DNA from: Planctomycetaceae bacterium
GTDB lineage: Bacteria; Planctomycetota; Phycisphaerae; Phycisphaerales; SM1A02
Assembly: GCA_947490615.1 (NCBI GenBank)
Contig: CANLHK010000001.1
Coordinates: 372,001-436,000 of the forward strand
Direction of reading: 5' to 3'
DNA: 64,000 bases
In this document: positions 1 to 64,000 of the stretch, piece by piece
How the letters are laid out: every line of letters begins with the position of its first letter
Position numbering within the stretch: position 1 is the stretch's first letter
The notes under the pieces: generated by a model
What the model was told of the DNA's origin: nothing
What the model saw: only the letters and a program-made list of their open reading frames with translations
Databases searched by the model: none
Made by a program: the position numbers and the translations under genes

Positions 1-827
1 CCAGCGAACCGACCGAACACAGCGACGCGCACGGCAGCGTGACCACCGCATCGATTCACACCTTTGGCCGATGCGTGCACACCTTCGTGTCGCGCCGCGG
101 CGACTACAGCCTCGCTCGACTGAAGTCGGGTGGCCTCTTCATGCCAGGATATGCGCGCGTGAAGGACTTCCCGCTCAACGCCTACAACGCTGCCTATCCG
201 TGCGGACTTGAGTGCGTCGATCACCTTGTCGGCAATGTCGGCCTCGGTGCGATGAACCAGTGGGTCCAGTGGTACAGCGATGTCCTCGGCTTCAAGCTGT
301 TCAAGCACTTCGATGACAAGGACATCTCTACCGAGTACTCCGCGCTGATGTCCAAGGTCATGGACTCTGGATCGGGGCTCATCAAGATCCCTATCAATGA
401 ACCCGCAGCAGGCCGCGCCAAGAGCCAGGTTCAGGAGTACCTCGACTTCACGAACAATGTCCCTGGCGTGCAGCATCTTGCTTTCCGCTGCAACGACGCG
501 CTCGAGACGGTGAGTGAGCTCCGTCGGCGCGGCGTGGACTTCCTGCGACTTCCCGACACCTACTACGACAAGGTTTGGGATCGCGTCGAAGGTGAACTCC
601 ACACCGAAGTGCGCGAAGACCACAACCGCATCAAGGAGCTCGGCATCCTCGTGGACGCCGACGACGAGGGTTACCTCCTGCAGCTCTTCACGATGCCTTT
701 GCAGGATCGGCCCACGCTGTTCATCGAGATCATCTGCCGACGCGGATCCCAGAGTTTTGGCAAGGGGAATTTCCGTGCGCTGTTCGAAAGCCTCGAGCGC
801 GAACAGGCGCGCCGCGGCAACCTCTAG
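1..827 (+). CDS. hpd: 4-hydroxyphenylpyruvate dioxygenase, C-terminal part (5' end outside window)
   Basis: This enzyme converts 4-hydroxyphenylpyruvate to homogentisate with Fe(II) and O2, the second step of tyrosine breakdown. The frame (codons from base 3) is open to the window edge, so the N-terminal vicinal-oxygen-chelate domain is cut off. About 275 residues of a family protein of roughly 350-400 remain. The three iron ligands of the family can be seen: His in VDHLVGN (codon at 222), His in VQHLAF (codon at 474) and Glu in FIEIICR (codon at 726). A GTG at 39 is an internal codon, not a credible start. hmgA follows after 30 bp in the same direction and does the next step, so the two probably form an operon. 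Identity is secure from motifs and context. Confidence 0.95.
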   Translation, partial: SEPTEHSDAHGSVTTASIHTFGRCVHTFVSRRGDYSLARLKSGGLFMPGYARVKDFPLNAYNAAYPCGLECVDHLVGNVGLGAMNQWVQWYSDVLGFKLFKHFDDKDISTEYSALMSKVMDSGSGLIKIPINEPAAGRAKSQVQEYLDFTNNVPGVQHLAFRCNDALETVSELRRRGVDFLRLPDTYYDKVWDRVEGELHTEVREDHNRIKELGILVDADDEGYLLQLFTMPLQDRPTLFIEIICRRGSQSFGKGNFRALFESLEREQARRGNL

Positions 828-857
828 ACACCCGCCACGCGAGAAAGACCAACCGAC

Positions 858-2135
858 ATGCCCTACTACCTCCAACGCGGCAACATCCCCGACAAGCGCC
901 ATGTGCAGTTCTTCCGCCCCGACGGCGCGCTCTACAGCGAAGAAGTCTTCGGCACCGAAGGGTTCGCAGGACCGACGAGCACGCTCTACCACATCCATCC
1001 ACCAACCCAAGTGAGCGGATGGAAGGCCCTGCATGCCACGGCGCCTGAGTATGTCGAGACCGACATCCTCCGCATGCGCCACATGATCGGCAACAAGTTC
1101 AAGGCGAAGGGCGACCCGATTTCAGGTCGCGTCGTGCTTCTCGGCAACTCCGATGTGGAGATGTCGATGTGTCAGCCGCTCGAGCGGATGCACTACCACT
1201 ACAAGAACGCGCAAGGCGACGAGTGCCTGTTTATCCACTTCGGCTCTGGCGCCATCCACACCATGTTCGGCACGCTGAAGTTCCGCGCCCGCGACTTTGT
1301 GGTGATTCCGCGCGGCACCATTTATGCGATGGAGTTTGATCGTCTGACTGACGACGACCGTCCGCTCGGTGTCGCGCGCGAGGCCATGCCGTACGGCAAG
1401 TTCGTCTGCTTTGAGGCAGTGAACGGTTCGCACATCCAACCGCCGCCACGCTATGTCGCCAAGAAGTCAGCGCAGTACCTTGAAGACGCGCCCTACTGCG
1501 AGCGCGATCTTCGTGTGCCGCAGATGCCGCTCACCGTCGATGCTCTTGGAAGCCACGAGGTGCGCATCAAGGCGCTCGGCCGCATGCACAGCTACGACTT
1601 TGGCTACCACCCGCTTGATGTCGTCGGGTGGGATGGTTGCTACTACCCCTACTGCTTCAACGCCGATGACTTCCAGCCCATCGTCGGCATGGTGCACTTG
1701 CCGCCGCCGATTCATCAGGTGTTTGACGCGCACAACTTTGTGATCTGCGCGTTCTGTCCGCGGCCATTGGACTTCCATCCGCGCGCGATTCCGATTCCCT
1801 ACAACCACTCGAACATCGATTCGGACGAGGTCATGTACTACGTCATGGGCGAGTACAAGGCGCGTCGCGGCATCGGTGTCGGATCAATCTCGCTGCATCC
1901 GCTCGGGATCGCGCATGGACCGCATCCAGGCACCATCGAGCAGTCGCTGGGCAAGACGCACACCGACGAACTCGCAGTGATGTGCGACACTTTCCGACCG
2001 CTGCTGCCGACCAAGGCCGCGATCGAGCTCGACGATCCCGAATATCCCGAGAGCTGGAAGGACGAGCACTTCAAGCGGATGGCGCGGTATGTGCCAGGCG
2101 CCTCGCATGCACCTCCGCTGACTCCAACGCGGTGA
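858..2135 (+). CDS. hmgA: Homogentisate 1,2-dioxygenase
   Basis: This cytosolic non-haem iron enzyme opens the homogentisate ring to maleylacetoacetate. The protein is 425 residues, normal for the family, and begins MPYYLQRGNIP. The second cupin half holds the metal site. Likely iron ligands are His317 and Glu324 in NHSNIDSDEV and His353 in IAHGPHPG, by analogy with the characterised enzymes. Spacing between the first two ligands is one residue longer than in the human enzyme, as I recall for a bacterial subgroup with the NHSNIDSDE motif. The gene follows hpd by 30 bp. No maleylacetoacetate isomerase or fumarylacetoacetase gene is in the window, so the end of the pathway must lie elsewhere. 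Confidence 0.94.
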   Translation: MPYYLQRGNIPDKRHVQFFRPDGALYSEEVFGTEGFAGPTSTLYHIHPPTQVSGWKALHATAPEYVETDILRMRHMIGNKFKAKGDPISGRVVLLGNSDVEMSMCQPLERMHYHYKNAQGDECLFIHFGSGAIHTMFGTLKFRARDFVVIPRGTIYAMEFDRLTDDDRPLGVAREAMPYGKFVCFEAVNGSHIQPPPRYVAKKSAQYLEDAPYCERDLRVPQMPLTVDALGSHEVRIKALGRMHSYDFGYHPLDVVGWDGCYYPYCFNADDFQPIVGMVHLPPPIHQVFDAHNFVICAFCPRPLDFHPRAIPIPYNHSNIDSDEVMYYVMGEYKARRGIGVGSISLHPLGIAHGPHPGTIEQSLGKTHTDELAVMCDTFRPLLPTKAAIELDDPEYPESWKDEHFKRMARYVPGASHAPPLTPTR

Positions 2136-2223
2136 AGTCCGCAGCGCCACTCATGCAAACTCTCTCCAGCGAGGTCAGGCAACATGCCTGGCCTCGCTGG
2201 CTTTCGTTCTGAGTCTCTTCGCT

Positions 2224-3861
2224 TCACTCTCGGGTGAGCACCAGGGAGTCCATGCGAAACGCAGCAGATCCACGGGAAGCACGCAGCTCGAGCAGAAGTT
2301 CGACATCGGCGATCTCCTCGCTGACGACAAAGGAGAACGCGACCTTCCGCTCGCCGCTGCCGAGCCCGTCCTCCGCACGCGCAGCGCCGACGACGCGAAT
2401 GCCTCCGCCAACGAGCGCGGCGCCTTCCCCCTCTTGTGCGAGTCGCTCAACGCCTTCAAGCCGAAGGTCCGCCTCAAACCGATAGCGTCCCTTGGCCAAG
2501 AGGACGGTGCGCCGCCAACCTGCGATGCACCGTCGGCCCTCGCCGCAGGCGACGCGGTACCACTGGACTCCGCCGATGTCGAGCTCCTCGAGCAGCGCGT
2601 CCTCGACCTCGGACATCGTGTGCCATCCCTTGAGCGCCACCGCCACGCCCTTCTTGAAGACCAGCGGCTTGGGCTCGGGCGCCGTGGCTTGCTCGCGCAG
2701 GCTGCGCTCGCGCTGTTCGACTCGTTGCATGAATTCCTTGGCGCGCTCCGACTGCAGTCGCGCAGGCTCTTCACCTATCGCGCGCAGCGCCTCTTGGATG
2801 CGGCGTTGGACTGGCTCGGCCCGCTTGAACAAGCGCGTGGCATCAAACTCGACGAGGAGCTTGGTGAGTTGTCGCCGATAGAGCTTGCGCCACTCGGGGT
2901 TGCGCAAGACCGACTGCGCAACGAGCGCATGCGGCGCGTCGAGCACCGACATGCTGGGATCTTGAAAGCACTGGTCCATGCCATGCGCGAGAAACCGCGC
3001 CTTGCGCCCTGGCTCGAAGTAGAGGCGATAGTTGTTGGCGTTGAACGCGTACCCATCCCAGTGACCGAGCATCGCCTCGAGCGCGACAAAACGCACGAAA
3101 TCCTCGATGTCCACGAGCTTTTCCAGACGAGCCCAGCGTTGCTTCATGTCGACTTCAGCGCACGCCGCGGCGAGCGCATGCAAGTCGGCGCGGTCGGATG
3201 GTTCAGCGGTTGCGCCGCTTGGAGTGACCGCGTTGGGCGGCGTTGCAGCGTTTGGCTTGGCGCGCTCATCGAGCTCGAGTTCACCTCCGACATCCTGGCA
3301 GAAGCCACCGTCATAGAGGTTGCCGCGCGGGTTCTTGAAGTTGCGGGCCAGGAACTCGCTGTCGAACGCCTCCTTGAGAACATAGAGCCCGAGATCCCTG
3401 CCGTTCACGATCACGCGCGCGTGCTGCACGCGGGTCGCGGGTTGGTTGGCACCACGGAGGATTTCCGAACTGAGCCACTCACTCAAGAGCGATTCATCTT
3501 GCGCCGAGTTGTTCAGGTGAAACTTGGCGAGTCCATTCCATGGCTCCGCTGGTCCAAACTTGTCGAGGTTGATCGTGAGCGCGGGGCGACGATCAAACTC
3601 TTGGTAACTCCCCGCCGCACCTTTGAGCTTGATTCCAGCTTTCGTAGCGACTTCTCGGTTGCCGTCGCGAAGAGTGCACGGCGCATAGACGCGGGGATCA
3701 GCGCGGAGCTTCTCGACAGCTTCAGGCGCGAGCTCGATCTCGATACGGGGAATCTTGCCCGTTCGGAAGAAGACGCTGGCGTCATCGCGCGGCGCCGTCG
3801 CTGCAATGAGCAGCGCGAACACCGCAGGGACAGCTCTCAAGAAACTCCGAAGATCCATCAT
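2224..3861 (-). CDS. Exported CotH-kinase-family protein
   Basis: The protein is 545 residues. Residues 1-24 look like a Sec signal peptide (MMDLRSFLRAVPAVFALLIA). The next 330 residues resemble CotH, an atypical kinase fold first known from spore coats. Visible family features are the NLYDGG segment, the stretch around GHWDGYAFNANNYRLY and a following HGMDQCF where CotH proteins carry acidic metal-binding residues. The last 150 residues form an unrecognised, probably beta-rich domain. An upstream in-frame ATG at 3897 exists, but the start at 3861 places the signal peptide at the N-terminus. This organism is not expected to sporulate. Planctomycete CotH homologues are usually secreted and of unknown substrate. 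The gene stands alone, convergent with hmgA and divergent from the catalase gene. Confidence 0.8.
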   Translation of the reverse strand: MMDLRSFLRAVPAVFALLIAATAPRDDASVFFRTGKIPRIEIELAPEAVEKLRADPRVYAPCTLRDGNREVATKAGIKLKGAAGSYQEFDRRPALTINLDKFGPAEPWNGLAKFHLNNSAQDESLLSEWLSSEILRGANQPATRVQHARVIVNGRDLGLYVLKEAFDSEFLARNFKNPRGNLYDGGFCQDVGGELELDERAKPNAATPPNAVTPSGATAEPSDRADLHALAAACAEVDMKQRWARLEKLVDIEDFVRFVALEAMLGHWDGYAFNANNYRLYFEPGRKARFLAHGMDQCFQDPSMSVLDAPHALVAQSVLRNPEWRKLYRRQLTKLLVEFDATRLFKRAEPVQRRIQEALRAIGEEPARLQSERAKEFMQRVEQRERSLREQATAPEPKPLVFKKGVAVALKGWHTMSEVEDALLEELDIGGVQWYRVACGEGRRCIAGWRRTVLLAKGRYRFEADLRLEGVERLAQEGEGAALVGGGIRVVGAARAEDGLGSGERKVAFSFVVSEEIADVELLLELRASRGSAAFRMDSLVLTRE

Positions 3862-3985
3862 GCGCGCAGTATGGCGGATTCCGCGGCGCAGCATCAATAG
3901 AGCACGATGCCCCTACTGCTCAATCGAAACACGCCGCTAGGTTTGGGCCGTTGATCTCCACCACCACACGCCAAGGACTCTGCCG

Positions 3986-5560
3986 ATGAACCGCACGCGA
4001 CATGTCGAACCTAAGCCGATGGAAACCAATCCAATCGAACCCAAGTCCGCCAGCGGAAGTCCACAGGAGACGCTTGGAAAGGGAACACGCGCCGCGGCGA
4101 CTCCCGCCCCGCTGGTGACGCCAAGCGCGCTCGGCTCCAACGCCATGCACGCCACGCCTGCCAAGACGCCGCTTGAAAGGATGCAGCGGTTCAATCGCGA
4201 GCACATCCCTGAGCGCATGCTGCACGCCAAGGGCGCGGGCGCCTATGGCAGTTTCACCGTCACGCGCGATTGCACCAAGCTCAGTTGCGCGAAGTTGTTC
4301 GAGAAGGTCGGCAAGAAGACCGACGCGTTCGTTCGCTTCTCGATGTTCCACGGTGAGCACGGCTCGGCTGACAGCGAGCGCGACATCCGCGGTTTCGCGG
4401 TGCGCTTCTATACCGAAGATGGCAACTGGGATCTCATCTGCAACAACACGCCTGTCTACTTCATTCGCGATCCGAACAACTTCACGGCGCTCATCCACTC
4501 GCAGCAGCGTCATCCGCAGAGCAATCTGCGCGACCCCGACATGCAGTGGGAGTTCCTCAGCCACTCGCCCGAGAGCACGCACCAGATCACCTTCCTGTAC
4601 GGTGATAGCGGCTGTCCAGACGGATACAGGAGTTTCGATGGCTACGGAGGCAACACCTTCTCGCTGACCGATCTCATGGGACACCGCGTCTGGTGCAAGT
4701 TCCACCTGAGGTCGAAACAGCGCGCGCGCAATCTTAGTGACGAGCAGGCCGCACGCATGCGAGGCGGCGATCCCGACAGCGCGCAGCGTGATCTCTTTGA
4801 TGCGATCGCGCGTGGAGAGTTCCCCAAGTGGCGGCTCTGTGTGCAGACCATGACGAGCGAGGAGGCGCGCGGTCGCCTCACGAACCCGTTTGATGTGACC
4901 AAGACTTGGCCCGAGTCCGAGTTCCCGCTCATCGAGCTCGGTGAACTTGAGTTGAACCGCAATCCAGTCAACTACTTCGCCGAAGTCGAGCAGGCTGCGT
5001 TCAATCCTGCTGCGCTGATCCCAGGCATCGGCTCGAGTCCCGATCGCATGTTGCAGGCGAGGTTCGCCAGTTACTCCGATGCGCAGATGCACCGCCTCGG
5101 CGCGCAGGCTGGTGAAATCCCTGTGAACCGATCGCGCTGTCCGCTCTCGGGCTTCGCCTCGAGTGAGAGCGCCAGCAAGAGCACTTGCTCCCCCACCAAG
5201 TCGCCTGGAGGCTTCAACGCGGAGAGTCCATGTGATGCCAAGCCCGACGCGGTGTGGAAGCTCGCCACTGCGATTGTCGATCGCTTCCAAGCACTCAGCG
5301 ACCAGGATGACTACACCCAGGCGAGAGCGTTGTACCTCTCCCTTGATCCTGGACAACGAGAGCGGCTCTCGGTGCGCATCGCCGACAGTCTGGGTCTGAC
5401 ACGCATTGAGACGCAGACCAGGCAGCTCGGCCACTTCTTCCGCACCGACGAGGACTACGGCAAGCGCGTGGCGATGCATCTTGGCATCGATGTCACCAAG
5501 TCGATGCTCGCGCTGTGTCCGCCTGCGACGCAACAGGCCGCGCTGGCCGCGTCGCACTGA
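3986..5560 (+). CDS. katA: Haem catalase
   Basis: This is a monofunctional haem catalase of 524 residues that dismutates H2O2. Catalytic His80 lies in HAKGAGAYG, the distal Asn in CNNTPVYFIRD (153/154), and the haem-ligand Tyr363 with its upstream Arg359 in RFASYSD. The core up to about residue 380 is typical. The stretch FSMFHGE replaces the usual FSTVAGE. After the usual IPVNR.RCP, the segment of about 40 residues is Ser/Cys-rich and unlike the common catalase sequence, and is followed by the helical C-terminal region. The N-terminal 50 residues are Pro/Thr-rich with no clear signal peptide. The gene runs tail to tail with an OsmC gene 19 bp away, which suggests a peroxide-defence neighbourhood. 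Confidence 0.95.
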   Translation: MNRTRHVEPKPMETNPIEPKSASGSPQETLGKGTRAAATPAPLVTPSALGSNAMHATPAKTPLERMQRFNREHIPERMLHAKGAGAYGSFTVTRDCTKLSCAKLFEKVGKKTDAFVRFSMFHGEHGSADSERDIRGFAVRFYTEDGNWDLICNNTPVYFIRDPNNFTALIHSQQRHPQSNLRDPDMQWEFLSHSPESTHQITFLYGDSGCPDGYRSFDGYGGNTFSLTDLMGHRVWCKFHLRSKQRARNLSDEQAARMRGGDPDSAQRDLFDAIARGEFPKWRLCVQTMTSEEARGRLTNPFDVTKTWPESEFPLIELGELELNRNPVNYFAEVEQAAFNPAALIPGIGSSPDRMLQARFASYSDAQMHRLGAQAGEIPVNRSRCPLSGFASSESASKSTCSPTKSPGGFNAESPCDAKPDAVWKLATAIVDRFQALSDQDDYTQARALYLSLDPGQRERLSVRIADSLGLTRIETQTRQLGHFFRTDEDYGKRVAMHLGIDVTKSMLALCPPATQQAALAASH

Positions 5561-5579
5561 CGCGGACTGCGCGTGCCCG

Positions 5580-5990
5580 TCAACCGGTGTAGACCCATTC
5601 GATCGGAGTCTCGACGCTTGCGTCGAGGCTCTTTCGAACTGGGCAATCTTCCGCGGCCCGCTCAAGCACCGCGCGCTGCGGATGGTCCGCCGCGAGTGGA
5701 ACCGTCACGACGGTGCGCAGACTCGCAATGCGGCGCGGTGCCGACTTGGTCATTTCCTTCTCGCAGCGCACCGTCATGCCCGTGAGATCGATGCCGAGTT
5801 TTCCAGCGTGAATCCCCATGAGCGTCGCCATGCAGGTCGCCAGTGCCGCACCAACGAGATCCGTCGGCGAGAACCGCTCGCCCTTGCCGTGATTGTCGAC
5901 GGGCGCGTCAGTCTGAATCGTGCTGCGCGAAGGAGCATGGACTGCGTCGCAACGAAGATTGCCGAGGTAACGAACGGTGGTTTCGACCAT
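5580..5990 (-). CDS. OsmC/Ohr-family peroxide-detoxifying protein
   Basis: The protein is 136 residues, the usual OsmC size. The family uses a pair of cysteines to reduce organic hydroperoxides. Both can be seen: Cys53 in ALATCMATLMG and Cys116 in EDCPVRKSL. The segment GKGERFSPTDLVGAAL before the first Cys is typical of the family. OsmC, Ohr and YhfA subgroups cannot be told apart safely here. The gene is convergent with the catalase gene and lies 74 bp downstream of a minus-strand cluster (7663-6065), with which it may share a transcript. Confidence 0.85.
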   Translation of the reverse strand: MVETTVRYLGNLRCDAVHAPSRSTIQTDAPVDNHGKGERFSPTDLVGAALATCMATLMGIHAGKLGIDLTGMTVRCEKEMTKSAPRRIASLRTVVTVPLAADHPQRAVLERAAEDCPVRKSLDASVETPIEWVYTG

Positions 5991-6064
5991 GGGATGCCTT
6001 GCGTGAGATCAGGACTGTTGTTGCAGAGGCGCGGCAGAGTCATGCAGCGCGAGATTGGCGGAGC

Positions 6065-6349
6065 TCAGGATACCTTGCGCGCTGCCGCCAACTCCGCTTC
6101 GGCAAGTTGCACAGCTTCCGCAAACTCGATGCGGCGCACCGATGTCATGTACACGCCCATGACATAGGTCAGGAGCGAGAGCGCACACACGCCAAATCCA
6201 ATCCACCCGTGGTAGAAGATCGCGGTCGCAATGCCCGCGGGAATGCCAACGCGCAGCGCCCAGATCATGTTGCGTCGCTCGCGCTCGACTTGCGCGGCTT
6301 GCTCACGCCAGTGCTCCACATTGGCCTGCGCGCGCTCCAACCGTGTCAT
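6065..6349 (-). CDS. Small two-helix membrane protein, unknown function
   Basis: The protein is 94 residues. Residues 1-26 are a charged, probably coiled helix (Arg/Glu/Gln-rich). Two hydrophobic segments follow at about 28-46 and 49-68, then a Glu/Ala-rich helix to the end. Both ends are thus probably cytoplasmic. I do not recognise the family. The ATG overlaps the stop of the CvfB-like gene by 4 bases, so translation is coupled and the gene belongs to the operon starting at 7663. Nothing points to a specific function. Confidence 0.6.
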   Translation of the reverse strand: MTRLERAQANVEHWREQAAQVERERRNMIWALRVGIPAGIATAIFYHGWIGFGVCALSLLTYVMGVYMTSVRRIEFAEAVQLAEAELAAARKVS

Positions 6350-7215
6350 GAGGTTGGACCGCCACGGTGGCTCTGACCACGCCCGACGAGTTGAATCCCT
6401 GGGTGCAGCAGCTCGATCTTGCGCTCCTTGTAGAGAGAGCCGATGGCTTGCTTGAAGGCTTTCTTGCTCACGCCAAAGCGTGCGCGAATCGCCTCAGGAT
6501 CGCTCGAGTCATCGAGGTTCAACCGCCCACCAACGCGCTCGAGTTCGGCAAGCAGCGTGGCCGTGAGCGGCACGACGCGCTGGTATCCCTCTTGATCGAG
6601 GCTCAGATCGATCTTGCCATCTTCGCGGATCGATCGAACGAACCCACGGAGTCGCGCGCCAATCTTGAGTGGACCCGAGAGGTTGGCGCGGTACAAGAGC
6701 CCGCGATGCTGACCTTGGACGATGGCGTTGTAACCAAGATCCGTCTCTTCGAAGATGAGAAGGTCGACGGGCATCCCCTCTGGGTAGCGCGGCTCTTCGC
6801 GGCTCAAGTACTTCTTCAAGAGCGTGCTGGCGATGATGCGATCGGTGTCGGGATCAATCACGACTGCCACGACGACATCGTCGCCGATCTGCACCTTCGG
6901 CTTCTGTTCCCGATACGGCAGCAACAGGTCCTTGCCCAAGCCCCAATCGAGAAAGGCACCCGCGCGCTCGTGGATGTCCTTCACATGCATGCAGGCAAAC
7001 TCACCGACGCACGCGCGCGGCCGCTCGGTGGTCGCGACCAAGCGATCCTCGGAGTCGCGATAGACGAAGACTTCAAGTTCGTCACCGACGCGCAGATCGC
7101 GCGGGATGTAGCGGCCAGGCAACAGCAACTCGCCGAGATCACCGCCGTCGAGGTACATGCCCGACTGCGTCTCACGAACTGCCACAAGGGTGTTGAAGCG
7201 ACCGAGTCGCGCCAT
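6346..7215 (-). CDS. CvfB/YitL-like S1 RNA-binding protein
   Basis: The protein is 289 residues with tandem S1-like OB folds and a C-terminal winged-helix-like segment. This is the layout of CvfB (YitL), an RNA-binding regulator in Firmicutes and others. Recognisable parts are MARLGRFNTLVAVRET at the start, the stretch GLGKDLLLPYREQ near residue 90, a domain with GARLRGFVRSIREDGKIDLSL near 200, and FGVSKKAFKQAIGSLYKERK near 255. An in-frame ATG far upstream (7476) would overlap the isomerase gene. The start at 7215, 13 bases after that gene's stop, fits better and matches family N-termini. The gene is second in a three-gene operon. Confidence 0.85.
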   Translation of the reverse strand: MARLGRFNTLVAVRETQSGMYLDGGDLGELLLPGRYIPRDLRVGDELEVFVYRDSEDRLVATTERPRACVGEFACMHVKDIHERAGAFLDWGLGKDLLLPYREQKPKVQIGDDVVVAVVIDPDTDRIIASTLLKKYLSREEPRYPEGMPVDLLIFEETDLGYNAIVQGQHRGLLYRANLSGPLKIGARLRGFVRSIREDGKIDLSLDQEGYQRVVPLTATLLAELERVGGRLNLDDSSDPEAIRARFGVSKKAFKQAIGSLYKERKIELLHPGIQLVGRGQSHRGGPTS

Positions 7216-7228
7216 CGATGGATTGACC

Positions 7229-7663
7229 TCACTCGCCAAGGACGACTTCGGTGATGGCGTCGCCCGCGCGAATCGCGTCGATGACTTCGAGGCCTGCCGT
7301 GACCTTGCCAAAGCAGGTGTGATTGCGGTCAAGATGCGCGGTGTTGGCGCGGCTGTGGCAGACGAAGAACTGCGAGCCACCCGTGTCGCGACCAGCGTGG
7401 GCCATCGAGAGCACACCGCGGTCGTGGCGTTGGTTGCCGCCTTCGAGTTCGCACTTGATCTTCCATCCTGGACCACCCGAACCCGTGCCGTTCGGGCAGC
7501 CGCCCTGAATCACGAAGTTGGGAATCACGCGGTGGAAGGTCAGTCCGTTGTAGAACCCGTCCTTGGCGAGCTTGCGGAAGTTCGCGACGGTGTTCGGCGC
7601 GTCGGCGTCGAAGAACTCGACGGTCATGTCGCCCTTGGCGGTCTTGATGATGGCTGTAGACAT
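7229..7663 (-). CDS. Cyclophilin-type peptidyl-prolyl cis-trans isomerase
   Basis: This 144-residue single-domain cyclophilin speeds cis-trans isomerisation of Xaa-Pro bonds. Family motifs are present: [15 protein letters not shown] with the catalytic Arg, the GVLSMAH segment, GSQFFVC, and [15 protein letters not shown]. There is no signal peptide, so it acts in the cytoplasm. The start at 7663 ([12 protein letters not shown]) was chosen because upstream in-frame codons add an unrelated stretch. It is the first gene of a run with the CvfB-like gene 13 bp downstream. No clear Shine-Dalgarno sequence precedes the ATG. Confidence 0.93.
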
Positions 7664-7709
7664 AGGGGGAGGAATATACGACATCGTCCGAGCGCACGCG
7701 GTGAAGCAC

Positions 7710-7746
7710 AAAAAAGCAGATGGGCCGCCCTAAGGCAGCCCATCTG
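7710..7746 (-). terminator. Rho-independent terminator of the 7799-9133 gene
   Basis: On the minus strand there is a GC-rich hairpin (arms CAGATGGGC at 7717-7725 and its complement at 7738-7746, with a further GCC/GGC pairing inside), followed by six U at 7710-7715. It lies 53 bases beyond the stop of the secreted-protein gene ending at 7799 and separates it from the isomerase operon. Confidence 0.85.
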
Positions 7747-7798
7747 GTGTTCTTGGATTGGCACAGCGGTTTGCCGTGCTCGCAGACTTGGTCTGAGT

Positions 7799-9133
7799 TC
7801 AGAGTCCTGCGATGTCAGCCCAGTTGTAGATGTGCTCTCGGATGATCGCGTTGGTGGTCGCATTCCTGAGCACGAACCTAATCTGCCGGCGCAGCACTGG
7901 GTCTGCCAGCAGGTCGTCCCGGACATTGAAGGTCGCGCTGTCCGAAAGCGGATCAATGACCAGCACAGCGTTGAGGCTGAGGACTGGGCCAGTGAAGACA
8001 TCATTCGATCCGTACTGGTAGGTCAGCGAGTTACCTGCAACGGGAACGACCGTTCCGCGGAACTGAAGTCCTCGACCAGGCGTGAAGCGTGTCGCGCCGT
8101 CGATGAGTCCGACCCAACCGCCAACGGCAGGGTCAAAGGCGCCGTCGACTTCGATGGCCTCACCGAACATCACGTGCTCACCAATACCGTGTCCAACCAC
8201 CGCGACGAACGATCCGACGGGTGCATTGGCGGCCACCCACTCACGACTCAGAGGTGCACCAGCGATACCGATGATGTCCATTGGCATGCGTGGATCTTGA
8301 TTCAGGAGCACCAGGGTTTCGCCAATCACAAACGAGTCTGGTGTATTCGGGTTGCCGACCGCCGAGGCGACGAGGTTTCCGATGAGCACGGTCTCAGCGA
8401 TAATGACGTGCGCGAAGTAGCCCTTGGTGGGGAAGTCTGGGATCTTGTACTCAACGCCCTTGGCATCGACATACACCGATCCTGCCGCGAGGAGCGTGGC
8501 GCCGTTTGAGGCGGGGTAACGCCAGAAGCGGCGAGGTGGCGGCGGCGAGTTCGGTACTGGGTACCCGCCAGTTTCGGTTCGAATGCCGATCTGCCCGAGG
8601 AAGTTCTCTGGGAGCGTTCCTGCTGGGTACATCGCATAGGCGTTGCGCACCAGGAAGAAGTAGGCGTCTTCGATGCTCTTCTCGGTTTGCGGCGAGCGAT
8701 CAAGACCTGGGGCCACGGCGCCACGCGCTTCCGAGGTGCTGTACATCGAACGCGCAGGACCGAAGCGAATCGTTCCCGCTTCGCCATTGGTGTCTTGGAC
8801 ATAATCTCGGAGCACCGCATTGGTGTCAGTGAGTCGGTCAAAGGTCGCGGCGGTGATCTCACCGAAGCTGACCTCTTCGTGGTTCACGATCTGGGTGTTG
8901 CCGAGCACAAACTCCACGCCGTTGAGCGTCGCAGGAATCGTGACGCGGGAGCCACCAGCGAAGATTTGCCGATTCGGCGCATCGATGTTCCAGATTGATC
9001 CTTCGATCACGAAACTCTCGAGTGGTGCCTTGAGTGTGACGACGGTGCCGTCGTGCAGGACAGCAGTTTGCGAAAGTGCAACGGTCGCTGCAGAGAGCGT
9101 GGCAAGACTTGCCAAGTAACCCGGAAGGCGCAT
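7799..9133 (-). CDS. Secreted protein of unknown family, paralogue of 9471-10805
   Basis: The protein is 444 residues with a signal peptide (residues 1-21, MRLPGYLASLATLSAATVAL). I do not recognise the family. Residues 23-80 (AVLHDGTVVTLKAPLESF..., GVEFVLGNTQIVN) look like a small beta barrel of OB type. The middle holds TIRFGPARSMYSTSEARGA, a helical DAYFFLVRNAYAMYPAGTLP segment, IPDFPTKGYFAHVIIAE, and NPNTPDSFVIGETLVLLNQDPRMP. The C-terminus is beta-rich and ends in NWADIAGL. No PEP-CTERM, dockerin or membrane anchor is present, so it is probably released to the periplasm or outside. The neighbour upstream has exactly the same length and is clearly related along its whole length. The start at 9133 was chosen over 9178 because it puts the signal peptide first. 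Confidence 0.75.
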   Translation of the reverse strand: MRLPGYLASLATLSAATVALSQTAVLHDGTVVTLKAPLESFVIEGSIWNIDAPNRQIFAGGSRVTIPATLNGVEFVLGNTQIVNHEEVSFGEITAATFDRLTDTNAVLRDYVQDTNGEAGTIRFGPARSMYSTSEARGAVAPGLDRSPQTEKSIEDAYFFLVRNAYAMYPAGTLPENFLGQIGIRTETGGYPVPNSPPPPRRFWRYPASNGATLLAAGSVYVDAKGVEYKIPDFPTKGYFAHVIIAETVLIGNLVASAVGNPNTPDSFVIGETLVLLNQDPRMPMDIIGIAGAPLSREWVAANAPVGSFVAVVGHGIGEHVMFGEAIEVDGAFDPAVGGWVGLIDGATRFTPGRGLQFRGTVVPVAGNSLTYQYGSNDVFTGPVLSLNAVLVIDPLSDSATFNVRDDLLADPVLRRQIRFVLRNATTNAIIREHIYNWADIAGL

Positions 9134-9373
9134 GGTGACCCCAGAAATACCGCCTAAACCGATAGAGGACGACTTCACCGGAAAGGCAGCGTGTGCGAAC
9201 TTTGATGCGTGCGGGACGCCGCAGGCACCGAGCCCCGATCAAACTCCGACACCTGCCGACGATTGGCTGTGTCGAAATGATGCGAGTGCCCATGGAGGTT
9301 GTCGCGCAAACTCTTGGCTGCAAGGCAATTCACTCGCAAATCACGGAAAACAACTCCGTGAGTGCGTGCGCCG
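9134..9373. other. Intergenic leader and promoter region between the secreted paralogues
   Basis: No gene is supported here. It should hold the promoter and leader of the gene starting at 9133. A small perfect hairpin, TCACGGA/TCCGTGA (9341-9361), lies next to the terminator of the upstream paralogue. I could not fix a convincing -35/-10 pair. Confidence 0.4.
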
Positions 9374-9410
9374 AAAAAAACCGACGGGCCGCACGATGGC
9401 GGCCCGTCGG
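9374..9410 (-). terminator. Rho-independent terminator of the 9471-10805 gene
   Basis: On the minus strand the arms CCGACGGGCCGC and GCGGCCCGTCGG form a 12-bp perfect stem (9381-9410) followed by seven U (9374-9380). It lies 60 bases past the stop at 9471, so the two secreted paralogues are separate transcription units. Confidence 0.9.
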
Positions 9411-9470
9411 TGGAATCTCAGAAGTCAGACCCCCCGATGGCACGGAGTGTTGACCCTGAGTGCGCGGCAA

Positions 9471-10805
9471 TTAGAGGCCGAGGATGTCAGCCCAGTTGAA
9501 CACGGTCTCGCGAATGATGACTCCCGATCCCGTCTCCCGCAGCGTGAACTTGATCTGGCGACGAAGCACTGGATCGGCCGTCGGCTGATCCCGCACATCG
9601 AAGCGCGCCGTGTTGAGAAGCGGATCAACGATCAGAATCGGATTCAGGCTGATGACGGGACCCGTGAACACATCGTTCAGGCCGTACTGGTAGGTCAAGG
9701 TGTTACCCGCAATCGGGACAACATCGCCGCGGAAGCTCAGACCGCGTCCTGGATTGAATCCCCAGGTGCGCTCGACGACCGTGACCCAGCCGCCAACCGC
9801 TGGATCGAACAGATCCGCTGCCTCGACTGCTTCGGCGAACATCACATGCTCGCCGATCATGTGACCGACGACCGCGATGAAACTGCCTGGCAGCGCGGCT
9901 TGGGAGAAGTACTCCTTGCTTACCGGCGAGCCTGCGAGACCGATGATGTCGAGCGGCATGCGCGGATCCTGATTCATCAGGACCAGCGTGGTGCCGATCA
10001 CGAAGGAGTCTGGCGTGTTGGGATTGCCGATGGCAGCGGCCTTGAGGTTTCCGATGCAGACATTCTCGGCGATGAGCACATGCGCGAGGAAGCCCTTGAT
10101 TGGGAAGTCTGGAATGTTGTACTCGTTGCCCGCAGCATCGACATACACCGATCCTTGTCCAAGGACCGTCGCGCCCGTCGAGCTCGGATAGCGCCAGAAA
10201 CGGCGTGCTGGCGGCGTGCCATTCGGATTCGCGAACGCGCCCGTCTCGGTACGGATACCGATGCGCCCGAGGAAGTCCACGGGAAGCGTGCCCGCGGGAT
10301 ACATCGCAAAGGCATTGCGGACGAGGAAGAAGTAGGTGTCTTCAATCGCCTTCTCAATCTGCGGCGAGCGGTCGAGACCCGTCGCGATCGCGCCACGCGC
10401 CTCCGAGGTGCTGTAGAGCGAGCGTGCAGGGCCGAAGCGAATCGTGCCCGCTTCGCCAGCGGTGTCGACAATCGCGTCGCGGTTGACCGCGTTGGCATCG
10501 GTGAGGTTGGAGAAGGTCTCGGCGGTGATCGGCCCGAGGCTCACTTCTTCGCCGTTGACGATCTGCGTGTTGCCGAGCACAAACTCCACGCCGTTGAGCG
10601 TCGATGGAATCGTGATGCGGTAGCCCGTCGAGATGAGCTGACGGTTGGCGACATCGATGTTCCACATCGGACCCTCGATCGAGAAGGTCTCAAGCGGAGC
10701 TTTGAGTGTGACGACGGTGCCGTTGTGCAAAACGGCACTTTGCGCGAGCGCTAGGCCGGCAATGGAAGCCGATGCCGCGCCCGCGAGCAGATGGGAGAAG
10801 CGCAT
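9471..10805 (-). CDS. Secreted protein of unknown family, paralogue of 7799-9133
   Basis: The protein is 444 residues. Residues 1-22 are a signal peptide (MRFSHLLAGAASASIAGLALAQ). It aligns without obvious gaps with the 7799-9133 product. Shared blocks include DGT/NGTVVTLKAPLE, NGVEFVLGNTQIVN, TIRFGPARS.YSTSEARGA, NPNTPDSFVIG, NQDPRMP.DIIG and a NWADI.GL end. Residues 23-80 look like an OB-type beta barrel. No catalytic signature, anchor or repeat that I know is visible. The long upstream extension to 10925 lacks coding character, so the ATG at 10805 is preferred. It has its own terminator at 9374-9410. Strong conservation after duplication suggests both copies are useful, perhaps in different conditions. 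Confidence 0.75.
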   Translation of the reverse strand: MRFSHLLAGAASASIAGLALAQSAVLHNGTVVTLKAPLETFSIEGPMWNIDVANRQLISTGYRITIPSTLNGVEFVLGNTQIVNGEEVSLGPITAETFSNLTDANAVNRDAIVDTAGEAGTIRFGPARSLYSTSEARGAIATGLDRSPQIEKAIEDTYFFLVRNAFAMYPAGTLPVDFLGRIGIRTETGAFANPNGTPPARRFWRYPSSTGATVLGQGSVYVDAAGNEYNIPDFPIKGFLAHVLIAENVCIGNLKAAAIGNPNTPDSFVIGTTLVLMNQDPRMPLDIIGLAGSPVSKEYFSQAALPGSFIAVVGHMIGEHVMFAEAVEAADLFDPAVGGWVTVVERTWGFNPGRGLSFRGDVVPIAGNTLTYQYGLNDVFTGPVISLNPILIVDPLLNTARFDVRDQPTADPVLRRQIKFTLRETGSGVIIRETVFNWADILGL

Positions 10806-11212
10806 AATGACCTCGAAAATGGTGTGTGAAGAAAGGGTGCGGGACGACCGACACTCGTTCTCGACGGGGACGACTGAAACAACTTGCGAGCAACCGGTCC
10901 TGGGGGAGGAAGAAGGAAGCCGCAATCACGCAACCGCAGCGCGGGGGAGCGCGACGGTTCATCTTGACCATGCCATCAACTTGATGTCAGGCAAGTGAAT
11001 TACCTACTCACCTAGAAAGATCGGGACTTGCGACAGAGTTTGGTTTCGCTGCGCGCCTGCAATTCTCTCCGCTGCAAGCGCCAGACTGTCGTGTCATCCC
11101 ATAATCGGATCTAGGAATCGACGCGCAAACGAGCCGCCGATTCATCGGCAGCAGAGTCACGCTGCAGACTCCAGATACACGCTCGCACGAGAATTCTTAC
11201 GAGCCCCTCTGC
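10806..11212. other. 407-bp intergenic region upstream of the secreted paralogue
   Basis: No open frame here has coding character. It must carry the promoter of the minus-strand gene at 10805. A partly symmetric AT-rich stretch lies near 10990-11015 (AGGTGA..TCACTTGCCT on the minus strand). No tRNA, known riboswitch or terminator was recognised. The region is long for this compact genome. Confidence 0.4.
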
Positions 11213-12571
11213 CTACGGAAACACCTCGCCAGGCATGCGATGGTTTGGCGCAGGCAATGTGTCGAGTGCGACTGGATTTGCCGACAGTCCTTGCATGGTG
11301 ATTCCAGCGTGGAGGAGCACAAGTCCGATCGGAAACAACCATCGCCAAGAGGAACGAGATTCGCCGCGATCACGCTCGAGCGCACAGAGAGTGGCGAGCA
11401 CGACGAGAAGAAACGGCTCGTGGTATCGCTGCCAGCTGTAGTAATTGGAACTCACCGCGGCGATGAACGCGACGATGGAAACCGTGAGAATCACGCGCTG
11501 CCGCGTGGTCACGCCGAGCAACGCCGACGCGAGCACCACGGCGCCAAGTGGCGCGGCGAACAACATCAGCACGCTGGTGCGCCGCGCGATGGTTGGTGCC
11601 ATGCCCACGATCGCCCACCAACCTGAGAAGCGGCCTGCAGCAGGATCGAGCGTCGTTTCAGGAACCGCCGCGAGCAGCACGCCGAGAATCAAGGCAAGTA
11701 CCAGCACGCCGCGCTCATCGCGCCACGCGCGCGTCAGAGTGCCCCAGAGCCACGGCGCGAATCCAATTGCCAGCACGCTGACCTGAAGCAGGATGAACGC
11801 TGGTGTCGCAAGATTGACTCCTTGGAGCTCCGACTGAAAGCGCGGCGGGGTCAAGCCGCCCCAGTGGCGCACGAACAGCGCGAGCACGACAAAGGCGGGG
11901 ACGGTGGCGAGCACCCACGGAAGTGTCCGGAAGGCGCGATCGACGAATCCACGCGCGGGCCGCGCGCCGCTGCCAACGAGAACCCAGCCTCCAACCCACA
12001 CCATCGCGGCGGCCCAGATGTGGACTTGTCGCACGCACACCAGAAGCACCAACAGAAGCGACGCAACGATGAGATGTTGAGCGCGCTTGGGTTCACGAAG
12101 TGTCAGAAACAGAATCGCCGCGACCAGCATCCACGCGAGGTTGTCTGGAAGAAGCCACGCTGCAGATCCCACGACATAGATCGACGCTATGAGCGGCAGC
12201 GTGAACAACACACCGCGCGCAACACCAACGCGCCGCGCCAACCACGCCGCAACGAGTCCAACGAACGCGCATCCCACCAGCATGCTGACCAAGCGAAGCG
12301 CTGTGTTGGAGTCGCCAACGAACTGCGCCACCGTCGCAAGAATGATGTGGTAGCCCGGGGTCGTCGCTGTGAGTGGGTTGCTCAGATCAAACCACGGGAA
12401 CGAATCCGCGAGCGCGCGAATGAATCGCTCGTGGTACGCGATCGAGTCGGACGCCGCGCGCCCGTTGTTGTTCCCCGCAACGATGAGCGCCATCGCGGGC
12501 ACGAAGAGCAGCATTGACGCCACAGCGCCAGCGGACAGTGAAGCGCGAGCACCGTGGTCACGCGTGGTCAT
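11213..12571 (-). CDS. Polytopic membrane protein, GT-C-like glycosyltransferase candidate
   Basis: The protein is 452 residues with about ten hydrophobic segments. The first loop after helix 1 contains an acidic and aromatic stretch (SDSIAYHERF, then SNPLTATTPGYH). Its position and the TTPGYH motif resemble GT-C enzymes such as the ALG10/PIG-M type, which transfer sugars from polyprenyl-phosphate donors outside the membrane. That match is by pattern only. The start at 12571 (MTTRDHGARAS) overlaps the end of the methyltransferase gene by 14 bases, so the two are coupled. The tail after the last helix is short. Confidence 0.6.
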   Translation of the reverse strand: MTTRDHGARASLSAGAVASMLLFVPAMALIVAGNNNGRAASDSIAYHERFIRALADSFPWFDLSNPLTATTPGYHIILATVAQFVGDSNTALRLVSMLVGCAFVGLVAAWLARRVGVARGVLFTLPLIASIYVVGSAAWLLPDNLAWMLVAAILFLTLREPKRAQHLIVASLLLVLLVCVRQVHIWAAAMVWVGGWVLVGSGARPARGFVDRAFRTLPWVLATVPAFVVLALFVRHWGGLTPPRFQSELQGVNLATPAFILLQVSVLAIGFAPWLWGTLTRAWRDERGVLVLALILGVLLAAVPETTLDPAAGRFSGWWAIVGMAPTIARRTSVLMLFAAPLGAVVLASALLGVTTRQRVILTVSIVAFIAAVSSNYYSWQRYHEPFLLVVLATLCALERDRGESRSSWRWLFPIGLVLLHAGITMQGLSANPVALDTLPAPNHRMPGEVFP

Positions 12572-13277
12572 CGCGTGGCTCCACTTGGCGGCGATAGAGA
12601 CGAATCTCGTGTCCGTACCACAGCATGGATCGTTCCTCCGCGACTTCGCGGTGAAGCCCCGCTTCAGCGGCCCAACCATCCGCCACTTCAATCGGCAAGT
12701 AGCGGATCCACTGCCGAGCCATGATGAGATCGTGGAGTCGATTCATGCCAGCGCGCCAGACCGGTGCGTCGCACATGTCCTTGTACAAGAAGACTCCGCC
12801 CTGCCGCACGCGACTCGCTGCGTCCATGAACGCCTGCTTCTGAGCGTCAACTGAAGGAATGTGATGCATCACATCAATCATCGTGACCGCACCGTACTCG
12901 CGCGGGAGCAACCCTTGTTCCGCTCGGCGATGTTCGAAGCAAACCTCGATCTCAGGCACGCGATGACGGAGCCTCTGCGCCGCGGACTGCGCAATCGCGA
13001 TGGCGCCTGCCGAGGCGTCGATCCCGTGCGCCGAGCAGACCCTTCGCTCCGCCACGAGACAGGCGATGAAGAGCCCGCCGCCACAGCCAATATCCAAGAG
13101 ATCCGCCCCCATCGGCACGAGCTCGATGCACCGTGCGATCGGTGCGATGCGATGCCGATGATGCTGCATCAAGCGGAACAGCCAAGGCCCTTCCGTGAAC
13201 ATCGCACGCGACAATGCAGCAACATCGACGGGCCGTCGGCCGATGTGCTGGACTGCAGGGGCGCGATTCGGATCCAT
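12558..13277 (-). CDS. Class I SAM-dependent methyltransferase
   Basis: The protein is 239 residues with a Rossmann fold. Motif I is LLDIGCGGGLF (residues 60-70). The acidic post-I residue is in HGIDAS. The motif IV region is VTMIDVMHHIPS (132-142), as in small-molecule methyltransferases of the Methyltransf_11/25 type. The substrate cannot be told. The frame is open far upstream (to 13925), but that stretch is antisense to the EF-hand gene and is not coding. The ATG at 13277 is the best start. It is followed by the membrane glycosyltransferase-like gene with a 14-base overlap, so the two may modify the same lipid or glycan. Confidence 0.8.
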   Translation of the reverse strand: MDPNRAPAVQHIGRRPVDVAALSRAMFTEGPWLFRLMQHHRHRIAPIARCIELVPMGADLLDIGCGGGLFIACLVAERRVCSAHGIDASAGAIAIAQSAAQRLRHRVPEIEVCFEHRRAEQGLLPREYGAVTMIDVMHHIPSVDAQKQAFMDAASRVRQGGVFLYKDMCDAPVWRAGMNRLHDLIMARQWIRYLPIEVADGWAAEAGLHREVAEERSMLWYGHEIRLYRRQVEPRDDHA

Positions 13278-13575
13278 CGATGCCCCATATCGGCTCACAG
13301 GCGACGGCGAGTCAAGCAAGTCGACGCAGGGGAAACCCGAGCAGACGCCTCCGCGAGGAAGCCGAGGACGAGGCGCCGCGGCGCGGGGTTGAACTCCATC
13401 GGCGCGCAGCGTAGTGGTGGATGCGGAGACAGCCGCGAGCCCTCTCGTTGCAAACTCGGCAATACGGCGCGACCGCGGCCGTTGCACCCGCGCCACGGCG
13501 GCCGCGTGGCAACGAAACTCCTGAATTCGCCCGCGAATCCCGTCATCAACGGCCACGCCAGAGGAAACCACACTG

Positions 13576-13953
13576 ATGAAGAAGAATCGCAACATCACCA
13601 TCGTCTCGGCCCTCTTCAGTCTCGCGATCACGGGCGCCTCGCTCGCCATGATCGCTCCACCAGAGCCACCAGCTCCAGGTGGCGGCGGACCTGGCCCAGG
13701 CGGCGAGCGCAAGCGTCCAAAGTTCGAAGATCTCGACAAGAACAAGGACGGCTCGATCACTGAAGACGAGGTCACTCCTGAGCAATGGAAGCGTTTGAAG
13801 AACCGCGATAAGGATGGCGACGGAAAGATCAGCAAGGATGAGTTCGGCGCTGGTCGTCCCAACGGTCCACGCCCAGGTGGACCTGGCCCGGGTCCAGGCC
13901 CGGGTCCAGGCCCAGGCCCAGGCACCCCACCCCCGCCACCACCAGCGGTCTAA
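13576..13953 (+). CDS. Secreted EF-hand protein with Pro-Gly tail
   Basis: The protein is 125 residues. Residues 1-24 are a signal peptide. Two calcium-binding EF loops follow: DKNKDGSITEDE (about 53-64) and DKDGDGKISKDE (about 77-88), both with Asp/Asn at positions 1, 3, 5 and Glu at 12. Both ends of this pair are flanked by Gly/Pro-rich linkers. The C-terminal 30 residues are an almost pure Pro-Gly repeat followed by a run of Pro. The DNA there is a degenerate 6-base repeat, prone to length change. The Shine-Dalgarno sequence AGAGGAA sits 8 bases before the ATG. The gene is isolated and has its own terminator. It is likely a small extracellular calcium-binding protein. Confidence 0.8.
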   Translation: MKKNRNITIVSALFSLAITGASLAMIAPPEPPAPGGGGPGPGGERKRPKFEDLDKNKDGSITEDEVTPEQWKRLKNRDKDGDGKISKDEFGAGRPNGPRPGGPGPGPGPGPGPGPGTPPPPPPAV

Positions 13954-13990
13954 TCCACCGTCCACGATTCCCGTCGAACCTCTCGAACAC

Positions 13991-14018
13991 ACGACGCCGC
14001 GCCAACGCGCGGCGTCGT
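13991..14018 (+). terminator. Terminator after the EF-hand gene
   Basis: Arms ACGACGCCGCG (13991-14001) and CGCGGCGTCGT (14008-14018) form an 11-bp perfect stem with a six-base loop, then TCTGTT. It lies 38 bases after the stop and 29 bases before the AMP nucleosidase start. Confidence 0.75.
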
Positions 14019-14046
14019 TCTGTTCAGGCAGCGTTACGCTGCCACG

Positions 14047-14817
14047 ATGCGGACCAAAGACGAGATCGTGCGCGACTGGCTGCCGCGCTACACCGGGCGC
14101 AGGCTCGACGAATTCGGCCAGTATGTCCTGCTCGTGAACTTCTCAAACTATGTCGAGATGTTTGCGGCGCGTTTCGGTGTCCCCGTCGTCGGTCGCGACA
14201 AGCCGATGCTGTCCGCCACTGCGGAAGACATCACGATTCTTTCCTTCGGCATGGGAAGCGCGATGGCGGCGACGACGATGGACCTCCTGTCCGCGGTCGC
14301 GCCGAAGGCGGTGCTCTTCCTCGGCAAATGTGGAGGTCTGAAGAAGACCAAGATCGGCGACTTTGTTCTCCCCATTGCAGCCATCCGCGGCGAGGGAACC
14401 AGCGCGGAGTACATGCCGCCTGAAGTGCCCGCACTCCCCTCCTTTCGCCTGCAGCGCGCGGTGAGCGAAGCGATCATCAAACACGAACGCGACTACTTCA
14501 CGGGCACCGTCTACACCACGAATCGCCGCGTGTGGGAACACGATGAGAGCGTGCGCGAGTATCTCCTGCGCATCCGTGCGATCGCGATCGATATGGAGAC
14601 CGCCACCATCTTCCTCGTCGGGTTTGCCAACGGCATCTCCAAGGGCGCACTGCTTCTGGTGTCGGACAATCCGATGACACCCGAGGGTGTCAAGAGCGCG
14701 GAGAGTGATCGCACAGTCACCGAGCAGTTCGTGAGCCAGCACCTTGAGATCGGACTCGATGCGCTGCGTGAGCTCCGCGATTCTGGGGAGAGCGTGAAGC
14801 ACCTGCGGTTCGAGTAG
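14047..14817 (+). CDS. amn: AMP nucleosidase (short form)
   Basis: This enzyme splits AMP into adenine and ribose 5-phosphate in purine turnover. The protein is 256 residues, matching the short bacterial form that lacks the extra N-terminal domain of the E. coli enzyme. It belongs to the PNP/UDP phosphorylase fold. Visible motifs are SFGMGSAMAATTMDLL, LFLGKCGGL, the IDMETATIFLVGFANG segment that binds the nucleoside, and LLLVSDNPMTPEGVK. Its 3' end overlaps the convergent Cdd1-like gene by about 100 bases. It stands alone after the EF-hand terminator. Confidence 0.88.
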   Translation: MRTKDEIVRDWLPRYTGRRLDEFGQYVLLVNFSNYVEMFAARFGVPVVGRDKPMLSATAEDITILSFGMGSAMAATTMDLLSAVAPKAVLFLGKCGGLKKTKIGDFVLPIAAIRGEGTSAEYMPPEVPALPSFRLQRAVSEAIIKHERDYFTGTVYTTNRRVWEHDESVREYLLRIRAIAIDMETATIFLVGFANGISKGALLLVSDNPMTPEGVKSAESDRTVTEQFVSQHLEIGLDALRELRDSGESVKHLRFE

Positions 14818-15112
14818 CGGTCGGTGCCAAGGACGGGTCGGCCGCAAGCGCGGCCTTGCGCTGCGCCGTGAAATCCCACCAATCCCGAGGTGATTCGCCG
14901 CGCGACTCAGCGATCGTGGCAAGGAAGACATCAATGACACACGGATCGTGGCGCTCCTGCGTCATCGCACAGAGTCGTTCGTAGAGGCGATACGGATTTC
15001 GCCGCGCCAGCTGCGCCCGCGTCCGCACACCGAGCACTTCGAAGTCTCCAAGCGTGGCCTTCCCGACATTGGCTAGAGAAGAGAGCGGGTGTGCGTCGCG
15101 CCGCGAGGTCAT
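14717..15112 (-). CDS. Cdd1-like helix-hairpin-helix protein (pathogenicity locus family)
   Basis: The protein is 131 residues. The first 80 match the small Cdd1 family: PLSSLANVGKATLGDFEVLGV is a helix-hairpin-helix, followed by NPYRLYERLC, HDPCVIDVF and PRDWWDFTAQRK. These proteins are thought to bind nucleic acid, but their role is unclear. The last 45 residues (Ala/Arg/Ser-rich) look like readthrough-type sequence antisense to the end of amn, so the gene overlaps amn tail to tail by about 100 bases. The start at 15112 is preferred to 15142, which would overlap the divergent HutD gene at 15135. Confidence 0.7.
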   Translation of the reverse strand: MTSRRDAHPLSSLANVGKATLGDFEVLGVRTRAQLARRNPYRLYERLCAMTQERHDPCVIDVFLATIAESRGESPRDWWDFTAQRKAALAADPSLAPTATRTAGASRSPQNRGAHAAHRVRSQGAGSRTAR

Positions 15113-15134
15113 GGCCGAGATATAACACAACGCG

Positions 15135-15722
15135 ATGCCCACTTGGCGCCTGCTGCAGCCGACCGACTACCGCCGCGTTCCCTGGAAGAACGGGCTTGGC
15201 ACGACGCTCGACCTCGCCACCGACGCGCCGAGCGATGGCGTTGCGTGGAGTTGGCGCTTCTCACTCGCCGATGTGCCGACGCGCGCTGGGTTTTCTGAGT
15301 TTTCTGGGATCGATCGTCACCTTGCGGTGCTTGAAGGAGAAGGGCTGACGCTCGAGCGTGGCCAAGCGCGCACCGCTGTGCCGCGTGAAGGACCTGCGAT
15401 TTTGTTCGCGGGTGAGGAAGCCATCGTCGGAGTGCCGATCGGTTCTGGCGTGCGCGATGCGAATCTCATGCTGGACCGACGGCGCTGGCGCGGCGAACTG
15501 GCGATTGTTCGCGCGACCGACGCCCGAAGCGTGACGCTCGTGCGCCAACTGCTCCTGATTCACGCGGCGAGCGCTGAATCCCCGATCGAGTGCAAGGTCG
15601 GCGCGCAACGAATACAGCTCGCTCAAGGGTGCACGCTGCACGCTCAAGAGGGTGTCACACTCATCGCCGCGGCGTGCACGCTCGTCATCGCCCAACTTCA
15701 ACCCGTTGGATCACCTTCATGA
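15135..15722 (+). CDS. HutD/Ves-family protein
   Basis: The protein is 195 residues and matches HutD/Ves, a bicupin fold. The family signature is at the N-terminus: YRRVPWKNGLGTT, then WSWRFSLADV and FSEFSGIDRHLAVLEGEGL. HutD is linked to histidine utilisation in some bacteria and Ves to the cold response in E. coli. The biochemical role is unknown. No hut genes are nearby. The ATG begins 22 bases from the divergent Cdd1-like start. The stop overlaps the next gene's start (ATGA), so the two are coupled. Confidence 0.85.
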   Translation: MPTWRLLQPTDYRRVPWKNGLGTTLDLATDAPSDGVAWSWRFSLADVPTRAGFSEFSGIDRHLAVLEGEGLTLERGQARTAVPREGPAILFAGEEAIVGVPIGSGVRDANLMLDRRRWRGELAIVRATDARSVTLVRQLLLIHAASAESPIECKVGAQRIQLAQGCTLHAQEGVTLIAAACTLVIAQLQPVGSPS

Positions 15723-16216
15723 AGAACTCCACAACCATCTCGACGCTCGCTCTCACGCTGCTGCTGAGCGCATGCGCTGCGACACCTTCTGCGTCATCCG
15801 TGTCAGACGCTGCGCCTGGCAGCGTCGCCTACGACCGCGATGTCTTCCAGACACTGCTCGGCGGCCACTCCGAACTTCGACGCACAGTTCGCGTGCTTCC
15901 CGATGGTGTCGAGACCATCACCGAGTCGGACGACGCCGCACTGGCCGCACTCATCCGCGATCATGTCATCGCGATGAAAGTCCGACTCGAGCACGACGGA
16001 CGCATTCGCCAGTGGGACCCGATCTTTCGCGCGGTGTTCGACAACGCCTCGAAGATCCGCATGGAGTATGAGTTGACGGCAAAGGGCGTGAAGGTTCGCG
16101 AGCAGTCCGACGATCCGCGCATCGTGCGCCTCATCCAAGCGCATGCCACCATGGTGAGCGGGTTCGTGACGCGCGGAACCGAGGAGTCCGCCATCGCCCA
16201 CGAGGTGCCCGAGTAG
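15719..16216 (+). CDS. Small lipoprotein of unknown function
   Basis: The protein is 165 residues. The signal sequence MKNSTTISTLALTLLLSAC carries a lipobox (LSAC) with Cys19, so the mature protein is lipid-anchored. The rest is soluble and mixed: DRDVFQTLLGGHSELRRTV, a region DAALAALIRDHVIAMKVRLEHDG, and IFRAVFDNASKIRMEYE. I do not recognise the family. The middle has His and Met residues that could bind metal, but that is a guess. Its ATG overlaps the HutD stop, so the pair is cotranscribed. Confidence 0.7.
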   Translation: MKNSTTISTLALTLLLSACAATPSASSVSDAAPGSVAYDRDVFQTLLGGHSELRRTVRVLPDGVETITESDDAALAALIRDHVIAMKVRLEHDGRIRQWDPIFRAVFDNASKIRMEYELTAKGVKVREQSDDPRIVRLIQAHATMVSGFVTRGTEESAIAHEVPE

Positions 16217-16241
16217 AGACCGCGGCGACGCAGGATCAATA

Positions 16242-16793
16242 TCACGGCATCGCTACGCCGCGCGCGTAGGTCACGACGGGATGAAGTTCGTTGCTTCGTG
16301 TGCGGTACTCCCACGCCTTCCAGCGACGAAGACCGCACTTCTCCATCACCCGCAATGAAGCGATGTTTTCTTCGAGAGCGACCGCCGTCACCCGCGGCGC
16401 GTGCAGCACGCGAAAGGCGTAATCGATCAGCGCGTGAGATCCCTCGGTGGCGAGTCCTCTGCCCCATGCACTGCGCATAAGGCGATAGCCGAGTTCGAGG
16501 TCACCAATCTCTTGTGGTTCACCAACGCGCGGCGGCTTCAGGTGCAGCCAGCCAACAAAGTGCAATCCCTCGCCCACGCGTTCCTCCGCGATCCAGAAGC
16601 CGAGGCTGGGATTTTCGGCGTCAAGCGTGCGAAAGCGCGCAATGACCTCCTCACACTGCTCGCGGGTGGGTGGATCGGGCTGGTGCACATAGCGGCGCAC
16701 GAAAGGATCCGCGTCGAGCACGAAGATGTGTTCGACATCGGCCAGCGTGCACGCGCGCAACTTCAAGCGCTGGGTTTCGATCACGGGCTTCAC
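16242..16793 (-). CDS. GNAT-family N-acetyltransferase (RimJ/RimL-like)
   Basis: The protein is 183 residues with the acetyl-CoA-binding GNAT fold. Features are MKPVIETQRLKLRACTLAD at the N-terminus, the beta segment DLELGYRLM, the pyrophosphate loop RSAWGRGLATEGSHALIDYA (Q/RxxGxG/A), and ENIASLRVMEKCGLRR. This arrangement is typical of RimJ/RimL-type enzymes that acetylate ribosomal protein N-termini or small amines. The substrate cannot be deduced. The ATG overlaps the CutC stop by 4 bases, so they form a two-gene operon. Confidence 0.87.
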   Translation of the reverse strand: MKPVIETQRLKLRACTLADVEHIFVLDADPFVRRYVHQPDPPTREQCEEVIARFRTLDAENPSLGFWIAEERVGEGLHFVGWLHLKPPRVGEPQEIGDLELGYRLMRSAWGRGLATEGSHALIDYAFRVLHAPRVTAVALEENIASLRVMEKCGLRRWKAWEYRTRSNELHPVVTYARGVAMP

Positions 16794-17554
16794 GGCACGC
16801 CACCGAGATCAAGGATCGAACCAAGCCGCTGGACTTCGTCGGCACTGAGGACGCCATCGACGCGACACGACGCGTGGAGATGCGGCGAGATGGTGAGCCA
16901 CTCCTTGGCATTCGCGGCGCGGACTCCGCCCGCGGGCACCACTTCCACTGCAGCGCGACCAAGTCGCGTCGCCTCGCGCGAGGCGTTGTCGATGTCGCGG
17001 CGAATCACGGCGATGCGTTGCTCGAGCGTCGCCACCGACGCGTCCCAACCAAGAACACCCGCCGTGATGAAGCGCGTGAAACCGAGCGCCGCCACATCGC
17101 GCATTCCCCGCTCGCGATCGACGAGTAAGTCGAAGGTTCGGAGAAACGCGACGACCAATCCACGATCGCGCGCGTGCTCAATGAGCCGTGCGTTGCCATC
17201 CATGTCGACGAAGCCATCACTCGTAAGCAGTGAGACGGCAACCGAATGCGCTCCTGCATTCGCGCATGCATCAATCTCATCAAGACACGCCGTGAGGAGA
17301 CGCGGTGTCGTCGTAAACGCGGCGACATTCAGTGCGCGCGAGCCACCTCGAAGCGCAGGGCGAATCATCGCGACAACGGTACAGGTCGAAATGCCGTTGA
17401 CGAGCTCGCGGCATTGCTGAACGAGCTCAACTTTCGGAGTCCATCCTTCGCTGCTGAGGTCGTGACAGACTTCTAAGCGCGTCGCGATCGGCGCCGCGAG
17501 GCGGGCGCCTTCGATCGAGTCAATCGGAACTTCGAGCGTTCGTGCACCGTTCAT
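16790..17554 (-). CDS. cutC: CutC family protein
   Basis: The protein is 254 residues, the usual length for CutC, a TIM-barrel protein historically linked to copper tolerance, although the true reaction is unsettled. Signature pieces are LEVCHDLSSEGWTPK near the N-terminus, VVAMIRPALRGG, EIDACANAGAHSVAVSLLTSDGFVD, TFDLLVDRERGM, LGFTRFITAG and VEVVPAGGVRAAN. Its stop overlaps the GNAT start. There is no copper efflux gene nearby. Confidence 0.85.
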   Translation of the reverse strand: MNGARTLEVPIDSIEGARLAAPIATRLEVCHDLSSEGWTPKVELVQQCRELVNGISTCTVVAMIRPALRGGSRALNVAAFTTTPRLLTACLDEIDACANAGAHSVAVSLLTSDGFVDMDGNARLIEHARDRGLVVAFLRTFDLLVDRERGMRDVAALGFTRFITAGVLGWDASVATLEQRIAVIRRDIDNASREATRLGRAAVEVVPAGGVRAANAKEWLTISPHLHASCRVDGVLSADEVQRLGSILDLGGVP

Positions 17555-17597
17555 CCGCGAAGCCTACACCCGCGAGGCCACCCCCGCCGATAGAGCC

Positions 17598-18635
17598 ATG
17601 GTGAAGAAGCGCAGCACACCTGGCCAGCATCTCTCTCAGTCCTCCGCCGCACCAGCGACGGCTGCGCAGCGGTTCGCTCCCCACGCGGTGCGGGGAGCTG
17701 CACTCTGGGTGCTCGCAGGCGCTGCAACCAAGGCCGCGTCGGGGCTTCCATCAGATTTGCCCTCGATCATCGAGCGCCTTGATCTCGACCCGACCACCGT
17801 CCTCGTGAGCGCGGTCCTCGTCGAGAGCGCCGTGGCGATCCTCGCGCTTGGCGCGCCGCGCCTTGCCAGAGTTCCGCTCGCTGCGCTGCTCACGCTGTTC
17901 CTTGCGATCCTCGCCGACCACATGGCAAGCACGAGTGAGTCCTGCGGTTGCTTTGGCGGTGCACGCGTTCCTGCGTCGGTCATGTTCGGCGCGGACCTCG
18001 TCGCGCTCGCGCTCGTTGTGTGGACATTCTGGCAGGCCCCGATCGCTGCGACGCGCTTGCGAGTGTTGCTCACCGTGACTCTCGCCGTGGTGCTCGCGAC
18101 CTCAGTGGCGTACTTCACGCAGAGGCGCGTCGAACACGCGCTCGTAGGAGTTCAACCAACCACCGTTGAACCGCCAACCGAAACGACCAAGGAAGGCTGG
18201 CACCCTCCGACCTCCATTCCCGAGCAAGTGATCTTGCGACCGCTGCAATGGATCGGCAAGCCGATTGCTGACACGCCGCTCGGCACTTGGGTCGACACCC
18301 GCGCCTTCCCTCCCAAGGCGCGACTCATCTTCTTCTATCGCTCCTGCAACCACTGCGCAGATCTCCTGACGACGCTCGCGCATGAGCAAGCGTCCGCGCC
18401 CGACACCGCGCCAATCTATGTCCTCGTGCAGTTGCCCACGCCAAGCGCGTACAAGGGCCGACTATTCGTCGATCGGGTTCCGACGCACGCGCTGTGGGTG
18501 GAACTCCCTGCGACGGTGAAGGCGTATGTCATGACGCCGCCCTGGATCGTCGATGTCGAGGACTCGCGGGTCGTGCGCGCAGAGCGCGTCCCTTGGCCAG
18601 GCGAGAAAGACGCGAAGTCTGCCGCGCCCAAGTAG
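17598..18635 (+). CDS. MauE/DoxX-like membrane domain fused to thioredoxin-like domain
   Basis: The protein is 345 residues. The N-terminal half has four predicted membrane helices (about 28-170) and the segment ESCGCFGG between helices, which is typical of MauE/DoxX-like redox membrane proteins. A Pro/Thr-rich linker follows, then a thioredoxin-like domain starting near 235 with a CNHC motif in FFYRSCNHCADLL. The fusion could pass reducing or oxidising power across the membrane to fold or maintain an exported protein. The orientation would put the CNHC domain outside or in the periplasm, which is an inference. It is 11 bases upstream of the sulfotransferase-like gene. Confidence 0.72.
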   Translation: MVKKRSTPGQHLSQSSAAPATAAQRFAPHAVRGAALWVLAGAATKAASGLPSDLPSIIERLDLDPTTVLVSAVLVESAVAILALGAPRLARVPLAALLTLFLAILADHMASTSESCGCFGGARVPASVMFGADLVALALVVWTFWQAPIAATRLRVLLTVTLAVVLATSVAYFTQRRVEHALVGVQPTTVEPPTETTKEGWHPPTSIPEQVILRPLQWIGKPIADTPLGTWVDTRAFPPKARLIFFYRSCNHCADLLTTLAHEQASAPDTAPIYVLVQLPTPSAYKGRLFVDRVPTHALWVELPATVKAYVMTPPWIVDVEDSRVVRAERVPWPGEKDAKSAAPK

Positions 18636-18646
18636 AGTGGTCCTTG

Positions 18647-19222
18647 ATGCCGCGCGACTTCACCACGATCGTTTCAGGACTTCCGCGCTCAGGCACGAGC
18701 ATGGCGATGCAGATGATTGTTGCTGGTGGAATCGAACCGCTCGTCGATGGGCTGCGCATCGCCGACGCCGACAATCCGCGCGGGTACTACGAACTCGATC
18801 GCGTGAAGAGTCTTCGCACCGACAAGAGTTGGCTCGACGGCGCGCGCGGCAAGGTGGTCAAAGTCATTCACCTGCTCGTTCCTGAGCTGCCCGACGACCG
18901 ACCGTACCGCGTGATCTTTCTCGAACGCGACCTGCGCGAGGTCGTGCAGAGCCAGAGTGCGATGCTCGCGCGCAGTGCCAAGGCAGGAGGCGCCCTCGCG
19001 CCCGAGCGACTCATGGCGGTCTATGAAGCGCAGCTCCGGCAGGTCCATGCGTGGCTCGCGGCGCGGCCAAACTTCAGCGTTCGAATCGTGAAGCACGCGG
19101 CGCTGCTCGCTGACGCTTCCACAGAGGCCCGCGGCATTGCTGCGTTTCTTGGTGACGATCTCGATCTCGCAGCGATGGCCGCAGCCGTGGATCCGACGCT
19201 TCATCGCAACCGAATCGCCTGA
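18647..19222 (+). CDS. Sulfotransferase-like P-loop protein
   Basis: The protein is 191 residues, short for the family. The N-terminal TTIVSGLPRSGTSMAMQMI is the PAPS 5'-phosphosulfate-binding loop typical of bacterial sulfotransferase-fold proteins. YRVIFLERDLREVVQSQSAML matches the 3'-phosphate-binding region. The catalytic base is not evident, so sulfate transfer itself is unproven. The frame continues upstream to 18494 but inside the previous gene. ATG at 18647 gives the right N-terminus. It follows the MauE-thioredoxin gene by 11 bases. Confidence 0.75.
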   Translation: MPRDFTTIVSGLPRSGTSMAMQMIVAGGIEPLVDGLRIADADNPRGYYELDRVKSLRTDKSWLDGARGKVVKVIHLLVPELPDDRPYRVIFLERDLREVVQSQSAMLARSAKAGGALAPERLMAVYEAQLRQVHAWLAARPNFSVRIVKHAALLADASTEARGIAAFLGDDLDLAAMAAAVDPTLHRNRIA

Positions 19223-19249
19223 CGCGATCCTCAGCGCTCGCGTGGCGCG

Positions 19250-21319
19250 CTAGATCTGTTCGAGTTGGTGCTTCCTCGCGAAGTCGTTCGGTCCAAACGG
19301 CGCATCCTTCGGTCGAACAGCAACGCCACGCACGAGCTGCGCCACGCTTTCTCGCGCCGACACTGCTGCGTCTCGATCGCCGTTTCGCTCGGCAACGAGC
19401 GCGAGCCAGCGCTGCGCGTCGAGTTGCCCCGCATCGTGCTTGATCGCGAAGTTCAAACTGGTTGCGGCGTTGGCGAGATCGCCGTACCACGCGAGCGCTG
19501 CACCGAGCACCGTGTGCGCGTCAGGAAGCGACTGCGTGATCTCGAGGGCATCAAGCGCGTGGCCTGCGGCTTCTTCAAATCCACCAAGCGCGAGTTGGGC
19601 GCGCGCAAGTCCAAGATGGGTTGCGGGATCGCGCGGATTGCGCGCGCGAGCACTTTCGAAGTGCCCGCGAGCCTCGGCATGCTGACCAGCAAGAGCAAGC
19701 AACTGCGCCAAGGGAAGCGCAAGCTCAGGGCGGTTTCGCACGATGCGCTCGACGGCGCTGATCTGCTCGCGCGCTGCGCTCACTTCGCCAAGCAACGCCA
19801 GTGCGGCGCCGCGCGACATCTGCATCTCAATGTTTGAGCTGTCAAGCTCGAGGTACTTGCGTGTGACCTCCGCTGCGTCGGCAAATCGCCCGACTGTCAC
19901 GAGGCAGGTCGCCAAGCAAAGCGAGTATCTCGATTCCTCCGCGCGATGCTCCACGAGCCATTGGAAGTGCGGAATCGCATCTTCGGGCCGACGCCGCGAC
20001 ATGAGCGACACCGCGAGGTTGAAGCGGCTCTCCCGACGCACGAGATCCACTTGCCCCTGCACATCGCTCGGTAGCGCGGCCATGTAGCCAAGGTCGACGA
20101 GTTGCGCGACGGCATCCGCGGCCTCGAAGGGATCGAGGCGCATTTCGGGTGGATGCAATCCCGCATCGCCCTCTACAAGATCCCACGACGGAATGCGCAC
20201 AGGCGCGGGCGCTTCGAGCGCCTCCGCAAGCACGCGGCCATCGAAGTCTTCTCCTGCGGGAAGGCCCAACAGGGCGAGCGCGGTTGGCGCCAAGTCGAGA
20301 ATCGTCGGCGAAGCGAGTTCCACGCCGCGCTTGATGCCAGGACCAGAAAGAACCAGAACGCCCTCAGGTCGATGCCAACTCGACTCAAGTTCCATGCGCC
20401 GCTCGGGCGGGAGTCCCGCAAGACTTGGACGCAAGTGATCCGAGTGAAAGCCGTGATCCGAGAGTAAGAGCACGGTGGTGTCACTCCCTGCCGCGGCAAG
20501 GAGTCGGCCAAGCGCTGCATCGTGCCACTCGTACACGCGGTCCATCACGGAGCCAAACTGTCGCTGCTCGCGCTCGGAGACATGGGCCATCTTTGGCGCG
20601 AGGAACTGCATGAAGTGATGGCCGACGGTGTCGATGGCATCGAAGAACACCATCGTCGCGTCGCACCGCGGTTGCTCGCGAAGAGCACGCAGCGCGGCGC
20701 CCTCGATGCTCATCGCCGACGACATGAGTTTGACCAGCGTCTTGACGCGTGCGTCAGAGGATCCGATCTCATCAACCTTGGGGAGGAGTTCTCGAAGGAG
20801 TTCCGGAGGAAATGAGGCAGACCGCTGCCGTGCTTGCGCGATTTCTGGCGCGAGCGTCTCGGGGTGGACCACGCGCGGCGTGATCGACCATGGAGCTGAC
20901 GCAGTCGAAGGGTCACCTTCCTGCAGCAGATTGCTCACGATGACGCCACGAATCGGTTCGGCAGGATGCGAGGCATACCAACCGATCACCGTCGTCGAGA
21001 GCCCGCGCTGGCAGAAGATGTTCCAGAGTGCCTTGGTCTTGCGCGTGGTGCTTGAGGAAACCTGCAAGCCGCTGCCATCAGGCTTCGGCTCGACAAAGTT
21101 CAGGACCCCGTGCTTGTCGGGAATCTTGCCCGTTGCAATCGATGTCCAAAGCAGTGGCGAGAGCTTCGGCTCAAGGGTTCCAAGCCCTGCGCGCGTCCCA
21201 GCATCGACAAGCCGTCGCAGGTTCGGCAACTTGCCCGCGGCGAAGAGCCGATTGATCAGCACCCAGTCCGCGGCGTCCCAACCGATGATCAGCAGTCGCT
21301 TCGCGGGGCGCACGGGCAT
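19250..21319 (-). CDS. Alkaline-phosphatase-superfamily phosphodiesterase/TPR fusion
   Basis: The protein is 689 residues. Residues 1-420 match the type I phosphodiesterase/nucleotide pyrophosphatase branch of the alkaline phosphatase superfamily: LLIIGWDAADW carries the first metal-binding Asp, SPLLWTSIATGKIPDKHG the nucleophile Thr, and LLLSDHGFHSDH the second metal site. Residues 430-689 are tetratricopeptide-type helical repeats (for example MSRGAALALLGEVSAAREQI, THLGLARAQLALGGFEEAAG). No signal peptide is visible. Fusions of this kind recur in planctomycetes; the substrate is unknown. An AGGA sequence 7 bases upstream supports the ATG at 21319. It runs convergent with the sulfotransferase-like gene. 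Confidence 0.8.
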   Translation of the reverse strand: MPVRPAKRLLIIGWDAADWVLINRLFAAGKLPNLRRLVDAGTRAGLGTLEPKLSPLLWTSIATGKIPDKHGVLNFVEPKPDGSGLQVSSSTTRKTKALWNIFCQRGLSTTVIGWYASHPAEPIRGVIVSNLLQEGDPSTASAPWSITPRVVHPETLAPEIAQARQRSASFPPELLRELLPKVDEIGSSDARVKTLVKLMSSAMSIEGAALRALREQPRCDATMVFFDAIDTVGHHFMQFLAPKMAHVSEREQRQFGSVMDRVYEWHDAALGRLLAAAGSDTTVLLLSDHGFHSDHLRPSLAGLPPERRMELESSWHRPEGVLVLSGPGIKRGVELASPTILDLAPTALALLGLPAGEDFDGRVLAEALEAPAPVRIPSWDLVEGDAGLHPPEMRLDPFEAADAVAQLVDLGYMAALPSDVQGQVDLVRRESRFNLAVSLMSRRRPEDAIPHFQWLVEHRAEESRYSLCLATCLVTVGRFADAAEVTRKYLELDSSNIEMQMSRGAALALLGEVSAAREQISAVERIVRNRPELALPLAQLLALAGQHAEARGHFESARARNPRDPATHLGLARAQLALGGFEEAAGHALDALEITQSLPDAHTVLGAALAWYGDLANAATSLNFAIKHDAGQLDAQRWLALVAERNGDRDAAVSARESVAQLVRGVAVRPKDAPFGPNDFARKHQLEQI

Positions 21320-21337
21320 CCTCCGATCCTAACCGCC

Positions 21338-21373
21338 AAAAAAGCACCACGGGTGACTTGAGGTCACCCGTGG
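21338..21373 (-). terminator. Terminator of PEP-CTERM gene 21439-22026
   Basis: On the minus strand a 26-27 base hairpin (CCACGGGTGAC pairing with GTCACCCGTGG, 21347-21373) is followed by six U (21338-21343). It separates the PEP-CTERM gene from the downstream phosphodiesterase/TPR gene. Confidence 0.88.
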
Positions 21374-21438
21374 CGTGCATTTCGAATCCCGCGATGCTGA
21401 ATCGCGCAAACAAACCGAGCACTGCAGTCGTGTCGGGA

Positions 21439-22026
21439 TCAGCGACGACGACGGCCAGCGAGACCAGCGAGGCCGAGGAGCGCGATGGCGCCTGGAGCTG
21501 GGGTGACAGAGATGGTGGTGCCAGCAACGGACTCCCACTCGATGAACGCAACGGTGCGCGTCGAGGCGGTTGCGCCCACATCCATACGGCCGAAGCCGAA
21601 GTGAGTCAGGCCGTCGGCTGCGAGGAACTTGAAGCCGAAGTAGTTGGCGGCGTTGAGCGACCAGTTGCCCGCGGCTGCGCCGAAGACCACTGCGCCCGTG
21701 CCGAGCATGTTCGAACCAACAGCGCCGACTGCCGTGCCCTGACCAAGGCTACCAGCCGAACCCGTGGTGACGCCTGGGAAGCGCATCATGCCGCTGCCCG
21801 TCGCGTTGAACCAAGAGAGACCCGTCGCAGCGTAGGGATTGATGTCCCAACCTGCGGGAGGTGCGGCGCCGGTGGTCTGGGTCTCGACATTGATGTAGGA
21901 ACCATCGATGTTGGCTGGAACAACAATGTTGCAATCCCAGTGAACGATGGCTGCGTTGGCCGCACCGGCGACGAGCGCCGCGCTGGCTGCCGTCGCGAAG
22001 TGCGCGGCAAGACGATTCGAAAGCAT
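21439..22026 (-). CDS. PEP-CTERM-type secreted protein, copy 1
   Basis: The protein is 195 residues. A signal peptide ending in AGAANA is followed by the mature start AIVHWDCNIVVPANIDGSY. The mature domain is Gly/Ala/Asn-rich and contains GWDINPYAATGLSWFNATG and a FGFKFLAADGLTHFGFGRMDV segment that looks like a beta sandwich. The last 25 residues (VTPAPGAIALLGLAGLAG then RRRR) are a sorting tail: a PAPG motif, a hydrophobic helix and an Arg cluster. Such tails are removed by exosortase-type enzymes. No exosortase gene is in the window. The ATG at 22026 is chosen because upstream codons to 22296 are not signal-like. Copy 2 lies 386 bases upstream. Confidence 0.85.
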   Translation of the reverse strand: MLSNRLAAHFATAASAALVAGAANAAIVHWDCNIVVPANIDGSYINVETQTTGAAPPAGWDINPYAATGLSWFNATGSGMMRFPGVTTGSAGSLGQGTAVGAVGSNMLGTGAVVFGAAAGNWSLNAANYFGFKFLAADGLTHFGFGRMDVGATASTRTVAFIEWESVAGTTISVTPAPGAIALLGLAGLAGRRRR

Positions 22027-22364
22027 CTCTGAACCTTTCAGACAAGGTCCAAGGCTCACCGCGAAGTTGGATTCTTCGACCGACATGGACTGTCGGCTCT
22101 CGGAGTGACAGTAATCCGAGACCAGAGAGACAGGGAACAGGACATGGAAGACTGCCCCCGACTTCGCTGAACGCAAATGTGAACGAGCCCGTTTCAACGC
22201 TTTCTTTCGCGATCCTCCATGCAACCTCGCCGATCTCCCGCGACTTATGGTGATTCGACCAGCGAGCATGGCACCTAAGTGCCTTCTTGAACTCAAGTTA
22301 CAGCGACAATCCTTCCGTCACCTGCATGTAACTCCATCCGATTCGAGAGACGCGCAAAATGACA
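22027..22364. other. Leader region between the two PEP-CTERM genes, with tandem hairpins
   Basis: No gene is supported. On the minus strand, as the leader of copy 1, two consecutive hairpins can form: CTCGGA/TCCGAG (22099-22120) and CCGACA/TGTCGG (22080-22096). They sit 54-94 bases before the start codon, a good place for translational control, but they match no riboswitch that I know. Confidence 0.4.
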
Positions 22365-22390
22365 CGGACGCCCCGCAAGGGGGGCGTCCG
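22365..22390 (-). terminator. Hairpin terminator after PEP-CTERM copy 2
   Basis: A 10-bp perfect stem CGGACGCCCC/GGGGCGTCCG (22365-22374 and 22381-22390) lies 23 bases past the stop of copy 2. The minus-strand tail after it is only weakly U-rich (GTGTCATTTTG). A stronger T run (TTGTTTTTT) lies on the plus-strand side. It may therefore act in either direction. Confidence 0.55.
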
Positions 22391-22412
22391 CGCTTGTTTT
22401 TTGCTTGAACGA

Positions 22413-23006
22413 TCAGCGACGACGACGACCAGCGAGGCCCGCGAGCCCGAGGAGCGCGATGGCGCCCGGAGCTGGGGTGACAGAGATGGTGGTGCCAGCA
22501 ACGGACTCCCACTCGATGAACGCAACGGTGCGCGTCGAGCCGGTCGCGCCCACATCCATACGGCCGAAGCCGAAGTGAGTCAGGCCGTCGGACGCAAGGA
22601 ACTTGAAGCCGAAGTAGTTGGCGGCGTTGAACGACCAGTTGCCTGCGGCTGCGCCGAAGACGACTGCGCCCGTGCCGAGCATGTTCGAACCAACAGCGCC
22701 GACTTCCACGCCCTGCGCGAGGCTACCAGCGGAGCCAGTGACCTGGCCGGGGTGGCGCATCATGCCGCTGCCCGTCGCGTTGAACCAAGAGAGACCCGTC
22801 GAAGCGTAGGGATTGATGTCCCAACCTGCGGTCACGCCACCGGTCGCGCCGGTGGTCTGGGTCTCGACATTGATGTAGGAGCCATCGATGTTGGCTGGAA
22901 CAACAATGTTGCAATCCCAGTGAACGATGGCGGCGTTGGCGCCCGCGGCAGCGATCGATGCAGCAGCAGCGACAGCAAGGTGCTTGGAAAGTCGAATGGA
23001 CAGCAT
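22413..23006 (-). CDS. PEP-CTERM-type secreted protein, copy 2
   Basis: The protein is 197 residues and nearly identical in the mature part to the product of 21439-22026. Differences are in the signal peptide, a two-residue insertion (TGGVTAGWD against PPAGWD) and scattered changes. It has the same HWDCNIVVPANIDGSY start and the same VTPAPGAIALLGLAGLAG tail with four Arg. An AGAGGGA Shine-Dalgarno sequence lies 6 bases before the ATG at 23006, in contrast to the weaker site of copy 1. Exported and probably surface-sorted; function unknown. Confidence 0.86.
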   Translation of the reverse strand: MLSIRLSKHLAVAAAASIAAAGANAAIVHWDCNIVVPANIDGSYINVETQTTGATGGVTAGWDINPYASTGLSWFNATGSGMMRHPGQVTGSAGSLAQGVEVGAVGSNMLGTGAVVFGAAAGNWSFNAANYFGFKFLASDGLTHFGFGRMDVGATGSTRTVAFIEWESVAGTTISVTPAPGAIALLGLAGLAGRRRR

Positions 23007-23359
23007 GATTCCCTCTTCTCCGTGTGATACGAAACTGGTTCTAAACCCCTCGATCGGACTCAGGCTGCCCTTTGCAGCCAACGAGCGAAACGAGCGCTCG
23101 TAAGGAGATTCGATCCAGTCCCTAACGCAGGAACGGTGCCACGACTTTGAAGTCGAGCAAGAAGCCTTTGCAGAGAACGCTCAGGAATCTCTGAGGAATT
23201 GATCGGCGTATGTTCATTCAGGTCAGATAATTACGCCGCTTCGAGCAGTCTGAGGGCTCCGCGCCAGGGTATGCCGCCTCGAATGTTGGAGATCGATGAA
23301 TCGCGCGCCGAGCCTGCAACCGCCTCGACGCAAAAATCCTGCGCCGTTAGGGTGCGCGG
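23007..23359. other. 353-bp divergent intergenic region
   Basis: This region separates PEP-CTERM copy 2 (minus) from the asparaginase gene (plus) and should carry both promoters. An AT-richer patch with GATAAT (about 23224-23229) is a possible plus-strand -10 box, but I cannot pair it with a clear -35. Small dyads GACTTTGAAGTC and CTCAGGAATCTCTGAG lie at about 23140-23195. No gene or RNA was recognised. Confidence 0.35.
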
Positions 23360-24385
23360 ATGAGCCAAGCCGAGCCGCACCAAGGTGCGCACCCGCACGC
23401 AACCAGCCGCCGAAACGCCTGCCTCGCGCTCCTCAGTGCCGCGACTGTTGGCGCGTGTGCAAGCGAGGGCTCGCACGCGAGAGAGGCTGCAGCCAAGCCG
23501 CTTCCCCCACTTCCTCGCGCTCCCATGGTGCTGTCGACCTGGAACCACGGTCTCCCCGCGAACCTCGCGGCGCTCGAGCTCCTGCATGGTCCGGGCGTGA
23601 CCAAGTCCGCGCTCGACGCCGTCGAAGCTGGCTGTCGCGTGGTCGAGCTCGAATGCCCCGACATGACCGTCGGCCTCGGTTCGCGCCCCGACCGTGATGG
23701 ACGGGTCACCCTCGATGCCGCAGTCATGGTCGGTGACGGCCGCGGCGGCTGCGTCGCCTTCGTCCAAGGCGTCAAGCATCCGATCTCGCTCGCGCGCCTC
23801 GTGATGGAGCGCACCCCGCACGTCCTCCTCGTCGGCGCTGGAGCCGAGCAGTTTGCGCGGGAGTGCGGAGTCGAGGTCGCCCTTCCGACGCTGACGCCCG
23901 CAGCCGAGGCGCAGTGGCGAGCCTGGCTTACCGAGAAAAAGTACGCCCCGAAGATCAACATCGAGAACCACGACACGATTTCGATGCTCGCGCTCGATGC
24001 CCAAGGCGTCATGGCTGCGGGGTCGACCACGAGCGGGCTCGCCTACAAGATGCACGGCCGCGTGGGTGATTCACCCATCCTCGGCGCGGGGATCTTCGTC
24101 GACGCTCCAATTGGCGGCGCGATCTGCACGGGGCTCGGCGAAACGGTGCTCCGCACGCTTGGCGCACACCTCGCCGTCGAAGCGATGCGCGCGGGCGCCA
24201 CGCCGCAAGAAGCCTGCGAGCAAGCCATCGATCGCGTGATCGCCAAGAATCCCCATCCCGAGAACTACCAGGTTGGCATGCTGGCGCTGGACTACCACGG
24301 CCTGCACGGAGCCTGCGCGGTGCAGAGCGGCTTCACCTTCGCGCTCCAGACCGAATTGCATGAGTCTCCCTCGCGCCTTCGATGA
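23360..24385 (+). CDS. Isoaspartyl peptidase/L-asparaginase family Ntn-hydrolase, exported
   Basis: The protein is 341 residues. Residues 1-33 hold a twin-Arg, Tat-like export signal (SRRNACLALL) ending in a lipobox-like VGAC. The remainder matches the N4-(beta-N-acetylglucosaminyl)-asparaginase/type 2 asparaginase family. NHDTISMLALD contains the autocleavage site between Asp and Thr, where Thr becomes the nucleophile. Downstream GSTTSGLAYKMHGRVGDSPILGAG shows the binding residues Arg and Asp. The enzyme probably cleaves GlcNAc-Asn or isoaspartyl bonds outside the cytoplasm. Confidence 0.85.
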   Translation: MSQAEPHQGAHPHATSRRNACLALLSAATVGACASEGSHAREAAAKPLPPLPRAPMVLSTWNHGLPANLAALELLHGPGVTKSALDAVEAGCRVVELECPDMTVGLGSRPDRDGRVTLDAAVMVGDGRGGCVAFVQGVKHPISLARLVMERTPHVLLVGAGAEQFARECGVEVALPTLTPAAEAQWRAWLTEKKYAPKINIENHDTISMLALDAQGVMAAGSTTSGLAYKMHGRVGDSPILGAGIFVDAPIGGAICTGLGETVLRTLGAHLAVEAMRAGATPQEACEQAIDRVIAKNPHPENYQVGMLALDYHGLHGACAVQSGFTFALQTELHESPSRLR

Positions 24386-24482
24386 AGCGCGACCTGTGAT
24401 CGGCTCGAATCGAGCACCATTCCTGACACGCTGCGCAGCACGAGTCGCGACAATCAAGATCTCTCCCACCGAGGTTTTTCCC

Positions 24483-25919
24483 ATGTTCCTACGACAACTC
24501 TCTGACGATCGACTCGCCACCTTCACCTACCTCATCGGCTGCCAGAAGGTTGGCCAAGCCATCGTGATCGATCCACAGCGCGACATCGATCGGTATGAGC
24601 GCCTCGCTGCCGCCAACGGTCTGCGCATCGTCGCAGCGGCCGAGACGCACATCCACGCTGACTTTCTTTCGGGCCTGCGCGAGTTCGCTGAGCGCGGCGC
24701 GCGTGTCTATGTCTCGGATGAAGGCGACGCCGATTGGAAGTACGGCTGGCTACACCAACGATCGACTGGCGGAAACTACGACGCTGTGCTGTTGAAGCAC
24801 GGCGCGACATTCCGCGTGGGCTCGATCCAGTTCCGCGCCTTGCACACGCCTGGACACACACCCGAGCACCTCTGCTACGAGGTCACCGACGCGGGCTCGG
24901 GAGCAACCGAGCCCATCGGAATCTTCACGGGTGACTTCGTGTTCGTGGGCGACCTTGGTCGGCCTGATCTCTTGGAGACCGCGGCGGGATTCACCGGCAG
25001 TGCAGAGCCCGCTGCGCGCCGCCTCTTCAACACCGTGCACACAGTCTCTGCGTGGAGCGATCACCTTCAACTCTGGCCAGGCCACGGCGCAGGGAGCGCG
25101 TGCGGCAAGGCGCTTGGCGCGATCCCACAAACCACTGCGGGCTACGAGAAACGGACCAATCCAGCACTCCGCGCTGCAACCTCCGAGCAGGGCTTTGTTG
25201 ACTTCATCCTGAGTGGACAGCCCGAGCCTGCGTTGTACTTCGCGCGGATGAAACGCGACAACAAACGCGGGCCTCGCGTGCTTGGAGCGCTCCCAACTCC
25301 GCGCGCATTGACCGCAAAGGAGCTCCTCGCGCACGACGCGCGCCGCACCGCGATTCTCGATACTCGTTCGTGGCCCGCCTTCCGCGATGCACATCTTTCT
25401 GGCTCGCTCTTCGTGCCGTTGGAGAAGGCGTTCCCGACTGACGCGGGATCGTTCGTGACCGAGGACGAAGACATCGTGCTCCTCATCGAACCATCGCGCG
25501 TCGAAGAAGCGGTGCGCGAACTCGTGCGCGTTGGACTCGATCGCATCGTGGGCTACTTCGATGCCACGAAGTTTGAAGAACTCGCGCTCGCTGGAGCGAC
25601 GCTTGCGCAGACGCGCGAAGTGACCGCGGCATCGGTCGACCAAGAGATCGAGGCGCGCAAGCCCTTCGTGCTTGATGTGCGTCGTGCCACCGAGTACGCC
25701 GCGGGCAACATCGAGGGCGCGACGAACATTGCCCACACTCGGTTGCTCTCAAAACTCGCCTCGGTCCCGAAGACCCGCGAAGTCCTCGTGCACTGCCAAG
25801 GGGGCTTCCGCAGCGCGCGTGCCTGTGCGCTCCTCGAGCGTCATGGGTACACCGCGACAAACCTCGCGGGCGGCTACGGCGCGTACGCGAAGTTGCACAC
25901 CACGCTCACGACTGTGTGA
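24483..25919 (+). CDS. MBL-fold hydrolase with two rhodanese domains (persulfide handling)
   Basis: The protein is 478 residues. Residues 1-240 form a metallo-beta-lactamase fold of the persulfide dioxygenase/glyoxalase II type, with THIHADFLSG (His56, His58, Asp60), HTPGHTPEH (His121) and FTGDFVFVGDLGRPD. Two rhodanese domains follow. The first (ILDTRSWPAFRDAHLSGSLF) lacks the catalytic Cys, with LIEPS in the expected place. The second has an active-type loop HCQGGFRSAR. The start is ATG 24483; the longer frame to 24273 overlaps the asparaginase gene. The next gene also encodes a rhodanese, 11 bases away, so they form a sulfur module. Confidence 0.88.
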   Translation: MFLRQLSDDRLATFTYLIGCQKVGQAIVIDPQRDIDRYERLAAANGLRIVAAAETHIHADFLSGLREFAERGARVYVSDEGDADWKYGWLHQRSTGGNYDAVLLKHGATFRVGSIQFRALHTPGHTPEHLCYEVTDAGSGATEPIGIFTGDFVFVGDLGRPDLLETAAGFTGSAEPAARRLFNTVHTVSAWSDHLQLWPGHGAGSACGKALGAIPQTTAGYEKRTNPALRAATSEQGFVDFILSGQPEPALYFARMKRDNKRGPRVLGALPTPRALTAKELLAHDARRTAILDTRSWPAFRDAHLSGSLFVPLEKAFPTDAGSFVTEDEDIVLLIEPSRVEEAVRELVRVGLDRIVGYFDATKFEELALAGATLAQTREVTAASVDQEIEARKPFVLDVRRATEYAAGNIEGATNIAHTRLLSKLASVPKTREVLVHCQGGFRSARACALLERHGYTATNLAGGYGAYAKLHTTLTTV

Positions 25920-25930
25920 AAGAGAACGCT

Positions 25931-26548
25931 ATGAATCAAGCCACATCCACCACCTTCCATCAGCCCTCTGCCAGCGCCGCAGGCGGAACAACTTCCCAGC
26001 CCGAGATCGATCCGCGCCACGCGCGCGACCTTTTAGCCAGTGGATCCTGCGTCATCGTCGATGTGCGCGAGCCCGACGAGTTTGCCCGTGAGCGCATCCC
26101 TGGCGCAACGCTCATGCCGCTGTCGACCTGCACGCCGGCCAAGGTCGAGGCGCTCCGCTCACGACATGTTGTCATGTATTGCAAGGGCGGCGTGCGCGCC
26201 GGCGACGCGCAGTCGCGCTGTGCGACACTCGCACACCATGGGATCGAAGTCCAAAGCGTTCGCGGCGGCATCGAAGGATGGAAGGCCGCAGGCCTAGCGA
26301 CCGTGGTGGACTCCACGCGGCAACGGCTGAGCGTCATGCAGCAAACGCAGTTGACCATCGGGTTCTTCGTGCTCTCGGGCACCGTGCTCGGCGCGCTCGT
26401 GGATCCGTGGTTCCTCATCCTGCCCACGATCATGGGTGCGGGACTCACCGTGGCTGGAGCCACTGGTTTCTGCGGCCTTGCCGTTGTCATGGGCAAGATG
26501 CCATGGAACAAGACCAAGGCGTGCACGACTGGATCCTGCTGCCGCTGA
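25931..26548 (+). CDS. Rhodanese-DUF2892 membrane protein (YgaP-like)
   Basis: The protein is 205 residues. Residues 25-115 are a rhodanese domain with CVIVDVREPDEFARERIPGA and the active loop YCKGGVRAG (catalytic Cys). Residues 130-195 have two hydrophobic helices matching DUF2892, ending MPWNKTKACTTGSCC. The layout is that of E. coli YgaP, a membrane sulfurtransferase. Either ATG 25931 or a GTG at 25916 (overlapping the previous stop) could start it. ATG is preferred, with AAAGAGA upstream. It probably passes sulfane sulfur at the membrane together with the MBL-rhodanese protein. Confidence 0.85.
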   Translation: MNQATSTTFHQPSASAAGGTTSQPEIDPRHARDLLASGSCVIVDVREPDEFARERIPGATLMPLSTCTPAKVEALRSRHVVMYCKGGVRAGDAQSRCATLAHHGIEVQSVRGGIEGWKAAGLATVVDSTRQRLSVMQQTQLTIGFFVLSGTVLGALVDPWFLILPTIMGAGLTVAGATGFCGLAVVMGKMPWNKTKACTTGSCCR

Positions 26549-26557
26549 GCGTGAGAG

Positions 26558-27004
26558 TCACGCGCGCGTTGATTTCTTTGCCGCCGCACGCAGGCGTTCG
26601 CGCTTCTTGAGATCGGCCTTGCAGATCATGCCGCCGTGGCGCGAAGCCTCTTGAAACGCGCGGGCAACGAGCGCGAGAACGACTTCGATCGTTTCACCCT
26701 TGCGAGGCTTGACCGCTACGCAAGACTTCCCCGACAAGTACGGCGCGAGCTCGCGACCCATGGCCGTCATCGTCGCGGGTGAGCAGCAGTAAGCGATCGG
26801 TCCTTTCGAGCGCATCGCGAATCCTGCGATCCACTCCATGTCGCGCACGACGATGGGAAACCCCGAATAGATCGAGATGTCGGCGACGGGAAACGCCGCC
26901 TCGAGGAGAACGCAGAGTTTGGTCGCCAAGGCGCGATCAGGCTCTGCCACCGTCGCGAGAAATCCCTTGCGCGTGTACGGAGCGAACTTCGACGCAGGCT
27001 TCAT
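26558..27004 (-). CDS. DUF1801/YdhG-like protein
   Basis: The protein is 148 residues. The pattern resembles DUF1801 (YdhG) proteins: YTRKGFLATV, a FPIVVRDMEWIAGFAMRSK core that corresponds to the usual W-xx-GF-xx-RKxxI stretch, then GKSCVAVKPRKGETIEVVLALV and a basic C-terminal tail with KADLKKRERLRAAAKKS. The family includes proteins proposed as iron chaperones, but that assignment is uncertain. The ATG overlaps the stop of the VOC gene (4 bases), so it is the second gene of a two-gene operon. Confidence 0.6.
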   Translation of the reverse strand: MKPASKFAPYTRKGFLATVAEPDRALATKLCVLLEAAFPVADISIYSGFPIVVRDMEWIAGFAMRSKGPIAYCCSPATMTAMGRELAPYLSGKSCVAVKPRKGETIEVVLALVARAFQEASRHGGMICKADLKKRERLRAAAKKSTRA

Positions 27005-27468
27005 GGCGCGACTCCTTCGCCGCAGCCCGTCGAGATGCGGAACATGTGGCCATCAGGATGGCGCAGATGAAACTCACGCACACCCCAGGGCTCATTCGTT
27101 GGCGGCATGGTGACAACAAGCCCGCGCGCCACGCACTGCGCGTGCATCGCATCAAGCGCCGCGACAGAGTCGAGCCACCAACTCATCCAGACTCCATCGG
27201 TCAGGTCGTCGCCAGGAAAGCGAGGCATGATGGTTCCGCGGGAACCTTGTCCGCCGCAACAGAGGAAGATCTGCGCGTCGTGGCCCTCATGTGAAACGCA
27301 GACGCTGCCAAAGGTCGCGGGCCCGTGCTCGTTGCGATCGGCCGCGCCCTTGAACAAACCCGCCTCCCCGTAGGTGAATCCTCGCTTCCAACCGAGTGAC
27401 TCAAACCACGCCAGACTCGCCGGAACATCGGAGACATTGAGAATGGGAGTGATGCCGGTAATCGCCAT
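27001..27468 (-). CDS. VOC (glyoxalase/bleomycin-resistance) family protein
   Basis: The protein is 155 residues with paired beta-alpha-beta-beta-beta modules. The N-terminal ITPILNVSDVPASLAWFESLGW is the standard VOC opening. QIFLCCGGQGSRG and GVREFHLRHPDGHMFRIS, with a terminal HxDPxG-like element (HPDG), mark the metal-side strands. The substrate is unknown and not all family members bind metal. It is first in a pair with the DUF1801-like gene. Confidence 0.82.
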   Translation of the reverse strand: MAITGITPILNVSDVPASLAWFESLGWKRGFTYGEAGLFKGAADRNEHGPATFGSVCVSHEGHDAQIFLCCGGQGSRGTIMPRFPGDDLTDGVWMSWWLDSVAALDAMHAQCVARGLVVTMPPTNEPWGVREFHLRHPDGHMFRISTGCGEGVAP

Positions 27469-27796
27469 ACGAGGATGCTACTCCGCTGCGTCGCGCGCTC
27501 AGACGCAAGACCGACTCGCGTCCTAGCGCCGATTGTGTTACTCTCTGGATCTCTCGCCGGTGTACTCAGGTCAGACAGGAAGTCTGACGCTCATCTGGGA
27601 ATCAGCCGGCAGCACGCAATCAACGATCGAGTCGAACTGTGTTCCACTCGCTCTGCGTGCGCCAACAGGCTTGATCCCGAACCACCGGCTGTGCAGAGCA
27701 CTTTGCCTTTGGACCGCGATTCCGCCGTATTTTCCGCGTAGGCGGAACCCGCAGCCGCATGGCTTCATGCGAAGGCTGTCGGGCGAAAGGTCCATC
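27469..27796. other. Long leader region before the DEAD-box helicase gene
   Basis: No gene is supported. On the plus strand a perfect 7-bp hairpin GTCAGAC-AGGAA-GTCTGAC lies at 27570-27588. Further on, GGCGGAA (27741-27747) can pair either with TTCCGCC (27720-27726) or with TTCCGC (27732-27737), two mutually exclusive hairpins 50 bases before the start. DEAD-box helicase messages often have regulated leaders, so this may be functional. Confidence 0.4.
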
Positions 27797-29596
<1,800 letters not shown>

Positions 29597-29617
29597 GCAC
29601 GGCACTCACAGATAAAA

Positions 29618-29655
29618 ACACACGGACCCGAGGCGCGCGCCTCGGGTCCGTGTGT
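29618..29655. terminator. Bidirectional terminator between convergent genes
   Basis: A 38-base perfect palindrome with arms ACACACGGACCCGAGGCGC and its complement forms a 16-18 bp stem. A short T run (TGTTT) lies on the plus side and TTTTTAT on the minus side. It sits between the helicase gene and the dockerin-type gene, which end towards each other. Confidence 0.88.
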
Positions 29656-29692
29656 TTCGGAGACTTGTCGTACTCACGGTGCGAACGAGAAC

Positions 29693-30952
29693 TCAGGGAC
29701 AGGCACCCCAAGCACTCAGCAACACCGCAAGGTCTTGTGCTCCGACAAAACCATCTCCGTTGAGGTCGGTGGATCCGCCCGCCGCGCCCCACGAGTCCAA
29801 GAGAATCGTGAGATCTTGCGCCGCGACTGCGCCGTCGCCGTTGAGATCCGCTGGGCAAGGCGCGCTGCTCGCGCGGAGGTCCAACACGAACGGCGAAGTG
29901 CCGTTGGGACCAAACGCGGTGCCGACGATGGTCAGGCCATCCTCCGACATCCCGAGGGGCAAACTCAGCGTCCAACCTTGGGGGATGACGACGCCAGCGT
30001 CTGCGGCAAGTTGTGCGAGCGAGACATAGCCCGTCTTGGCCGTCCACATGAAGGAACCGGCTCCTCCGAAGACTCCGTAGAAGGAGAGGACCTTCGAGCC
30101 ATCAAAGTTGGCGCCCGTCACATAGCCAACGCTGCCCGAGGGATTCGTGCCGACAGGCTGCACGCCCGTCGCGGCACTCCACCGCCACGCAGCACCACCC
30201 GAGTAGGAACTGGTGCCGATGCCGTAGACCCATTCGCCGTTGCCACTGGTCTCGCCAGCTTCGCGCATCTTGATGCCGCCGGGCGCGACGATGTTGGTTT
30301 GCACATACGCGCCTGCTGCGTTCTTGACCCACGCGGCACCTTGACGGAAGCCGTTGTAGTCGTCGTTCCAACCTGCAATGGTTCCGCCGTTGTCGCTGAT
30401 GGCATTCGCGCGCGTTGGCTTGAAGAAGTACAGCGTGCCGAGATTCGTCAGGGCGTTCGTCGAGGAGTTCCAACTGAACGCCGTCGCGTCACAGGGGCCT
30501 TCCCACGCGAGCCCGACCGCCTGCTGGCCGTCGCGGGTCATGCCCCAGATGCCGAGGCGTTCCGCGTCGCATTGGAAACCCATGCTTCCGATGGGCTGGT
30601 AGAGCGTGAGCCCGATGTCATAGATCGTGCCCTCTGCCTTGAGGGGATCACCCTGCATCGTGCTGCAACTCATGTACTGCCCATCCGCGGTCACGCACGC
30701 CTGTCCACCGACTCCGTTGCCTGGTGGAACGGTCTGACCGATCAACTGCACGACGCCCGTTTCGCGCGTCCAGTACCAGTAGGACTGTGGGTCATAGCCA
30801 ACGACGACACGACCATCGTCGCTGACATCGTCCGCGTAGGACTGGGAAACGAGACCAAGGAGAAACAGCTCTCCAGCTGCAGCAGGAACAGCACCAGCGA
30901 GCAGAACGGCGAGCGAGATTGAGCCACGGAGCAATGTGGTGTTCGTGCGCAT
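29693..30952 (-). CDS. Secreted HAF-repeat beta-propeller-like protein with dockerin-type tail
   Basis: The protein is 419 residues. Residues 1-26 are a signal peptide ending in AAAG. The body carries repeated short motifs of the HAF type: DVSDDGRVVVGY, GMTRDGQQAVGLAW, AISDNGGTIAGW, GMSEDGLTIVGTAF. Such repeats usually form a beta propeller. The last 50 residues are two dockerin-like calcium repeats, DLNGDGAVAAQDLTILLDSWG and DLNGDGFVGAQDLAVLLSAWG, preceded by CPA and ending ACP. In planctomycetes this tail is a common secretion or anchoring module rather than proof of a cellulosome. The ATG at 30952 is chosen over GTG 31027 to put the signal peptide first. Confidence 0.82.
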   Translation of the reverse strand: MRTNTTLLRGSISLAVLLAGAVPAAAGELFLLGLVSQSYADDVSDDGRVVVGYDPQSYWYWTRETGVVQLIGQTVPPGNGVGGQACVTADGQYMSCSTMQGDPLKAEGTIYDIGLTLYQPIGSMGFQCDAERLGIWGMTRDGQQAVGLAWEGPCDATAFSWNSSTNALTNLGTLYFFKPTRANAISDNGGTIAGWNDDYNGFRQGAAWVKNAAGAYVQTNIVAPGGIKMREAGETSGNGEWVYGIGTSSYSGGAAWRWSAATGVQPVGTNPSGSVGYVTGANFDGSKVLSFYGVFGGAGSFMWTAKTGYVSLAQLAADAGVVIPQGWTLSLPLGMSEDGLTIVGTAFGPNGTSPFVLDLRASSAPCPADLNGDGAVAAQDLTILLDSWGAAGGSTDLNGDGFVGAQDLAVLLSAWGACP

Positions 30953-31006
30953 GGATTTGAGCCGAGTCGTAGGACTCTCAGAACCGATGGAAGAGGAAGG
31001 TGAAGA

Positions 31007-31034
31007 CGGGCGCGTGAGTTTCCTCACGCGCCCG
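31007..31034 (-). terminator. Terminator after the 31070-32846 gene
   Basis: A 12-bp perfect stem CGGGCGCGTGAG/CTCACGCGCCCG with a 4-base loop (31007-31034) lies 36 bases past the stop on the minus strand. Its tail TCTTCACCTT is only moderately U-rich, so termination may be leaky. Confidence 0.65.
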
Positions 31035-31069
31035 CAAAGATCAATGTCAAAGCATCGATTTCCGATGCA

Positions 31070-32846
31070 TCACGGGCAGGCGCCCCAAGCATTGAGCAGG
31101 ATCGAGAGATCTTCTGCGCCAACGACTCCGTCGCCAGTGAGGTCGGGCGAGTTCGTGCCCCAACCGTTGAGGAGAAGCGCGAGGTCTTCCGCGCCGACGC
31201 TGCCGTCGCCGCTGAGGTCAGAGGTGCACGGCGCAGTCGCGTCAAGCTTGATGCGCGCAACCGCGTAGATCGAGCCAACCGAGTCGCCTGCGCGCAGGGT
31301 CAACCAACCGTTGCTCGCAAGGCCCGTGCCGCCACCGTTACCGTTGCTGCCCGTGGAACCGATCAGGGTGAGCTGATTGGCAGCGGTTCCAGTGAAGTTG
31401 GTGTCGCCAGTCTTCGCGAGAATGCGCAGGCCGTTCGCTGCATCCCACGCCATGATCGCAGTCATCGGCGAGGGGAGGCAGGTCGCGGAGAACACCACGA
31501 CACCCGAGTCGGACACGCAAATACTCGTGGCGCCGTTGATGGAGCCGTAGGTGAAGCCCGCGAGTCCAGGAACCGCATCGCCTTGGCGCGCGATCACAGA
31601 CACGGTTCCATCCGCCGCGCGAGCGCCGATGAATGCGCTGTTGGCGGCAAGGGCCGTACCGTCTGCATTTTGCAGCAGGCCTTGGAAGGCCATCATGCCA
31701 TTGTTGTTGATGAACACTGAAGTAGTGTTCATGGTGTTGAAGACTGCACCCTCGATTCCTGGAATCGTCTGACCGCGGCGCATGAGCACCGTGAGCACGC
31801 CGTGGTCGTCGGTGAAGATGATGTTGTCATCGACGGTCGCGGTCACTGCGCCACCGAGCGGCGCGTTCATGAGCACGACGCCCGAGTCCGTCAAGGCGCG
31901 CGCGGGATTGGCGAACGAGCCCGTCGACTTGAACAGGATGCCTTCGGCCATGCCAGGAACTTGGCTGTTCTCGCGGCAATAGACGCGAAGCTGGCCAGCA
32001 GCAGCGCCCGCGGAGGTCACGCGAACCTTGTCGTTGGCCGTGGTGACGGTCGCTGCGTTGACGAGCGTCCCGCCGAACTCAACATCCGATCCGCCCAGCA
32101 TCAGACCAAATGCGTCTGGGGTCATGGTCGTGCCATCAGCGAAGCCAGGCGCAGCAGCGCCCTTGCGGAAGACATTCGTAGCGCCACTGGAGGAGAGAAC
32201 AACGACTGCAGTGTTGTTGGTCGTGCCTGAGACATCGCCACCAAGGAGCGTGGCAGAGAAGATCGAACTTCCTGCGGTGTTGGTCTGTTGACCAGCGCTC
32301 CCGGTCATCGCCGATGAGATCACCGACCCGCCGCCGCCTGGATAGACATCGCTTTCGCGAACCATGAGCGACGCGGTTCCAGCGCTGTTCACGAAGAACA
32401 TCGCGCTGTCAGTCGTGGCGACGACGCCAGCACCGTTGATGTTGCCAGCGACGATGAACCCGCCATCGGCGGTTCCGTTGTTCGCGGTGCCAAGGCCGTT
32501 GATGCCAGCGGTCGTGTTGATGACATAGCCCTTTGGAATGCCACCTGGCACAGCCGATCCGTTGCGGGCGATCAGGCTGAGTGTGGTGGGATCACCTGAC
32601 ATCACGACCGCGTTGTTGGCGGTGGTGATGCCAGTGCCACCAATCTGGCAGCGGAAAGTGACCTTGCCGTTGGCGTCGATGATCGGATTGTTGAATTGGT
32701 TCGGCACCCACACGGCGCCCTTGATGCCAGGAACCGCGACGACGCCATCAGCGCGCGACGATTTCCCACGCACCGTCGGCGAGTGCGGCGGACGAAAGGG
32801 ATGCTGTCAGGAATGCACCGACGGTGAGTTTGGTGGTGAATCGCAT
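31070..32846 (-). CDS. Secreted NxxGxxxF-repeat protein with dockerin-type tail, apparently frameshifted
   Basis: The signal peptide (MRFTTKLTVGAFLTASLSSA) and the first residues ADGAWEIVAR are read from ATG 32846 and stop at 32748. The remaining 560 residues are in the +1 frame, open from GTG 32773. The body has about six repeats of a unit with a V.AR.G..VPG.. opening and an N..G...F core (INNNGMMAFQ, VSDSGVVVFS). The EIVAR piece in the first frame is clearly the start of such a unit, so the two frames belong together. The shift maps to GCGCGC at 32751-32756. Two dockerin-like repeats (DLSGDGSVGAEDLALLLNGWG, DLTGDGVVGAEDLSILLNAWG) end the protein. Sequencing error, phase variation and real inactivation remain open. 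Confidence 0.78.
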
Positions 32847-33180
32847 GCGGTCGCTCTCTCTTTGGAAGAAAATAAGGGGGGAAACTCCGACACACTCGTG
32901 GCCACAACCTTGGATCGCCCCTCGCCTGGGTGGTGGAGGGTGCGCGTTCGCGTCGACTCTTCAGTCTGAACACGACCACTCTCCACGGCGCAGCACGAGG
33001 CACCGTCAATGGGTTGCACGGAAACTTAGTGCAGAAAATCGGCAGTGCAACCTTCCCTAGGGAAAATTTGGGAATATGGTTGGCCCGTCGATCCACGAAC
33101 AGGAAACCTCCCCAGGGACCTAGTCTCGCGAATGGAAGTCGACAGGCATTCGACCACACGGTCTTGTAAAAGAGGTCAGA
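32847..33180. other. 334-bp divergent intergenic region
   Basis: This region carries the starts of the frameshifted secreted-protein gene (minus) and the HTH-like gene (plus). No gene is supported. A 12-base palindrome TTCCCTAGGGAA lies at 33053-33064 with a further GGGAA copy at 33070-33074. A Shine-Dalgarno sequence AAAGAGG precedes the ATG at 33181. Confidence 0.45.
33053..33064. promoter_or_regulatory. Palindrome TTCCCTAGGGAA, possible operator
   Basis: This is a perfect 12-base palindrome, followed after five bases by another GGGAA half-site, 117 bases upstream of a gene whose product has a helix-turn-helix-like segment. Autoregulation is possible but untested. Confidence 0.35.
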
Positions 33181-34488
33181 ATGTATCCGACGGAGGGTTT
33201 TATGCTGCCGGAGAAGCCATCAACCACCACACGATCTGTCCCGACCCCAAGGTCGGCGCGCGAGGTCGCTCCCAAATCGGAACGGAGCGGTGTCTTTGGA
33301 AGCGACGCGATGCTCGCGACTTTCCGCCAGGAGTGTGAGGTCGCCATCGAAAGTATCCGCGCTGCCGTCAAGGGTTTGGGAAACGCTGCATCAAGCGACC
33401 CCACACGACCGCAGGAAGTTTCCCGGCGGTTTGGCATCAACAAGAATCTCACCTGGAAGTTCGCGCGGGTGCTCTCCGCCACCGACGCCTTCGATGCGAT
33501 CACGATGCTGCCAGGTCCTGAAGGAGTGGAGATCTACCTTCGCGCCTTCGCCGCGGGAGGGACCCCTGAGCAGTTCACGGCCGAGCTGCGCTTCGCGCTG
33601 AAGCGATTCGACGCACTCGCGGACCGCCACTTTGGAAGTCGAGCTGAGCTCGAACTGGTGCTCGACGGACTGCGCACCGACGGGACCCTCGAGAACGCTC
33701 GGCGCATGGCCTTCCGCGGAATGGCGGGTGTGTTCGGCGTCCAAGCGCGCGCGCGTCTCACCGCGCAGATTGTGCAACCCAAAAGTTCCGATCCGCGCCG
33801 GGCCAATGTCGCAATGCTCGTCGGCCTTGCGGGCTTGCGGAGGCTGCGTCCCATTGGCGCGCTTCCCATCTTTCGTGCGAGCAGCGACCAACCTGGGTTC
33901 ACCAGCGCGCCACTGTTTGGTGGGGATGCGAAAGACGCGACGAATTACCTCGCCCGCGAGTTTTCGACGATCCCGAATTCAAAGGTCCACACCTTTGAGA
34001 GCGGTGAGCGCCTCTCCGTGGCGCTTGGTGAAGGTCCAATCGGCCGCAGTGGCGACAGCGACATGATCTTCGGCACACTGCTTCCAGATGCGCTGAGCCT
34101 CCACGCCGAACCCGGGGATACCACCGCAGGATTCAGTACCGCGGTGAGCATCCCGAGCGAATCGCTCGTGTCCGACCTCTTTGTACACAAGTCGATTCCT
34201 GTGCTCGAATCACTTCGAGCAAGCATGCACGCGACCTTGTCGACTCCGCTGCCATCCGATCGCGCACGGCAGGCCGCGTGCCGATTGCCCATCGATTGCA
34301 CCCCGCTTCTCATGGAAGACCTCTCCGTCGGGTTCCCACTCGAACAGTTCGGGCAGTACGAAGCCATGGTGCTTCGCGCCTTTGAAGTGCTCAAGGCGAA
34401 TCCTGCCGACTATCGACTCGCGCGTGTTGCGATGGCGTTCCCGCCCGTGCCTTCGGCGTTGCTCGTCGAGTGGGATCTGCCCGAGTGA
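33181..34488 (+). CDS. Unknown protein with helix-turn-helix-like N-terminal segment
   Basis: The protein is 435 residues with no signal peptide. Residues 44-100 are helical and include PQEVSRRFGINKNLTWKFARVL, which reads like a helix-turn-helix. The rest is alpha/beta without a motif that I know: EIYLRAFAAGG, a helical ELVLDGLRTDGTLENARRMAFRGMAGVFG region, then a beta-rich end with HTFESGERLSVALGEG and FVHKSIPVLES. ATG 33181 has AAAGAGG at good spacing; ATG 33202 is a weaker alternative. It is divergent from the frameshifted secreted-protein gene. It could be a transcription regulator with a large effector domain. I cannot name a family. Confidence 0.7.
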   Translation: MYPTEGFMLPEKPSTTTRSVPTPRSAREVAPKSERSGVFGSDAMLATFRQECEVAIESIRAAVKGLGNAASSDPTRPQEVSRRFGINKNLTWKFARVLSATDAFDAITMLPGPEGVEIYLRAFAAGGTPEQFTAELRFALKRFDALADRHFGSRAELELVLDGLRTDGTLENARRMAFRGMAGVFGVQARARLTAQIVQPKSSDPRRANVAMLVGLAGLRRLRPIGALPIFRASSDQPGFTSAPLFGGDAKDATNYLAREFSTIPNSKVHTFESGERLSVALGEGPIGRSGDSDMIFGTLLPDALSLHAEPGDTTAGFSTAVSIPSESLVSDLFVHKSIPVLESLRASMHATLSTPLPSDRARQAACRLPIDCTPLLMEDLSVGFPLEQFGQYEAMVLRAFEVLKANPADYRLARVAMAFPPVPSALLVEWDLPE

Positions 34489-34515
34489 GCGTCTCGCACT
34501 CTGCGTGCAAAGTGC

Positions 34516-35004
34516 TCAGTACGCGATGAACCCAAGATGCAGCTGCGCATGCGCGAGATGCAGGCGCGTCCATTGGTCGTGGGTCATCGCGCCAAACGCA
34601 GGACTCGCATGCGTGCAGCGCTGGCCTGCGTCGAGGCGATCGAGCACGGTGCGCAGCCGCTTGAGGCCCGCTTCAGTGCTCGCGTTGGGCGTCGGCAAGA
34701 ACGCGTGAGCGTCCTTGCCGAGCTTGAATCCAGCGGGCAGCGTCTTTCCGCTGGTCATCCGCCCCTTCATGGTGCGCGCAAGAAGGCGCATCAAGAGAGA
34801 GACCTTCATGTCCGCTGGAAATCCATCGAGGGCGTACTCCCACGCCTTGGCTGTGTGATCGAGGTTTTCACCAGGAGTCCAGTTACCCGTCTGCGTGAGC
34901 CGTCCTGCGCGATGCGCCTCTTCAATCCTCGCGAGCTCCTCGCGGAGGCAGCCCGTGCAATGAAAGGAGAGTTCGCGACGGGGCGCTTTCTTGGTGTTGA
35001 TCAT
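34516..35004 (-). CDS. DinB-superfamily protein (DUF1569-like)
   Basis: The protein is 162 residues. It has the four-helix DinB-type pattern: the GNWTPGENLDHTAKAWEYALDGF segment near residue 45 with a His ligand candidate, MKGRMTSGKTLPAGFKL, and the C-terminal PAFGAMTHDQWTRLHLAHAQLHLGF, where HxxHxxLHLGF matches DUF1569. Three His residues may bind a metal. Such proteins are often thiol-dependent hydrolases or transferases, but the substrate is unknown. The ATG at 35004 is preferred to 35034. It follows GAPDH by 42 bases in the same direction. Confidence 0.72.
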   Translation of the reverse strand: MINTKKAPRRELSFHCTGCLREELARIEEAHRAGRLTQTGNWTPGENLDHTAKAWEYALDGFPADMKVSLLMRLLARTMKGRMTSGKTLPAGFKLGKDAHAFLPTPNASTEAGLKRLRTVLDRLDAGQRCTHASPAFGAMTHDQWTRLHLAHAQLHLGFIAY

Positions 35005-35046
35005 GGAAGCTCCAACGGATCCGCGGTGCGGCAAGCGAAGACTCGC

Positions 35047-36084
35047 TCAAGCAAACTTTCCGTCTTTCTTGGCCATCAGTGCCAGCATGTCCACGCAGCG
35101 TGAGGCGTAGCCGAACTCGTTGTCGTACCAACTGATGACCTTGAAGAAGCGATCGGAGAGCTCGATGCCTGCTTTCGCATCAAAGATCGAGCTGCGTGGG
35201 TCGCTGATGAAGTCACTCGAGACGACTTCCTCGTCGGTGTAGCCGAGCACACCTTTGAGTGATCCCTCGCTCGCGGACTTCATCGCTGCGCAGATCGCGG
35301 CAAGACTTGTGGCTCTGGTGGGACGGAACGTGAGATCCACGCACGAAACATTCGCGGTAGGAACGCGGAAACTCATGCCCGTGAGTTTGCCCTTGGTTTC
35401 GGGCAGCACGAGCGCGCACGCCTTCGCCGCGCCCGTCGAACTCGGAATGATGTTCATGTAGGCGTTGCGGCCACCGCGCCAGTCCTTCTTGGAAGGACCA
35501 TCCTGCGTGGGCTGCGTCGCGGTCACCGCGTGGACCGTCGTCATGAGACCTTCTTCGATGCCGCAGTGCTCAAGAAGCACCTTGACCATCGGAGCAAGGC
35601 AATTCGTCGTGCAGCTGGCGTTACTCAGAATCGTGTGTTGCGCGGGGTCGTACTTCGCGCAATTCACGCCGTGCACAAAGGTCGGCACTTCCTTCTCGCT
35701 CTTGGTGGGCGCCGAGAGCAGGACACGCTTCGCACCTGCATCGAGGTGCTTGCGCGCGTCTTCGGCGGCGGTAAAGAGCCCCGTCGCCTCGAGGACATAG
35801 TCCACGCCGAGCGTGCGCCACGGAAGTTGCGCTGGATCCTTCACCGCGCTACAGGCAGTGCGTCGACCGTTCACGATGATCGCTTCGGAGCCAACGGTGA
35901 GATCCGCCTTGACCTCCGCGTCGAAGCGCCCGTGCGTCGAGTCGTACTTCAAGAGATAGGCAAGGTTGTCAGCGGGAACGAGGTCGTTCACGCCGACGAC
36001 TTCGAACCCACCACGCGCCGTAGCGATGCGGTGGACGAGACGGCCGATGCGGCCGTAGCCGTTGATTGCAATGCGGACGGACAT
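35047..36084 (-). CDS. gap: Glyceraldehyde-3-phosphate dehydrogenase
   Basis: This 345-residue glycolytic enzyme oxidises glyceraldehyde 3-phosphate to 1,3-bisphosphoglycerate with NAD. The N-terminal NAD site is [16 protein letters not shown] at 33-35 after the second strand favours NAD over NADP. The active Cys158 is in [12 protein letters not shown] and its partner His185 in [10 protein letters not shown]. The C-terminus has [12 protein letters not shown]. An AGGAG sequence 8 bases before ATG 36084 fixes the start. No other glycolytic gene is adjacent; the DinB-like gene lies 42 bases downstream. Confidence 0.96.
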
Positions 36085-36244
36085 ATCAAACTCCTGTGGA
36101 CAGTCGATGCTGAGCGGCTGCGACGCCTTGAGATCGCTGTCGGGGGGCGCGGAGGATAGAAGCAGAAGGCGCATGGTTCAAGCCGACCGAGCGCGCTTCG
36201 CTCCGTCGGTACACTCTCGGCCGCCGACCCCCACGACCACTCCG

Positions 36245-37120
36245 ATGGCCCACCCGTTTCCTCCCCGTTCCCTCCCCACCGTTCTTGGCCGCGATCAAGC
36301 CATCATCGCGATGGTGCACCTTCCCGCGCTGCCAGGTTCGCCGCGTTCGGCACTCTCGGCGCGCGCCATCGCACAGCACGCGGTCGAAGAAGCGCGCATC
36401 CTTGCCGCGGCAGGATTCGACGCAATTCTGCTCGAGAACATGCACGACGCGCCCTACCTCATGCGCGAGGTTGGCACTGAAACGGTCGCTGCATTCACGC
36501 GCGCAGCCTGCGAAGTGCGCAGCGCTGTCGAACTGCCACTCGGCATTCAGATTCTCGCGGGCGCGAACCGCGCTGCGCTCTCGGTCGCACTTGCTGCGGA
36601 ATGTTCGTTCATTCGCGCCGAGGGCTTCGTCTTCGCGGCCGTTGCCGACGAAGGCTTGCTGCACGAAGCCGATGCGGGTCCGCTCTTGCGTCACCGTCGA
36701 TCACTCGGAAGCGTTGCCGAACGCATCGCGATCTTCTGCGACATCAAGAAGAAGCACACCGCCAACGCGATCTCTGCTGACACCTCGTTGGCCGATCACG
36801 CGCAAGGCGCCGAGTTTTTCGGCGCAGACGGCGTGATCGTGACGGGAAGCGCGACTGGAGTTGCGACACCCATCGCCGACCTCGCTGCAGCGCGTAAGGC
36901 GTGCAAACTTCCTGTGCTTGCAGGAAGTGGCGCGACCGCGGCGTCGGTGCACGAACTCCTCACCGTTGCCAACGCCGTCATCGTCGGAAGCGACTTGAAG
37001 CGCGATGGGGTCTGGTGGAATCCGCTTGATCGCGTGCGCATTGATGCGTTTGTGCGCGCTGCGCGGAGTTCGACTCCAACCATGCATGCCTCCGTCGCCA
37101 GCGATCGGCAGAAGTCGTGA
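36245..37120 (+). CDS. BtpA family TIM-barrel protein
   Basis: The protein is 291 residues. It matches the BtpA family, named for a cyanobacterial factor needed for photosystem I stability but widespread in non-photosynthetic bacteria. Signature pieces are IIAMVHLPALPGSPR, AAGFDAILLENMHDAPYL, PLGIQILAGANRAALSVA, FIRAEGFVFAAVADEG, IFCDIKKKHTAN and DGVIVTGSATGV. The fold is a TIM barrel close to phosphate-binding enzymes. Its reaction is unknown. The frame continues upstream to 36062, but ATG 36245 fits the family start. Its stop overlaps the next GTG start by 4 bases. Confidence 0.87.
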   Translation: MAHPFPPRSLPTVLGRDQAIIAMVHLPALPGSPRSALSARAIAQHAVEEARILAAAGFDAILLENMHDAPYLMREVGTETVAAFTRAACEVRSAVELPLGIQILAGANRAALSVALAAECSFIRAEGFVFAAVADEGLLHEADAGPLLRHRRSLGSVAERIAIFCDIKKKHTANAISADTSLADHAQGAEFFGADGVIVTGSATGVATPIADLAAARKACKLPVLAGSGATAASVHELLTVANAVIVGSDLKRDGVWWNPLDRVRIDAFVRAARSSTPTMHASVASDRQKS

Positions 37121-38034
37121 AGGTCCATCTGAACGGCGTCATCGTCGACGAGGCCGACGCACACATCAGCGTGCTCGATCGAGGATTTCTCTTCGGCGAC
37201 GGCGTCTACGAACTCGTGCGCTTCTTCGAGGGCCACGGAGTTGGACTCGAAGCGCACCAGCGGCGACTCGCGCGCAGCCTCGATCTCGCGCGCATTCGAG
37301 GGTTTGACACGACGACCTTTGCCGATCTCTGCACCGCGCTTTTGCGCGCCAATGGGCTCACCAACGCGACGATCTATCTGCAGGTGACCCGAGGCGCAGG
37401 CCGCGTTCGCGCGCATGTTCCGACCGAGCCGCTGGTGCCGACGGTCTTCGCCATGGCCACGGCCGCCGAACCGATCGAATCGCTCGACACGCCGCAAGAA
37501 GTCACCGCGATCACCGCGCCTGACCAGCGCTGGCAACTCTGCGAGATCAAGACCCTCTCGCTCATGGGAAACCTTCTCCATCTGCTCACCGCGGACGATC
37601 GCGGAGCCAGTGAAGCGCTGCTTCATCGAGATGGTTTCGTCGGTGAAGGCGCGTATTCCAACATGGCGTTGGTGGTTCGCGGCGTGCTGGTGACTCCTCC
37701 GATCGCGGAGGAGCCGCCGATTCTGCATGGGACGGCGCGCGCCGATCTTCTGACGGCCGCGCGCAGGCTGGGAATTGGCACGGAGATTCGCCGTGTCGCG
37801 CTTGCAGAACTCGCGCACGCCGACGAGCTCATGATCACTTCGAGCCGCCGACTCGTCAGCGCGGTGACGCGACTTGACGGACAGCCCGTTGGCGACGGTC
37901 GCGCGGGGCCCGTGACCACAGCACTCTTCCAAGGCATGCGCGACGAGATCGCGCGGGGAATTCACGCAGATGCGCCAGCCGCGCAGCCATCGATGCGCAC
38001 GACCTCAGCGGTCGCGCCTGTTGCGCATCACTGA
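37117..38034 (+). CDS. PLP-dependent class IV aminotransferase (BCAT/DAT-like)
   Basis: The protein is 305 residues, fold type IV. The lysine that forms the PLP aldimine lies in LCEIKTLSLMGN, and the conserved Glu segment GFVGEGAYSNMALV corresponds to the PLP pyridine-N contact. LDRGFLFGDGVYELVRFFEG at 21-40 is typical of branched-chain and D-amino-acid aminotransferases. The two cannot be told apart by sequence alone. The start is GTG at 37117 overlapping the BtpA stop (4 bases). A Pro/Ala-rich tail follows the domain. It is 17 bases before the CoaX-like gene. Confidence 0.85.
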   Translation: MKVHLNGVIVDEADAHISVLDRGFLFGDGVYELVRFFEGHGVGLEAHQRRLARSLDLARIRGFDTTTFADLCTALLRANGLTNATIYLQVTRGAGRVRAHVPTEPLVPTVFAMATAAEPIESLDTPQEVTAITAPDQRWQLCEIKTLSLMGNLLHLLTADDRGASEALLHRDGFVGEGAYSNMALVVRGVLVTPPIAEEPPILHGTARADLLTAARRLGIGTEIRRVALAELAHADELMITSSRRLVSAVTRLDGQPVGDGRAGPVTTALFQGMRDEIARGIHADAPAAQPSMRTTSAVAPVAHH

Positions 38035-38051
38035 TCGATCGGAAGCTACCG

Positions 38052-39023
38052 ATGCAAGACTCGACCACATCGTCCATCCTCGCCATTCAAGTCGGCAACA
38101 GCCGGATCAAGCTCGCGACATTTCGCGGCGAGGATCCCGACGAAACCGTCTTCGTTGCCAAGGAAGACCTCACTGGAGCCATCGAGGCTGCGATGCGACT
38201 CTACGAGACGATCGGAGCGGAGCCCGACTCGTCGATCGTTGTGGCGAGTGTGAACCGCGCCATCTCTGATCCTTTGGTCAGCGCACTGCGCGATCAACTT
38301 TCCTGCGACCTCTTCTCGGTTCCTGAGGACATGCCCGCGCCGATCGGGACCTGTCTCGACGCGGGCGCACGCCCAGGCATCGATCGACTGCTCAACGCCG
38401 CTGCCGCCTACGCGAAGTTGCGACAAGCCTGCATCGTCGTCGACGCAGGGACCTGCATCACCGTCGACTTTGTCGATGGCGAAGGCGTCTTCCACGGTGG
38501 CGCGATCGCGCCAGGACTGCGCATGCAGCTCAAGGCGCTTCACGAACACACCGCAGCCTTGCCTGCGATTGACTTCGCGCCACCCGAAGGAAGCGCGTGG
38601 GGATCCAACACGCGTGACGCGATGATTCGCGGCGTCTACCACGGCGCGCGCGGCCTCGTCTGGCGGTTGATCGAGAAGTACGCCGAGCAGTACGGAGGCT
38701 TCCCCGTGGTGATCGCCACGGGAGGCGACGCTGCGATGCTCTTTGCGGAAGACGAACTCATCAACCAGATCGTGCCTGATCTTGTGTTGCGCGGGATCGC
38801 ACTCTCGGCGAAGTCGGCGCTCGATCCCGAGGGTGGTGAGGCAGCGCACGCAAGTCGCGCCGCGACCAGCGCGTTCTCGCTCCTGCCTGACCAAGTGGAA
38901 CCGAAACCCGCGCGCCGCTCGCTGCGCTCACTTGCTGACGCCGCTGCGCCTGAGAAGGGCCATGATCATGGACATGAGCACGGCCACGAACATGGCGACG
39001 ACTGCGGCTGCGGGCAGGACTGA
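38052..39023 (+). CDS. coaX: Type III pantothenate kinase-like protein with His-rich tail
   Basis: The protein is 323 residues, longer than the usual 250-260. It has the ASKHA-fold motifs of CoaX: PGIDRLLNAAAAY (109-121), VDAGTCITVDFVDG (130-143), GGAIAPGLRMQ, and ATGGDAAMLF. The first phosphate-binding motif reads AIQVGNSR, with Gln13 where known CoaX proteins have a catalytic Asp (DxGNT/S). The C-terminal 85 residues are extra; the last 22 alternate His with Gly, Asp and Glu (GHDHGHEHGHEHG then CGCG), a likely Zn/Ni-binding tail. Whether it still phosphorylates pantothenate is doubtful. It is third in the plus-strand run with the BtpA and aminotransferase genes. Confidence 0.8.
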   Translation: MQDSTTSSILAIQVGNSRIKLATFRGEDPDETVFVAKEDLTGAIEAAMRLYETIGAEPDSSIVVASVNRAISDPLVSALRDQLSCDLFSVPEDMPAPIGTCLDAGARPGIDRLLNAAAAYAKLRQACIVVDAGTCITVDFVDGEGVFHGGAIAPGLRMQLKALHEHTAALPAIDFAPPEGSAWGSNTRDAMIRGVYHGARGLVWRLIEKYAEQYGGFPVVIATGGDAAMLFAEDELINQIVPDLVLRGIALSAKSALDPEGGEAAHASRAATSAFSLLPDQVEPKPARRSLRSLADAAAPEKGHDHGHEHGHEHGDDCGCGQD

Positions 39024-39106
39024 GCGCTCCGAGAACGAGGCTAATCTCGGCACGAACAGGCGGGTTTCGATGATCGAGACCCCGTAAAACGCCGATCGAA
39101 ACACCG

Positions 39107-40132
39107 ATGAGCGCAGGGAACTTCACGCCGCTCGAAATCGCCTGCTACCGCGCGACGCCGCACGGCATCGGCGCTGTCGCCGTCGTGGAGCTCGTGGGCG
39201 ATGTGACTCCTGCGCTCACGGCACTCTGCGGCCGCGATGTGGAAGTCGGTGCGTTGCGCATGCGTTCGTTTGGCGGAATCGACGACGGCCTCGTCGCGCG
39301 ACTTGCGCCCGAGCGCGCCCAACTGATGCCGCACGGCGGCACGCGCATCGTCGAACGGATCGCTGAGTGGCTCGCAGCCCACGGCGCCAACTGGATCGAA
39401 GACCCGCTGGCGATGCGCGCGGAGCTTGATCCGACTGAATTGTTCCCTGAAGCGAATACGCCGACCGAAGCGCTTGCGTTGGCCACGCTCGCGCGCGCCG
39501 CGAGTCCGCTGGCCGTTCAACTCTTGCTCGCGCAGGGTGAGCGATGGACCTCGCAGGAAGGTGAGCTCTTCACCGCCGAAGATCGTGCGCGCAGCGCGCG
39601 ACTGATGCGCCTTGTCGATCCAGCACGCGTCGTGATTGCGGGCGCACCAAACGCGGGGAAGAGCACGCTCTCCAACGCACTCCTTGGTCGCACAGCGTCA
39701 ATCGTCTCACCCGAAGCGGGAACGACGCGCGATGCCGTGAGCGCACGCATCGATCTCGCGGGCCTCGTCGTGGAGTGGTTTGATCTGCCAGGAGTGCGCG
39801 CCACCAACGACGGCAACGAGCGCGAAGCGATCGCACTCGCGCAAGGACTGTTGCGCGACGCCGATTTCCTGATCTCACTCGCTGCACCAAATGTGCCGTG
39901 GATCGACCTTGGGCGCAAGCCTGACCTGCGCATCTACGCCAAGAGCGATGAGCCTGCTGCAGCCAACGACGCAGCGCGCACGCAAGCAGACCTCGCCGTG
40001 AGTGCGACCACGGGCAGCAACCTCGCGGCGCTGCGCGAACTCATTCGTGAGAAACTCGTTCCAGCTGCCGATCGCGCCTGCACGCGCCGATGGATCTTCG
40101 ATCCGCGCCTCGACGCGCTCAAAGTCCCATGA
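39107..40132 (+). CDS. Truncated MnmE-like GTPase
   Basis: The protein is 341 residues. The N-terminal 110 residues resemble the tetrahydrofolate-binding domain of MnmE (ATPHGIGAVAVVELVGD in place of the usual ATxxGxGAIAxIRxSG). A GTPase domain follows: G1 GAPNAGKST (179-187), G2 GTTRD (205-209), G3 DLPG (226-229), G4 AKSD (278-281) and a possible G5 SAT (299-301). The helical domain is shortened, and the C-terminal [C]xGK motif that MnmE needs for tRNA wobble-uridine modification is absent; the protein ends WIFDPRLDALKVP. Function is uncertain. It could be a regulatory or assembly GTPase. It runs 14 bases into the convergent fabI. Confidence 0.78.
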   Translation: MSAGNFTPLEIACYRATPHGIGAVAVVELVGDVTPALTALCGRDVEVGALRMRSFGGIDDGLVARLAPERAQLMPHGGTRIVERIAEWLAAHGANWIEDPLAMRAELDPTELFPEANTPTEALALATLARAASPLAVQLLLAQGERWTSQEGELFTAEDRARSARLMRLVDPARVVIAGAPNAGKSTLSNALLGRTASIVSPEAGTTRDAVSARIDLAGLVVEWFDLPGVRATNDGNEREAIALAQGLLRDADFLISLAAPNVPWIDLGRKPDLRIYAKSDEPAAANDAARTQADLAVSATTGSNLAALRELIREKLVPAADRACTRRWIFDPRLDALKVP

Positions 40133-40901
40133 TCGAGTAGCCGCTGTCGACATACAGCACTTGGCCCGTCGTTCCGCGGGAGAGATCACTCAACAAGAAG
40201 AGTGACGCGTCGCCCACTTCGGCCGAGACGATGTTGCGCGGCAATGGTGCCGCCTGCGGGATCCGCTCGAGAATCGCGTCAAAGCCGCCAACCGCCGACG
40301 ACGAGAGCGTCTTGATCGGTCCAGCCGAGACGAGATTGCATCGGATGTTCTTGACGCGACCGAGCTCCATCGCGAGGTAACGATTCGACGCCTCAAGCGC
40401 AGCCTTGGCCACGCCCATCACGTTGTAGCCAGGCACGGCTTTCTCGGCGCCGTAGTAACTCAGGCCGATGATCGAGCCGCCATCCTTGAGGACAGGGACT
40501 GCCGCATTGCCCAGCGCCATGTAACTGAACGCAGAGATATCAAGCGCGTTGGCGAACACCGCGCGCGGCGTGGCCGCAAACTTGCCGAGCTTGAGCCATT
40601 CCTTGTCGGCGTAGGCGATGCAGTGCACCACGAAGTCGATGGTCTCAAAGTCCCTCCCGATGCGATCAAAGCACGCCGTGATGTCGGCGTCGTTTCCAAC
40701 ATCCATCGGCTGCAACCACGGACTCGTCACGCCAAGGCTCTCAGCGATCTTGCGAGTCCGCCGCTCCATCTTGTCGCCAGGAAGATGCGTGAACAGGCAC
40801 TCTGCGCCCTCGCGCAGGAGACTCTGCGCGATCGCTGTCGCGATGCTCGTCTCGTGAAGGACTCCAGTCACCAGTCCACGCTTGCCAGCCATGATGCCCA
40901 T
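40119..40901 (-). CDS. fabI: Enoyl-[acyl-carrier-protein] reductase (NADH)
   Basis: This 260-residue short-chain dehydrogenase performs the last reduction of each fatty acid elongation cycle. FabI features are GVLHETSIATAIAQSLLREG at the cofactor site, FVVHCIAYADK, and the Tyr159-x6-Lys166 catalytic pair in GYNVMGVAK. The LSSSAVGGFDAIL substrate-binding loop is present, and VDSGYSIMGL ends the protein. Start ATG 40901 has AAGGAG 7 bases upstream; ATG 40892 lies too far from it. Cytosolic type II fatty acid synthesis. Confidence 0.95.
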   Translation of the reverse strand: MGIMAGKRGLVTGVLHETSIATAIAQSLLREGAECLFTHLPGDKMERRTRKIAESLGVTSPWLQPMDVGNDADITACFDRIGRDFETIDFVVHCIAYADKEWLKLGKFAATPRAVFANALDISAFSYMALGNAAVPVLKDGGSIIGLSYYGAEKAVPGYNVMGVAKAALEASNRYLAMELGRVKNIRCNLVSAGPIKTLSSSAVGGFDAILERIPQAAPLPRNIVSAEVGDASLFLLSDLSRGTTGQVLYVDSGYSIMGL

Positions 40902-41000
40902 GATTTCGCTCCTTACAGCTCGGGAAAGGTAGCACTTCTCGCGAATGAGGATCACGGTGGCCTTTCCCAGCAGGAAGCGGCGCGGTACGCTTCGCCACCC

Positions 41001-41074
<74 letters not shown>

Positions 41075-41075
41075 T

Positions 41076-42191
41076 TTGCTGCACCCGAGAAGCCGCCAGT
41101 GCATCGTTGCGGTTGAAGCCGCTTCTGCAGCGACGCCCGATCGCGCCTTGGCGCTTGCGATCGAGAAGCTCTCAAACCTCTACACCAGCGAACGCACCGC
41201 GCTCACGCGTGAGCAAGCGGACGCTGCGCACCTTGCCGCCAAGCGCGAGTATTTCCTTGGAAGCGACGCTCCGAAAGTCGCACTCGCCCTCGAAGAGTGC
41301 GCGCGACGAAGCGCTGCGTTCGCGCGACTGGCCACGCTTGATGTCGTGCGCGTCACTGACCTCGGCGCGGGTGTTGGTGCGACGAGCGTTGGGTTTCTTG
41401 CATGGCTCGCGGCGGCGCGTGCGGACGCTGGCTGCACGGCGCGCGTGTGTGTGAAGTTTCACGCTCTCGAACACGGAGAACCCGCTGCCCGCGCCTACGA
41501 AGCGAGCGTCAAGACCGCCGCGACTGAAGCGGGAATTGATCTCGCGCTCCAGATCGAAGCGCGCGATTTCAGGCGCTTCACGCCCAACGCCTGCGACCTG
41601 ATTCTCTGTCAGACCGCACTCAATGAGCTGCTGCATGGACCCGCGCACGAAGCGACGACTGTGCAAATGGTCGCGCTATGGGCGCAGGCTGCTCCGCTCC
41701 TGCTCATTGAGCCTGCGTTGAAGAGCACGACGCGCGCGTTGATGCAATTGCGCGACTCGTTGCTGGAGTTCGCGACTGCACATGTCGTGGCGCCCTGCTT
41801 GCATCAGAAGCGCTGTCCGATGTTGGAACGACAAGGCGATTGGTGTCACGAGGCGCGCGTGATTGAGCCGACACCGCGCGTGGCCGCGCTCGACCGCATC
41901 GTTGGACGCCGCGATGAGCGCGCGCTCTACGCATTTCTCGCGATGGCGCCAGGAAGCGCGCCGACTTCACCGCGCGTCGAACTTCGCCTCGTCACCGACA
42001 CCCTAGGGAGTCGAGGCAAGACCGAGCGGCTCTTGTGCGGATCCGACGGAGCGCTACGACTTGTGCGCCTTCTTGATCGGGAGGTTCGCGACGGGAACCG
42101 CGCGTTCCTCGATCGCGAGCGCGGCGCCGTCGTGTCCATCGATCCGCTTCCCGCGAACGACCGCATCACGCCCGAGACTTCGGTGGCGTGA
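41076..42191 (+). CDS. Rsm22-like small-subunit ribosome methyltransferase-family protein
   Basis: The protein is 371 residues, if TTG 41076 is the start. It matches the Rsm22 family: SAM fold motif VTDLGAGVGATSVGFLAW (about 90-107), ILCQTALNELL, then the cysteine-bearing block CLHQKRCPMLERQGDWCHEARV, where related proteins may hold an iron-sulfur cluster. In mitochondria Rsm22 is needed for small-subunit assembly; the bacterial role is poorly known. No ATG or GTG lies in frame before the domain. TTG 41076 begins one base after the tRNA-Arg end, and no Shine-Dalgarno sequence fits because the upstream bases are the tRNA acceptor stem. Confidence 0.72.
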   Translation: MLHPRSRQCIVAVEAASAATPDRALALAIEKLSNLYTSERTALTREQADAAHLAAKREYFLGSDAPKVALALEECARRSAAFARLATLDVVRVTDLGAGVGATSVGFLAWLAAARADAGCTARVCVKFHALEHGEPAARAYEASVKTAATEAGIDLALQIEARDFRRFTPNACDLILCQTALNELLHGPAHEATTVQMVALWAQAAPLLLIEPALKSTTRALMQLRDSLLEFATAHVVAPCLHQKRCPMLERQGDWCHEARVIEPTPRVAALDRIVGRRDERALYAFLAMAPGSAPTSPRVELRLVTDTLGSRGKTERLLCGSDGALRLVRLLDREVRDGNRAFLDRERGAVVSIDPLPANDRITPETSVA

Positions 42192-42425
42192 TCCGCCGGC
42201 GAGTGTCCACACGCGTTGCGCAGAAGTGAACATGGCGCGGCTGCAAGCAAGTGGTGTGCGACAAACGGCTCGGCGAACCCATCCCGACGCGCGAGTGAGT
42301 GAGGCGGTTGATCGGATCTCACGATCCGCAGCCCCAGACCCTTGCTTGACTGCGGGAACGACCTCGTCCCTGTGTTGGCGATGACCATGTTGCCCGAACG
42401 ACCTGCGGGGCGTCATCGCATGTCA

Positions 42426-42911
42426 CTACAACTCTGCGACCGCACGACGCAGTACCTTTTCAACAGCTTTCAAAACGCGCGCAGGCTTCGCCGCGTACAG
42501 CAATGTCAATGCCGAGCTCTGACCCGGTCCACCTTCCTCAACGAATGACCCTGGGAGCTCCTCAGCACCAGCGGCAAGCAAGGCCTCAGCAATCCACTCC
42601 AGAAACATATCCTCATCGATGTAGACATCGTCGGGACTTTCCGGGTCATAGTTTTCTCGAGCTTCTTCGGCAATCGCTGCGATCTCAGCGTCTCCCGCGC
42701 TCGACCAGGATTCTTTACCCGAGCGCAGCGCCGCTCCAATCTTGGCGGCAAGGAGTTCTCTCAGATCGTCGAGCGCACCAAACAGCGCGCCACCAGAACA
42801 CTCTGCACAGGACCTGTCGATGACTGCGAGGAGGTGTGGACAGTCGTCGGTGGAGCGGCAATGTGGACAAGCCGGCTCCTCGCCAGTTTCTTCGTCGATC
42901 ACTGTGCCCAT
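42426..42911 (-). CDS. Hypothetical protein with possible zinc-binding Cys cluster
   Basis: The protein is 161 residues and acidic. Near residue 15-40 it has CPHCRSTDDCPH and CAEC, a set of Cys/His residues that could bind zinc. The rest is helical: LFGALDDLRELLAAKIGAAL, then MFLEWIAEALLAAG and a KAVEKVLRRAVAEL end. The segment between is rich in Glu, Ala, Asp and Pro. I do not know the family. Its start overlaps the preceding membrane-protein gene by 13 bases, so translation is probably coupled. It is the last gene of a long minus-strand series. Confidence 0.65.
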   Translation of the reverse strand: MGTVIDEETGEEPACPHCRSTDDCPHLLAVIDRSCAECSGGALFGALDDLRELLAAKIGAALRSGKESWSSAGDAEIAAIAEEARENYDPESPDDVYIDEDMFLEWIAEALLAAGAEELPGSFVEEGGPGQSSALTLLYAAKPARVLKAVEKVLRRAVAEL

Positions 42912-43357
42912 GAGTTTGATCTCTCTGAAGGAGCGCCGAGTCGTTCGAGTTCACCCGCGCCCGCTGGTTGGCGCGGCTGGCCGCAACCCTTCGCGTGGAA
43001 CATGATCGTGATCCCCAGCCGAATGCCTTCCAACGCAATCGCACTTCCCCAAACCACTTCGTTGAATCGAATCGACGGATCGGCTGGCAGAATGAGCAAA
43101 GCCAACCACGCGAACGACAGAAATGCCAGCAGCACTCTCACTGGAAACTGCGCATAGTTGAGATAGAACGCCAAGCGTTGGCCACGAAGCAATCCGACGC
43201 CCGAGGCGACCAGAGACGCCATCATCAACAGACTTACTGCGTTGAGCATCGGCTGCGAGGTCAAGCCGCGGATCTCGCCGGGGACTCGCGTCGCGTAGGT
43301 CGCCACGATGCCGAAGTCGAGGAGACCAAAGATCAACATCCATCGTCTCATGTGCAT
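42899..43357 (-). CDS. Small polytopic membrane protein, unknown
   Basis: The protein is 152 residues with four hydrophobic stretches (about 8-22, 39-58, 72-92 and 100-118), followed by a soluble Gly/Ser/Ala tail. The first residues MHMRRWMLIFGLLDFGIVATYATR are membrane-like. No catalytic motif was seen. Starts at 43357 or 43351 are equally possible. It lies 59 bases after the RlmK-like gene and overlaps the following hypothetical gene by 13 bases. Confidence 0.62.
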   Translation of the reverse strand: MHMRRWMLIFGLLDFGIVATYATRVPGEIRGLTSQPMLNAVSLLMMASLVASGVGLLRGQRLAFYLNYAQFPVRVLLAFLSFAWLALLILPADPSIRFNEVVWGSAIALEGIRLGITIMFHAKGCGQPRQPAGAGELERLGAPSERSNSWAQ

Positions 43358-43416
43358 TCCTCCAGCGGCAGATTACTTGAATTCATCCGCGCGCGAAGGC
43401 CTCAGCGACGCACTGG

Positions 43417-44451
43417 TCACACAGTCGTGGTGTCGGCATTCCCGCCCGCATCGCCTGCGTCGACCGCGGCGCCGTCGCGCGGCTTGCCTGCTTTGGGCTT
43501 CCAACCTTCGGCCAGACGCCAGCAGCGATGGATCTTTCGATTGCGAAAGTCTTCTGGCACCGAGCGATGGCTGATCTCGTGCACGCCGAAGTTGGGCGGC
43601 ACTTGCGTGAAGTCCAACTCGAAGCTGCGCGAGTTCGTCGAGAAGAACACCTCGCCGCCAGGCGCCACGAACTGCGCAATCCACCGCAGGAGATCGGGAT
43701 AGTCGCGGTCAATGGCGAAGCTGTCGGCCTTCATTCTCTTGGAGTTCGAGAAGGTCGGTGGATCACAGACCACGATGTCGTAGCGCTCGTTGTCGGCTGG
43801 TCCTGCTTCGAGCCACTGCAGGCAGTCGGCGTGGAGCAATCGGTGATTGGAGTCCATCGCGAAGTTGTTGAGCGCCATGTTGCGCTCTGCCCACTCGAGA
43901 TAGGTCTTCGACATGTCGACCGTGGTCGTGGCCACCGCGCCGCCTGCGCGCGCGTGCACGGAAAACGCGCCTGTGTAGGCAAAGAGATTGAGCACGCGCT
44001 TCCCAAGGGCGCGCTGCCGTACCGAGAGTCGCGTCGGACGATGGTCGAGAAACAAACCGACATCGAGGTAGTCGCTGAGGTTGACTTCAAACTTGGAGCC
44101 GTGCTCCTCGACGACCTTCACGCAGCCGCGCGAATCAAAGCGCTCGTACTGGTCGCGTCCACCCTCGTCGGCGCGTTGGCGACCGCGGTACTTGATGAAG
44201 AGGTGTTCGCGCGTGATGCACAGGCCCGCGAGGATCTCTGCTTCGGCGTCGATGCGATAGTCGCGCTCGCGCTCGAGCGTGTCGTCCTTGGTGCGATGGA
44301 AGAACCACGCAACCGCGTCGCCCTCGTACCAATCCACGATGAGCGGGAACTCAGGGATGTCCTTCTCGTAAAGGCGAAAGCAGGAAACCCCCTGCTTGCG
44401 CGCCCATTTCGAGAGATGGCGCATGCGATTGTCGAGACGCTCACCGAGCAT
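43417..44451 (-). CDS. RlmK-like 23S rRNA methyltransferase (stand-alone)
   Basis: The protein is 344 residues and matches the C-terminal half of RlmKL (RlmK, the m7G2069 enzyme of E. coli). Features are NRMRHLSKWARKQGVSCFRLYEKDIPEF at the start, LFLDHRPTRLSVR, motif I NLFAYTGAFSVHARAGGA, and motif IV VVCDPPTFSNSKRM. No RlmL THUMP half is fused. The related RlmI could also fit, but NSKRM and the N-terminal arrangement favour RlmK. It follows the epimerase gene by 9 bases in a long operon. Confidence 0.85.
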   Translation of the reverse strand: MLGERLDNRMRHLSKWARKQGVSCFRLYEKDIPEFPLIVDWYEGDAVAWFFHRTKDDTLERERDYRIDAEAEILAGLCITREHLFIKYRGRQRADEGGRDQYERFDSRGCVKVVEEHGSKFEVNLSDYLDVGLFLDHRPTRLSVRQRALGKRVLNLFAYTGAFSVHARAGGAVATTTVDMSKTYLEWAERNMALNNFAMDSNHRLLHADCLQWLEAGPADNERYDIVVCDPPTFSNSKRMKADSFAIDRDYPDLLRWIAQFVAPGGEVFFSTNSRSFELDFTQVPPNFGVHEISHRSVPEDFRNRKIHRCWRLAEGWKPKAGKPRDGAAVDAGDAGGNADTTTV

Positions 44452-44460
44452 GGCGTCAGG

Positions 44461-45417
44461 TTAGCGCGCGGCGCGAGAACGGGTGCAGAGCTCGCGCGCC
44501 GCCGAGGACCATTCGGGATACACGAACGAATATCCTGCGTCCAACAACCGCGTCGGCACGACGCGTCGGCTCTTGAGAATGAGCTCGGTCTCGGTGCGCA
44601 GGAACACAGCCCCGACGGCAAGCAGCGGCGCTGGTGCGGGCAAACCAATGGGCATGCTCCACGCCTTGCGCAGTGCTCGCATGAACTCCGCGTTGGGCAG
44701 CGGGTTTGGTGCGCAGAGGTTGATCGCGCCAGCGAGATCCTCGTGCGCAATGATGAAGTCGAGCGCGCGCACGAAGTCCTCTTCATGGATCCACGAGACA
44801 AACTGACGACCGTTGCCGCAAGTTCCGCCGAGTCCCTTCTTCACCAACCCAAGCAGTGTGTCGAAGATCCCCGCTTGGTCAGGGCTCATTGTCATCGCCG
44901 AACGCAACGCCACTTTGCGCGTGTGCGGCGTGGGCGCCTGAGAAAGCGTGCGTTCCCAAGCCTTGGCGATCTCGATGCTCTTGTCCCACAGCGGCGGCGC
45001 GCCTGGCTCGCCTCCGCCGATCAAGCCAGTCTGTTCGTCGTTGGCCGCATCGAAGCGATGCGCGTAGATCGTGGCGGTACTTGACTGAAGCCACACGCGT
45101 GGCGGTCGCGCGGCCGCGGCGATCGCTTCGCCTACCACGCGCGTCGAATCAACGCGCGAGTCCATCATGGCGCGCAGGTTGTTCTTGTTGTAGCGGCAGT
45201 TCACCGAGCGTCCCGCGAGATTCACCACGACCTCAGCGCCGTCGATCTCTCGCGCCCACGCACCAAGCGTGTGACCATCCCAAGGCACCACGCGCACATC
45301 GCGCGCGAGACACGCGCCGCCACGGGCAAGCACCACGACTTCGTGTCCTTGCGCGCGCCAACCACGCGAGAGAACCGCGCCGATCTGCCCGCTGCCACCA
45401 GGGATCACGATCTTCAA
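44461..45417 (-). CDS. TIGR01777-type NAD(P)-dependent epimerase
   Basis: The protein is 318 residues from TTG 45417. The start is supported by GAGGAG about 8 bases upstream and by the N-terminal NAD(P)-binding IVIPGGSGQIGAVLSR. The long frame to 45543 lies mostly inside the oxidoreductase gene. Family markers are VNLAGRSVNCRYN, SRVDSTRVVGEAI, WLQSSTATIYAHR, and SWIHEEDFVRALDFI. These are extended short-chain dehydrogenases, YfcH-like, with no known substrate. It is located 11 bases after the Gfo/Idh/MocA gene and 9 before the RlmK-like gene, so all are cotranscribed. Confidence 0.83.
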   Translation of the reverse strand: MKIVIPGGSGQIGAVLSRGWRAQGHEVVVLARGGACLARDVRVVPWDGHTLGAWAREIDGAEVVVNLAGRSVNCRYNKNNLRAMMDSRVDSTRVVGEAIAAAARPPRVWLQSSTATIYAHRFDAANDEQTGLIGGGEPGAPPLWDKSIEIAKAWERTLSQAPTPHTRKVALRSAMTMSPDQAGIFDTLLGLVKKGLGGTCGNGRQFVSWIHEEDFVRALDFIIAHEDLAGAINLCAPNPLPNAEFMRALRKAWSMPIGLPAPAPLLAVGAVFLRTETELILKSRRVVPTRLLDAGYSFVYPEWSSAARELCTRSRAAR

Positions 45418-45428
45418 GAGGTTGCTCC

Positions 45429-46850
45429 TCAGGAGGTCGCGCCGCCAACGACGGGCAACTCGAATCCCTTGCGGTACTCGCGCGTCACACAAGTCTTGGT
45501 CGCCTCTTCGTGGTTGGTGAAGGCAAGCTTGCTCTTGTCCCACACCAATTCCTGCTGCGGATAGCGCGCAGCCTTGGAGCAGAGCAGACCAGCTTCGGCG
45601 ATGCCCGCTGCGTAGGAGAACGGTGTCTGCACGAACGCGTCAGGCTTGTCGAGGATCTTGTCGACCCACGCGTGCCAGTGGTTGCGCGCCTTCACTTCGC
45701 CGCGACCCTTGAGGTCCTTCCACTCAACCTTCTTGCCACCGATCCAGATCTCAGGCGCGCCTTCGGGCTGATTGAAGATGACGCCGCCTTCGCAAACGAT
45801 CATCGTTCCCGAGCCTGGCCACTTTCCTTCTGGAAGTCCGAGCTCCGCACGCGAGGGACCTTGGCTCTGATCGCCGTAATGAACGACGAAGCGATCCTTG
45901 GCAAACATCGCGCGGTTCTTCTGCTTCGAGACGTCGTAGGTCAGCGTCGAAAGCACGCCGCGCGCGTGGTAGAAATCGCTGGGATTCAGCGTGTGCGCCA
46001 TCACCGACACGGGCGACGGGAGGTCGTAGGAGAAGTAGAGGAGATCGAGAAGGTGCGTGCACCAATCGCCGAGTTGGCCTGTGCCGTAGTCCCACGATGA
46101 GCGCCACTGCATGCTGATGAGTCCTGGCCTGCATGGTGCGTCGGTCGCGGCGCCAAGCCAGAGCGGCCAATCGATGTTCGCGGGCGGCTGAATGGGGTCC
46201 TTGAGTCCGCCGTACCAGAAGAACCCATCGGTGCCTTCGCCAGGTCCGCCGATCCACACATGCGCTTCGATGGCCTTGCCGAGCAATCCGCGACGAAGAA
46301 TGTCGACGGTGATCTGCCGACCTTCGGGTCCCATGCGCTGGTTGCCCGTCTGGGTGATGAGCTTGGGCCGCGCCGCGATCGCGTTCTGAATGGCGACGAC
46401 TTCACTGAGCTGCTGCACCAGTGGCTTCTGTCCGTAGACATGCTTGTTGGCGCGCAGCGCCCAGAGATCCACGAGCGCGTGGTTGTGGTCAGGCGTGCAG
46501 ACGACCACGGCGTCAAACTTGTCCGCGTGCTTGTCAAACGCTTCGCGGAAATCGCGGCAGGTGAACGCCGACGGATGTTCCTTGGCCACGGAGGAGAGCG
46601 CGTTGCTGTCGACATCGCAGAGTCCCGCGAAGACGACATCCGCATGATGGGACAACTCACTGCGATCCGCTGGCGCAATGCTTCCACCAACGCCGACCTG
46701 CAGCAGTTGGAGTTTGCCGAGCTTTCCCGAGAATGGCCGACGCGGGCGCGGCAACGGCAACGCAAAGGCGGGCGAAGCAAGCAAGGCGGCGGCGGCGACT
46801 CCACCAGCGGTGGCGGCCGAGGTCTGGATCAATTGGCGTCGGGTCAGCAT
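45429..46850 (-). CDS. Tat-exported Gfo/Idh/MocA family oxidoreductase
   Basis: The protein is 473 residues. Residues 1-31 form a twin-arginine signal (TRRQLIQTSAATAGG, then ALLASPAFA), so it is exported folded with its cofactor. The NAD(P) fold starts at LQLLQVGVGGSIAP. The motif FDAVVVCTPDHNHALV is typical. The usual EKP motif appears as GQKPLVQ, with Gln in place of Glu. The second half has DWCTHLLDLLYF and GVIFNQPEGAP. Planctomycete genomes have many such periplasmic copies, linked to sugar breakdown, but no sugar cluster is here. Co-directional with the epimerase gene. Confidence 0.88.
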   Translation of the reverse strand: MLTRRQLIQTSAATAGGVAAAALLASPAFALPLPRPRRPFSGKLGKLQLLQVGVGGSIAPADRSELSHHADVVFAGLCDVDSNALSSVAKEHPSAFTCRDFREAFDKHADKFDAVVVCTPDHNHALVDLWALRANKHVYGQKPLVQQLSEVVAIQNAIAARPKLITQTGNQRMGPEGRQITVDILRRGLLGKAIEAHVWIGGPGEGTDGFFWYGGLKDPIQPPANIDWPLWLGAATDAPCRPGLISMQWRSSWDYGTGQLGDWCTHLLDLLYFSYDLPSPVSVMAHTLNPSDFYHARGVLSTLTYDVSKQKNRAMFAKDRFVVHYGDQSQGPSRAELGLPEGKWPGSGTMIVCEGGVIFNQPEGAPEIWIGGKKVEWKDLKGRGEVKARNHWHAWVDKILDKPDAFVQTPFSYAAGIAEAGLLCSKAARYPQQELVWDKSKLAFTNHEEATKTCVTREYRKGFELPVVGGATS

Positions 46851-46879
46851 GAATCCATGCTAACACTTCAGCGCGCGCG

Positions 46880-47842
46880 TCACTCCGCAGCGAGCGGCGT
46901 CTTCATGAAGAGTGTCTTCTGAGCCTTCGCGAGTTGGATCACACCAACGCCTCCGAGCATGAGCGCCGCGGCGTAGAGCGTGCGCAGTCCGATCGGTTCG
47001 CTGAGAAGAACCCAGCCGAGGAAGATCGCCACCAGCGGATTCACATAGGCGTAGGTTGCCACGCGCGCCGCTGGCTGGTTTCGCAGCAGCCAGATGTACG
47101 CGGTAAAGCCGCAAAGCGAGCCAAAGACCACGAGATACAGCCACTCGAACCACACGGTCACTGTGGGTGGATGGCTCTGGATGAGCGTCCACTCGTCTTG
47201 CCAGAAGAGCTCTTTCGGAACGCTCGCGAGCATGAGGACTGCGCCACCCGCGAGCATCTGCATCGCGGTCGCGACGACGGGTGAGTGCGCGCCTCCCGCT
47301 CGCTTGGACCAGACGCTCCCGAGTGCCCAGCCAAGTGTGGCGATCACCATGACCACCACACCGATTGACGACACCGCCGTAGTCGAGCCGAGGTCGCCCC
47401 ACTTGAGCACCGCAACACCCGCCACTCCCATGACGATGCCGACCCACACCACACGCGACGATCGGTGAGTGCGATGCATCATGTTGTCCAACCCAACGAG
47501 CCAGAGCGGCGTCATCGCGGTCATGAGCGCGACGATGCCCGAGTCGATGGTCTTGGTTGCGATGGCGACACCACCGTTCCCGAGCAACATGAGACACGCG
47601 CCAACGATCGCGGCGTTGGTCCAACTTCGCCGCGAGAAATCACCAGGTCGAATGAAGCCGCGCCAGCGCGCCAACAGCAGCAGAATCGCGCCCGCTGCAA
47701 TGAACCGCGTCCCCGCCATGACAAAGGCGCCGTGTTGCGACACCAACTTGATGACGAGGTAGGTCGAACCCCAGATCAAGTAGATCGCGGCAAAGGCGAG
47801 CATGATCGCTCCGCGCGTTGGAGTTCGAGCTGCGTGATTCAT
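46880..47842 (-). CDS. EamA/DMT-superfamily transporter
   Basis: The protein is 320 residues with ten hydrophobic segments in two EamA repeats. The N-terminal AAIYLIWGSTYLVIKL is the classical opening, and the second repeat begins near SIGVVVMVIATLGWALGSVWSKRAGG. NPLVAIFLGWVLLSEPIGLRTLYAAALMLGGV near the end is family-typical. Related proteins such as YedA/RhtA export amino acids or metabolites. The substrate here is not known. The gene follows metH by 41 bases and precedes the oxidoreductase gene by 29 bases on the minus strand. Confidence 0.87.
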   Translation of the reverse strand: MNHAARTPTRGAIMLAFAAIYLIWGSTYLVIKLVSQHGAFVMAGTRFIAAGAILLLLARWRGFIRPGDFSRRSWTNAAIVGACLMLLGNGGVAIATKTIDSGIVALMTAMTPLWLVGLDNMMHRTHRSSRVVWVGIVMGVAGVAVLKWGDLGSTTAVSSIGVVVMVIATLGWALGSVWSKRAGGAHSPVVATAMQMLAGGAVLMLASVPKELFWQDEWTLIQSHPPTVTVWFEWLYLVVFGSLCGFTAYIWLLRNQPAARVATYAYVNPLVAIFLGWVLLSEPIGLRTLYAAALMLGGVGVIQLAKAQKTLFMKTPLAAE

Positions 47843-47883
47843 GTGGGTTCAGTCTACTCGGCGTCCGCCTTCTCAAACTCTGA

Positions 47884-50800
47884 TCACCCCTGCACGCGTG
47901 CAGCGCTCTCGACGGCGAAGTACTTCGCTTCGGGGTGATGCACAATGATGGCGCTCGTCGATTGCTCGGGCACGATCTGCCAGTTTTCGGTGAGCACACA
48001 ACCGATGCGTTCAGGACGAACCAAGCGGAAGAGCTTCTCCTGGTCGCTCATGTCCGGACACGCTGGATAGCCGAAGCTGTAGCGAGAACCGCGGTATTGC
48101 TGGGTGAAGAGCTTGCGGATCTCGGGACTGTCGTCGTTGCCGATGCCAAGTTCGGCACGCATGCGCTTGTGCCAGAGTTCCGCAAGCGCTTCGGCACACT
48201 CGACGCCGAAACCGTGGAGATAGAGGTACTCGGTGTATTCATTGCGCTCGAAGAGTTGCTTGGCGCGGTGACTCGCTTCCGTGCCCACGGTGACGCAGTG
48301 CAAGCCAAGCACATCCTTGACGCCACTCTGAATCGGACGGAAGAAGTCGCTGATGCAGAGCCGCTCGCGCGCACCCTGACGCGGGAAGTGAAAGCGCTCG
48401 AGCTCGCGATCGGGTTGCTTGGGGTCGTAGACCACAAGGTCATCGCCATCGGAGTTCACGGGGTAGTAGCCGTAGACCACTTGCGGACGAAGGATCTTCT
48501 CTTCGATGCACTGTTTCGAAAGTCGCTCGAACACGGGACGCGCCTTCTCGTCGACGAAGCGCTGGTACTCCGCGTCACTCATGTCGCCCTTCTTCAATCC
48601 CCATTGGCCGCGGAAGAGCGCGACGAGGTTGATGTAGGGGTAGATCTCTCCGAGCGGAATGTCTTCGACGAGGCGATCGCCGAAGAACGGCGCGCGAGGA
48701 ATCTCCACGGTCGTCGACACGCTCGAGCGCGCAGCGACTTCCACGATGGGCGCGTTGGCGCGTGCGCGCGCGACCTTGGCATCAACGACTTCCCGCTTGG
48801 CCAGTCGCGCGTCGATCTCCGCGTCGATGGTCGCGAGCGATTTCGTGGCCAAGGCATCGCACACCGAGAGTCCTTCAAACGCGTCGCGGCCGTAGTAGAG
48901 CGGCCCCCTGTAGATCGAGCGAAGATGGCTCTCGGCGTAGTGACGCGTGAGTGCCGCACCGCCGAGGATCACAGGCACGGTGATACCCAAACGGTTCATT
49001 TCGTGCAGGTTTTCCTCCATCACCGCGACCGACTTCACCAAGAGTCCGCTCATACCGATCGCGTCGGCGCCCGTCTTGCGCCACGCATCGAGGATCGTCT
49101 GCAGCGGCTGCTTGATGCCGATGTTGTGGACCAAGAAGCCGTTGTTCGAGAGGATGATGTCGACGAGGTTCTTGCCGATGTCATGGACATCGCCCGCGAC
49201 GGTGGCCAGCACGATGCTCGCCTTCCTCGACGCGCCCGCTTCCGACTTTTCCATATGCGGCTCGAGCATCGTCACTGCGCGCTTCATGACCGTGGCCGAC
49301 TGCAACACGAAGGGAAGTTGCATCTGCCCCGAGCCGAAGAGTTCGCCGACAGTCTTCATGCCGCCGAGCAAGTGATCGTTGATGATCGCCAGCGGCGCAT
49401 AGATCGTGAGCGCCTCTTCAATCGAGCGATCAAGGTCGCGCAACTCGCCGTCGATGATGTGCTGAGCCAGACGCTCTTCAATCGGAAGATCCGCGAGCGT
49501 CTTCTTCTCGGTGGCTTGTTCCTCACCGTCAGGGAAGAGCCCGATGTAGTGAAGCAGCGGATCGAAGTTCTCAGGTTTCCCAACAGGACGCTCCGCGCCA
49601 CGCAGATCAAAGATGAGCCACTCCGCCGCTTCCCAAAGTTCGGGTGCGATGCGATGGCGCGGCATGATCTTCGACGCATGCACGATGGCGGCGGTGAGTC
49701 CGCGTTCGCGCGCGTGCTGCAAGAAGACTGAGTTCAGCACCGCGCGGGCAGAAGGCTTCAGACCGAAGGAGATGTTCGACAGCCCAAGGATGATGCCGCA
49801 GCGGGGAAACGCGCGGGAAATCGCGGCAATACCGTCAAGAGTCTCGAGGCCGAGGCGTCGATCGTCGTCGTTGCCGGTGGCGATGGTGAAGGTCAACGGA
49901 TCAAAGAGAATGTCCTCTTCGGGAAGCTCCCACTTGGTGGTGAAGAGCCGATGGATCCGCGTGGCGATCTCCAACTTGCGCGCGCAGGTCTTGGCCATGC
50001 CTGCTTGGTGGTCCTCATCGATCGTGAGCGCGACGCAGGCCGCGCCGTAACGCTTCAAGAGTGGGCAGATGCGGTTCATCCGCTCTTCGCCATCCTCGAG
50101 GTTGATCGAGTTCACGATGGCCTTGCCTCCGTGACGACGCAGGCCTTCTTCGATGACGCGCGCGTCGGTCGAGTCGAACATGATCGGCGCGTTCACTTGC
50201 CGCACAAAGCGCGCCGCGACTTCCGCCATGTCCCGTGGACCACTGCGTCCAACGAAGTCGACGCAGACATCGAGTACTTGTCCGCCGTCCTTGATCTCTT
50301 CGCGCGCCATCGAGACGAGGCCGTCGAAGTCGCCCTCGTCGAGCAAGCGTTTGAACTTGCGCGAGCCGTTGGCGTTGGTGCGCTCAGCGACGATGAGGAA
50401 GGAGTTCTCCTGCGTGAACTCGACGAATCCATAGAGGCTCGAGCAGCCAGGCGCCTGACCAGTACCCGCGCGTGTGCGTGGAGACATGGATTGGCGGTTG
50501 GCCAGACCGAGTTCTTCGACGAGTCCGCGCAGCTCGCGGATGTGCTCTGGGGTGGTGCCGCAGCAGCCACCGATCGAATGCACCTTGTATTCCTCGATGA
50601 ATCGGCGCATCGCCTCGCGGAACGGTTTGGCCTGCAGCGGATACTCGGTGCGGCCTTCGACGAGGATCGGCAGGCCTGCGTTGGGCATGACACTGATTGG
50701 TCGATCCCAGTTTTTTGCAAGGTAGGCAATGTGCTCCGCCATCTCGACGGGACCCGTGGCGCAGTTCAAGCCAAGCGATGCGATCGGGAACGGCTTCAGC

Positions 50801-51447
50801 GCATTGACCACGGCGGCGATGTCGGAACCCAGAAGCATCGTGCCCGTCGTCTCGATGGTGACGCTCGAGAAGATGGCGCGGTCGCGCGCAGAAAGGCCCA
50901 CTTCCTTGAGCGCGTCGAGACAGGCGTTGATGGCGATCTTCTGCTGGAGAATGTCCTGCGAAGTCTCGATCATGAACCCGTCGATGCCGCCCGCGAGAAG
51001 GCCGCGGGCCTGCTCGAGGTAACTCGCGTGCATGTCGTCCCAGGAGACTTGACCGAGCGACACGAGTTTGGTGCCCGGCCCCATCGACCCGATGGCGAAA
51101 CGCGGGCGATCCGCCGACTCAAACTTCGCGCAGGCAGCGCGGGCCACCTCGGCCGCCCGCTTATTCAGATCGTGGGTCCACGACGCGAGCTCTTCGTCGA
51201 ACTCCCTTCCCACAAGGATGTTCGCGCCGAAGGTGTCGGTCTCGACGATGTCCGCACCCGCTTCGAGATAGTTCTCGTGGATGCGCTGGATGATGTCGGG
51301 GCGACTGCGGACGAGGATGTCGGTGCAGTTGTCGCGACCGAGATAGTCCGCGGGCGTGCAATCGGTGCACGCGTGGATCTGCGTCCCCATGCCGCCGTCA
51401 AAGACGAGGGTGCGAGACTCAAGGGCGGCCAGGAGGGAGCGCTGCAT
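47884..51447 (-). CDS. metH: Cobalamin-dependent methionine synthase
   Basis: The protein is 1187 residues, full length. It transfers the methyl group of 5-methyltetrahydrofolate to homocysteine via cob(I)alamin. Domains in order are: homocysteine/zinc barrel (1-310) with zinc-ligand Cys in NCATGP (229) and GGCCG (295, 296); pterin barrel (345-615); cobalamin cap helices (650-740); B12 fold with the ligand His755 in DVHDIG (753-758); and S-adenosylmethionine-dependent reactivation domain (900-1187) with RGSRYSFGYPACPD. All five functional sites appear intact, so the organism needs cobalamin. A paired GGATGAA palindrome lies upstream (51484-51505). No B12 riboswitch was recognised. The EamA gene follows 41 bases downstream. 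Confidence 0.97.
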   Translation of the reverse strand: MQRSLLAALESRTLVFDGGMGTQIHACTDCTPADYLGRDNCTDILVRSRPDIIQRIHENYLEAGADIVETDTFGANILVGREFDEELASWTHDLNKRAAEVARAACAKFESADRPRFAIGSMGPGTKLVSLGQVSWDDMHASYLEQARGLLAGGIDGFMIETSQDILQQKIAINACLDALKEVGLSARDRAIFSSVTIETTGTMLLGSDIAAVVNALKPFPIASLGLNCATGPVEMAEHIAYLAKNWDRPISVMPNAGLPILVEGRTEYPLQAKPFREAMRRFIEEYKVHSIGGCCGTTPEHIRELRGLVEELGLANRQSMSPRTRAGTGQAPGCSSLYGFVEFTQENSFLIVAERTNANGSRKFKRLLDEGDFDGLVSMAREEIKDGGQVLDVCVDFVGRSGPRDMAEVAARFVRQVNAPIMFDSTDARVIEEGLRRHGGKAIVNSINLEDGEERMNRICPLLKRYGAACVALTIDEDHQAGMAKTCARKLEIATRIHRLFTTKWELPEEDILFDPLTFTIATGNDDDRRLGLETLDGIAAISRAFPRCGIILGLSNISFGLKPSARAVLNSVFLQHARERGLTAAIVHASKIMPRHRIAPELWEAAEWLIFDLRGAERPVGKPENFDPLLHYIGLFPDGEEQATEKKTLADLPIEERLAQHIIDGELRDLDRSIEEALTIYAPLAIINDHLLGGMKTVGELFGSGQMQLPFVLQSATVMKRAVTMLEPHMEKSEAGASRKASIVLATVAGDVHDIGKNLVDIILSNNGFLVHNIGIKQPLQTILDAWRKTGADAIGMSGLLVKSVAVMEENLHEMNRLGITVPVILGGAALTRHYAESHLRSIYRGPLYYGRDAFEGLSVCDALATKSLATIDAEIDARLAKREVVDAKVARARANAPIVEVAARSSVSTTVEIPRAPFFGDRLVEDIPLGEIYPYINLVALFRGQWGLKKGDMSDAEYQRFVDEKARPVFERLSKQCIEEKILRPQVVYGYYPVNSDGDDLVVYDPKQPDRELERFHFPRQGARERLCISDFFRPIQSGVKDVLGLHCVTVGTEASHRAKQLFERNEYTEYLYLHGFGVECAEALAELWHKRMRAELGIGNDDSPEIRKLFTQQYRGSRYSFGYPACPDMSDQEKLFRLVRPERIGCVLTENWQIVPEQSTSAIIVHHPEAKYFAVESAARVQG

Positions 51448-51483
51448 CGCCAGAGGATACGCGAATTGGCGGCTCTCTAGCCT

Positions 51484-51505
51484 TTCATCCGGATGAACGG
51501 ATGAA
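51484..51505. promoter_or_regulatory. GGATGAA palindrome and repeat upstream of metH
   Basis: TTCATCCGGATGAA (51484-51497) is a perfect 14-base palindrome, followed after one base by a direct copy of GGATGAA (51499-51505). It lies 37 bases upstream of the metH start and about 150 bases before the S41 protease gene. It could be an operator. I do not match it to a named methionine regulator. Confidence 0.4.
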
Positions 51506-51651
51506 GTTCGGGTCTTCTCCGGAGGGATCAGGCGAAAAACGAGGCGCGGCCGGACGGCAGCTTTCGGAGAGCCGCTCCACGCGTGAGTGGGTTCTCTACC
51601 ATCCGCGCTTACCCCACGGTGACATGCCCGTCATCCTCCGAAACTCTCCCG

Positions 51652-53313
51652 ATGTCCACGCTTCAACTTGCTCTGCACACGCGGCCGCGCCTCTTGGCCA
51701 TTCGCCTCAGCCTCGTTGGTCGCTTCGCGCTGCGCGCCCTCACCGCCGCGACGCTCGCGACTGCGCTGCTGACGGGCATGGTGGCGTGCAACTCCACACC
51801 CAAACCAACCGAGGCATCTCGCACTCCAGCGATCCTTCCCGTTGAGACCTTTGACGCGGCGTGGACCATGGTGCGCGATGAGCACTTCGACAGCACGCTC
51901 AATGGCGTCGATTGGGAGGCCGTGCGCGTCGAACTTCGACCCAAGGCGCAACAGGCTTCGACCAACGAAGAGGTCCGCGCGATCATCGCGGACATGCTCG
52001 CGCGACTTGGGCAGAGTCACTTCACGATCATCCCGTCTGCCACCGCTGAGCGTTCTCCGAGTCTGACGACTCCGAATCAACAGGGTGACGCCTCGACTTC
52101 ATCCGCCGTGGCAGCGCAGAACGCGCCAGCCACCCACGATGACAGCGGCTTGCCCGCCAACGCACCTGCTGCCGCCGCGAGCAAGACACACGGTGGACCT
52201 GGCGTTGCTGGGTTGGACATCGCCATCGTTGACAACGAGCCGACGATCTTGCGCGTTTCCGCTGGACTTCCTGCGGCGCGCGCGGGTGTTCTCGTGGGTT
52301 GGAAGCTCGTCTCGGTGGATGGCAACCGCATCGACGATGGTCTGGCTCCGATTCGCGCTGCACTCAAAGCGGAGAGCGATCCGACTTCACCGCACGCGCG
52401 GAAACTTCGCGCAACACTCGCGTTTGCTGGCGGCAGCATGCTCGCTGGCCAGGCGGGCGAGCAACATCGTGTCGTGTTCATGGACGCTTCGGGTGCCGAA
52501 CAACAAGCGCTGATTACGCTTGAGCCCGCGCCACTAGGAACCACGCATTTCGGCAATCTCCCGCCGTTTCCCATCGAAGTCGAATCGCGCATCGTGGAGT
52601 TGCCGCGCGAAGCAGGCGACACCAGCAAGCCCGTTCGCGTCGGCGTGATCTCCTTCAACATCTGGATGACGGGCGCGTCGGAAGCGATCGACCTCGCCGT
52701 CGATGCGCTGCGCGGATGCGATGGCATCGTGATCGACCTGCGGGGAAATCCCGGCGGCCTTGGCGCGATGTCGATGGGTGTTGCGGGTCACTTTCTGCGC
52801 GACACTTCCAGTCTCGGATCGATGATCGGTCGCGAGAACACGCTGGAGTTCCGGTCGACTCCACGCAAGGTCTCGGTCGATGGCAAGCGCGTGCGTCCGT
52901 ACGCCACGCGCCCGTTGGCGATTCTGGTCGACGGTCGCAGCGCGAGCACCAGCGAGGTCTTCGCGGGTGGACTGCAGGATCTTGGCCGCGCCCGCATCTT
53001 TGGCGAAGTCTCTGCGGGCATGGCGCTTCCCGCGCAGGCCACTGAGCTCCCCAACGGTGATGTGCTTCTCCACGCGGTGGCGGACTTCGTCACCTCGAAG
53101 GGCACGCGGCTTGAGGGTCGCGGCGTGATCCCCGATGAAGTCGCCATCCCAACCCGCGCCGCCCTGCTCCAGGGTGACGACGCTGCGTTGACGGCCGCCA
53201 CGACTTGGATTCGTACCACCACGATGATCGCCCGCGCGGCGAAAGCGGCCCCAGAAGCGACTCCCAACGCCGCGTCAGGTCCCGCGATCATCCCCTATGC
53301 GATGCCGAACTAG
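51652..53313 (+). CDS. S41-family processing protease, lipoprotein
   Basis: The protein is 553 residues. The N-terminal hydrophobic signal ends in TGMVAC, a possible lipobox, so it is probably anchored in the membrane. A domain of the tail-specific protease type follows. Residues about 150-290 contain a PDZ-like region (VAGLDIAIVDNEPTILRVSAGLPAARAG). The catalytic part has GIVIDLRGNPGGLGA and VDGRSASTSEVFAGGLQDLGRARIFG, where the second Ser of SASTSE is the expected nucleophile. A stretch rich in Ala, Ser, Thr and Pro lies before the PDZ. The ATG at 51652 is preferred to 51583 because it gives the signal sequence. It begins a plus-strand envelope series. Confidence 0.85.
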   Translation: MSTLQLALHTRPRLLAIRLSLVGRFALRALTAATLATALLTGMVACNSTPKPTEASRTPAILPVETFDAAWTMVRDEHFDSTLNGVDWEAVRVELRPKAQQASTNEEVRAIIADMLARLGQSHFTIIPSATAERSPSLTTPNQQGDASTSSAVAAQNAPATHDDSGLPANAPAAAASKTHGGPGVAGLDIAIVDNEPTILRVSAGLPAARAGVLVGWKLVSVDGNRIDDGLAPIRAALKAESDPTSPHARKLRATLAFAGGSMLAGQAGEQHRVVFMDASGAEQQALITLEPAPLGTTHFGNLPPFPIEVESRIVELPREAGDTSKPVRVGVISFNIWMTGASEAIDLAVDALRGCDGIVIDLRGNPGGLGAMSMGVAGHFLRDTSSLGSMIGRENTLEFRSTPRKVSVDGKRVRPYATRPLAILVDGRSASTSEVFAGGLQDLGRARIFGEVSAGMALPAQATELPNGDVLLHAVADFVTSKGTRLEGRGVIPDEVAIPTRAALLQGDDAALTAATTWIRTTTMIARAAKAAPEATPNAASGPAIIPYAMPN

Positions 53314-53437
53314 CCGCGCCGCAGCCGCGGTGATGGATCCAAACTCCCTCGTGTTGCGAACATCGGCCCGCCGCCCGGCAAGTCGCTGCGCGCTACGCTG
53401 CCCAATGCCCTCGCGTGCCGTACTCCAAGGAACCCTT

Positions 53438-54412
53438 GTGATCATCGAGTTACCCAATCGTCTTGTCCGCTCCGTCACGCTGTTGACCTGCGCCATGCTC
53501 TCGTTTGTGCCGCTTGCTGCGCGCGGCGGTCAAGCCACGCCGCCGACGACAACGCCAGCGCCAACGCCCGCGCCCGCTGCACCAACAACACCCGCGCCAC
53601 CAACGGTTCCACTGCCCGATGCGAAAGAGATCCTCGCCAAGTCCGTCGACGCCATCGGCGGACGCGAAGCGTGGAGCAAGCGCCAATCGATGGAGATGAA
53701 GGGCACACTCGAGCTGCCCGGGCAAGGCATCAAGGGGACGATCATCGCGCGAACCGCGCAGCCCAACAAGATGTCGACCACCATCGAACTCGCTGGAATC
53801 GGCGCGTTCCGCACGGGCTTCGACGGAACCACGGGTTGGTCGTCGGACAAGATCTCGGGCGCGCGACTCATGCTCGGGAAGGAACTCGAGACGATCGCGC
53901 GTGAGGCCGACTACCTCAAGGATGTCGATCCTCTTCGACGCTGGGAGAAAGTCGAGACCGTTGGCGAAGGCAAGTTCGGCAACTTCGATTGCTGGAAAGT
54001 GCTCGCGACCAAAGGCGAGGAGAAGTCGACGCTCTGGTTTGAGAAGTCGACTTCGCTTCCGCGCGGTTTCGAGATGATCGTCGACACGCAACTCGGCAAG
54101 CTCCCAGTCGTCACCATCTTTGTCGAGTACAAGGAGTTCGACGGGATCAAACTTCCTGTGCGCAGTGAGGCGTCGCAAGCTGGGCAGAAGATCGTGACCG
54201 TCTACGAGACGATTACGCTCGACAGCGTGCCGCCCACCACCTTCGATCTTCCGCCTGAAATCAAGGCGCTTCTTGAGCCTGAGCCTGCGGATGAAGACGA
54301 AGGCGCGCCGACGCCGCCCGTCGCACCGGCGCCACCAGCTGCGCCCGCGCCACCAGTCGCTCCTGCACCACCCGCTGCTCCCAAGAGCAACGCGATGTTG
54401 GCGACACGCTGA
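53438..54412 (+). CDS. Exported LolA-like beta-barrel-fold protein with Pro/Ala linkers
   Basis: The protein is 324 residues. The start is GTG 53438 with AAGGA 5-6 bases upstream; it gives a signal peptide (MIIELPNRLVRSVTLLTCAM... LAARG). A Thr/Pro/Ala linker follows. Residues 60-260 look like the LolA/outer-membrane lipoprotein-sorting fold: DAKEILAKSVDAIGGREAWSK, GTLELPGQGIKGTIIARTAQ, TGFDGTTGWSSDKISG, WFEKSTSLPRGFEMIVD. The end is a Pro-Ala-rich tail. It resembles the next gene's product in the same GG-E-W pattern. The pair may bind lipids or lipoproteins; the function is not proven. Confidence 0.7.
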   Translation: MIIELPNRLVRSVTLLTCAMLSFVPLAARGGQATPPTTTPAPTPAPAAPTTPAPPTVPLPDAKEILAKSVDAIGGREAWSKRQSMEMKGTLELPGQGIKGTIIARTAQPNKMSTTIELAGIGAFRTGFDGTTGWSSDKISGARLMLGKELETIAREADYLKDVDPLRRWEKVETVGEGKFGNFDCWKVLATKGEEKSTLWFEKSTSLPRGFEMIVDTQLGKLPVVTIFVEYKEFDGIKLPVRSEASQAGQKIVTVYETITLDSVPPTTFDLPPEIKALLEPEPADEDEGAPTPPVAPAPPAAPAPPVAPAPPAAPKSNAMLATR

Positions 54413-54462
54413 TCAAATCACGGAAGGCCCGTGCAGCAGCGCGCGTCGAGGGCGCCACTCCA

Positions 54463-55362
54463 ATGACCTGGGCCTTCATCATGCGCACACCATCACTCCT
54501 CACTTCGGCGTTGGTCGCTTCCACGCTGCTCTTCACCGATGCCGCATCGGCCGCGCCCGCTCAGACGCAACGCACGCAATCGACAACCGTGACAAAGGCC
54601 GAGCCCGACGCGACGGCGCTGGTTCGCGCGGCGCTGCAACGCATCGGTGGCGACGAGTGGCCAACCATCAAGAGCTTTGAGTCCATCGCCACCGTCAAGA
54701 GCGCGATGGGCGATGCGCGCATCGAGTACCGCTTCGTCGCACCCGACGCGCGACAACTCGTGCAAGTGATGCCCGGTGGTCGCGGCGTCATGGAAATGGG
54801 CTGCGTGAACGGCGTCGCGTGGATGGGTGAGCCAGGGCGCGCGCGCGCGATTGACCCAAAGGTCGCGCAAGAACTCGCAGGCGGCGGCGATTTGCAATCG
54901 CTCGTCCATGCGCTCGACGCGCGCTTTGGATCGTTCGTGACGCACGGGAAGACCGCGGTGAACGGCCGCGAGTGTTGGACGATCTCTATGACGCCGAAGC
55001 CCACTGCGGGCGCTCCCGCGTCGGCCGTCGCAGCGTGGACGCTTTACCTCGACACCAGTAACGCGACGATCCTCGGGCTTGATATTCCCGCGCCACCCAA
55101 GGACGCCAACAACGCGGCGCCTGAGCCGAGCCCGCAGTTGATCCGCTTCTCCGATTGGCAATCCGTCGAAGGACCGATGGGGAAAGCGCCGAGTTCGGAG
55201 CCGCGCAGCGCAGCGCGCGCGATTCTCTCGTTTCGCATCGCGACTGTAGAGTCGGGCGGGATGAAGACCGAGCTCCTCTACACCCGCTGCGCGGTCAACA
55301 CGCTTGAAGTTGGCGCCATCGCAGCGCCCGCGAAGATCGATCCCGCGCCACCAACGCGCTGA
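54463..55362 (+). CDS. Exported LolA-like protein, second copy
   Basis: The protein is 299 residues. It has a signal peptide (MRTPSLLTSALVASTLLF.. from residue 7). Then LVRAALQRIGGDEWPTIKSFESIATV parallels the ILAKSVDAIGGREAWSK segment of the preceding protein, followed by IEYRFVAPDARQLVQVMPGG and NGVAWMGEPGRA. The middle holds GKTAVNGRECWTISMTP. No membrane anchor is evident. ATG 54463 has GAGGG 10 bases upstream; ATG 54481 is an alternative. The two proteins are probably old paralogues. It precedes the ABC transporter genes by 54 bases. Confidence 0.68.
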   Translation: MTWAFIMRTPSLLTSALVASTLLFTDAASAAPAQTQRTQSTTVTKAEPDATALVRAALQRIGGDEWPTIKSFESIATVKSAMGDARIEYRFVAPDARQLVQVMPGGRGVMEMGCVNGVAWMGEPGRARAIDPKVAQELAGGGDLQSLVHALDARFGSFVTHGKTAVNGRECWTISMTPKPTAGAPASAVAAWTLYLDTSNATILGLDIPAPPKDANNAAPEPSPQLIRFSDWQSVEGPMGKAPSSEPRSAARAILSFRIATVESGGMKTELLYTRCAVNTLEVGAIAAPAKIDPAPPTR

Positions 55363-55416
55363 GACGACACGATCAGCGTCCGCGAGTCGCCACGCCGCGC
55401 CGCTACACTCGCGCCC

Positions 55417-56421
55417 ATGTCAGTCGCTTTGCAGCCGTCGGTTCATTCCTCGTCGTCGTCGCGTCACGCAGCCGTGAGCATCGACGGCGTCTTCAAACGC
55501 TTTGGCAATGTGCACGCCGTGAAGGACATCTCGCTTGAGATTCCTGAGCGCTCGCTGTGCGGATTCCTCGGCCCCAACGGCGCGGGCAAGAGCACGGCGA
55601 TCCGCATGATCATGTCGATCATCACGCCTGACGCGGGCACGGTCGAGGTGTTGGGCAGCAGCGCGCTGAAGATGAAGGACCGCATCGGCTACTTGCCCGA
55701 AGAACGCGGCCTCTATCGCAAGATGAAGGTCGGCGAGTTCATCGGCTACATGGCGAGACTCAAGGGTGTGCACGCGAGTGGACTCGCGCGGCGCATCGAC
55801 GATTGGCTCGAACGCCTCGCGCTTCCTGGCGTGGCCAAGCGACGGTGCGAAGAACTCTCCAAGGGTCAGCAGCAGAAGATCCAACTGCTCTCGGCGATCA
55901 TCCACGCGCCTGATCTCCTCATTCTTGATGAGCCCTTCTCAGGACTCGATCCGATCAACGGTCGACTGGTGATTGATCTCATTCGTTCCGAGCAAGCGCG
56001 CGGCGCGACCATCATCTTCTCGACCCACCAGATGCACACCGCCGAAGCGCTTTGCGACAAGGTTGTCCTCATCAACAAAGGCGAGAAGCTGCTCGACGCG
56101 ACGCTCGCGGAATTGCGGGCCCAGCACGACGACCGCGGCCTCGTGTGTGAGCCGCGCAGCAATGCGCAGGCGTTTGCAGATGAGGTCATTCGGCGTCGCG
56201 TCGCGTCGGCCGCACGCGTGCATGACAACGGAACCGTCGACCTCGATCTCGCGACGGGATCGACGACCGAGAGTGCGATGCGCGGCGTGCTTGAGATCGC
56301 CCCGATGCGCTCGGTGGCCTTGCGCCGCATGAACCTCGACGACATCTTTGTGCAACTCGTGAGCGCCTCGGATGGCAGCGCCAACCGAACCACGAACCAG
56401 GGAGCTTCCATCGATGCCTGA
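55417..56421 (+). CDS. ABC transporter ATP-binding protein (NatA-like)
   Basis: The protein is 334 residues. Walker A is GPNGAGKST (52-60), the signature is ELSKGQQQK, Walker B with the catalytic Glu is LLILDEPFSGLDP, and the H-loop is IFSTHQMHTAE. SIDGVFKRFGNVHAVKDISL opens the domain. After about residue 240 a further 90 residues are of the NatA/DrrA type. The ATPase drives the permease encoded next, which overlaps its end by 8 bases. The substrate of NatAB-type systems may be sodium, lipids or peptides; it cannot be read here. Confidence 0.92.
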   Translation: MSVALQPSVHSSSSSRHAAVSIDGVFKRFGNVHAVKDISLEIPERSLCGFLGPNGAGKSTAIRMIMSIITPDAGTVEVLGSSALKMKDRIGYLPEERGLYRKMKVGEFIGYMARLKGVHASGLARRIDDWLERLALPGVAKRRCEELSKGQQQKIQLLSAIIHAPDLLILDEPFSGLDPINGRLVIDLIRSEQARGATIIFSTHQMHTAEALCDKVVLINKGEKLLDATLAELRAQHDDRGLVCEPRSNAQAFADEVIRRRVASAARVHDNGTVDLDLATGSTTESAMRGVLEIAPMRSVALRRMNLDDIFVQLVSASDGSANRTTNQGASIDA

Positions 56422-57781
56422 TCGCCGCTCTCCTTCCTACCTCGGCAAGATCGCGCTCATCGCCTGGCGCGAGTTCCGCCACACCGCGCTCACCAAGGGA
56501 TTCATCTTCGGCGCCGTCGCCATGCCGATCCTTGGCTTCGGCGTGATTGCGGTCATTCCCGCGATGCTCTCGCAGAAATCGCCTCCGCTGGTGGGCACCA
56601 TCGTCGTGGCCGATCCGTCCGGAAAGATTCTCCCTCGCGCCAAGACCATCCTCGAAACGCCGCGCACGAAGATGGAGAAGGCCGAGGAGTTCGCGACGCA
56701 TCCGCCGACCGACACCAGTGGGCGCTTCGATGCCATGAGCGAGATCGTGAACGAGGATCTGCAGCAGATCGAAGTCGTTTGGCGCAGCGACGATTCGCCC
56801 AACGCCATCGAGACCATCAAGAGCGAACTCGCCAATGGTGCGATCCTCGCGGGTGCTTCCATCACCGCCGAGACACTCGACCCCGCTTTAGACGCGACAA
56901 GCTTCGGGCTCTACATCCCGAGTTCGCTCTCACCCAAACATGTGCGGCAGATCTCGCGCGCGCTGCAGAAGGCCGTGGAAGACGAGCGCATCGCGCGCAG
57001 CGGTCTCGATCGCGCCATGCTTGCGCGACTCTCCAACCAACCCGATCCCGCGACCACGCGTGTTTCACCAGCGGGCATCGAAGCCAAAGAGCGCACCGAG
57101 CTGCGACTTCTCGTTCCTGGCGCTTTCATGTTCCTCTTGTGGATCTGCGTCTTTACCAGCGCGAACTACCTGCTCACCACCACGATCGAGGAGAAGTCCA
57201 ACAAGGTCATGGAAGTCTTGCTTGCTGCGGCAAGCCCGATGCAGCTTCTTGCGGGCAAGATCGTCGGCTATTCGATGGTGAGCGCGGTCATGCTCGTGAT
57301 GTACGGCGGACTTGGCATCGCGGGACTTTCGGTCGCCTCGATGATGGACCTCGTGCCGCTGAGTCACCTTGTTTACCTCGTGCTCTACTTCGTGATGGCG
57401 TACTTCATGGTCTCTTCGATGATGGCCGCTGTCGGCAGCGCGGTGAGCGATCTGCGCGAAGCGCAATCACTGGTGACGCCCGTCATGCTGGTCCTCATCG
57501 TGCCGATCATGCTGTGGATGCCGATCATCGAGAACCCCAACGGCACGCTCGCGACCGTGGCCAGCTTCGTTCCACCCGCCATCCCGTTTGTCATGATCTT
57601 GCGCGTCACCGCGTCGACGGATCAGATCCCGCTGTGGCAGACGCTGCTGTCGATCGTGTGGGGATTCGGCTGCGCGTTTGGCATGCTGTGGATCGCAGCG
57701 CGGATCTTCCGCGTGGGCGTGCTCATGCAAGGCAAGCCCCCGACGCCGCGAGAGCTCGTGCGTTGGGCCTTCGTGCGTTAG
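56414..57781 (+). CDS. ABC-2-type permease (NatB-like)
   Basis: The protein is 455 residues. An N-terminal helix near residue 30 (FIFGAVAMPILGFGVIAVI) is followed by a large extracytoplasmic domain (about 55-240), then five or six helices from 240 onward (LLVPGAFMFLLWICVFTSA, VMLVMYGGLGIAGL, LVLYFVMAYFMVSSMM). EEKSNKVMEVLLAAASPMQLLAGKI is the typical coupling-helix region of the NatB/ABC-2 family. The start ATG 56414 is preceded by GGAG, and it overlaps the ATPase stop by 8 bases. They form one exporter. Confidence 0.9.
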   Translation: MPDRRSPSYLGKIALIAWREFRHTALTKGFIFGAVAMPILGFGVIAVIPAMLSQKSPPLVGTIVVADPSGKILPRAKTILETPRTKMEKAEEFATHPPTDTSGRFDAMSEIVNEDLQQIEVVWRSDDSPNAIETIKSELANGAILAGASITAETLDPALDATSFGLYIPSSLSPKHVRQISRALQKAVEDERIARSGLDRAMLARLSNQPDPATTRVSPAGIEAKERTELRLLVPGAFMFLLWICVFTSANYLLTTTIEEKSNKVMEVLLAAASPMQLLAGKIVGYSMVSAVMLVMYGGLGIAGLSVASMMDLVPLSHLVYLVLYFVMAYFMVSSMMAAVGSAVSDLREAQSLVTPVMLVLIVPIMLWMPIIENPNGTLATVASFVPPAIPFVMILRVTASTDQIPLWQTLLSIVWGFGCAFGMLWIAARIFRVGVLMQGKPPTPRELVRWAFVR

Positions 57782-57816
57782 TCCGAAACTCTGCAGTCCA
57801 CCGTGCCCGTGCATCC

Positions 57817-59265
57817 ATGTCCGATCTCTCCGCTTGGACTCTTTCACTCGGCGCCCTTCTTGGTGTGGTCGTGCTCATCATCATGGCTGCGAGGTCGTTC
57901 GCTGGGGAGCCCGCGCGCGGTCGACGGCGCTGCCCGCGCTGCTGGCACGAGCTTGGGCCTGCGAGCGAGAGTTCGTCACGCTTGACCTGTGCCGAGTGCG
58001 GTTTTGCGGCAACTTCGGAGCGCGAGGTCACGCGCAACCGACGACGACTCGGTCGCGCTGCGTTGGCGATCCTTGGCGTGGTCGCCATCGTGGGAGCGAT
58101 GCGGGTTCGACTGCTCGACCGCGGCGCGTGGAGCATGATGCCCACCTCAGTCCTCCTGCTGGCCACGAAACATCTCGGTGAAACCAACACGCACCGTTCC
58201 GCGGGCTGGGAGTTGGTGCAGCGCATGCGCGCAGGCACGATCACGCCCGACTCCGCGCGCGAAGCACTCACACTCTTCATCGAAGGCGACTCTGACGCGC
58301 GTCCGCCCTCAGCAGCATGGCTCACCAAGTACCGCGACCTTGGCATGATCGCGCTCAATCGCGTGGCGAGTGATGATCCTTTGCGTGCGCGGCTTCTTGA
58401 GATCCCGCCGAGCTTCACGATCTCGGCGCTGGCGGGTTGCGCGATCGATGATCGGATCGCGCCGCCACTTCTTGTCGTGGACGCGTTGGTCTTCTGGCCC
58501 AGCGGCGCCGAGGGAACGCTCACGCTCGATTTCGCAGACGGCTCAACGCGCACCGTTGCCTTTCATCCTGACGCGCGACAGACCAGCCTCGTGCTCGACA
58601 TGCCCACGAGCACCAAACCAGGCGAGGCGCTGTCGCTCACGATGCACCACCGCGTGGGTGACGCGTCCACTCCGCTGCGCATCAACATCCCCGTTCCGCC
58701 ATTCAGTCTCGTGCCGAAACTCTCCTGGGCACCGATCGACACGCCTGCCTTGCGCACCGCGATCACGGACGCATTTGCCGATGGACTCACGGTGTGGAAT
58801 GAGGGAGCCCCGCGTGGTGGTCTGCGTTTTGACGCGCGAGTGACTGGCGGCGAGGAGTTCCTCGACACCGCGCTCGGCCTGAGTGTGGAGGTCTGCGAAG
58901 ACGGCGTTCCTCGACGCACAAGCCGACTGTGGTGGAGCGGCGGCGGGCGGATCACGCAGCCGCGGTGGCTTCCGTCGATCGAAGACGCCGACGCGATGGA
59001 GCGACTCCTGAAAGAGGAGAGCGACGAAACGCGGGACGATCGAGGTGGCGCGACGCGCCCGCGGTGGACTCTTCGCATCACAGGCGACGAATCGCTTGCG
59101 CACTATGCGGCGCGCGTGCGCAGCAGTGCCGACGCGGCGCTGCAACTCAGCGCTGCAGAACCGAGCAAGACTTCGTGGTTCAGCGGAACCATCGAAGTCC
59201 CGCTGCGCATCCTGCGGGTGCATGCGCCTCCACCGAGGCGCCGCTGGAAAACCCTAGAAAAGTGA
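57817..59265 (+). CDS. Zinc-ribbon membrane protein of unknown function
   Basis: The protein is 482 residues. It starts with one membrane helix (about 5-25, LSLGALLGVVVLIIMAARSF), then a zinc ribbon CPRCWHEL..LTCAECGF (about 39-62), a second helix (about 78-94, ALAILGVVAIVGAMRV) and a large soluble domain of about 380 residues. That domain contains a helical first part (RSAGWELVQRMRAGTITP) and a beta-rich second part. I do not recognise it. Upstream open frame to 56779 lies inside the permease gene, so ATG 57817 is preferred. It lies 35 bases after the permease gene and could be a partner of the exporter. Confidence 0.68.
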   Translation: MSDLSAWTLSLGALLGVVVLIIMAARSFAGEPARGRRRCPRCWHELGPASESSSRLTCAECGFAATSEREVTRNRRRLGRAALAILGVVAIVGAMRVRLLDRGAWSMMPTSVLLLATKHLGETNTHRSAGWELVQRMRAGTITPDSAREALTLFIEGDSDARPPSAAWLTKYRDLGMIALNRVASDDPLRARLLEIPPSFTISALAGCAIDDRIAPPLLVVDALVFWPSGAEGTLTLDFADGSTRTVAFHPDARQTSLVLDMPTSTKPGEALSLTMHHRVGDASTPLRINIPVPPFSLVPKLSWAPIDTPALRTAITDAFADGLTVWNEGAPRGGLRFDARVTGGEEFLDTALGLSVEVCEDGVPRRTSRLWWSGGGRITQPRWLPSIEDADAMERLLKEESDETRDDRGGATRPRWTLRITGDESLAHYAARVRSSADAALQLSAAEPSKTSWFSGTIEVPLRILRVHAPPPRRRWKTLEK

Positions 59266-59276
59266 GGATTCAGAGA

Positions 59277-59542
59277 CACGCTCCGCGACCCCGTCGGGGA
59301 GGCACCGTACAGGCGCAGGTCGCCACGAATGGCGTCGGTGCGCGCCGAACGGACCAGGGACGAGCGCTCGAACCCTAGTGCAAGGTGGGTTCGGCGTCCG
59401 TCGATCCCGATCTTCCACTCGAGGGCCTGCATGCAGGCTCCAAGGAGGCTTGATCTTCGTCGCGGGAGTCGCCGATCCCTAGGGTCAAGCAAGGTTCGAG
59501 GCGATGTGCCTGGAAGCCAGCCCGAAGGGGTCGCGGAGCGTG
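59277..59542. ncRNA. Candidate structured RNA or MITE-like element with 16-bp terminal inverted repeat
   Basis: CACGCTCCGCGACCCC at 59277-59292 is the exact reverse complement of 59527-59542. Between them lie several nested hairpins: GCACCG/CGGTGC enclosing CGCCA-CGAA-TGGCG (59302-59341), CGCCGAAC/GTTCGGCG (59343-59396), GCCTG-CATG-CAGGC (59425-59438), and CTGG-AAG-CCAG (59510-59520). The ends of a long stem that closes a multibranch fold are what a structured RNA would show. Terminal inverted repeats of a small transposable element would look similar, but no flanking target duplication is evident. It does not match tmRNA, RNase P RNA, SRP RNA or 6S RNA as I know them. Strand is undecided. 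Confidence 0.4.
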
Positions 59543-59712
59543 ACGACGCGAGTGTACCTCCAGACTTTCCAAGACAGGAACTTTGGCAAGATCCCCTGCA
59601 AGATCCCGCGCAAGATGCCCTGCTCAAACCCATGCTCGAACCCCTCACGCGTTGGATTGACAACGCTCCTCGAATCAACCATGATGCGACCCCCTCAAGA
59701 GGAAGATTTCTT
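59543..59712. other. Short-repeat stretch before the small lipoprotein gene
   Basis: No gene is supported. Three near-copies of a 12-base unit CAAGATCCCCTG / CAAGATCCCGCG / CAAGATGCCCTG lie in tandem at about 59587-59622, followed by CTCAAACCCATGCTCGAACCC. It is the leader of the lipoprotein gene at 59713, which has GAGGAAG as its Shine-Dalgarno sequence. Confidence 0.35.
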
Positions 59713-60024
59713 ATGCCGCGTATGACTGCTCTCTCGACTCTGACCTGCACCGCCCTCCTGTTCACGGCTGGCATGACGCTCTGCGGTTGCCAGACGCCTG
59801 ATCCAGATGCGAAGTACAGGACTGACCTTGACTCGCTCGAGGCGGACCTGACCCCCGAGCTCGCCAACACCGCGCAGTCGCATGATGAGCGCCGTATGGA
59901 CTGGGCCGTCAACCGGAACCAGGACCTCCGCAGCGCGAACTCGGACATGGATCGCTTCTGGCTCACCGACAAGCCGCGTCCACTCAGCCCGTACCCAATC
60001 ATGGAAACCGGCGGAAACCCGTAA
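59713..60024 (+). CDS. Small lipoprotein, unknown function
   Basis: The protein is 103 residues. The signal sequence ends in a lipobox, LCGC, with Cys as the lipid anchor (MPRMTALSTLTC.. TLCGC). The mature part is short, hydrophilic, and rich in Asp, Arg, Asn and Pro: TDLDSLEADLTPEL, MDWAVNRNQDLRSANSDMDRFW. No known family. GAGGAAG is 7 bases upstream. The upstream open frame to 59329 is not signal-like, so ATG 59713 is used. The terminator at 60073 closes the unit. Confidence 0.75.
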   Translation: MPRMTALSTLTCTALLFTAGMTLCGCQTPDPDAKYRTDLDSLEADLTPELANTAQSHDERRMDWAVNRNQDLRSANSDMDRFWLTDKPRPLSPYPIMETGGNP

Positions 60025-60072
60025 GCACGCGCCGCGGCGTTGCTGCCGTTGGTTTGCCACTCGAAACACACC

Positions 60073-60102
60073 CACGACGCGCGGCCAACGCCGCGCGTCG
60101 TG
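60073..60102 (+). terminator. Terminator after the small lipoprotein gene
   Basis: A 13-bp stem CACGACGCGCGGC/GCCGCGCGTCGTG (60073-60085 and 60090-60102) with loop CAAC lies 48 bases after the stop, followed by a short, weakly U-rich tail (CCTTTC). Confidence 0.65.
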
Positions 60103-60148
60103 CCTTTCAGCCACCGATCGCACACTGTTGGCGCGATCGAGGCCTCCC

Positions 60149-61513
60149 ATGCGAGAACTCGCGCCGCTCCTCATCCCAGTTCGACTCGTGGGTAGTTTCG
60201 CGCGGAGTTTCCATCCCGCACAGTTGCCCCCGATGTTGCGCCGTACCTACGGCCGCGAACTGGTCAGCTGGGCGTTTCTTCCGCTCATGCTCGGCGCCAT
60301 CGAAGGCGGCACCATCGGCATCGTGGTCAAGAAGGCCTTCACTGGCCAACCTGGCGTCGATCCTGCGTGGTTGGACCTCGCGACTGCGTGGGCCGTGGCG
60401 GCTCCCAATGTCGCCAACATCACGAGTTTCATCTGGGCCGCGCTCGCGCGAGGCAGGCCGAAAGTCGCGTTCATCGCGGGGCTGCAACTCTCGACGTGCC
60501 TCTTGGTCGCGCTCATCGCGTTCTTCCCGCGCAACGGCCTCGGGCTGATCGCCGTCTGCATCACGCTGGGCTTGGCGCGCACGGCGTGGACAGGAGTCAT
60601 CACCATCCGCGCTGCGGTCTGGCGCAACAACTACCCCACTGCGAGTCGCGCCGCCATTGCTGGGAAACTCGCGACCGTGCAGAGCCTCTTCCTCGCAGCT
60701 GCTGGCCTGGCGGTTGGCAAGGCGATGGACTGGAACGCCGACAACTACCACTATCTCTTTCCGATGCTCGCTCTTTTTGGGTTGATCGGCAACCAGATCT
60801 ACGCCAGCGTTCGTCTGCGTCGTGCGCGACAGCTTCAGCGCGCTGAACTCGACGGACGCAAGCAGCGCGAAGGATTCAGCCCGATGGCCATGGTTCGTCT
60901 GCTGCAGGACGATCCGCTCTACGCGCGATTCATGTGGTGGATGTCGGTGTTTGGCTTCGGCAACCTGTTGATGATGGCGCCGATGACCTTCGTCGTCGTG
61001 GATGAACTGCAGATGAGTTACACGGGCGGTGTGATGGCGACCACGATCGTGCCGCTCATGGTCATGCCGTTGGCGATCCCACTCTGGGCGCGTCTGCTTG
61101 ATCGCATGCACATCGTGCGCTTCCGATCGATCCACGGTTGGGCCTTTGTCTCAGCGAGTCTTGCGGTGACACTCGCTTCGGTGTTGCACAGCGAGGCGCT
61201 CATCTACACGGGCGCGGTGCTGCTTGGCGTCGGATTCGCTGGTGGAACGCTCGCGTGGAATCTCGGTCACCAGGACTTCGCGCCTGCGGAACGAGACAGC
61301 GAATACATGGCGATTCATGTGACGCTCAACGGCATCCGTGGTGTCGCAGCGCCCGTCGCCGCGTGGGCGCTCCACCAATGGCTCGCGCCGATGGGGCTGG
61401 GCTATGTCGTGCTCCTCATCTGCATGCTCATCAACATCGTGGGCGTGCTTGGGTTCATGTCGATGCGACGCCTGATCGCTCCGCGCGTTGACGCGACTCC
61501 GACAGCTGCGTGA
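60149..61513 (+). CDS. MFS-like transporter
   Basis: The protein is 454 residues with about twelve hydrophobic helices. The N-terminal 30 residues are cytoplasmic and basic. TSFIWAALARGRPKVAFIAG between helices 2 and 3 has the Gly-Arg-Pro-Lys arrangement of an MFS-type loop (compare GxxxDxxGRR). The second half begins near 260 after a charged loop (RRARQLQRAELDGRKQREGF). No transport substrate can be given. The frame is open upstream, but ATG 60149 follows the terminator. It is probably a single-gene unit before S1. Confidence 0.75.
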   Translation: MRELAPLLIPVRLVGSFARSFHPAQLPPMLRRTYGRELVSWAFLPLMLGAIEGGTIGIVVKKAFTGQPGVDPAWLDLATAWAVAAPNVANITSFIWAALARGRPKVAFIAGLQLSTCLLVALIAFFPRNGLGLIAVCITLGLARTAWTGVITIRAAVWRNNYPTASRAAIAGKLATVQSLFLAAAGLAVGKAMDWNADNYHYLFPMLALFGLIGNQIYASVRLRRARQLQRAELDGRKQREGFSPMAMVRLLQDDPLYARFMWWMSVFGFGNLLMMAPMTFVVVDELQMSYTGGVMATTIVPLMVMPLAIPLWARLLDRMHIVRFRSIHGWAFVSASLAVTLASVLHSEALIYTGAVLLGVGFAGGTLAWNLGHQDFAPAERDSEYMAIHVTLNGIRGVAAPVAAWALHQWLAPMGLGYVVLLICMLINIVGVLGFMSMRRLIAPRVDATPTAA

Positions 61514-61760
61514 GTGCGGATAACCACGGATTTGCAGGGGGATTGGAAGAAGGCCGCGTCGCGGATTCCGTCGCAGATTCCGACGCGGAATCCATCGAGC
61601 GATCATCCTGTTCACGGCGCAACGCGAGGCGTGGTATCGTCGCCGATTCCCCGTCGCCGAGGCGGGGAACACCGGCAACAAGTTCGGACCATCGTCCGAC
61701 CCGGCTTGGCTCCTCGGCGCGCGCGGCTCGTTGCCGACGCGCAGGAAACACGCAACACCT
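61514..61760. promoter_or_regulatory. S1 gene leader with inverted repeats
   Basis: No gene is supported. Near-repeat GGATTCCG / GATTCCG / CGGAATCC forms an inverted repeat at about 61562-61592. A perfect 7-bp hairpin TTCCCCG/CGGGGAA with a 9-base loop lies at 61647-61669. Because S1 is known to repress its own message in E. coli, such leader structure is of interest; no specific S1-binding site can be claimed. Confidence 0.35.
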
Positions 61761-63518
61761 ATGGTCGACTACAACCTTATCGAGGATCTCAGGCTACCCG
61801 ACGGCGAAGTGGAGCGCATGCTCCGCGAGGCCTACGGTGACAAGGTCGCCGACGGCGAGATGGACACGCTGATCTCCAAGGAGCTCAGCGGCTACGCGCC
61901 AGGCAGCATCCTCAAGGGTCGCATCGTTGGATTCTCTGGCGACCATGTGGTCGTCGAGGTCGGACTGAAGAGCGAAGGCCTCATTGATCGTCACGAGTTC
62001 GAGGACACCGATGTCGCCGTGGGCGACGAAGTCAGCGTCCTCCTCGAGAGCCTCGAAGATGAAACTGGCGGCGTGCGCCTCTCCAAGCGCAAGGCCGATC
62101 GCATCCGCGGTTGGGAGCAGATCCTGCTCACCCGCAAGGAAGGCGATGTCATCGAAGGCAAGTGCATCCGCAAGATCAAGGGTGGACTTCTCGTCGACAT
62201 CGGCGTGCCCGTCTTCCTTCCCGCTTCGCAAGTTGATGTGCGTCGTCCCGGCGACATCGGCGAGTTCGTCGGCAAGCCGATGCGCGCAATGATCCTCAAG
62301 ATCGACGAAGAGCGCCGCAACATCGTCATCTCCCGTCGCAAGCTCATCGAAGACGAGCGCGACAATGCCAAGAAGCGCCTCATGGAGAGCGTGCGCGAAG
62401 GCGACCTGATCCGCGGCTACATCACCAATGTTGCGGACTTCGGCGCGTTCGTCGATCTCGGCGGCATCGATGGCCTGCTGCACATCACCGACATGTCGTG
62501 GGGTCGCGTGAACCATCCGTCGGAGATCGTGAAGATCGGCGACGAGATCGAGGTCAAGATCCTGAACATCGATCGCGAGCGCGAGAAGATCGCCCTTGGT
62601 CTCAAGCAGAAGGAAACTTCGCCTTGGGAGCAGATCGAAGCCAAGTATCCCGTCGGCTGCCGCGCCAAGGGCACCGTCGTCAACCTCATGTCCTACGGCG
62701 CCTTTGTGCGTCTTGAAGAAGGCATCGAAGGTCTGGTCCACATCAGCGAGATGTCGTGGACGCGCCGCGTGAACCACCCAAGCGAGCTCGTCGCCGTCGG
62801 CCAAGAGGTCGATGTCGTCGTGCTCGACATCAACAAGGAGAAGCTCGAGATCTCTCTGGGCGTCAAGCAGACCGAGGTCAATCCTTGGGAGCTCGTTGCC
62901 GAGAAGTATCCGACGGGCACCGTCATCGAAGGCAAGGTTCGCAACCTCGCCAACTACGGCGCGTTCATCGAGATCGAGCCAGGCATCGACGGCCTGCTCC
63001 ATGTCAGCGACATCAGCTGGACCAAGAAGGTTGCGCACCCCAACGAGCTCTACAAGAAGGGCGACCAGGTCAAGTGCGTGGTCATCGATGTCGACCAGGA
63101 GAAGCAGCGCGTCGGACTCGGCGTCAAGCAACTCACGGAAGACCCGTGGGTTGAGGGCATTCCTTCGGCGTACCGTCCAGGCATGATCGTCAAGGGCACG
63201 ATCACCAAGATCACCAACTTCGGCGTGTTCGTCGAACTCGAGGAAGGCCTCGAGGGTCTGCTCCACATCAGCGAGCTCAGCGACTCCAAGGTCGAGGACC
63301 CGCAAGATGTGGTCAAGGTCGGCCAAGAGGTCGAAGTCAAGATCCTGCGCGTCGACACCGACGATCGCAAGATCGGACTCAGCCTCAAGCGCGCCCAGTG
63401 GACCGCTGGCAACGATCGCCCAGCCGAAGAGACAGAGCAGCGGCCAACCCGCGGCAAGCCAGCGCGCGGCGGCCTCGACAGCCACGGCGCCATGGGCTCG
63501 GATCGCTTCGAGTTCTAA
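61761..63518 (+). CDS. rpsA: 30S ribosomal protein S1
   Basis: The protein is 585 residues with six S1 RNA-binding repeats beginning at about residues 48, 128, 214, 299, 386 and 474. Typical cores are VADFGAFVDLGGIDGLLHI, LMSYGAFVRLEEGIEGLVHIS and LANYGAFIEIEPGIDGLLHVS. The first two repeats are divergent, as is normal for the ribosome-binding end. S1 delivers mRNA to the 30S subunit. ATG 61761 gives the family-like start MVDYNLIEDLRL. A TTG at 61731 is possible but unlikely. The C-terminal 40 residues are charged and Gly-rich. A terminator follows. Confidence 0.96.
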   Translation: MVDYNLIEDLRLPDGEVERMLREAYGDKVADGEMDTLISKELSGYAPGSILKGRIVGFSGDHVVVEVGLKSEGLIDRHEFEDTDVAVGDEVSVLLESLEDETGGVRLSKRKADRIRGWEQILLTRKEGDVIEGKCIRKIKGGLLVDIGVPVFLPASQVDVRRPGDIGEFVGKPMRAMILKIDEERRNIVISRRKLIEDERDNAKKRLMESVREGDLIRGYITNVADFGAFVDLGGIDGLLHITDMSWGRVNHPSEIVKIGDEIEVKILNIDREREKIALGLKQKETSPWEQIEAKYPVGCRAKGTVVNLMSYGAFVRLEEGIEGLVHISEMSWTRRVNHPSELVAVGQEVDVVVLDINKEKLEISLGVKQTEVNPWELVAEKYPTGTVIEGKVRNLANYGAFIEIEPGIDGLLHVSDISWTKKVAHPNELYKKGDQVKCVVIDVDQEKQRVGLGVKQLTEDPWVEGIPSAYRPGMIVKGTITKITNFGVFVELEEGLEGLLHISELSDSKVEDPQDVVKVGQEVEVKILRVDTDDRKIGLSLKRAQWTAGNDRPAEETEQRPTRGKPARGGLDSHGAMGSDRFEF

Positions 63519-63548
63519 GCCGTCGCTCCAACGAGTCAGTCAACAAAG

Positions 63549-63580
63549 AAACAGGCCGCGGCGTTTGCCGCGGCCTGTTT
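63549..63580 (+). terminator. Rho-independent terminator of rpsA
   Basis: Arms AAACAGGCCGCGGC (63549-63562) and GCCGCGGCCTGTTT (63567-63580) form a 14-bp perfect stem with loop GTTT, ending in TTT. It lies 30 bases after the S1 stop. Confidence 0.9.
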
Positions 63581-63663
63581 CACTTCCGGGCCCTGGTCAG
63601 GGGCGTCATGTCTGATCTGATTCTCTCCGACAGTTCCAACTCGAGGCGCGATGCCGTGCGTGT

Positions 63664-63750
63664 TCAGCAAAGCGCGATGAAGGCAAGAATGGCAAGCAAG
63701 ACGATCTTGCGGCGGTTGTCGACGGGAGCGAAGATGGTGGTCAGCAGCAT
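63664..63750 (-). CDS. Possible 28-residue hydrophobic peptide
   Basis: The frame encodes MLLTTIFAPVDNRRKIVLLAI and ends in LC: a short head, a basic turn and one hydrophobic stretch long enough to span a membrane. It has a weak GAGAA upstream and starts 58 bases from the divergent secreted-protein gene. It may be spurious; homologues at the same site in relatives would support it. Confidence 0.25.
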   Translation of the reverse strand: MLLTTIFAPVDNRRKIVLLAILAFIALC

Positions 63751-63808
63751 GGCGATTCTCGTTCTTCGATTGTGTTCCCGTCGCGGTGTGACCGCGGACG
63801 AAAGGTAC

Positions 63809-64000
63809 ATGGCAACCGCCGTGCCAGTCGCCGTTGTGAGGCGATTTGCAACATTCTGCATGCTCTCTGGCGTCGCCCTGTGCGGTGCGATGCAGGCGCG
63901 CGCCTCCTTGTGTTGCATCGATGCAACACGCGATGCAACCACCGCTGCAACACGGGAGCTAGTCCAGAACACTCCGCCAACAGCGCTGCGCGCGGGTGAG
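63809..64000 (+). CDS. Secreted protein, 5' part (continues beyond the window)
   Basis: The first 64 residues are visible. AAAGG lies 4-8 bases upstream of ATG 63809. Residues 1-32 look like a signal peptide (VVRRFATFCMLSGVALCG, then AMQARA cleavage region). The mature start SLCCIDATRDATTAATREL is Thr/Ala-rich, with Cys pairs. The frame is open to the window edge without stop, so length and function are unknown. A 20-base palindrome (63910-63929) lies inside the coding sequence. Confidence 0.55.
   Translation, partial: MATAVPVAVVRRFATFCMLSGVALCGAMQARASLCCIDATRDATTAATRELVQNTPPTALRAGE

Follow-up and report, generated by a model that had tools for sequence, protein, structure and literature searches.

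Extracellular multicopper oxidases (MCOs) of uncultured bacteria have been put forward as catalysts of manganese, iodide and phenol oxidation. The accessory proteins of such oxidases are, to our knowledge, hardly known. One described system of this kind is the iodide oxidase IOX (IoxA/IoxC) of Iodidimonas and Roseovarius, in which an extracellular MCO goes with IoxC, a protein of unknown function, and near whose genes lie SCO1-like and general secretion (gsp) genes, according to the available part of PMC9415286. A second set comprises MopE, CorA and MbnP, the respective partners of the di-heme enzymes SACCP, CorB and MbnH; in MopE, which is surface-associated and partly secreted, a tryptophan is converted to kynurenine, which takes part in a copper site (both from the accessible portion of PMC3621798). 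Finally, in the methanethiol oxidase operon the gene for a copper enzyme, SBP56, is followed by helper genes in the order mtoX, SCO1/senC, mauG (PMC5739008, in the part available). Against this backdrop, an unnamed protein family that follows one MCO clade is a concrete candidate for an accessory protein, and it offers a testable link between modification by di-heme proteins, SCO1 and an extracellular oxidase. A search of the open-licence literature found no published description of this family, which is weak evidence of absence.

The gene pair and its origin

The window is the whole stretch of planctomycete DNA that was analysed, 64,000 nucleotides in length, and the family is represented in it by two genes with the following surroundings and parts:

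9471 to 10805, minus strand: upstream copy, a complete gene of 1335 bases, 444 amino acids plus stop, encoding P0002
Parts of P0002: putative signal peptide, about residues 1 to 21; mixed N-terminal part, about 23 to 244; predicted OB-like part, about 245 to 331; predicted Ig-like end, 338 to 444
10662 to 10664, minus strand: Trp48 codon of the upstream copy, position derived from the start of the gene, 10805
9380 to 9411, minus strand: terminator hairpin with T run, 3' of the upstream copy (-29.5 kcal/mol, z -5.8)
7799 to 9133, minus strand: downstream copy, a complete gene of 1335 bases, 444 amino acids plus stop, encoding P0001
8990 to 8992, minus strand: Trp48 codon of the downstream copy, position derived from the start of the gene, 9133
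About 7717 to 7746, minus strand: terminator hairpin with T run, 3' of the downstream copy (-30.5 kcal/mol and z -4.5 for a 61-nt stretch)
7229 to 7663, minus strand: cyclophilin-type PPIase gene adjoining the pair, with conserved local synteny; we make no claim that it belongs to the oxidase system

The earlier note, made from the sequence alone, had described two neighbouring minus-strand genes of 444 codons with separate strong terminators, and this layout is what we found, with a hairpin and T run 3' of each copy. The blocks that it listed as shared, NGVEFVLGNTQIVN, NPNTPDSFVIG and NWADI.GL, indeed occur in both P0001 and P0002. Likewise, both N-termini read as signal peptides of the Sec type that end ahead of a Gln near residue 22, pointing to export of both proteins, and the stated absence of a dockerin or PEP-CTERM tail agrees with the lack of any Pfam domain in either protein and with the absence of a visible PEP-CTERM-like tail in the sequence.

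The likeness between the copies cannot be due to chance, since 310 of 444 residues are identical (70%) in a gap-free alignment scoring 628 bits. They have diverged under purifying selection, as indicated by a dN of 0.233 against a dS of 1.081 (NG86), and identity is evenly spread, with 21 to 31 of 37 residues retained per block; together these back the earlier proposal that selection acts across the entire protein. The equal length, which had been read in that sense, can also be put down to a duplication that took place fairly recently and left no gaps, because the copies are sisters in a tree of 35 proteins (support 100/99). Their nearest relatives in that tree are the first copies of three other genomes, G008, G009 and G014; of the second copies, those of G009 and G014 group on an older branch of their own, and the one from G008 stands apart as well. 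Tandem copies further occur in these three genomes, at locus L029 and in G394. The tree placement of first and second copies thus implies that a tandem layout at this locus, with cyclophilin, S1/CvfB and OsmC genes in its vicinity, is shared among members of the genus and that the window pair, which furnishes the only family members of its genome, is a later, lineage-specific duplicate.

A patchily distributed family and its predicted fold

The family had been called unrecognised, and it remains so: P0001 and P0002 match no Pfam and no NCBIfam family up to E 10, phmmer finds no sequence relative of P0002 in the PDB, and a 23-row family profile retrieves no credible one there (best E 0.68). A Pfam scan of 23 relatives gave chance-level matches only, to three families with one member each (best E 0.069); hence, as far as Pfam, NCBIfam and PDB sequences reach, there is no confident match to a known enzyme or adhesin family. 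The family is therefore new to the sequence libraries searched; the system to which it is linked belongs to a known type.

Within the genus, 7 of 16 genomes have members; within the bacterial family the count is 9 of 151 (8 with intact genes, and G484 with only a frame-broken remnant), and within the phylum it is 15 of 392. A scan of the wider collection returned 19 loci, in records whose titles, not all of them reliable as bin names, point to Planctomycetota, Verrucomicrobiota (Akkermansiaceae, Verrucomicrobiaceae and Prosthecobacter) and one 'Thiotrichaceae' bin. The protein of this last bin (L035) is a fusion 1283 aa long that includes an Ala-rich stretch. Searches of plasmids and phages by tblastn with P0002, and of viral contigs with the 23-row alignment, returned no relatives. 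The family is thus scattered patchily across Planctomycetota and Verrucomicrobiota.

An AlphaFold2 model built with 23 sequences (mean pLDDT 87, pTM 0.81; pLDDT 90 for residues 23-336 modelled alone) predicts mostly beta-strand proteins. In this model the C-terminal end, residues 338-444, resembles Ig-like domains (best Z 8.2, rmsd 3.0, 90 residues aligned), including those of SiiE (Z 8.1, rmsd 2.1, 78 aligned), and, in the N-terminal fragment modelled alone, about residues 223-309 of that fragment, corresponding to about 245-331 of the full protein, resemble the OB proteins PriB, SSB and LysRS at low Z scores of 5.3 to 4.5. These matches suggest an Ig-like end and an OB-like part; the OB-like fold that the earlier note had placed in the first domain is thereby only partly supported, since the low-scoring matches fall in the latter half of the N-terminal region. 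The first 220 residues have no clear match in the fold comparison, and Foldseek with the whole model and with the N-terminal part lists nothing at E <= 0.001, a result that does not exclude families missing from its lists. An internal duplication of the OB-like part was considered and dropped (hhalign of 23-244 against 243-332, probability 0.4%).

Trp48 is the most widely conserved tryptophan of the family, being present in 29 of 34 relatives; the five exceptions, which have F or Y there, all belong to one planctomycete family. All 34 relatives also share the same residue at ten positions, each charged, polar or aromatic: E44, D103, R128, Y206, Y221, Y229, E247, N278, D280 and R282. For a simple scaffold this looks like more than is required, and one might accordingly picture the protein as an enzyme or binder acting on the substrate of an associated oxidase, e.g., a phenolic polymer, instead of on the oxidase itself. 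We regard this as improbable: a known catalytic domain was found neither by sequence (Pfam, NCBIfam, PDB) nor by fold.

Association with one clade of multicopper oxidases

A survey of gene neighborhoods (36 rows representing 35 distinct stretches, some with short flanks) uncovered an MCO within 10 kb of the family gene in 8 of the 35, and within 0.8 kb in five of these. An SCO1 gene accompanies seven of the eight and a MauG/MbnH-like di-heme enzyme four. The linkage recurs in three lineages: the bacterial family of the window (L024, L076, L095), Verrucomicrobiota (L027) and another planctomycete family (L086). At L024 the order is di-heme enzyme (CCP_MauG, PF03150, E 2.8e-24), a protein with no Pfam match whose end reads, by our own reading, like that of a PEP-CTERM protein, the family gene, the MCO (PF07731, E 1.5e-18) and SCO1 (PF02630, E 1.4e-7); the nearest PDB entries to this MCO are bilirubin oxidase and CotA. 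L027 shows the order di-heme enzyme, family gene, MCO, SCO1. At L086 the family gene is followed, on the opposite strand, by an MCO with cadherin/Ig repeats and by SCO1; L076 (G341) has two family copies inside a single MCO-SCO1-di-heme cluster; and in G484 the di-heme gene and the MCO flank the frame-broken remnant. Altogether a di-heme gene is near the family gene at five distinct loci of the 35 stretches (L017, L023, L024, L027 and L076/L077), the window locus not being among them, and the best match of these proteins is MbnH, far below its cut-off. Chance would yield 8 of 35 linkages with a probability of 2e-7 if MCOs are as dense as in the genome of the window (3 MCO places in 3.26 Mb) and of 1e-3 if 10 MCO places per genome are assumed.

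No MCO was seen in the other 27 stretches; these take in the five from the subclade of the window (the window itself and L012-L015) and eight loci with at least 5 kb on both sides (L028, L029, L031, L033, L079, L080, L083, L084). Other relatives have type II secretion genes as neighbors instead, with secretin and GspK-like genes near L028 and L084 and, by homology, near L031, L082 and L085. Genes of about 800 codons upstream of L028, L035, L078 and L084 had been entertained as a shared di-heme gene on length alone, and were set aside once their Pfam matches proved to be TPR, GlnD, peptidase S9 and PNPase. The secretion genes, the preponderance of loci without a nearby MCO, and the OB- and Ig-like parts with no evident catalytic domain would all suit a general surface or matrix protein exported via type II secretion, whose proximity to MCOs merely mirrors a shared aerobic, surface-attached lifestyle. 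We hold this to be unlikely, given that family and MCO are near neighbors in three lineages, and given the pattern of co-occurrence: in the bacterial family a Cu-oxidase_2 domain of any kind, taken as a control, is found in 68 of the 151 genomes covered, yet the gene family follows a single MCO clade.

This clade, delimited by a match at E <= 1e-100, is present in 10 of the 151 genomes, and all 9 with the gene family are among these ten; set against the control, this identifies the link as one with a single MCO clade. The hypergeometric probability is 1.1e-13, or 8.1e-12 for the 8 intact cases, values that are too small and overstate the case because the E thresholds are of our choosing and related genomes are not independent. 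The di-heme enzyme is found in 11 of the 151, including 8 of the 9. Across the phylum, the same limits apply to the MCO profile at E <= 1e-80, which occurs in 31 of 392 genomes and is shared with the family in 14 of its 15 (2e-16), and to a count by genus, in which 6 of 7 family-bearing genera fall within 19 of 266 (3.9e-7). Among family-bearing genomes of other groups, 20 of the 22 given have an MCO profile match at E <= 1e-20; in G410 and the genome of L035 the family is present with no match even at that threshold. The MCO also occurs without the family, in G464 and in 17 of the 31 genomes of the phylum that match the MCO profile. The family thus tracks one MCO clade by presence in the same genome, a link that is not visible from the window sequence and is newly found here.

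The window's own genome conforms to this pattern: it has four MCO genes at three sites, and one of the four genes has an internal stop. They are located on contigs C3 and C6, where they adjoin SCO1 and di-heme genes. The window pair is on another contig, C1, and so the partners are present but unlinked, making the window copies the least direct members of the family. The separation might mean that, after duplication and removal from the cluster, the window pair left the service of the oxidase for another task; consistent with this, the cyclophilin-side locus of G008, G009, G013 and G014 bears one or two family copies with no MCO near. We think such a change of task possible, though it is not what we expect, as the MCO is kept in 6 of the 7 family-bearing genomes of the genus and is absent in the 9 that lack the family. 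Put differently, the MCO is found in 6 of the 16 genomes, all six within the seven; the exception is G009, a bin that is 82% complete.

Proposed role and likeness to known systems

In light of the above, we propose, with somewhat better than even confidence, that the family protein is a secreted accessory or partner of an extracellular copper-oxidase system. This role appears the most likely one on account of the SCO1/MauG helper set, the parallels with IoxC and MopE, the conserved Trp48 and the fixed residues; that the protein and the oxidase act together, and how they would do so, is inferred, as is all the biochemistry that follows. Briefly, the oxidase would be a bilirubin-oxidase/CotA-like MCO encoded with an SCO1-type copper chaperone (seven of the eight linked loci), to which half of these loci (four of eight) add a MauG/MbnH-like di-heme enzyme. 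Outside the cytoplasm, the family protein might hold the MCO or its substrate, or present copper to the MCO. The window pair would be a duplicate that arose locally and either left the oxidase clusters or was never in them.

A bolder version of this proposal, which we advance as a long shot, would make the family a fourth kind of MauG/MbnH-like partner. The di-heme enzyme would oxidise Trp48, just as Trp is converted to kynurenine in MopE, thereby creating a copper site, and the modified protein, along with SCO1, would supply or couple copper to the neighbouring extracellular MCO. Members whose cluster lies elsewhere, such as the window pair, would then be modified in trans. Kynurenine is also said, in work of Manesis from 2021, to occur in MbnP.

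The parallels with described systems are partial in each case. Like the mtoX operon, the linked loci can combine SCO1 and a MauG-like di-heme protein with a copper enzyme; unlike them, that operon has SBP56 instead of an MCO as its copper enzyme, and the available part of PMC5739008 describes no relative of the family. MopE, CorA and MbnP are each encoded next to a di-heme enzyme of the MauG/MbnH type; in the family described here such an enzyme is near at five loci of the 35 stretches, and one tryptophan is widely conserved. Unlike MbnP, P0001 and P0002 have no NCBIfam match up to E 10, a negative that covers the MbnP model TIGR04052 (accession from the accessible portion of PMC3621798) only if the release contained it.

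Plasmids provide a further comparison. On one of Skermanella mucosa, an MCO 45% identical to that of L024 is followed by SCO and by an Ig-like protein, P0003, that reads as secreted. P0003 was rejected as a family member, as its best whole-sequence profile E values, 0.75 to 2.6, derive from alignments mainly at the Ig-like end, and profile searches of the plasmid MCO regions of Skermanella, Limimaricola, Fuscovulum, Comamonadaceae and Erythrobacteraceae returned no member. The Fuscovulum region unites type II secretion, MCO and SCO genes.

A last comparison is with IOX. In both there is an MCO with a companion protein, here with a putative signal peptide, together with SCO1 and, at some loci, type II secretion genes. 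The two differ in that IoxC is a 71 kDa protein and the family protein has 444 residues, and in that IoxA is distant from CotA (PMC9415286, in the part available), whereas bilirubin oxidase and CotA are the near relatives of the MCO of L024. On our best reading, the family protein would be comparable in role to IoxC, the two being likened by description with no homology implied.

Multicopper oxidase clusters and a broken family gene

In the genome from which the window derives, multicopper oxidase (MCO) genes and those for the copper chaperone SCO1 and the MauG/MbnH-like di-heme enzyme occur on two contigs:

Contig C6, about 135600-152200 (L101, L102): cluster in the order MCO-SCO1-SCO1-di-heme-MCO-MCO
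Contig C3, 46774-48411 (L100): separate MCO-SCO1 pair

One of the MCOs of this genome has an internal TAA, and some of the di-heme matches lie in short neighboring frames. In another genome, G484, a frame-broken remnant of a family gene (about 7071-7243 of L103, contig C10) is flanked by a di-heme gene and an MCO, an apparent case of recent loss within an MCO/di-heme cluster. Separately, a single contig of G013 (C121:7287-30293) carries seven related MCOs over about 23 kb, with di-heme matches interspersed among them.

Catalase and OsmC-like genes near the pair

Two further genes are found a few kb away from the window's tandem family pair:

3986-5560: catalase
5583-5990: OsmC-like gene

The OsmC-like gene is retained near the corresponding locus in three relatives, and a catalase homologue in one.

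Atypical family loci and type II secretion genes

In L082 (G394), small ORFs between tandem family copies (7893-8174 and 10195-10476) carry an Ig-like module resembling the family C-terminus. A 1283-aa fusion protein at L035 (7758-11606) combines the family sequence with an Ala-rich region that is very long and with another Ig-like end; its source bin carries the name Thiotrichaceae, and no MCO match at E 1e-20 was found in that bin.

In other planctomycetes and Verrucomicrobiota, family genes lie near type II secretion genes of the secretin and GspK-like kinds (L084 and L028 and, judged by homology, L085, L082 and L031). This resembles the iodide-oxidase cluster (the extracellular MCO IoxA with IoxC) of Iodidimonas and Roseovarius, which gsp genes adjoin.

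Follow-up and report, generated by a model that had tools for sequence, protein, structure and literature searches.

Sequence analysis of the window (the whole 64-kb stretch of DNA under study) indicates almost certainly that the inverted repeat near its right-hand end belongs to a 6S RNA (ssrS) gene, which occupies about 59542 to about 59277 of the minus strand, and that the repeat forms the closing stem of the RNA. 6S RNA is a widespread bacterial RNA that mimics an open promoter and thereby sequesters RNA polymerase. The element (59277–59542, ∼266 nt, 5′ end near 59542 and 3′ end near 59277) is a structured RNA of a known class, not of a new one, and represents a long and diverged form of 6S RNA. 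The assignment is based on the Rfam 6S model (RF00013), on the coincidence of Rfam matches with those of a covariance model of our own (R1), and on covariation.

The inverted repeat and the Rfam 6S model

The left arm of the repeat, CACGCTCCGCGACCCC, was found at 59277–59292 and its exact reverse complement at 59527–59542, with 234 bases between them, confirming the 16-base perfect inverted repeat described in an earlier note on this DNA. Ungapped extension lengthens the arms to 27 nt with 89% complementarity, and every other match to the arms in the window has three mismatches. By rough arithmetic, the chance of a 16-bp perfect match in the 447-bp space at the local GC content is ∼1e-4, in line with the note's view that such a match is improbable by chance. 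The 266-nt stretch has a predicted folding energy of −153.5 kcal/mol on the plus strand and −144.1 kcal/mol on the minus strand, and none of 200 shuffled sequences was equally stable. With z-scores of −7.6 (plus) and −7.1 (minus), the two strands fold about equally well, as had been noted before; our assignment to the minus strand therefore comes from homology and the promoter rather than from folding.

At the gathering threshold, an Rfam search of the whole window detected a single tRNA and nothing at the inverted repeat. In a permissive search of the region, the single convincing match was to RF00013, which aligned over its full model length to the minus strand from 59526 to 59338 (29.4 bits, E 4.7e-4). 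Since this score is below the gathering score of 46.4, standard annotation misses the 6S gene here. The motifs in this alignment belong to the central bubble of 6S RNA, whose 5′ side holds CUCGAACC and whose 3′ side, facing it, holds ACCCACCU...GGGUUCGAG. The earlier note had suggested a new structured RNA of ∼266 nt with a long closing stem and had set aside known abundant RNAs, 6S among them. While structure, length and closing stem are all borne out, the conserved core matches the Rfam 6S consensus, which overturns that exclusion and makes the RNA a divergent 6S RNA instead of a new one.

Orthologues across the order

Covariance model R1 was built without reference to Rfam from a core alignment of 11 near orthologues (A1) and was searched, like the Rfam 6S model, against 101 genomes, comprising 100 relatives and the genome of the window itself. 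R1 gave exactly one match per genome in 83 of the 101. The Rfam model matched 39 of the same genomes, once each, with seven matches above the cut-off and scores of order-level orthologues reaching 46–69 bits. In 37 of the 38 genomes matched by both models the two agreed in contig, position and strand. Thirty-one of these 37 genomes had played no part in the construction of R1, and the 37 include all seven with a 6S gene above the cut-off. This agreement indicates that the element belongs to one orthologous family with bona fide 6S RNAs.

Neither R1 nor the Rfam 6S model matched G061, G066, G070 and G074, four genomes of one genus in the same order that are rated 98–100% complete, which may reflect either loss of 6S RNA or its further divergence. 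When R1 was searched class-wide, its matches were confined to the order; either R1 is an order-level model, or weaker matches were lost to stricter filters. Across the phylum, the Rfam 6S cut-off was passed in 52 of 199 sampled genomes, showing that existing tools can detect 6S RNA within the phylum.

Our literature search found no description of 6S RNA in Phycisphaerae. In other planctomycetes, 6S RNA was reported absent from Pirellula staleyi and Rhodopirellula baltica, according to the passage of PMC5673643 that cites Wehner et al. 2014, and the Rfam search of the Thermogutta terrifontis genome in PMC5673643 found no 6S homologue. In the order studied here, 6S RNA is present in most genomes and mostly hidden below the Rfam cut-off, so absences reported elsewhere may merit a search with a lineage-trained model. 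The alignment from this analysis could be used for annotating 6S RNA in the order. Overall, this is an ordinary, important RNA of a known class in an overlooked, lengthened form.

Consensus structure and extra hairpins

An alignment of 12 full-length sequences from the genus (A2) yielded a rod-shaped consensus of 78 pairs, comprising a closing stem, helices flanking a bubble and an apical arm. In this alignment, 96.3% of the cells were paired, and 19 pairs had pairing-preserving changes on both sides; the covariation values were reached by none of 500 shuffles and were destroyed when the pairing partners were slid. Nine of these 19 pairs fall in the closing stem formed by the repeat and its extension, whose arms change in sequence yet stay complementary, as expected for a stem. 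The earlier note had called for covariation as a check on an RNA, and the double changes, those of the stem included, provide it. Across 47 loci of the order, 91.3% of the cells were paired in an alignment that was fitted to the model and so leans towards it. Here the apical arm was rich in compensatory changes, as exemplified by a pair with G-C in 25 loci and A-U in the other 22. The RNA has the rod with closing stem, large central bubble and apical stem that characterizes 6S RNAs, and covariation supports this structure.

On the minus strand, the right-hand repeat (59516–59542) supplies the 5′ arm of the closing stem and the left-hand repeat (59277–59303) its 3′ arm; together they form the covarying helix 1 of A2 (columns 1–27 with 260–286). 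Within the central bubble, the 5′ side (CCUUGCUUGACCCUAGGGA, 59476–59494) would serve as the template for pRNA by analogy with 6S RNAs (PMC8876501), and its CCUUGC is invariant across 11 aligned orthologues. The apical (internal) arm at 59387–59479, with strongly covarying helices across the 47 loci, presumably acts as the −35-like region. The 3′ side of the bubble at 59370–59392 contains ACCCACCU, matching the Rfam 6S consensus. On this side, an alternative hairpin GAACCC...GGGUUC can form that cannot coexist with the pairing to CCUCGAACC in the ground state, and a local hairpin was predicted there in all 47 loci. In 6S RNA of the E. coli type, the alternative 3′ hairpin forms once pRNA synthesis has opened the adjacent helix (PMC8876501); by analogy, the same switch would occur in this RNA.

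If the RNA works as other 6S RNAs do, it would fold into a double-stranded rod whose open bubble resembles an open promoter for RNA polymerase holoenzyme, and it would sequester the polymerase upon nutrient exhaustion. On outgrowth, the polymerase would use the bubble as a template for a short pRNA, leading to its release, and pRNA synthesis would allow the 3′ side of the bubble to fold into its own hairpin. Expression, binding of RNA polymerase and pRNA synthesis are thus what 6S biology would predict for this gene.

This RNA departs from other 6S RNAs by a lineage-specific insert (59304–59352, minus strand), which adds one or two hairpins to the closing stem on its 3′ strand and was recognized from the inner gap between the closing arms and from the minus-strand fold. 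The 3′-side inner gap measured 29–54 nt in all 13 genus members, compared to 0–1 nt in order-level families f2–f6, and was mixed in other genera of the same family. These gaps come from a duplex-folding search for closing arms that over-extended the outer ends; we therefore kept only the sizes of the inner gaps from it and disregarded its automatic −10 column. Owing to the extra hairpins, the RNA is ∼250–300 nt long in the genus and ∼266 nt here, instead of the usual ∼185–200 nt, and they probably also lower the Rfam score. As no intrinsic terminator was found, our guess is that the insert may contribute to protecting or delimiting the 3′ portion of the RNA. It is rather unlikely that the inserted hairpin has acquired a separate role, for example protein binding or an altered release from polymerase, that would make this RNA work differently from 6S RNAs of the E. 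coli or B. subtilis type. The extra 3′ hairpins are a modest peculiarity of this 6S RNA.

Promoter, alternative readings and gene neighbourhood

Upstream of the RNA lies the −10 box of the 6S promoter, TACACT (59551–59556, minus strand), which all 13 genus members share without change and which stands at a near-fixed distance from the RNA 5′ end (8 nt in the window, 6–8 nt across the 13). Globally, a good −10-like box was found upstream in 40 of the 47 loci, as opposed to 10.4 in shuffled sequence, and a perfect TATAAT precedes the 6S gene in several order-level relatives. A scan of the minus strand at the element returned neither a −35 match nor an intrinsic terminator. With this conserved −10 box and one match per genome, the RNA is encoded by a stand-alone, single-copy gene with its own promoter, in which no −35 element was recognised. 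A separate observation concerns six relatives (G013, G014, G009, G008, G004 and G015), which have a conserved TTGTCAAT box ∼20–21 nt before the −10 box upstream of 6S; this spacing is unusual for a −35 element, and the box is missing from the window's own copy.

The earlier note had also raised a small mobile element, such as a MITE, with the 16-bp arms as terminal inverted repeats, a reading that would fit the perfect arms and the intergenic position. A DNA search of the element's own genome found no further copies, however, and relatives across the order carry one orthologous copy each, next to the same genes within the genus, so that neither the multiple dispersed copies nor the varied insertion sites of a MITE were seen. 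Moreover, the arms change together in a way that preserves pairing rather than sequence, and we reject a mobile element as highly improbable. The chance that the repeat is a transcription terminator, or a fortuitous repeat devoid of RNA function, appears negligible: the element does lie just past the end of a gene at 59265, but no T-run follows a stem, and the element's strong conservation, its covariation and the −10 box dedicated to it all argue for an RNA gene.

A further alternative is an RNA that is related to 6S and binds polymerase but differs from it in function, as does Ms1 RNA of Actinobacteria, which has a 6S-like overall shape (PMC9130861) and binds core polymerase and not the holoenzyme. 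Such a reading would accommodate both the extra hairpin and the score of the window's copy under the Rfam 6S cut-off. We nevertheless consider it very unlikely, given that the conserved bubble motifs of 6S proper are present and that, in order-level relatives, members of this orthologous set score above the Rfam 6S cut-off; the distinction from Ms1 is drawn by these motifs. The RNA shares with 6S RNA (SsrS, RF00013) the closing stem, a central bubble in which CUCGAACC faces GGGUUCGAG and whose 3′ side carries ACCCACCU, an apical arm with small internal loops, its own sigma70-type −10 box and the single copy per genome. It differs in its length, in the one or two additional closing-stem hairpins on the 3′ strand and in scoring below the Rfam cut-off.

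The 6S gene is flanked by a 482-aa gene (57817–59265) and by a small gene of 103 aa with a lipoprotein-like start (59713–60024). Both genes adjoin the RNA in most of the genus, and neither protein matched a Pfam family. A 12-nt unit, GCAAGATCCCCT, occurs in three tandem copies (59586–59621) in the space that separates the lipoprotein-like gene from the 6S promoter. Further along, a good sigma70-type promoter match (TTGACA, 17, CATGAT) is present on the plus strand at 59657–59685, ahead of the gene at 59713 and divergent from the 6S promoter. The planctomycete 6S core and the neighbour genes are also carried by two public MAG contigs titled Limnohabitans sp. (L066) and Candidatus Kuenenia stuttgartiensis (L072), record names that look wrong.
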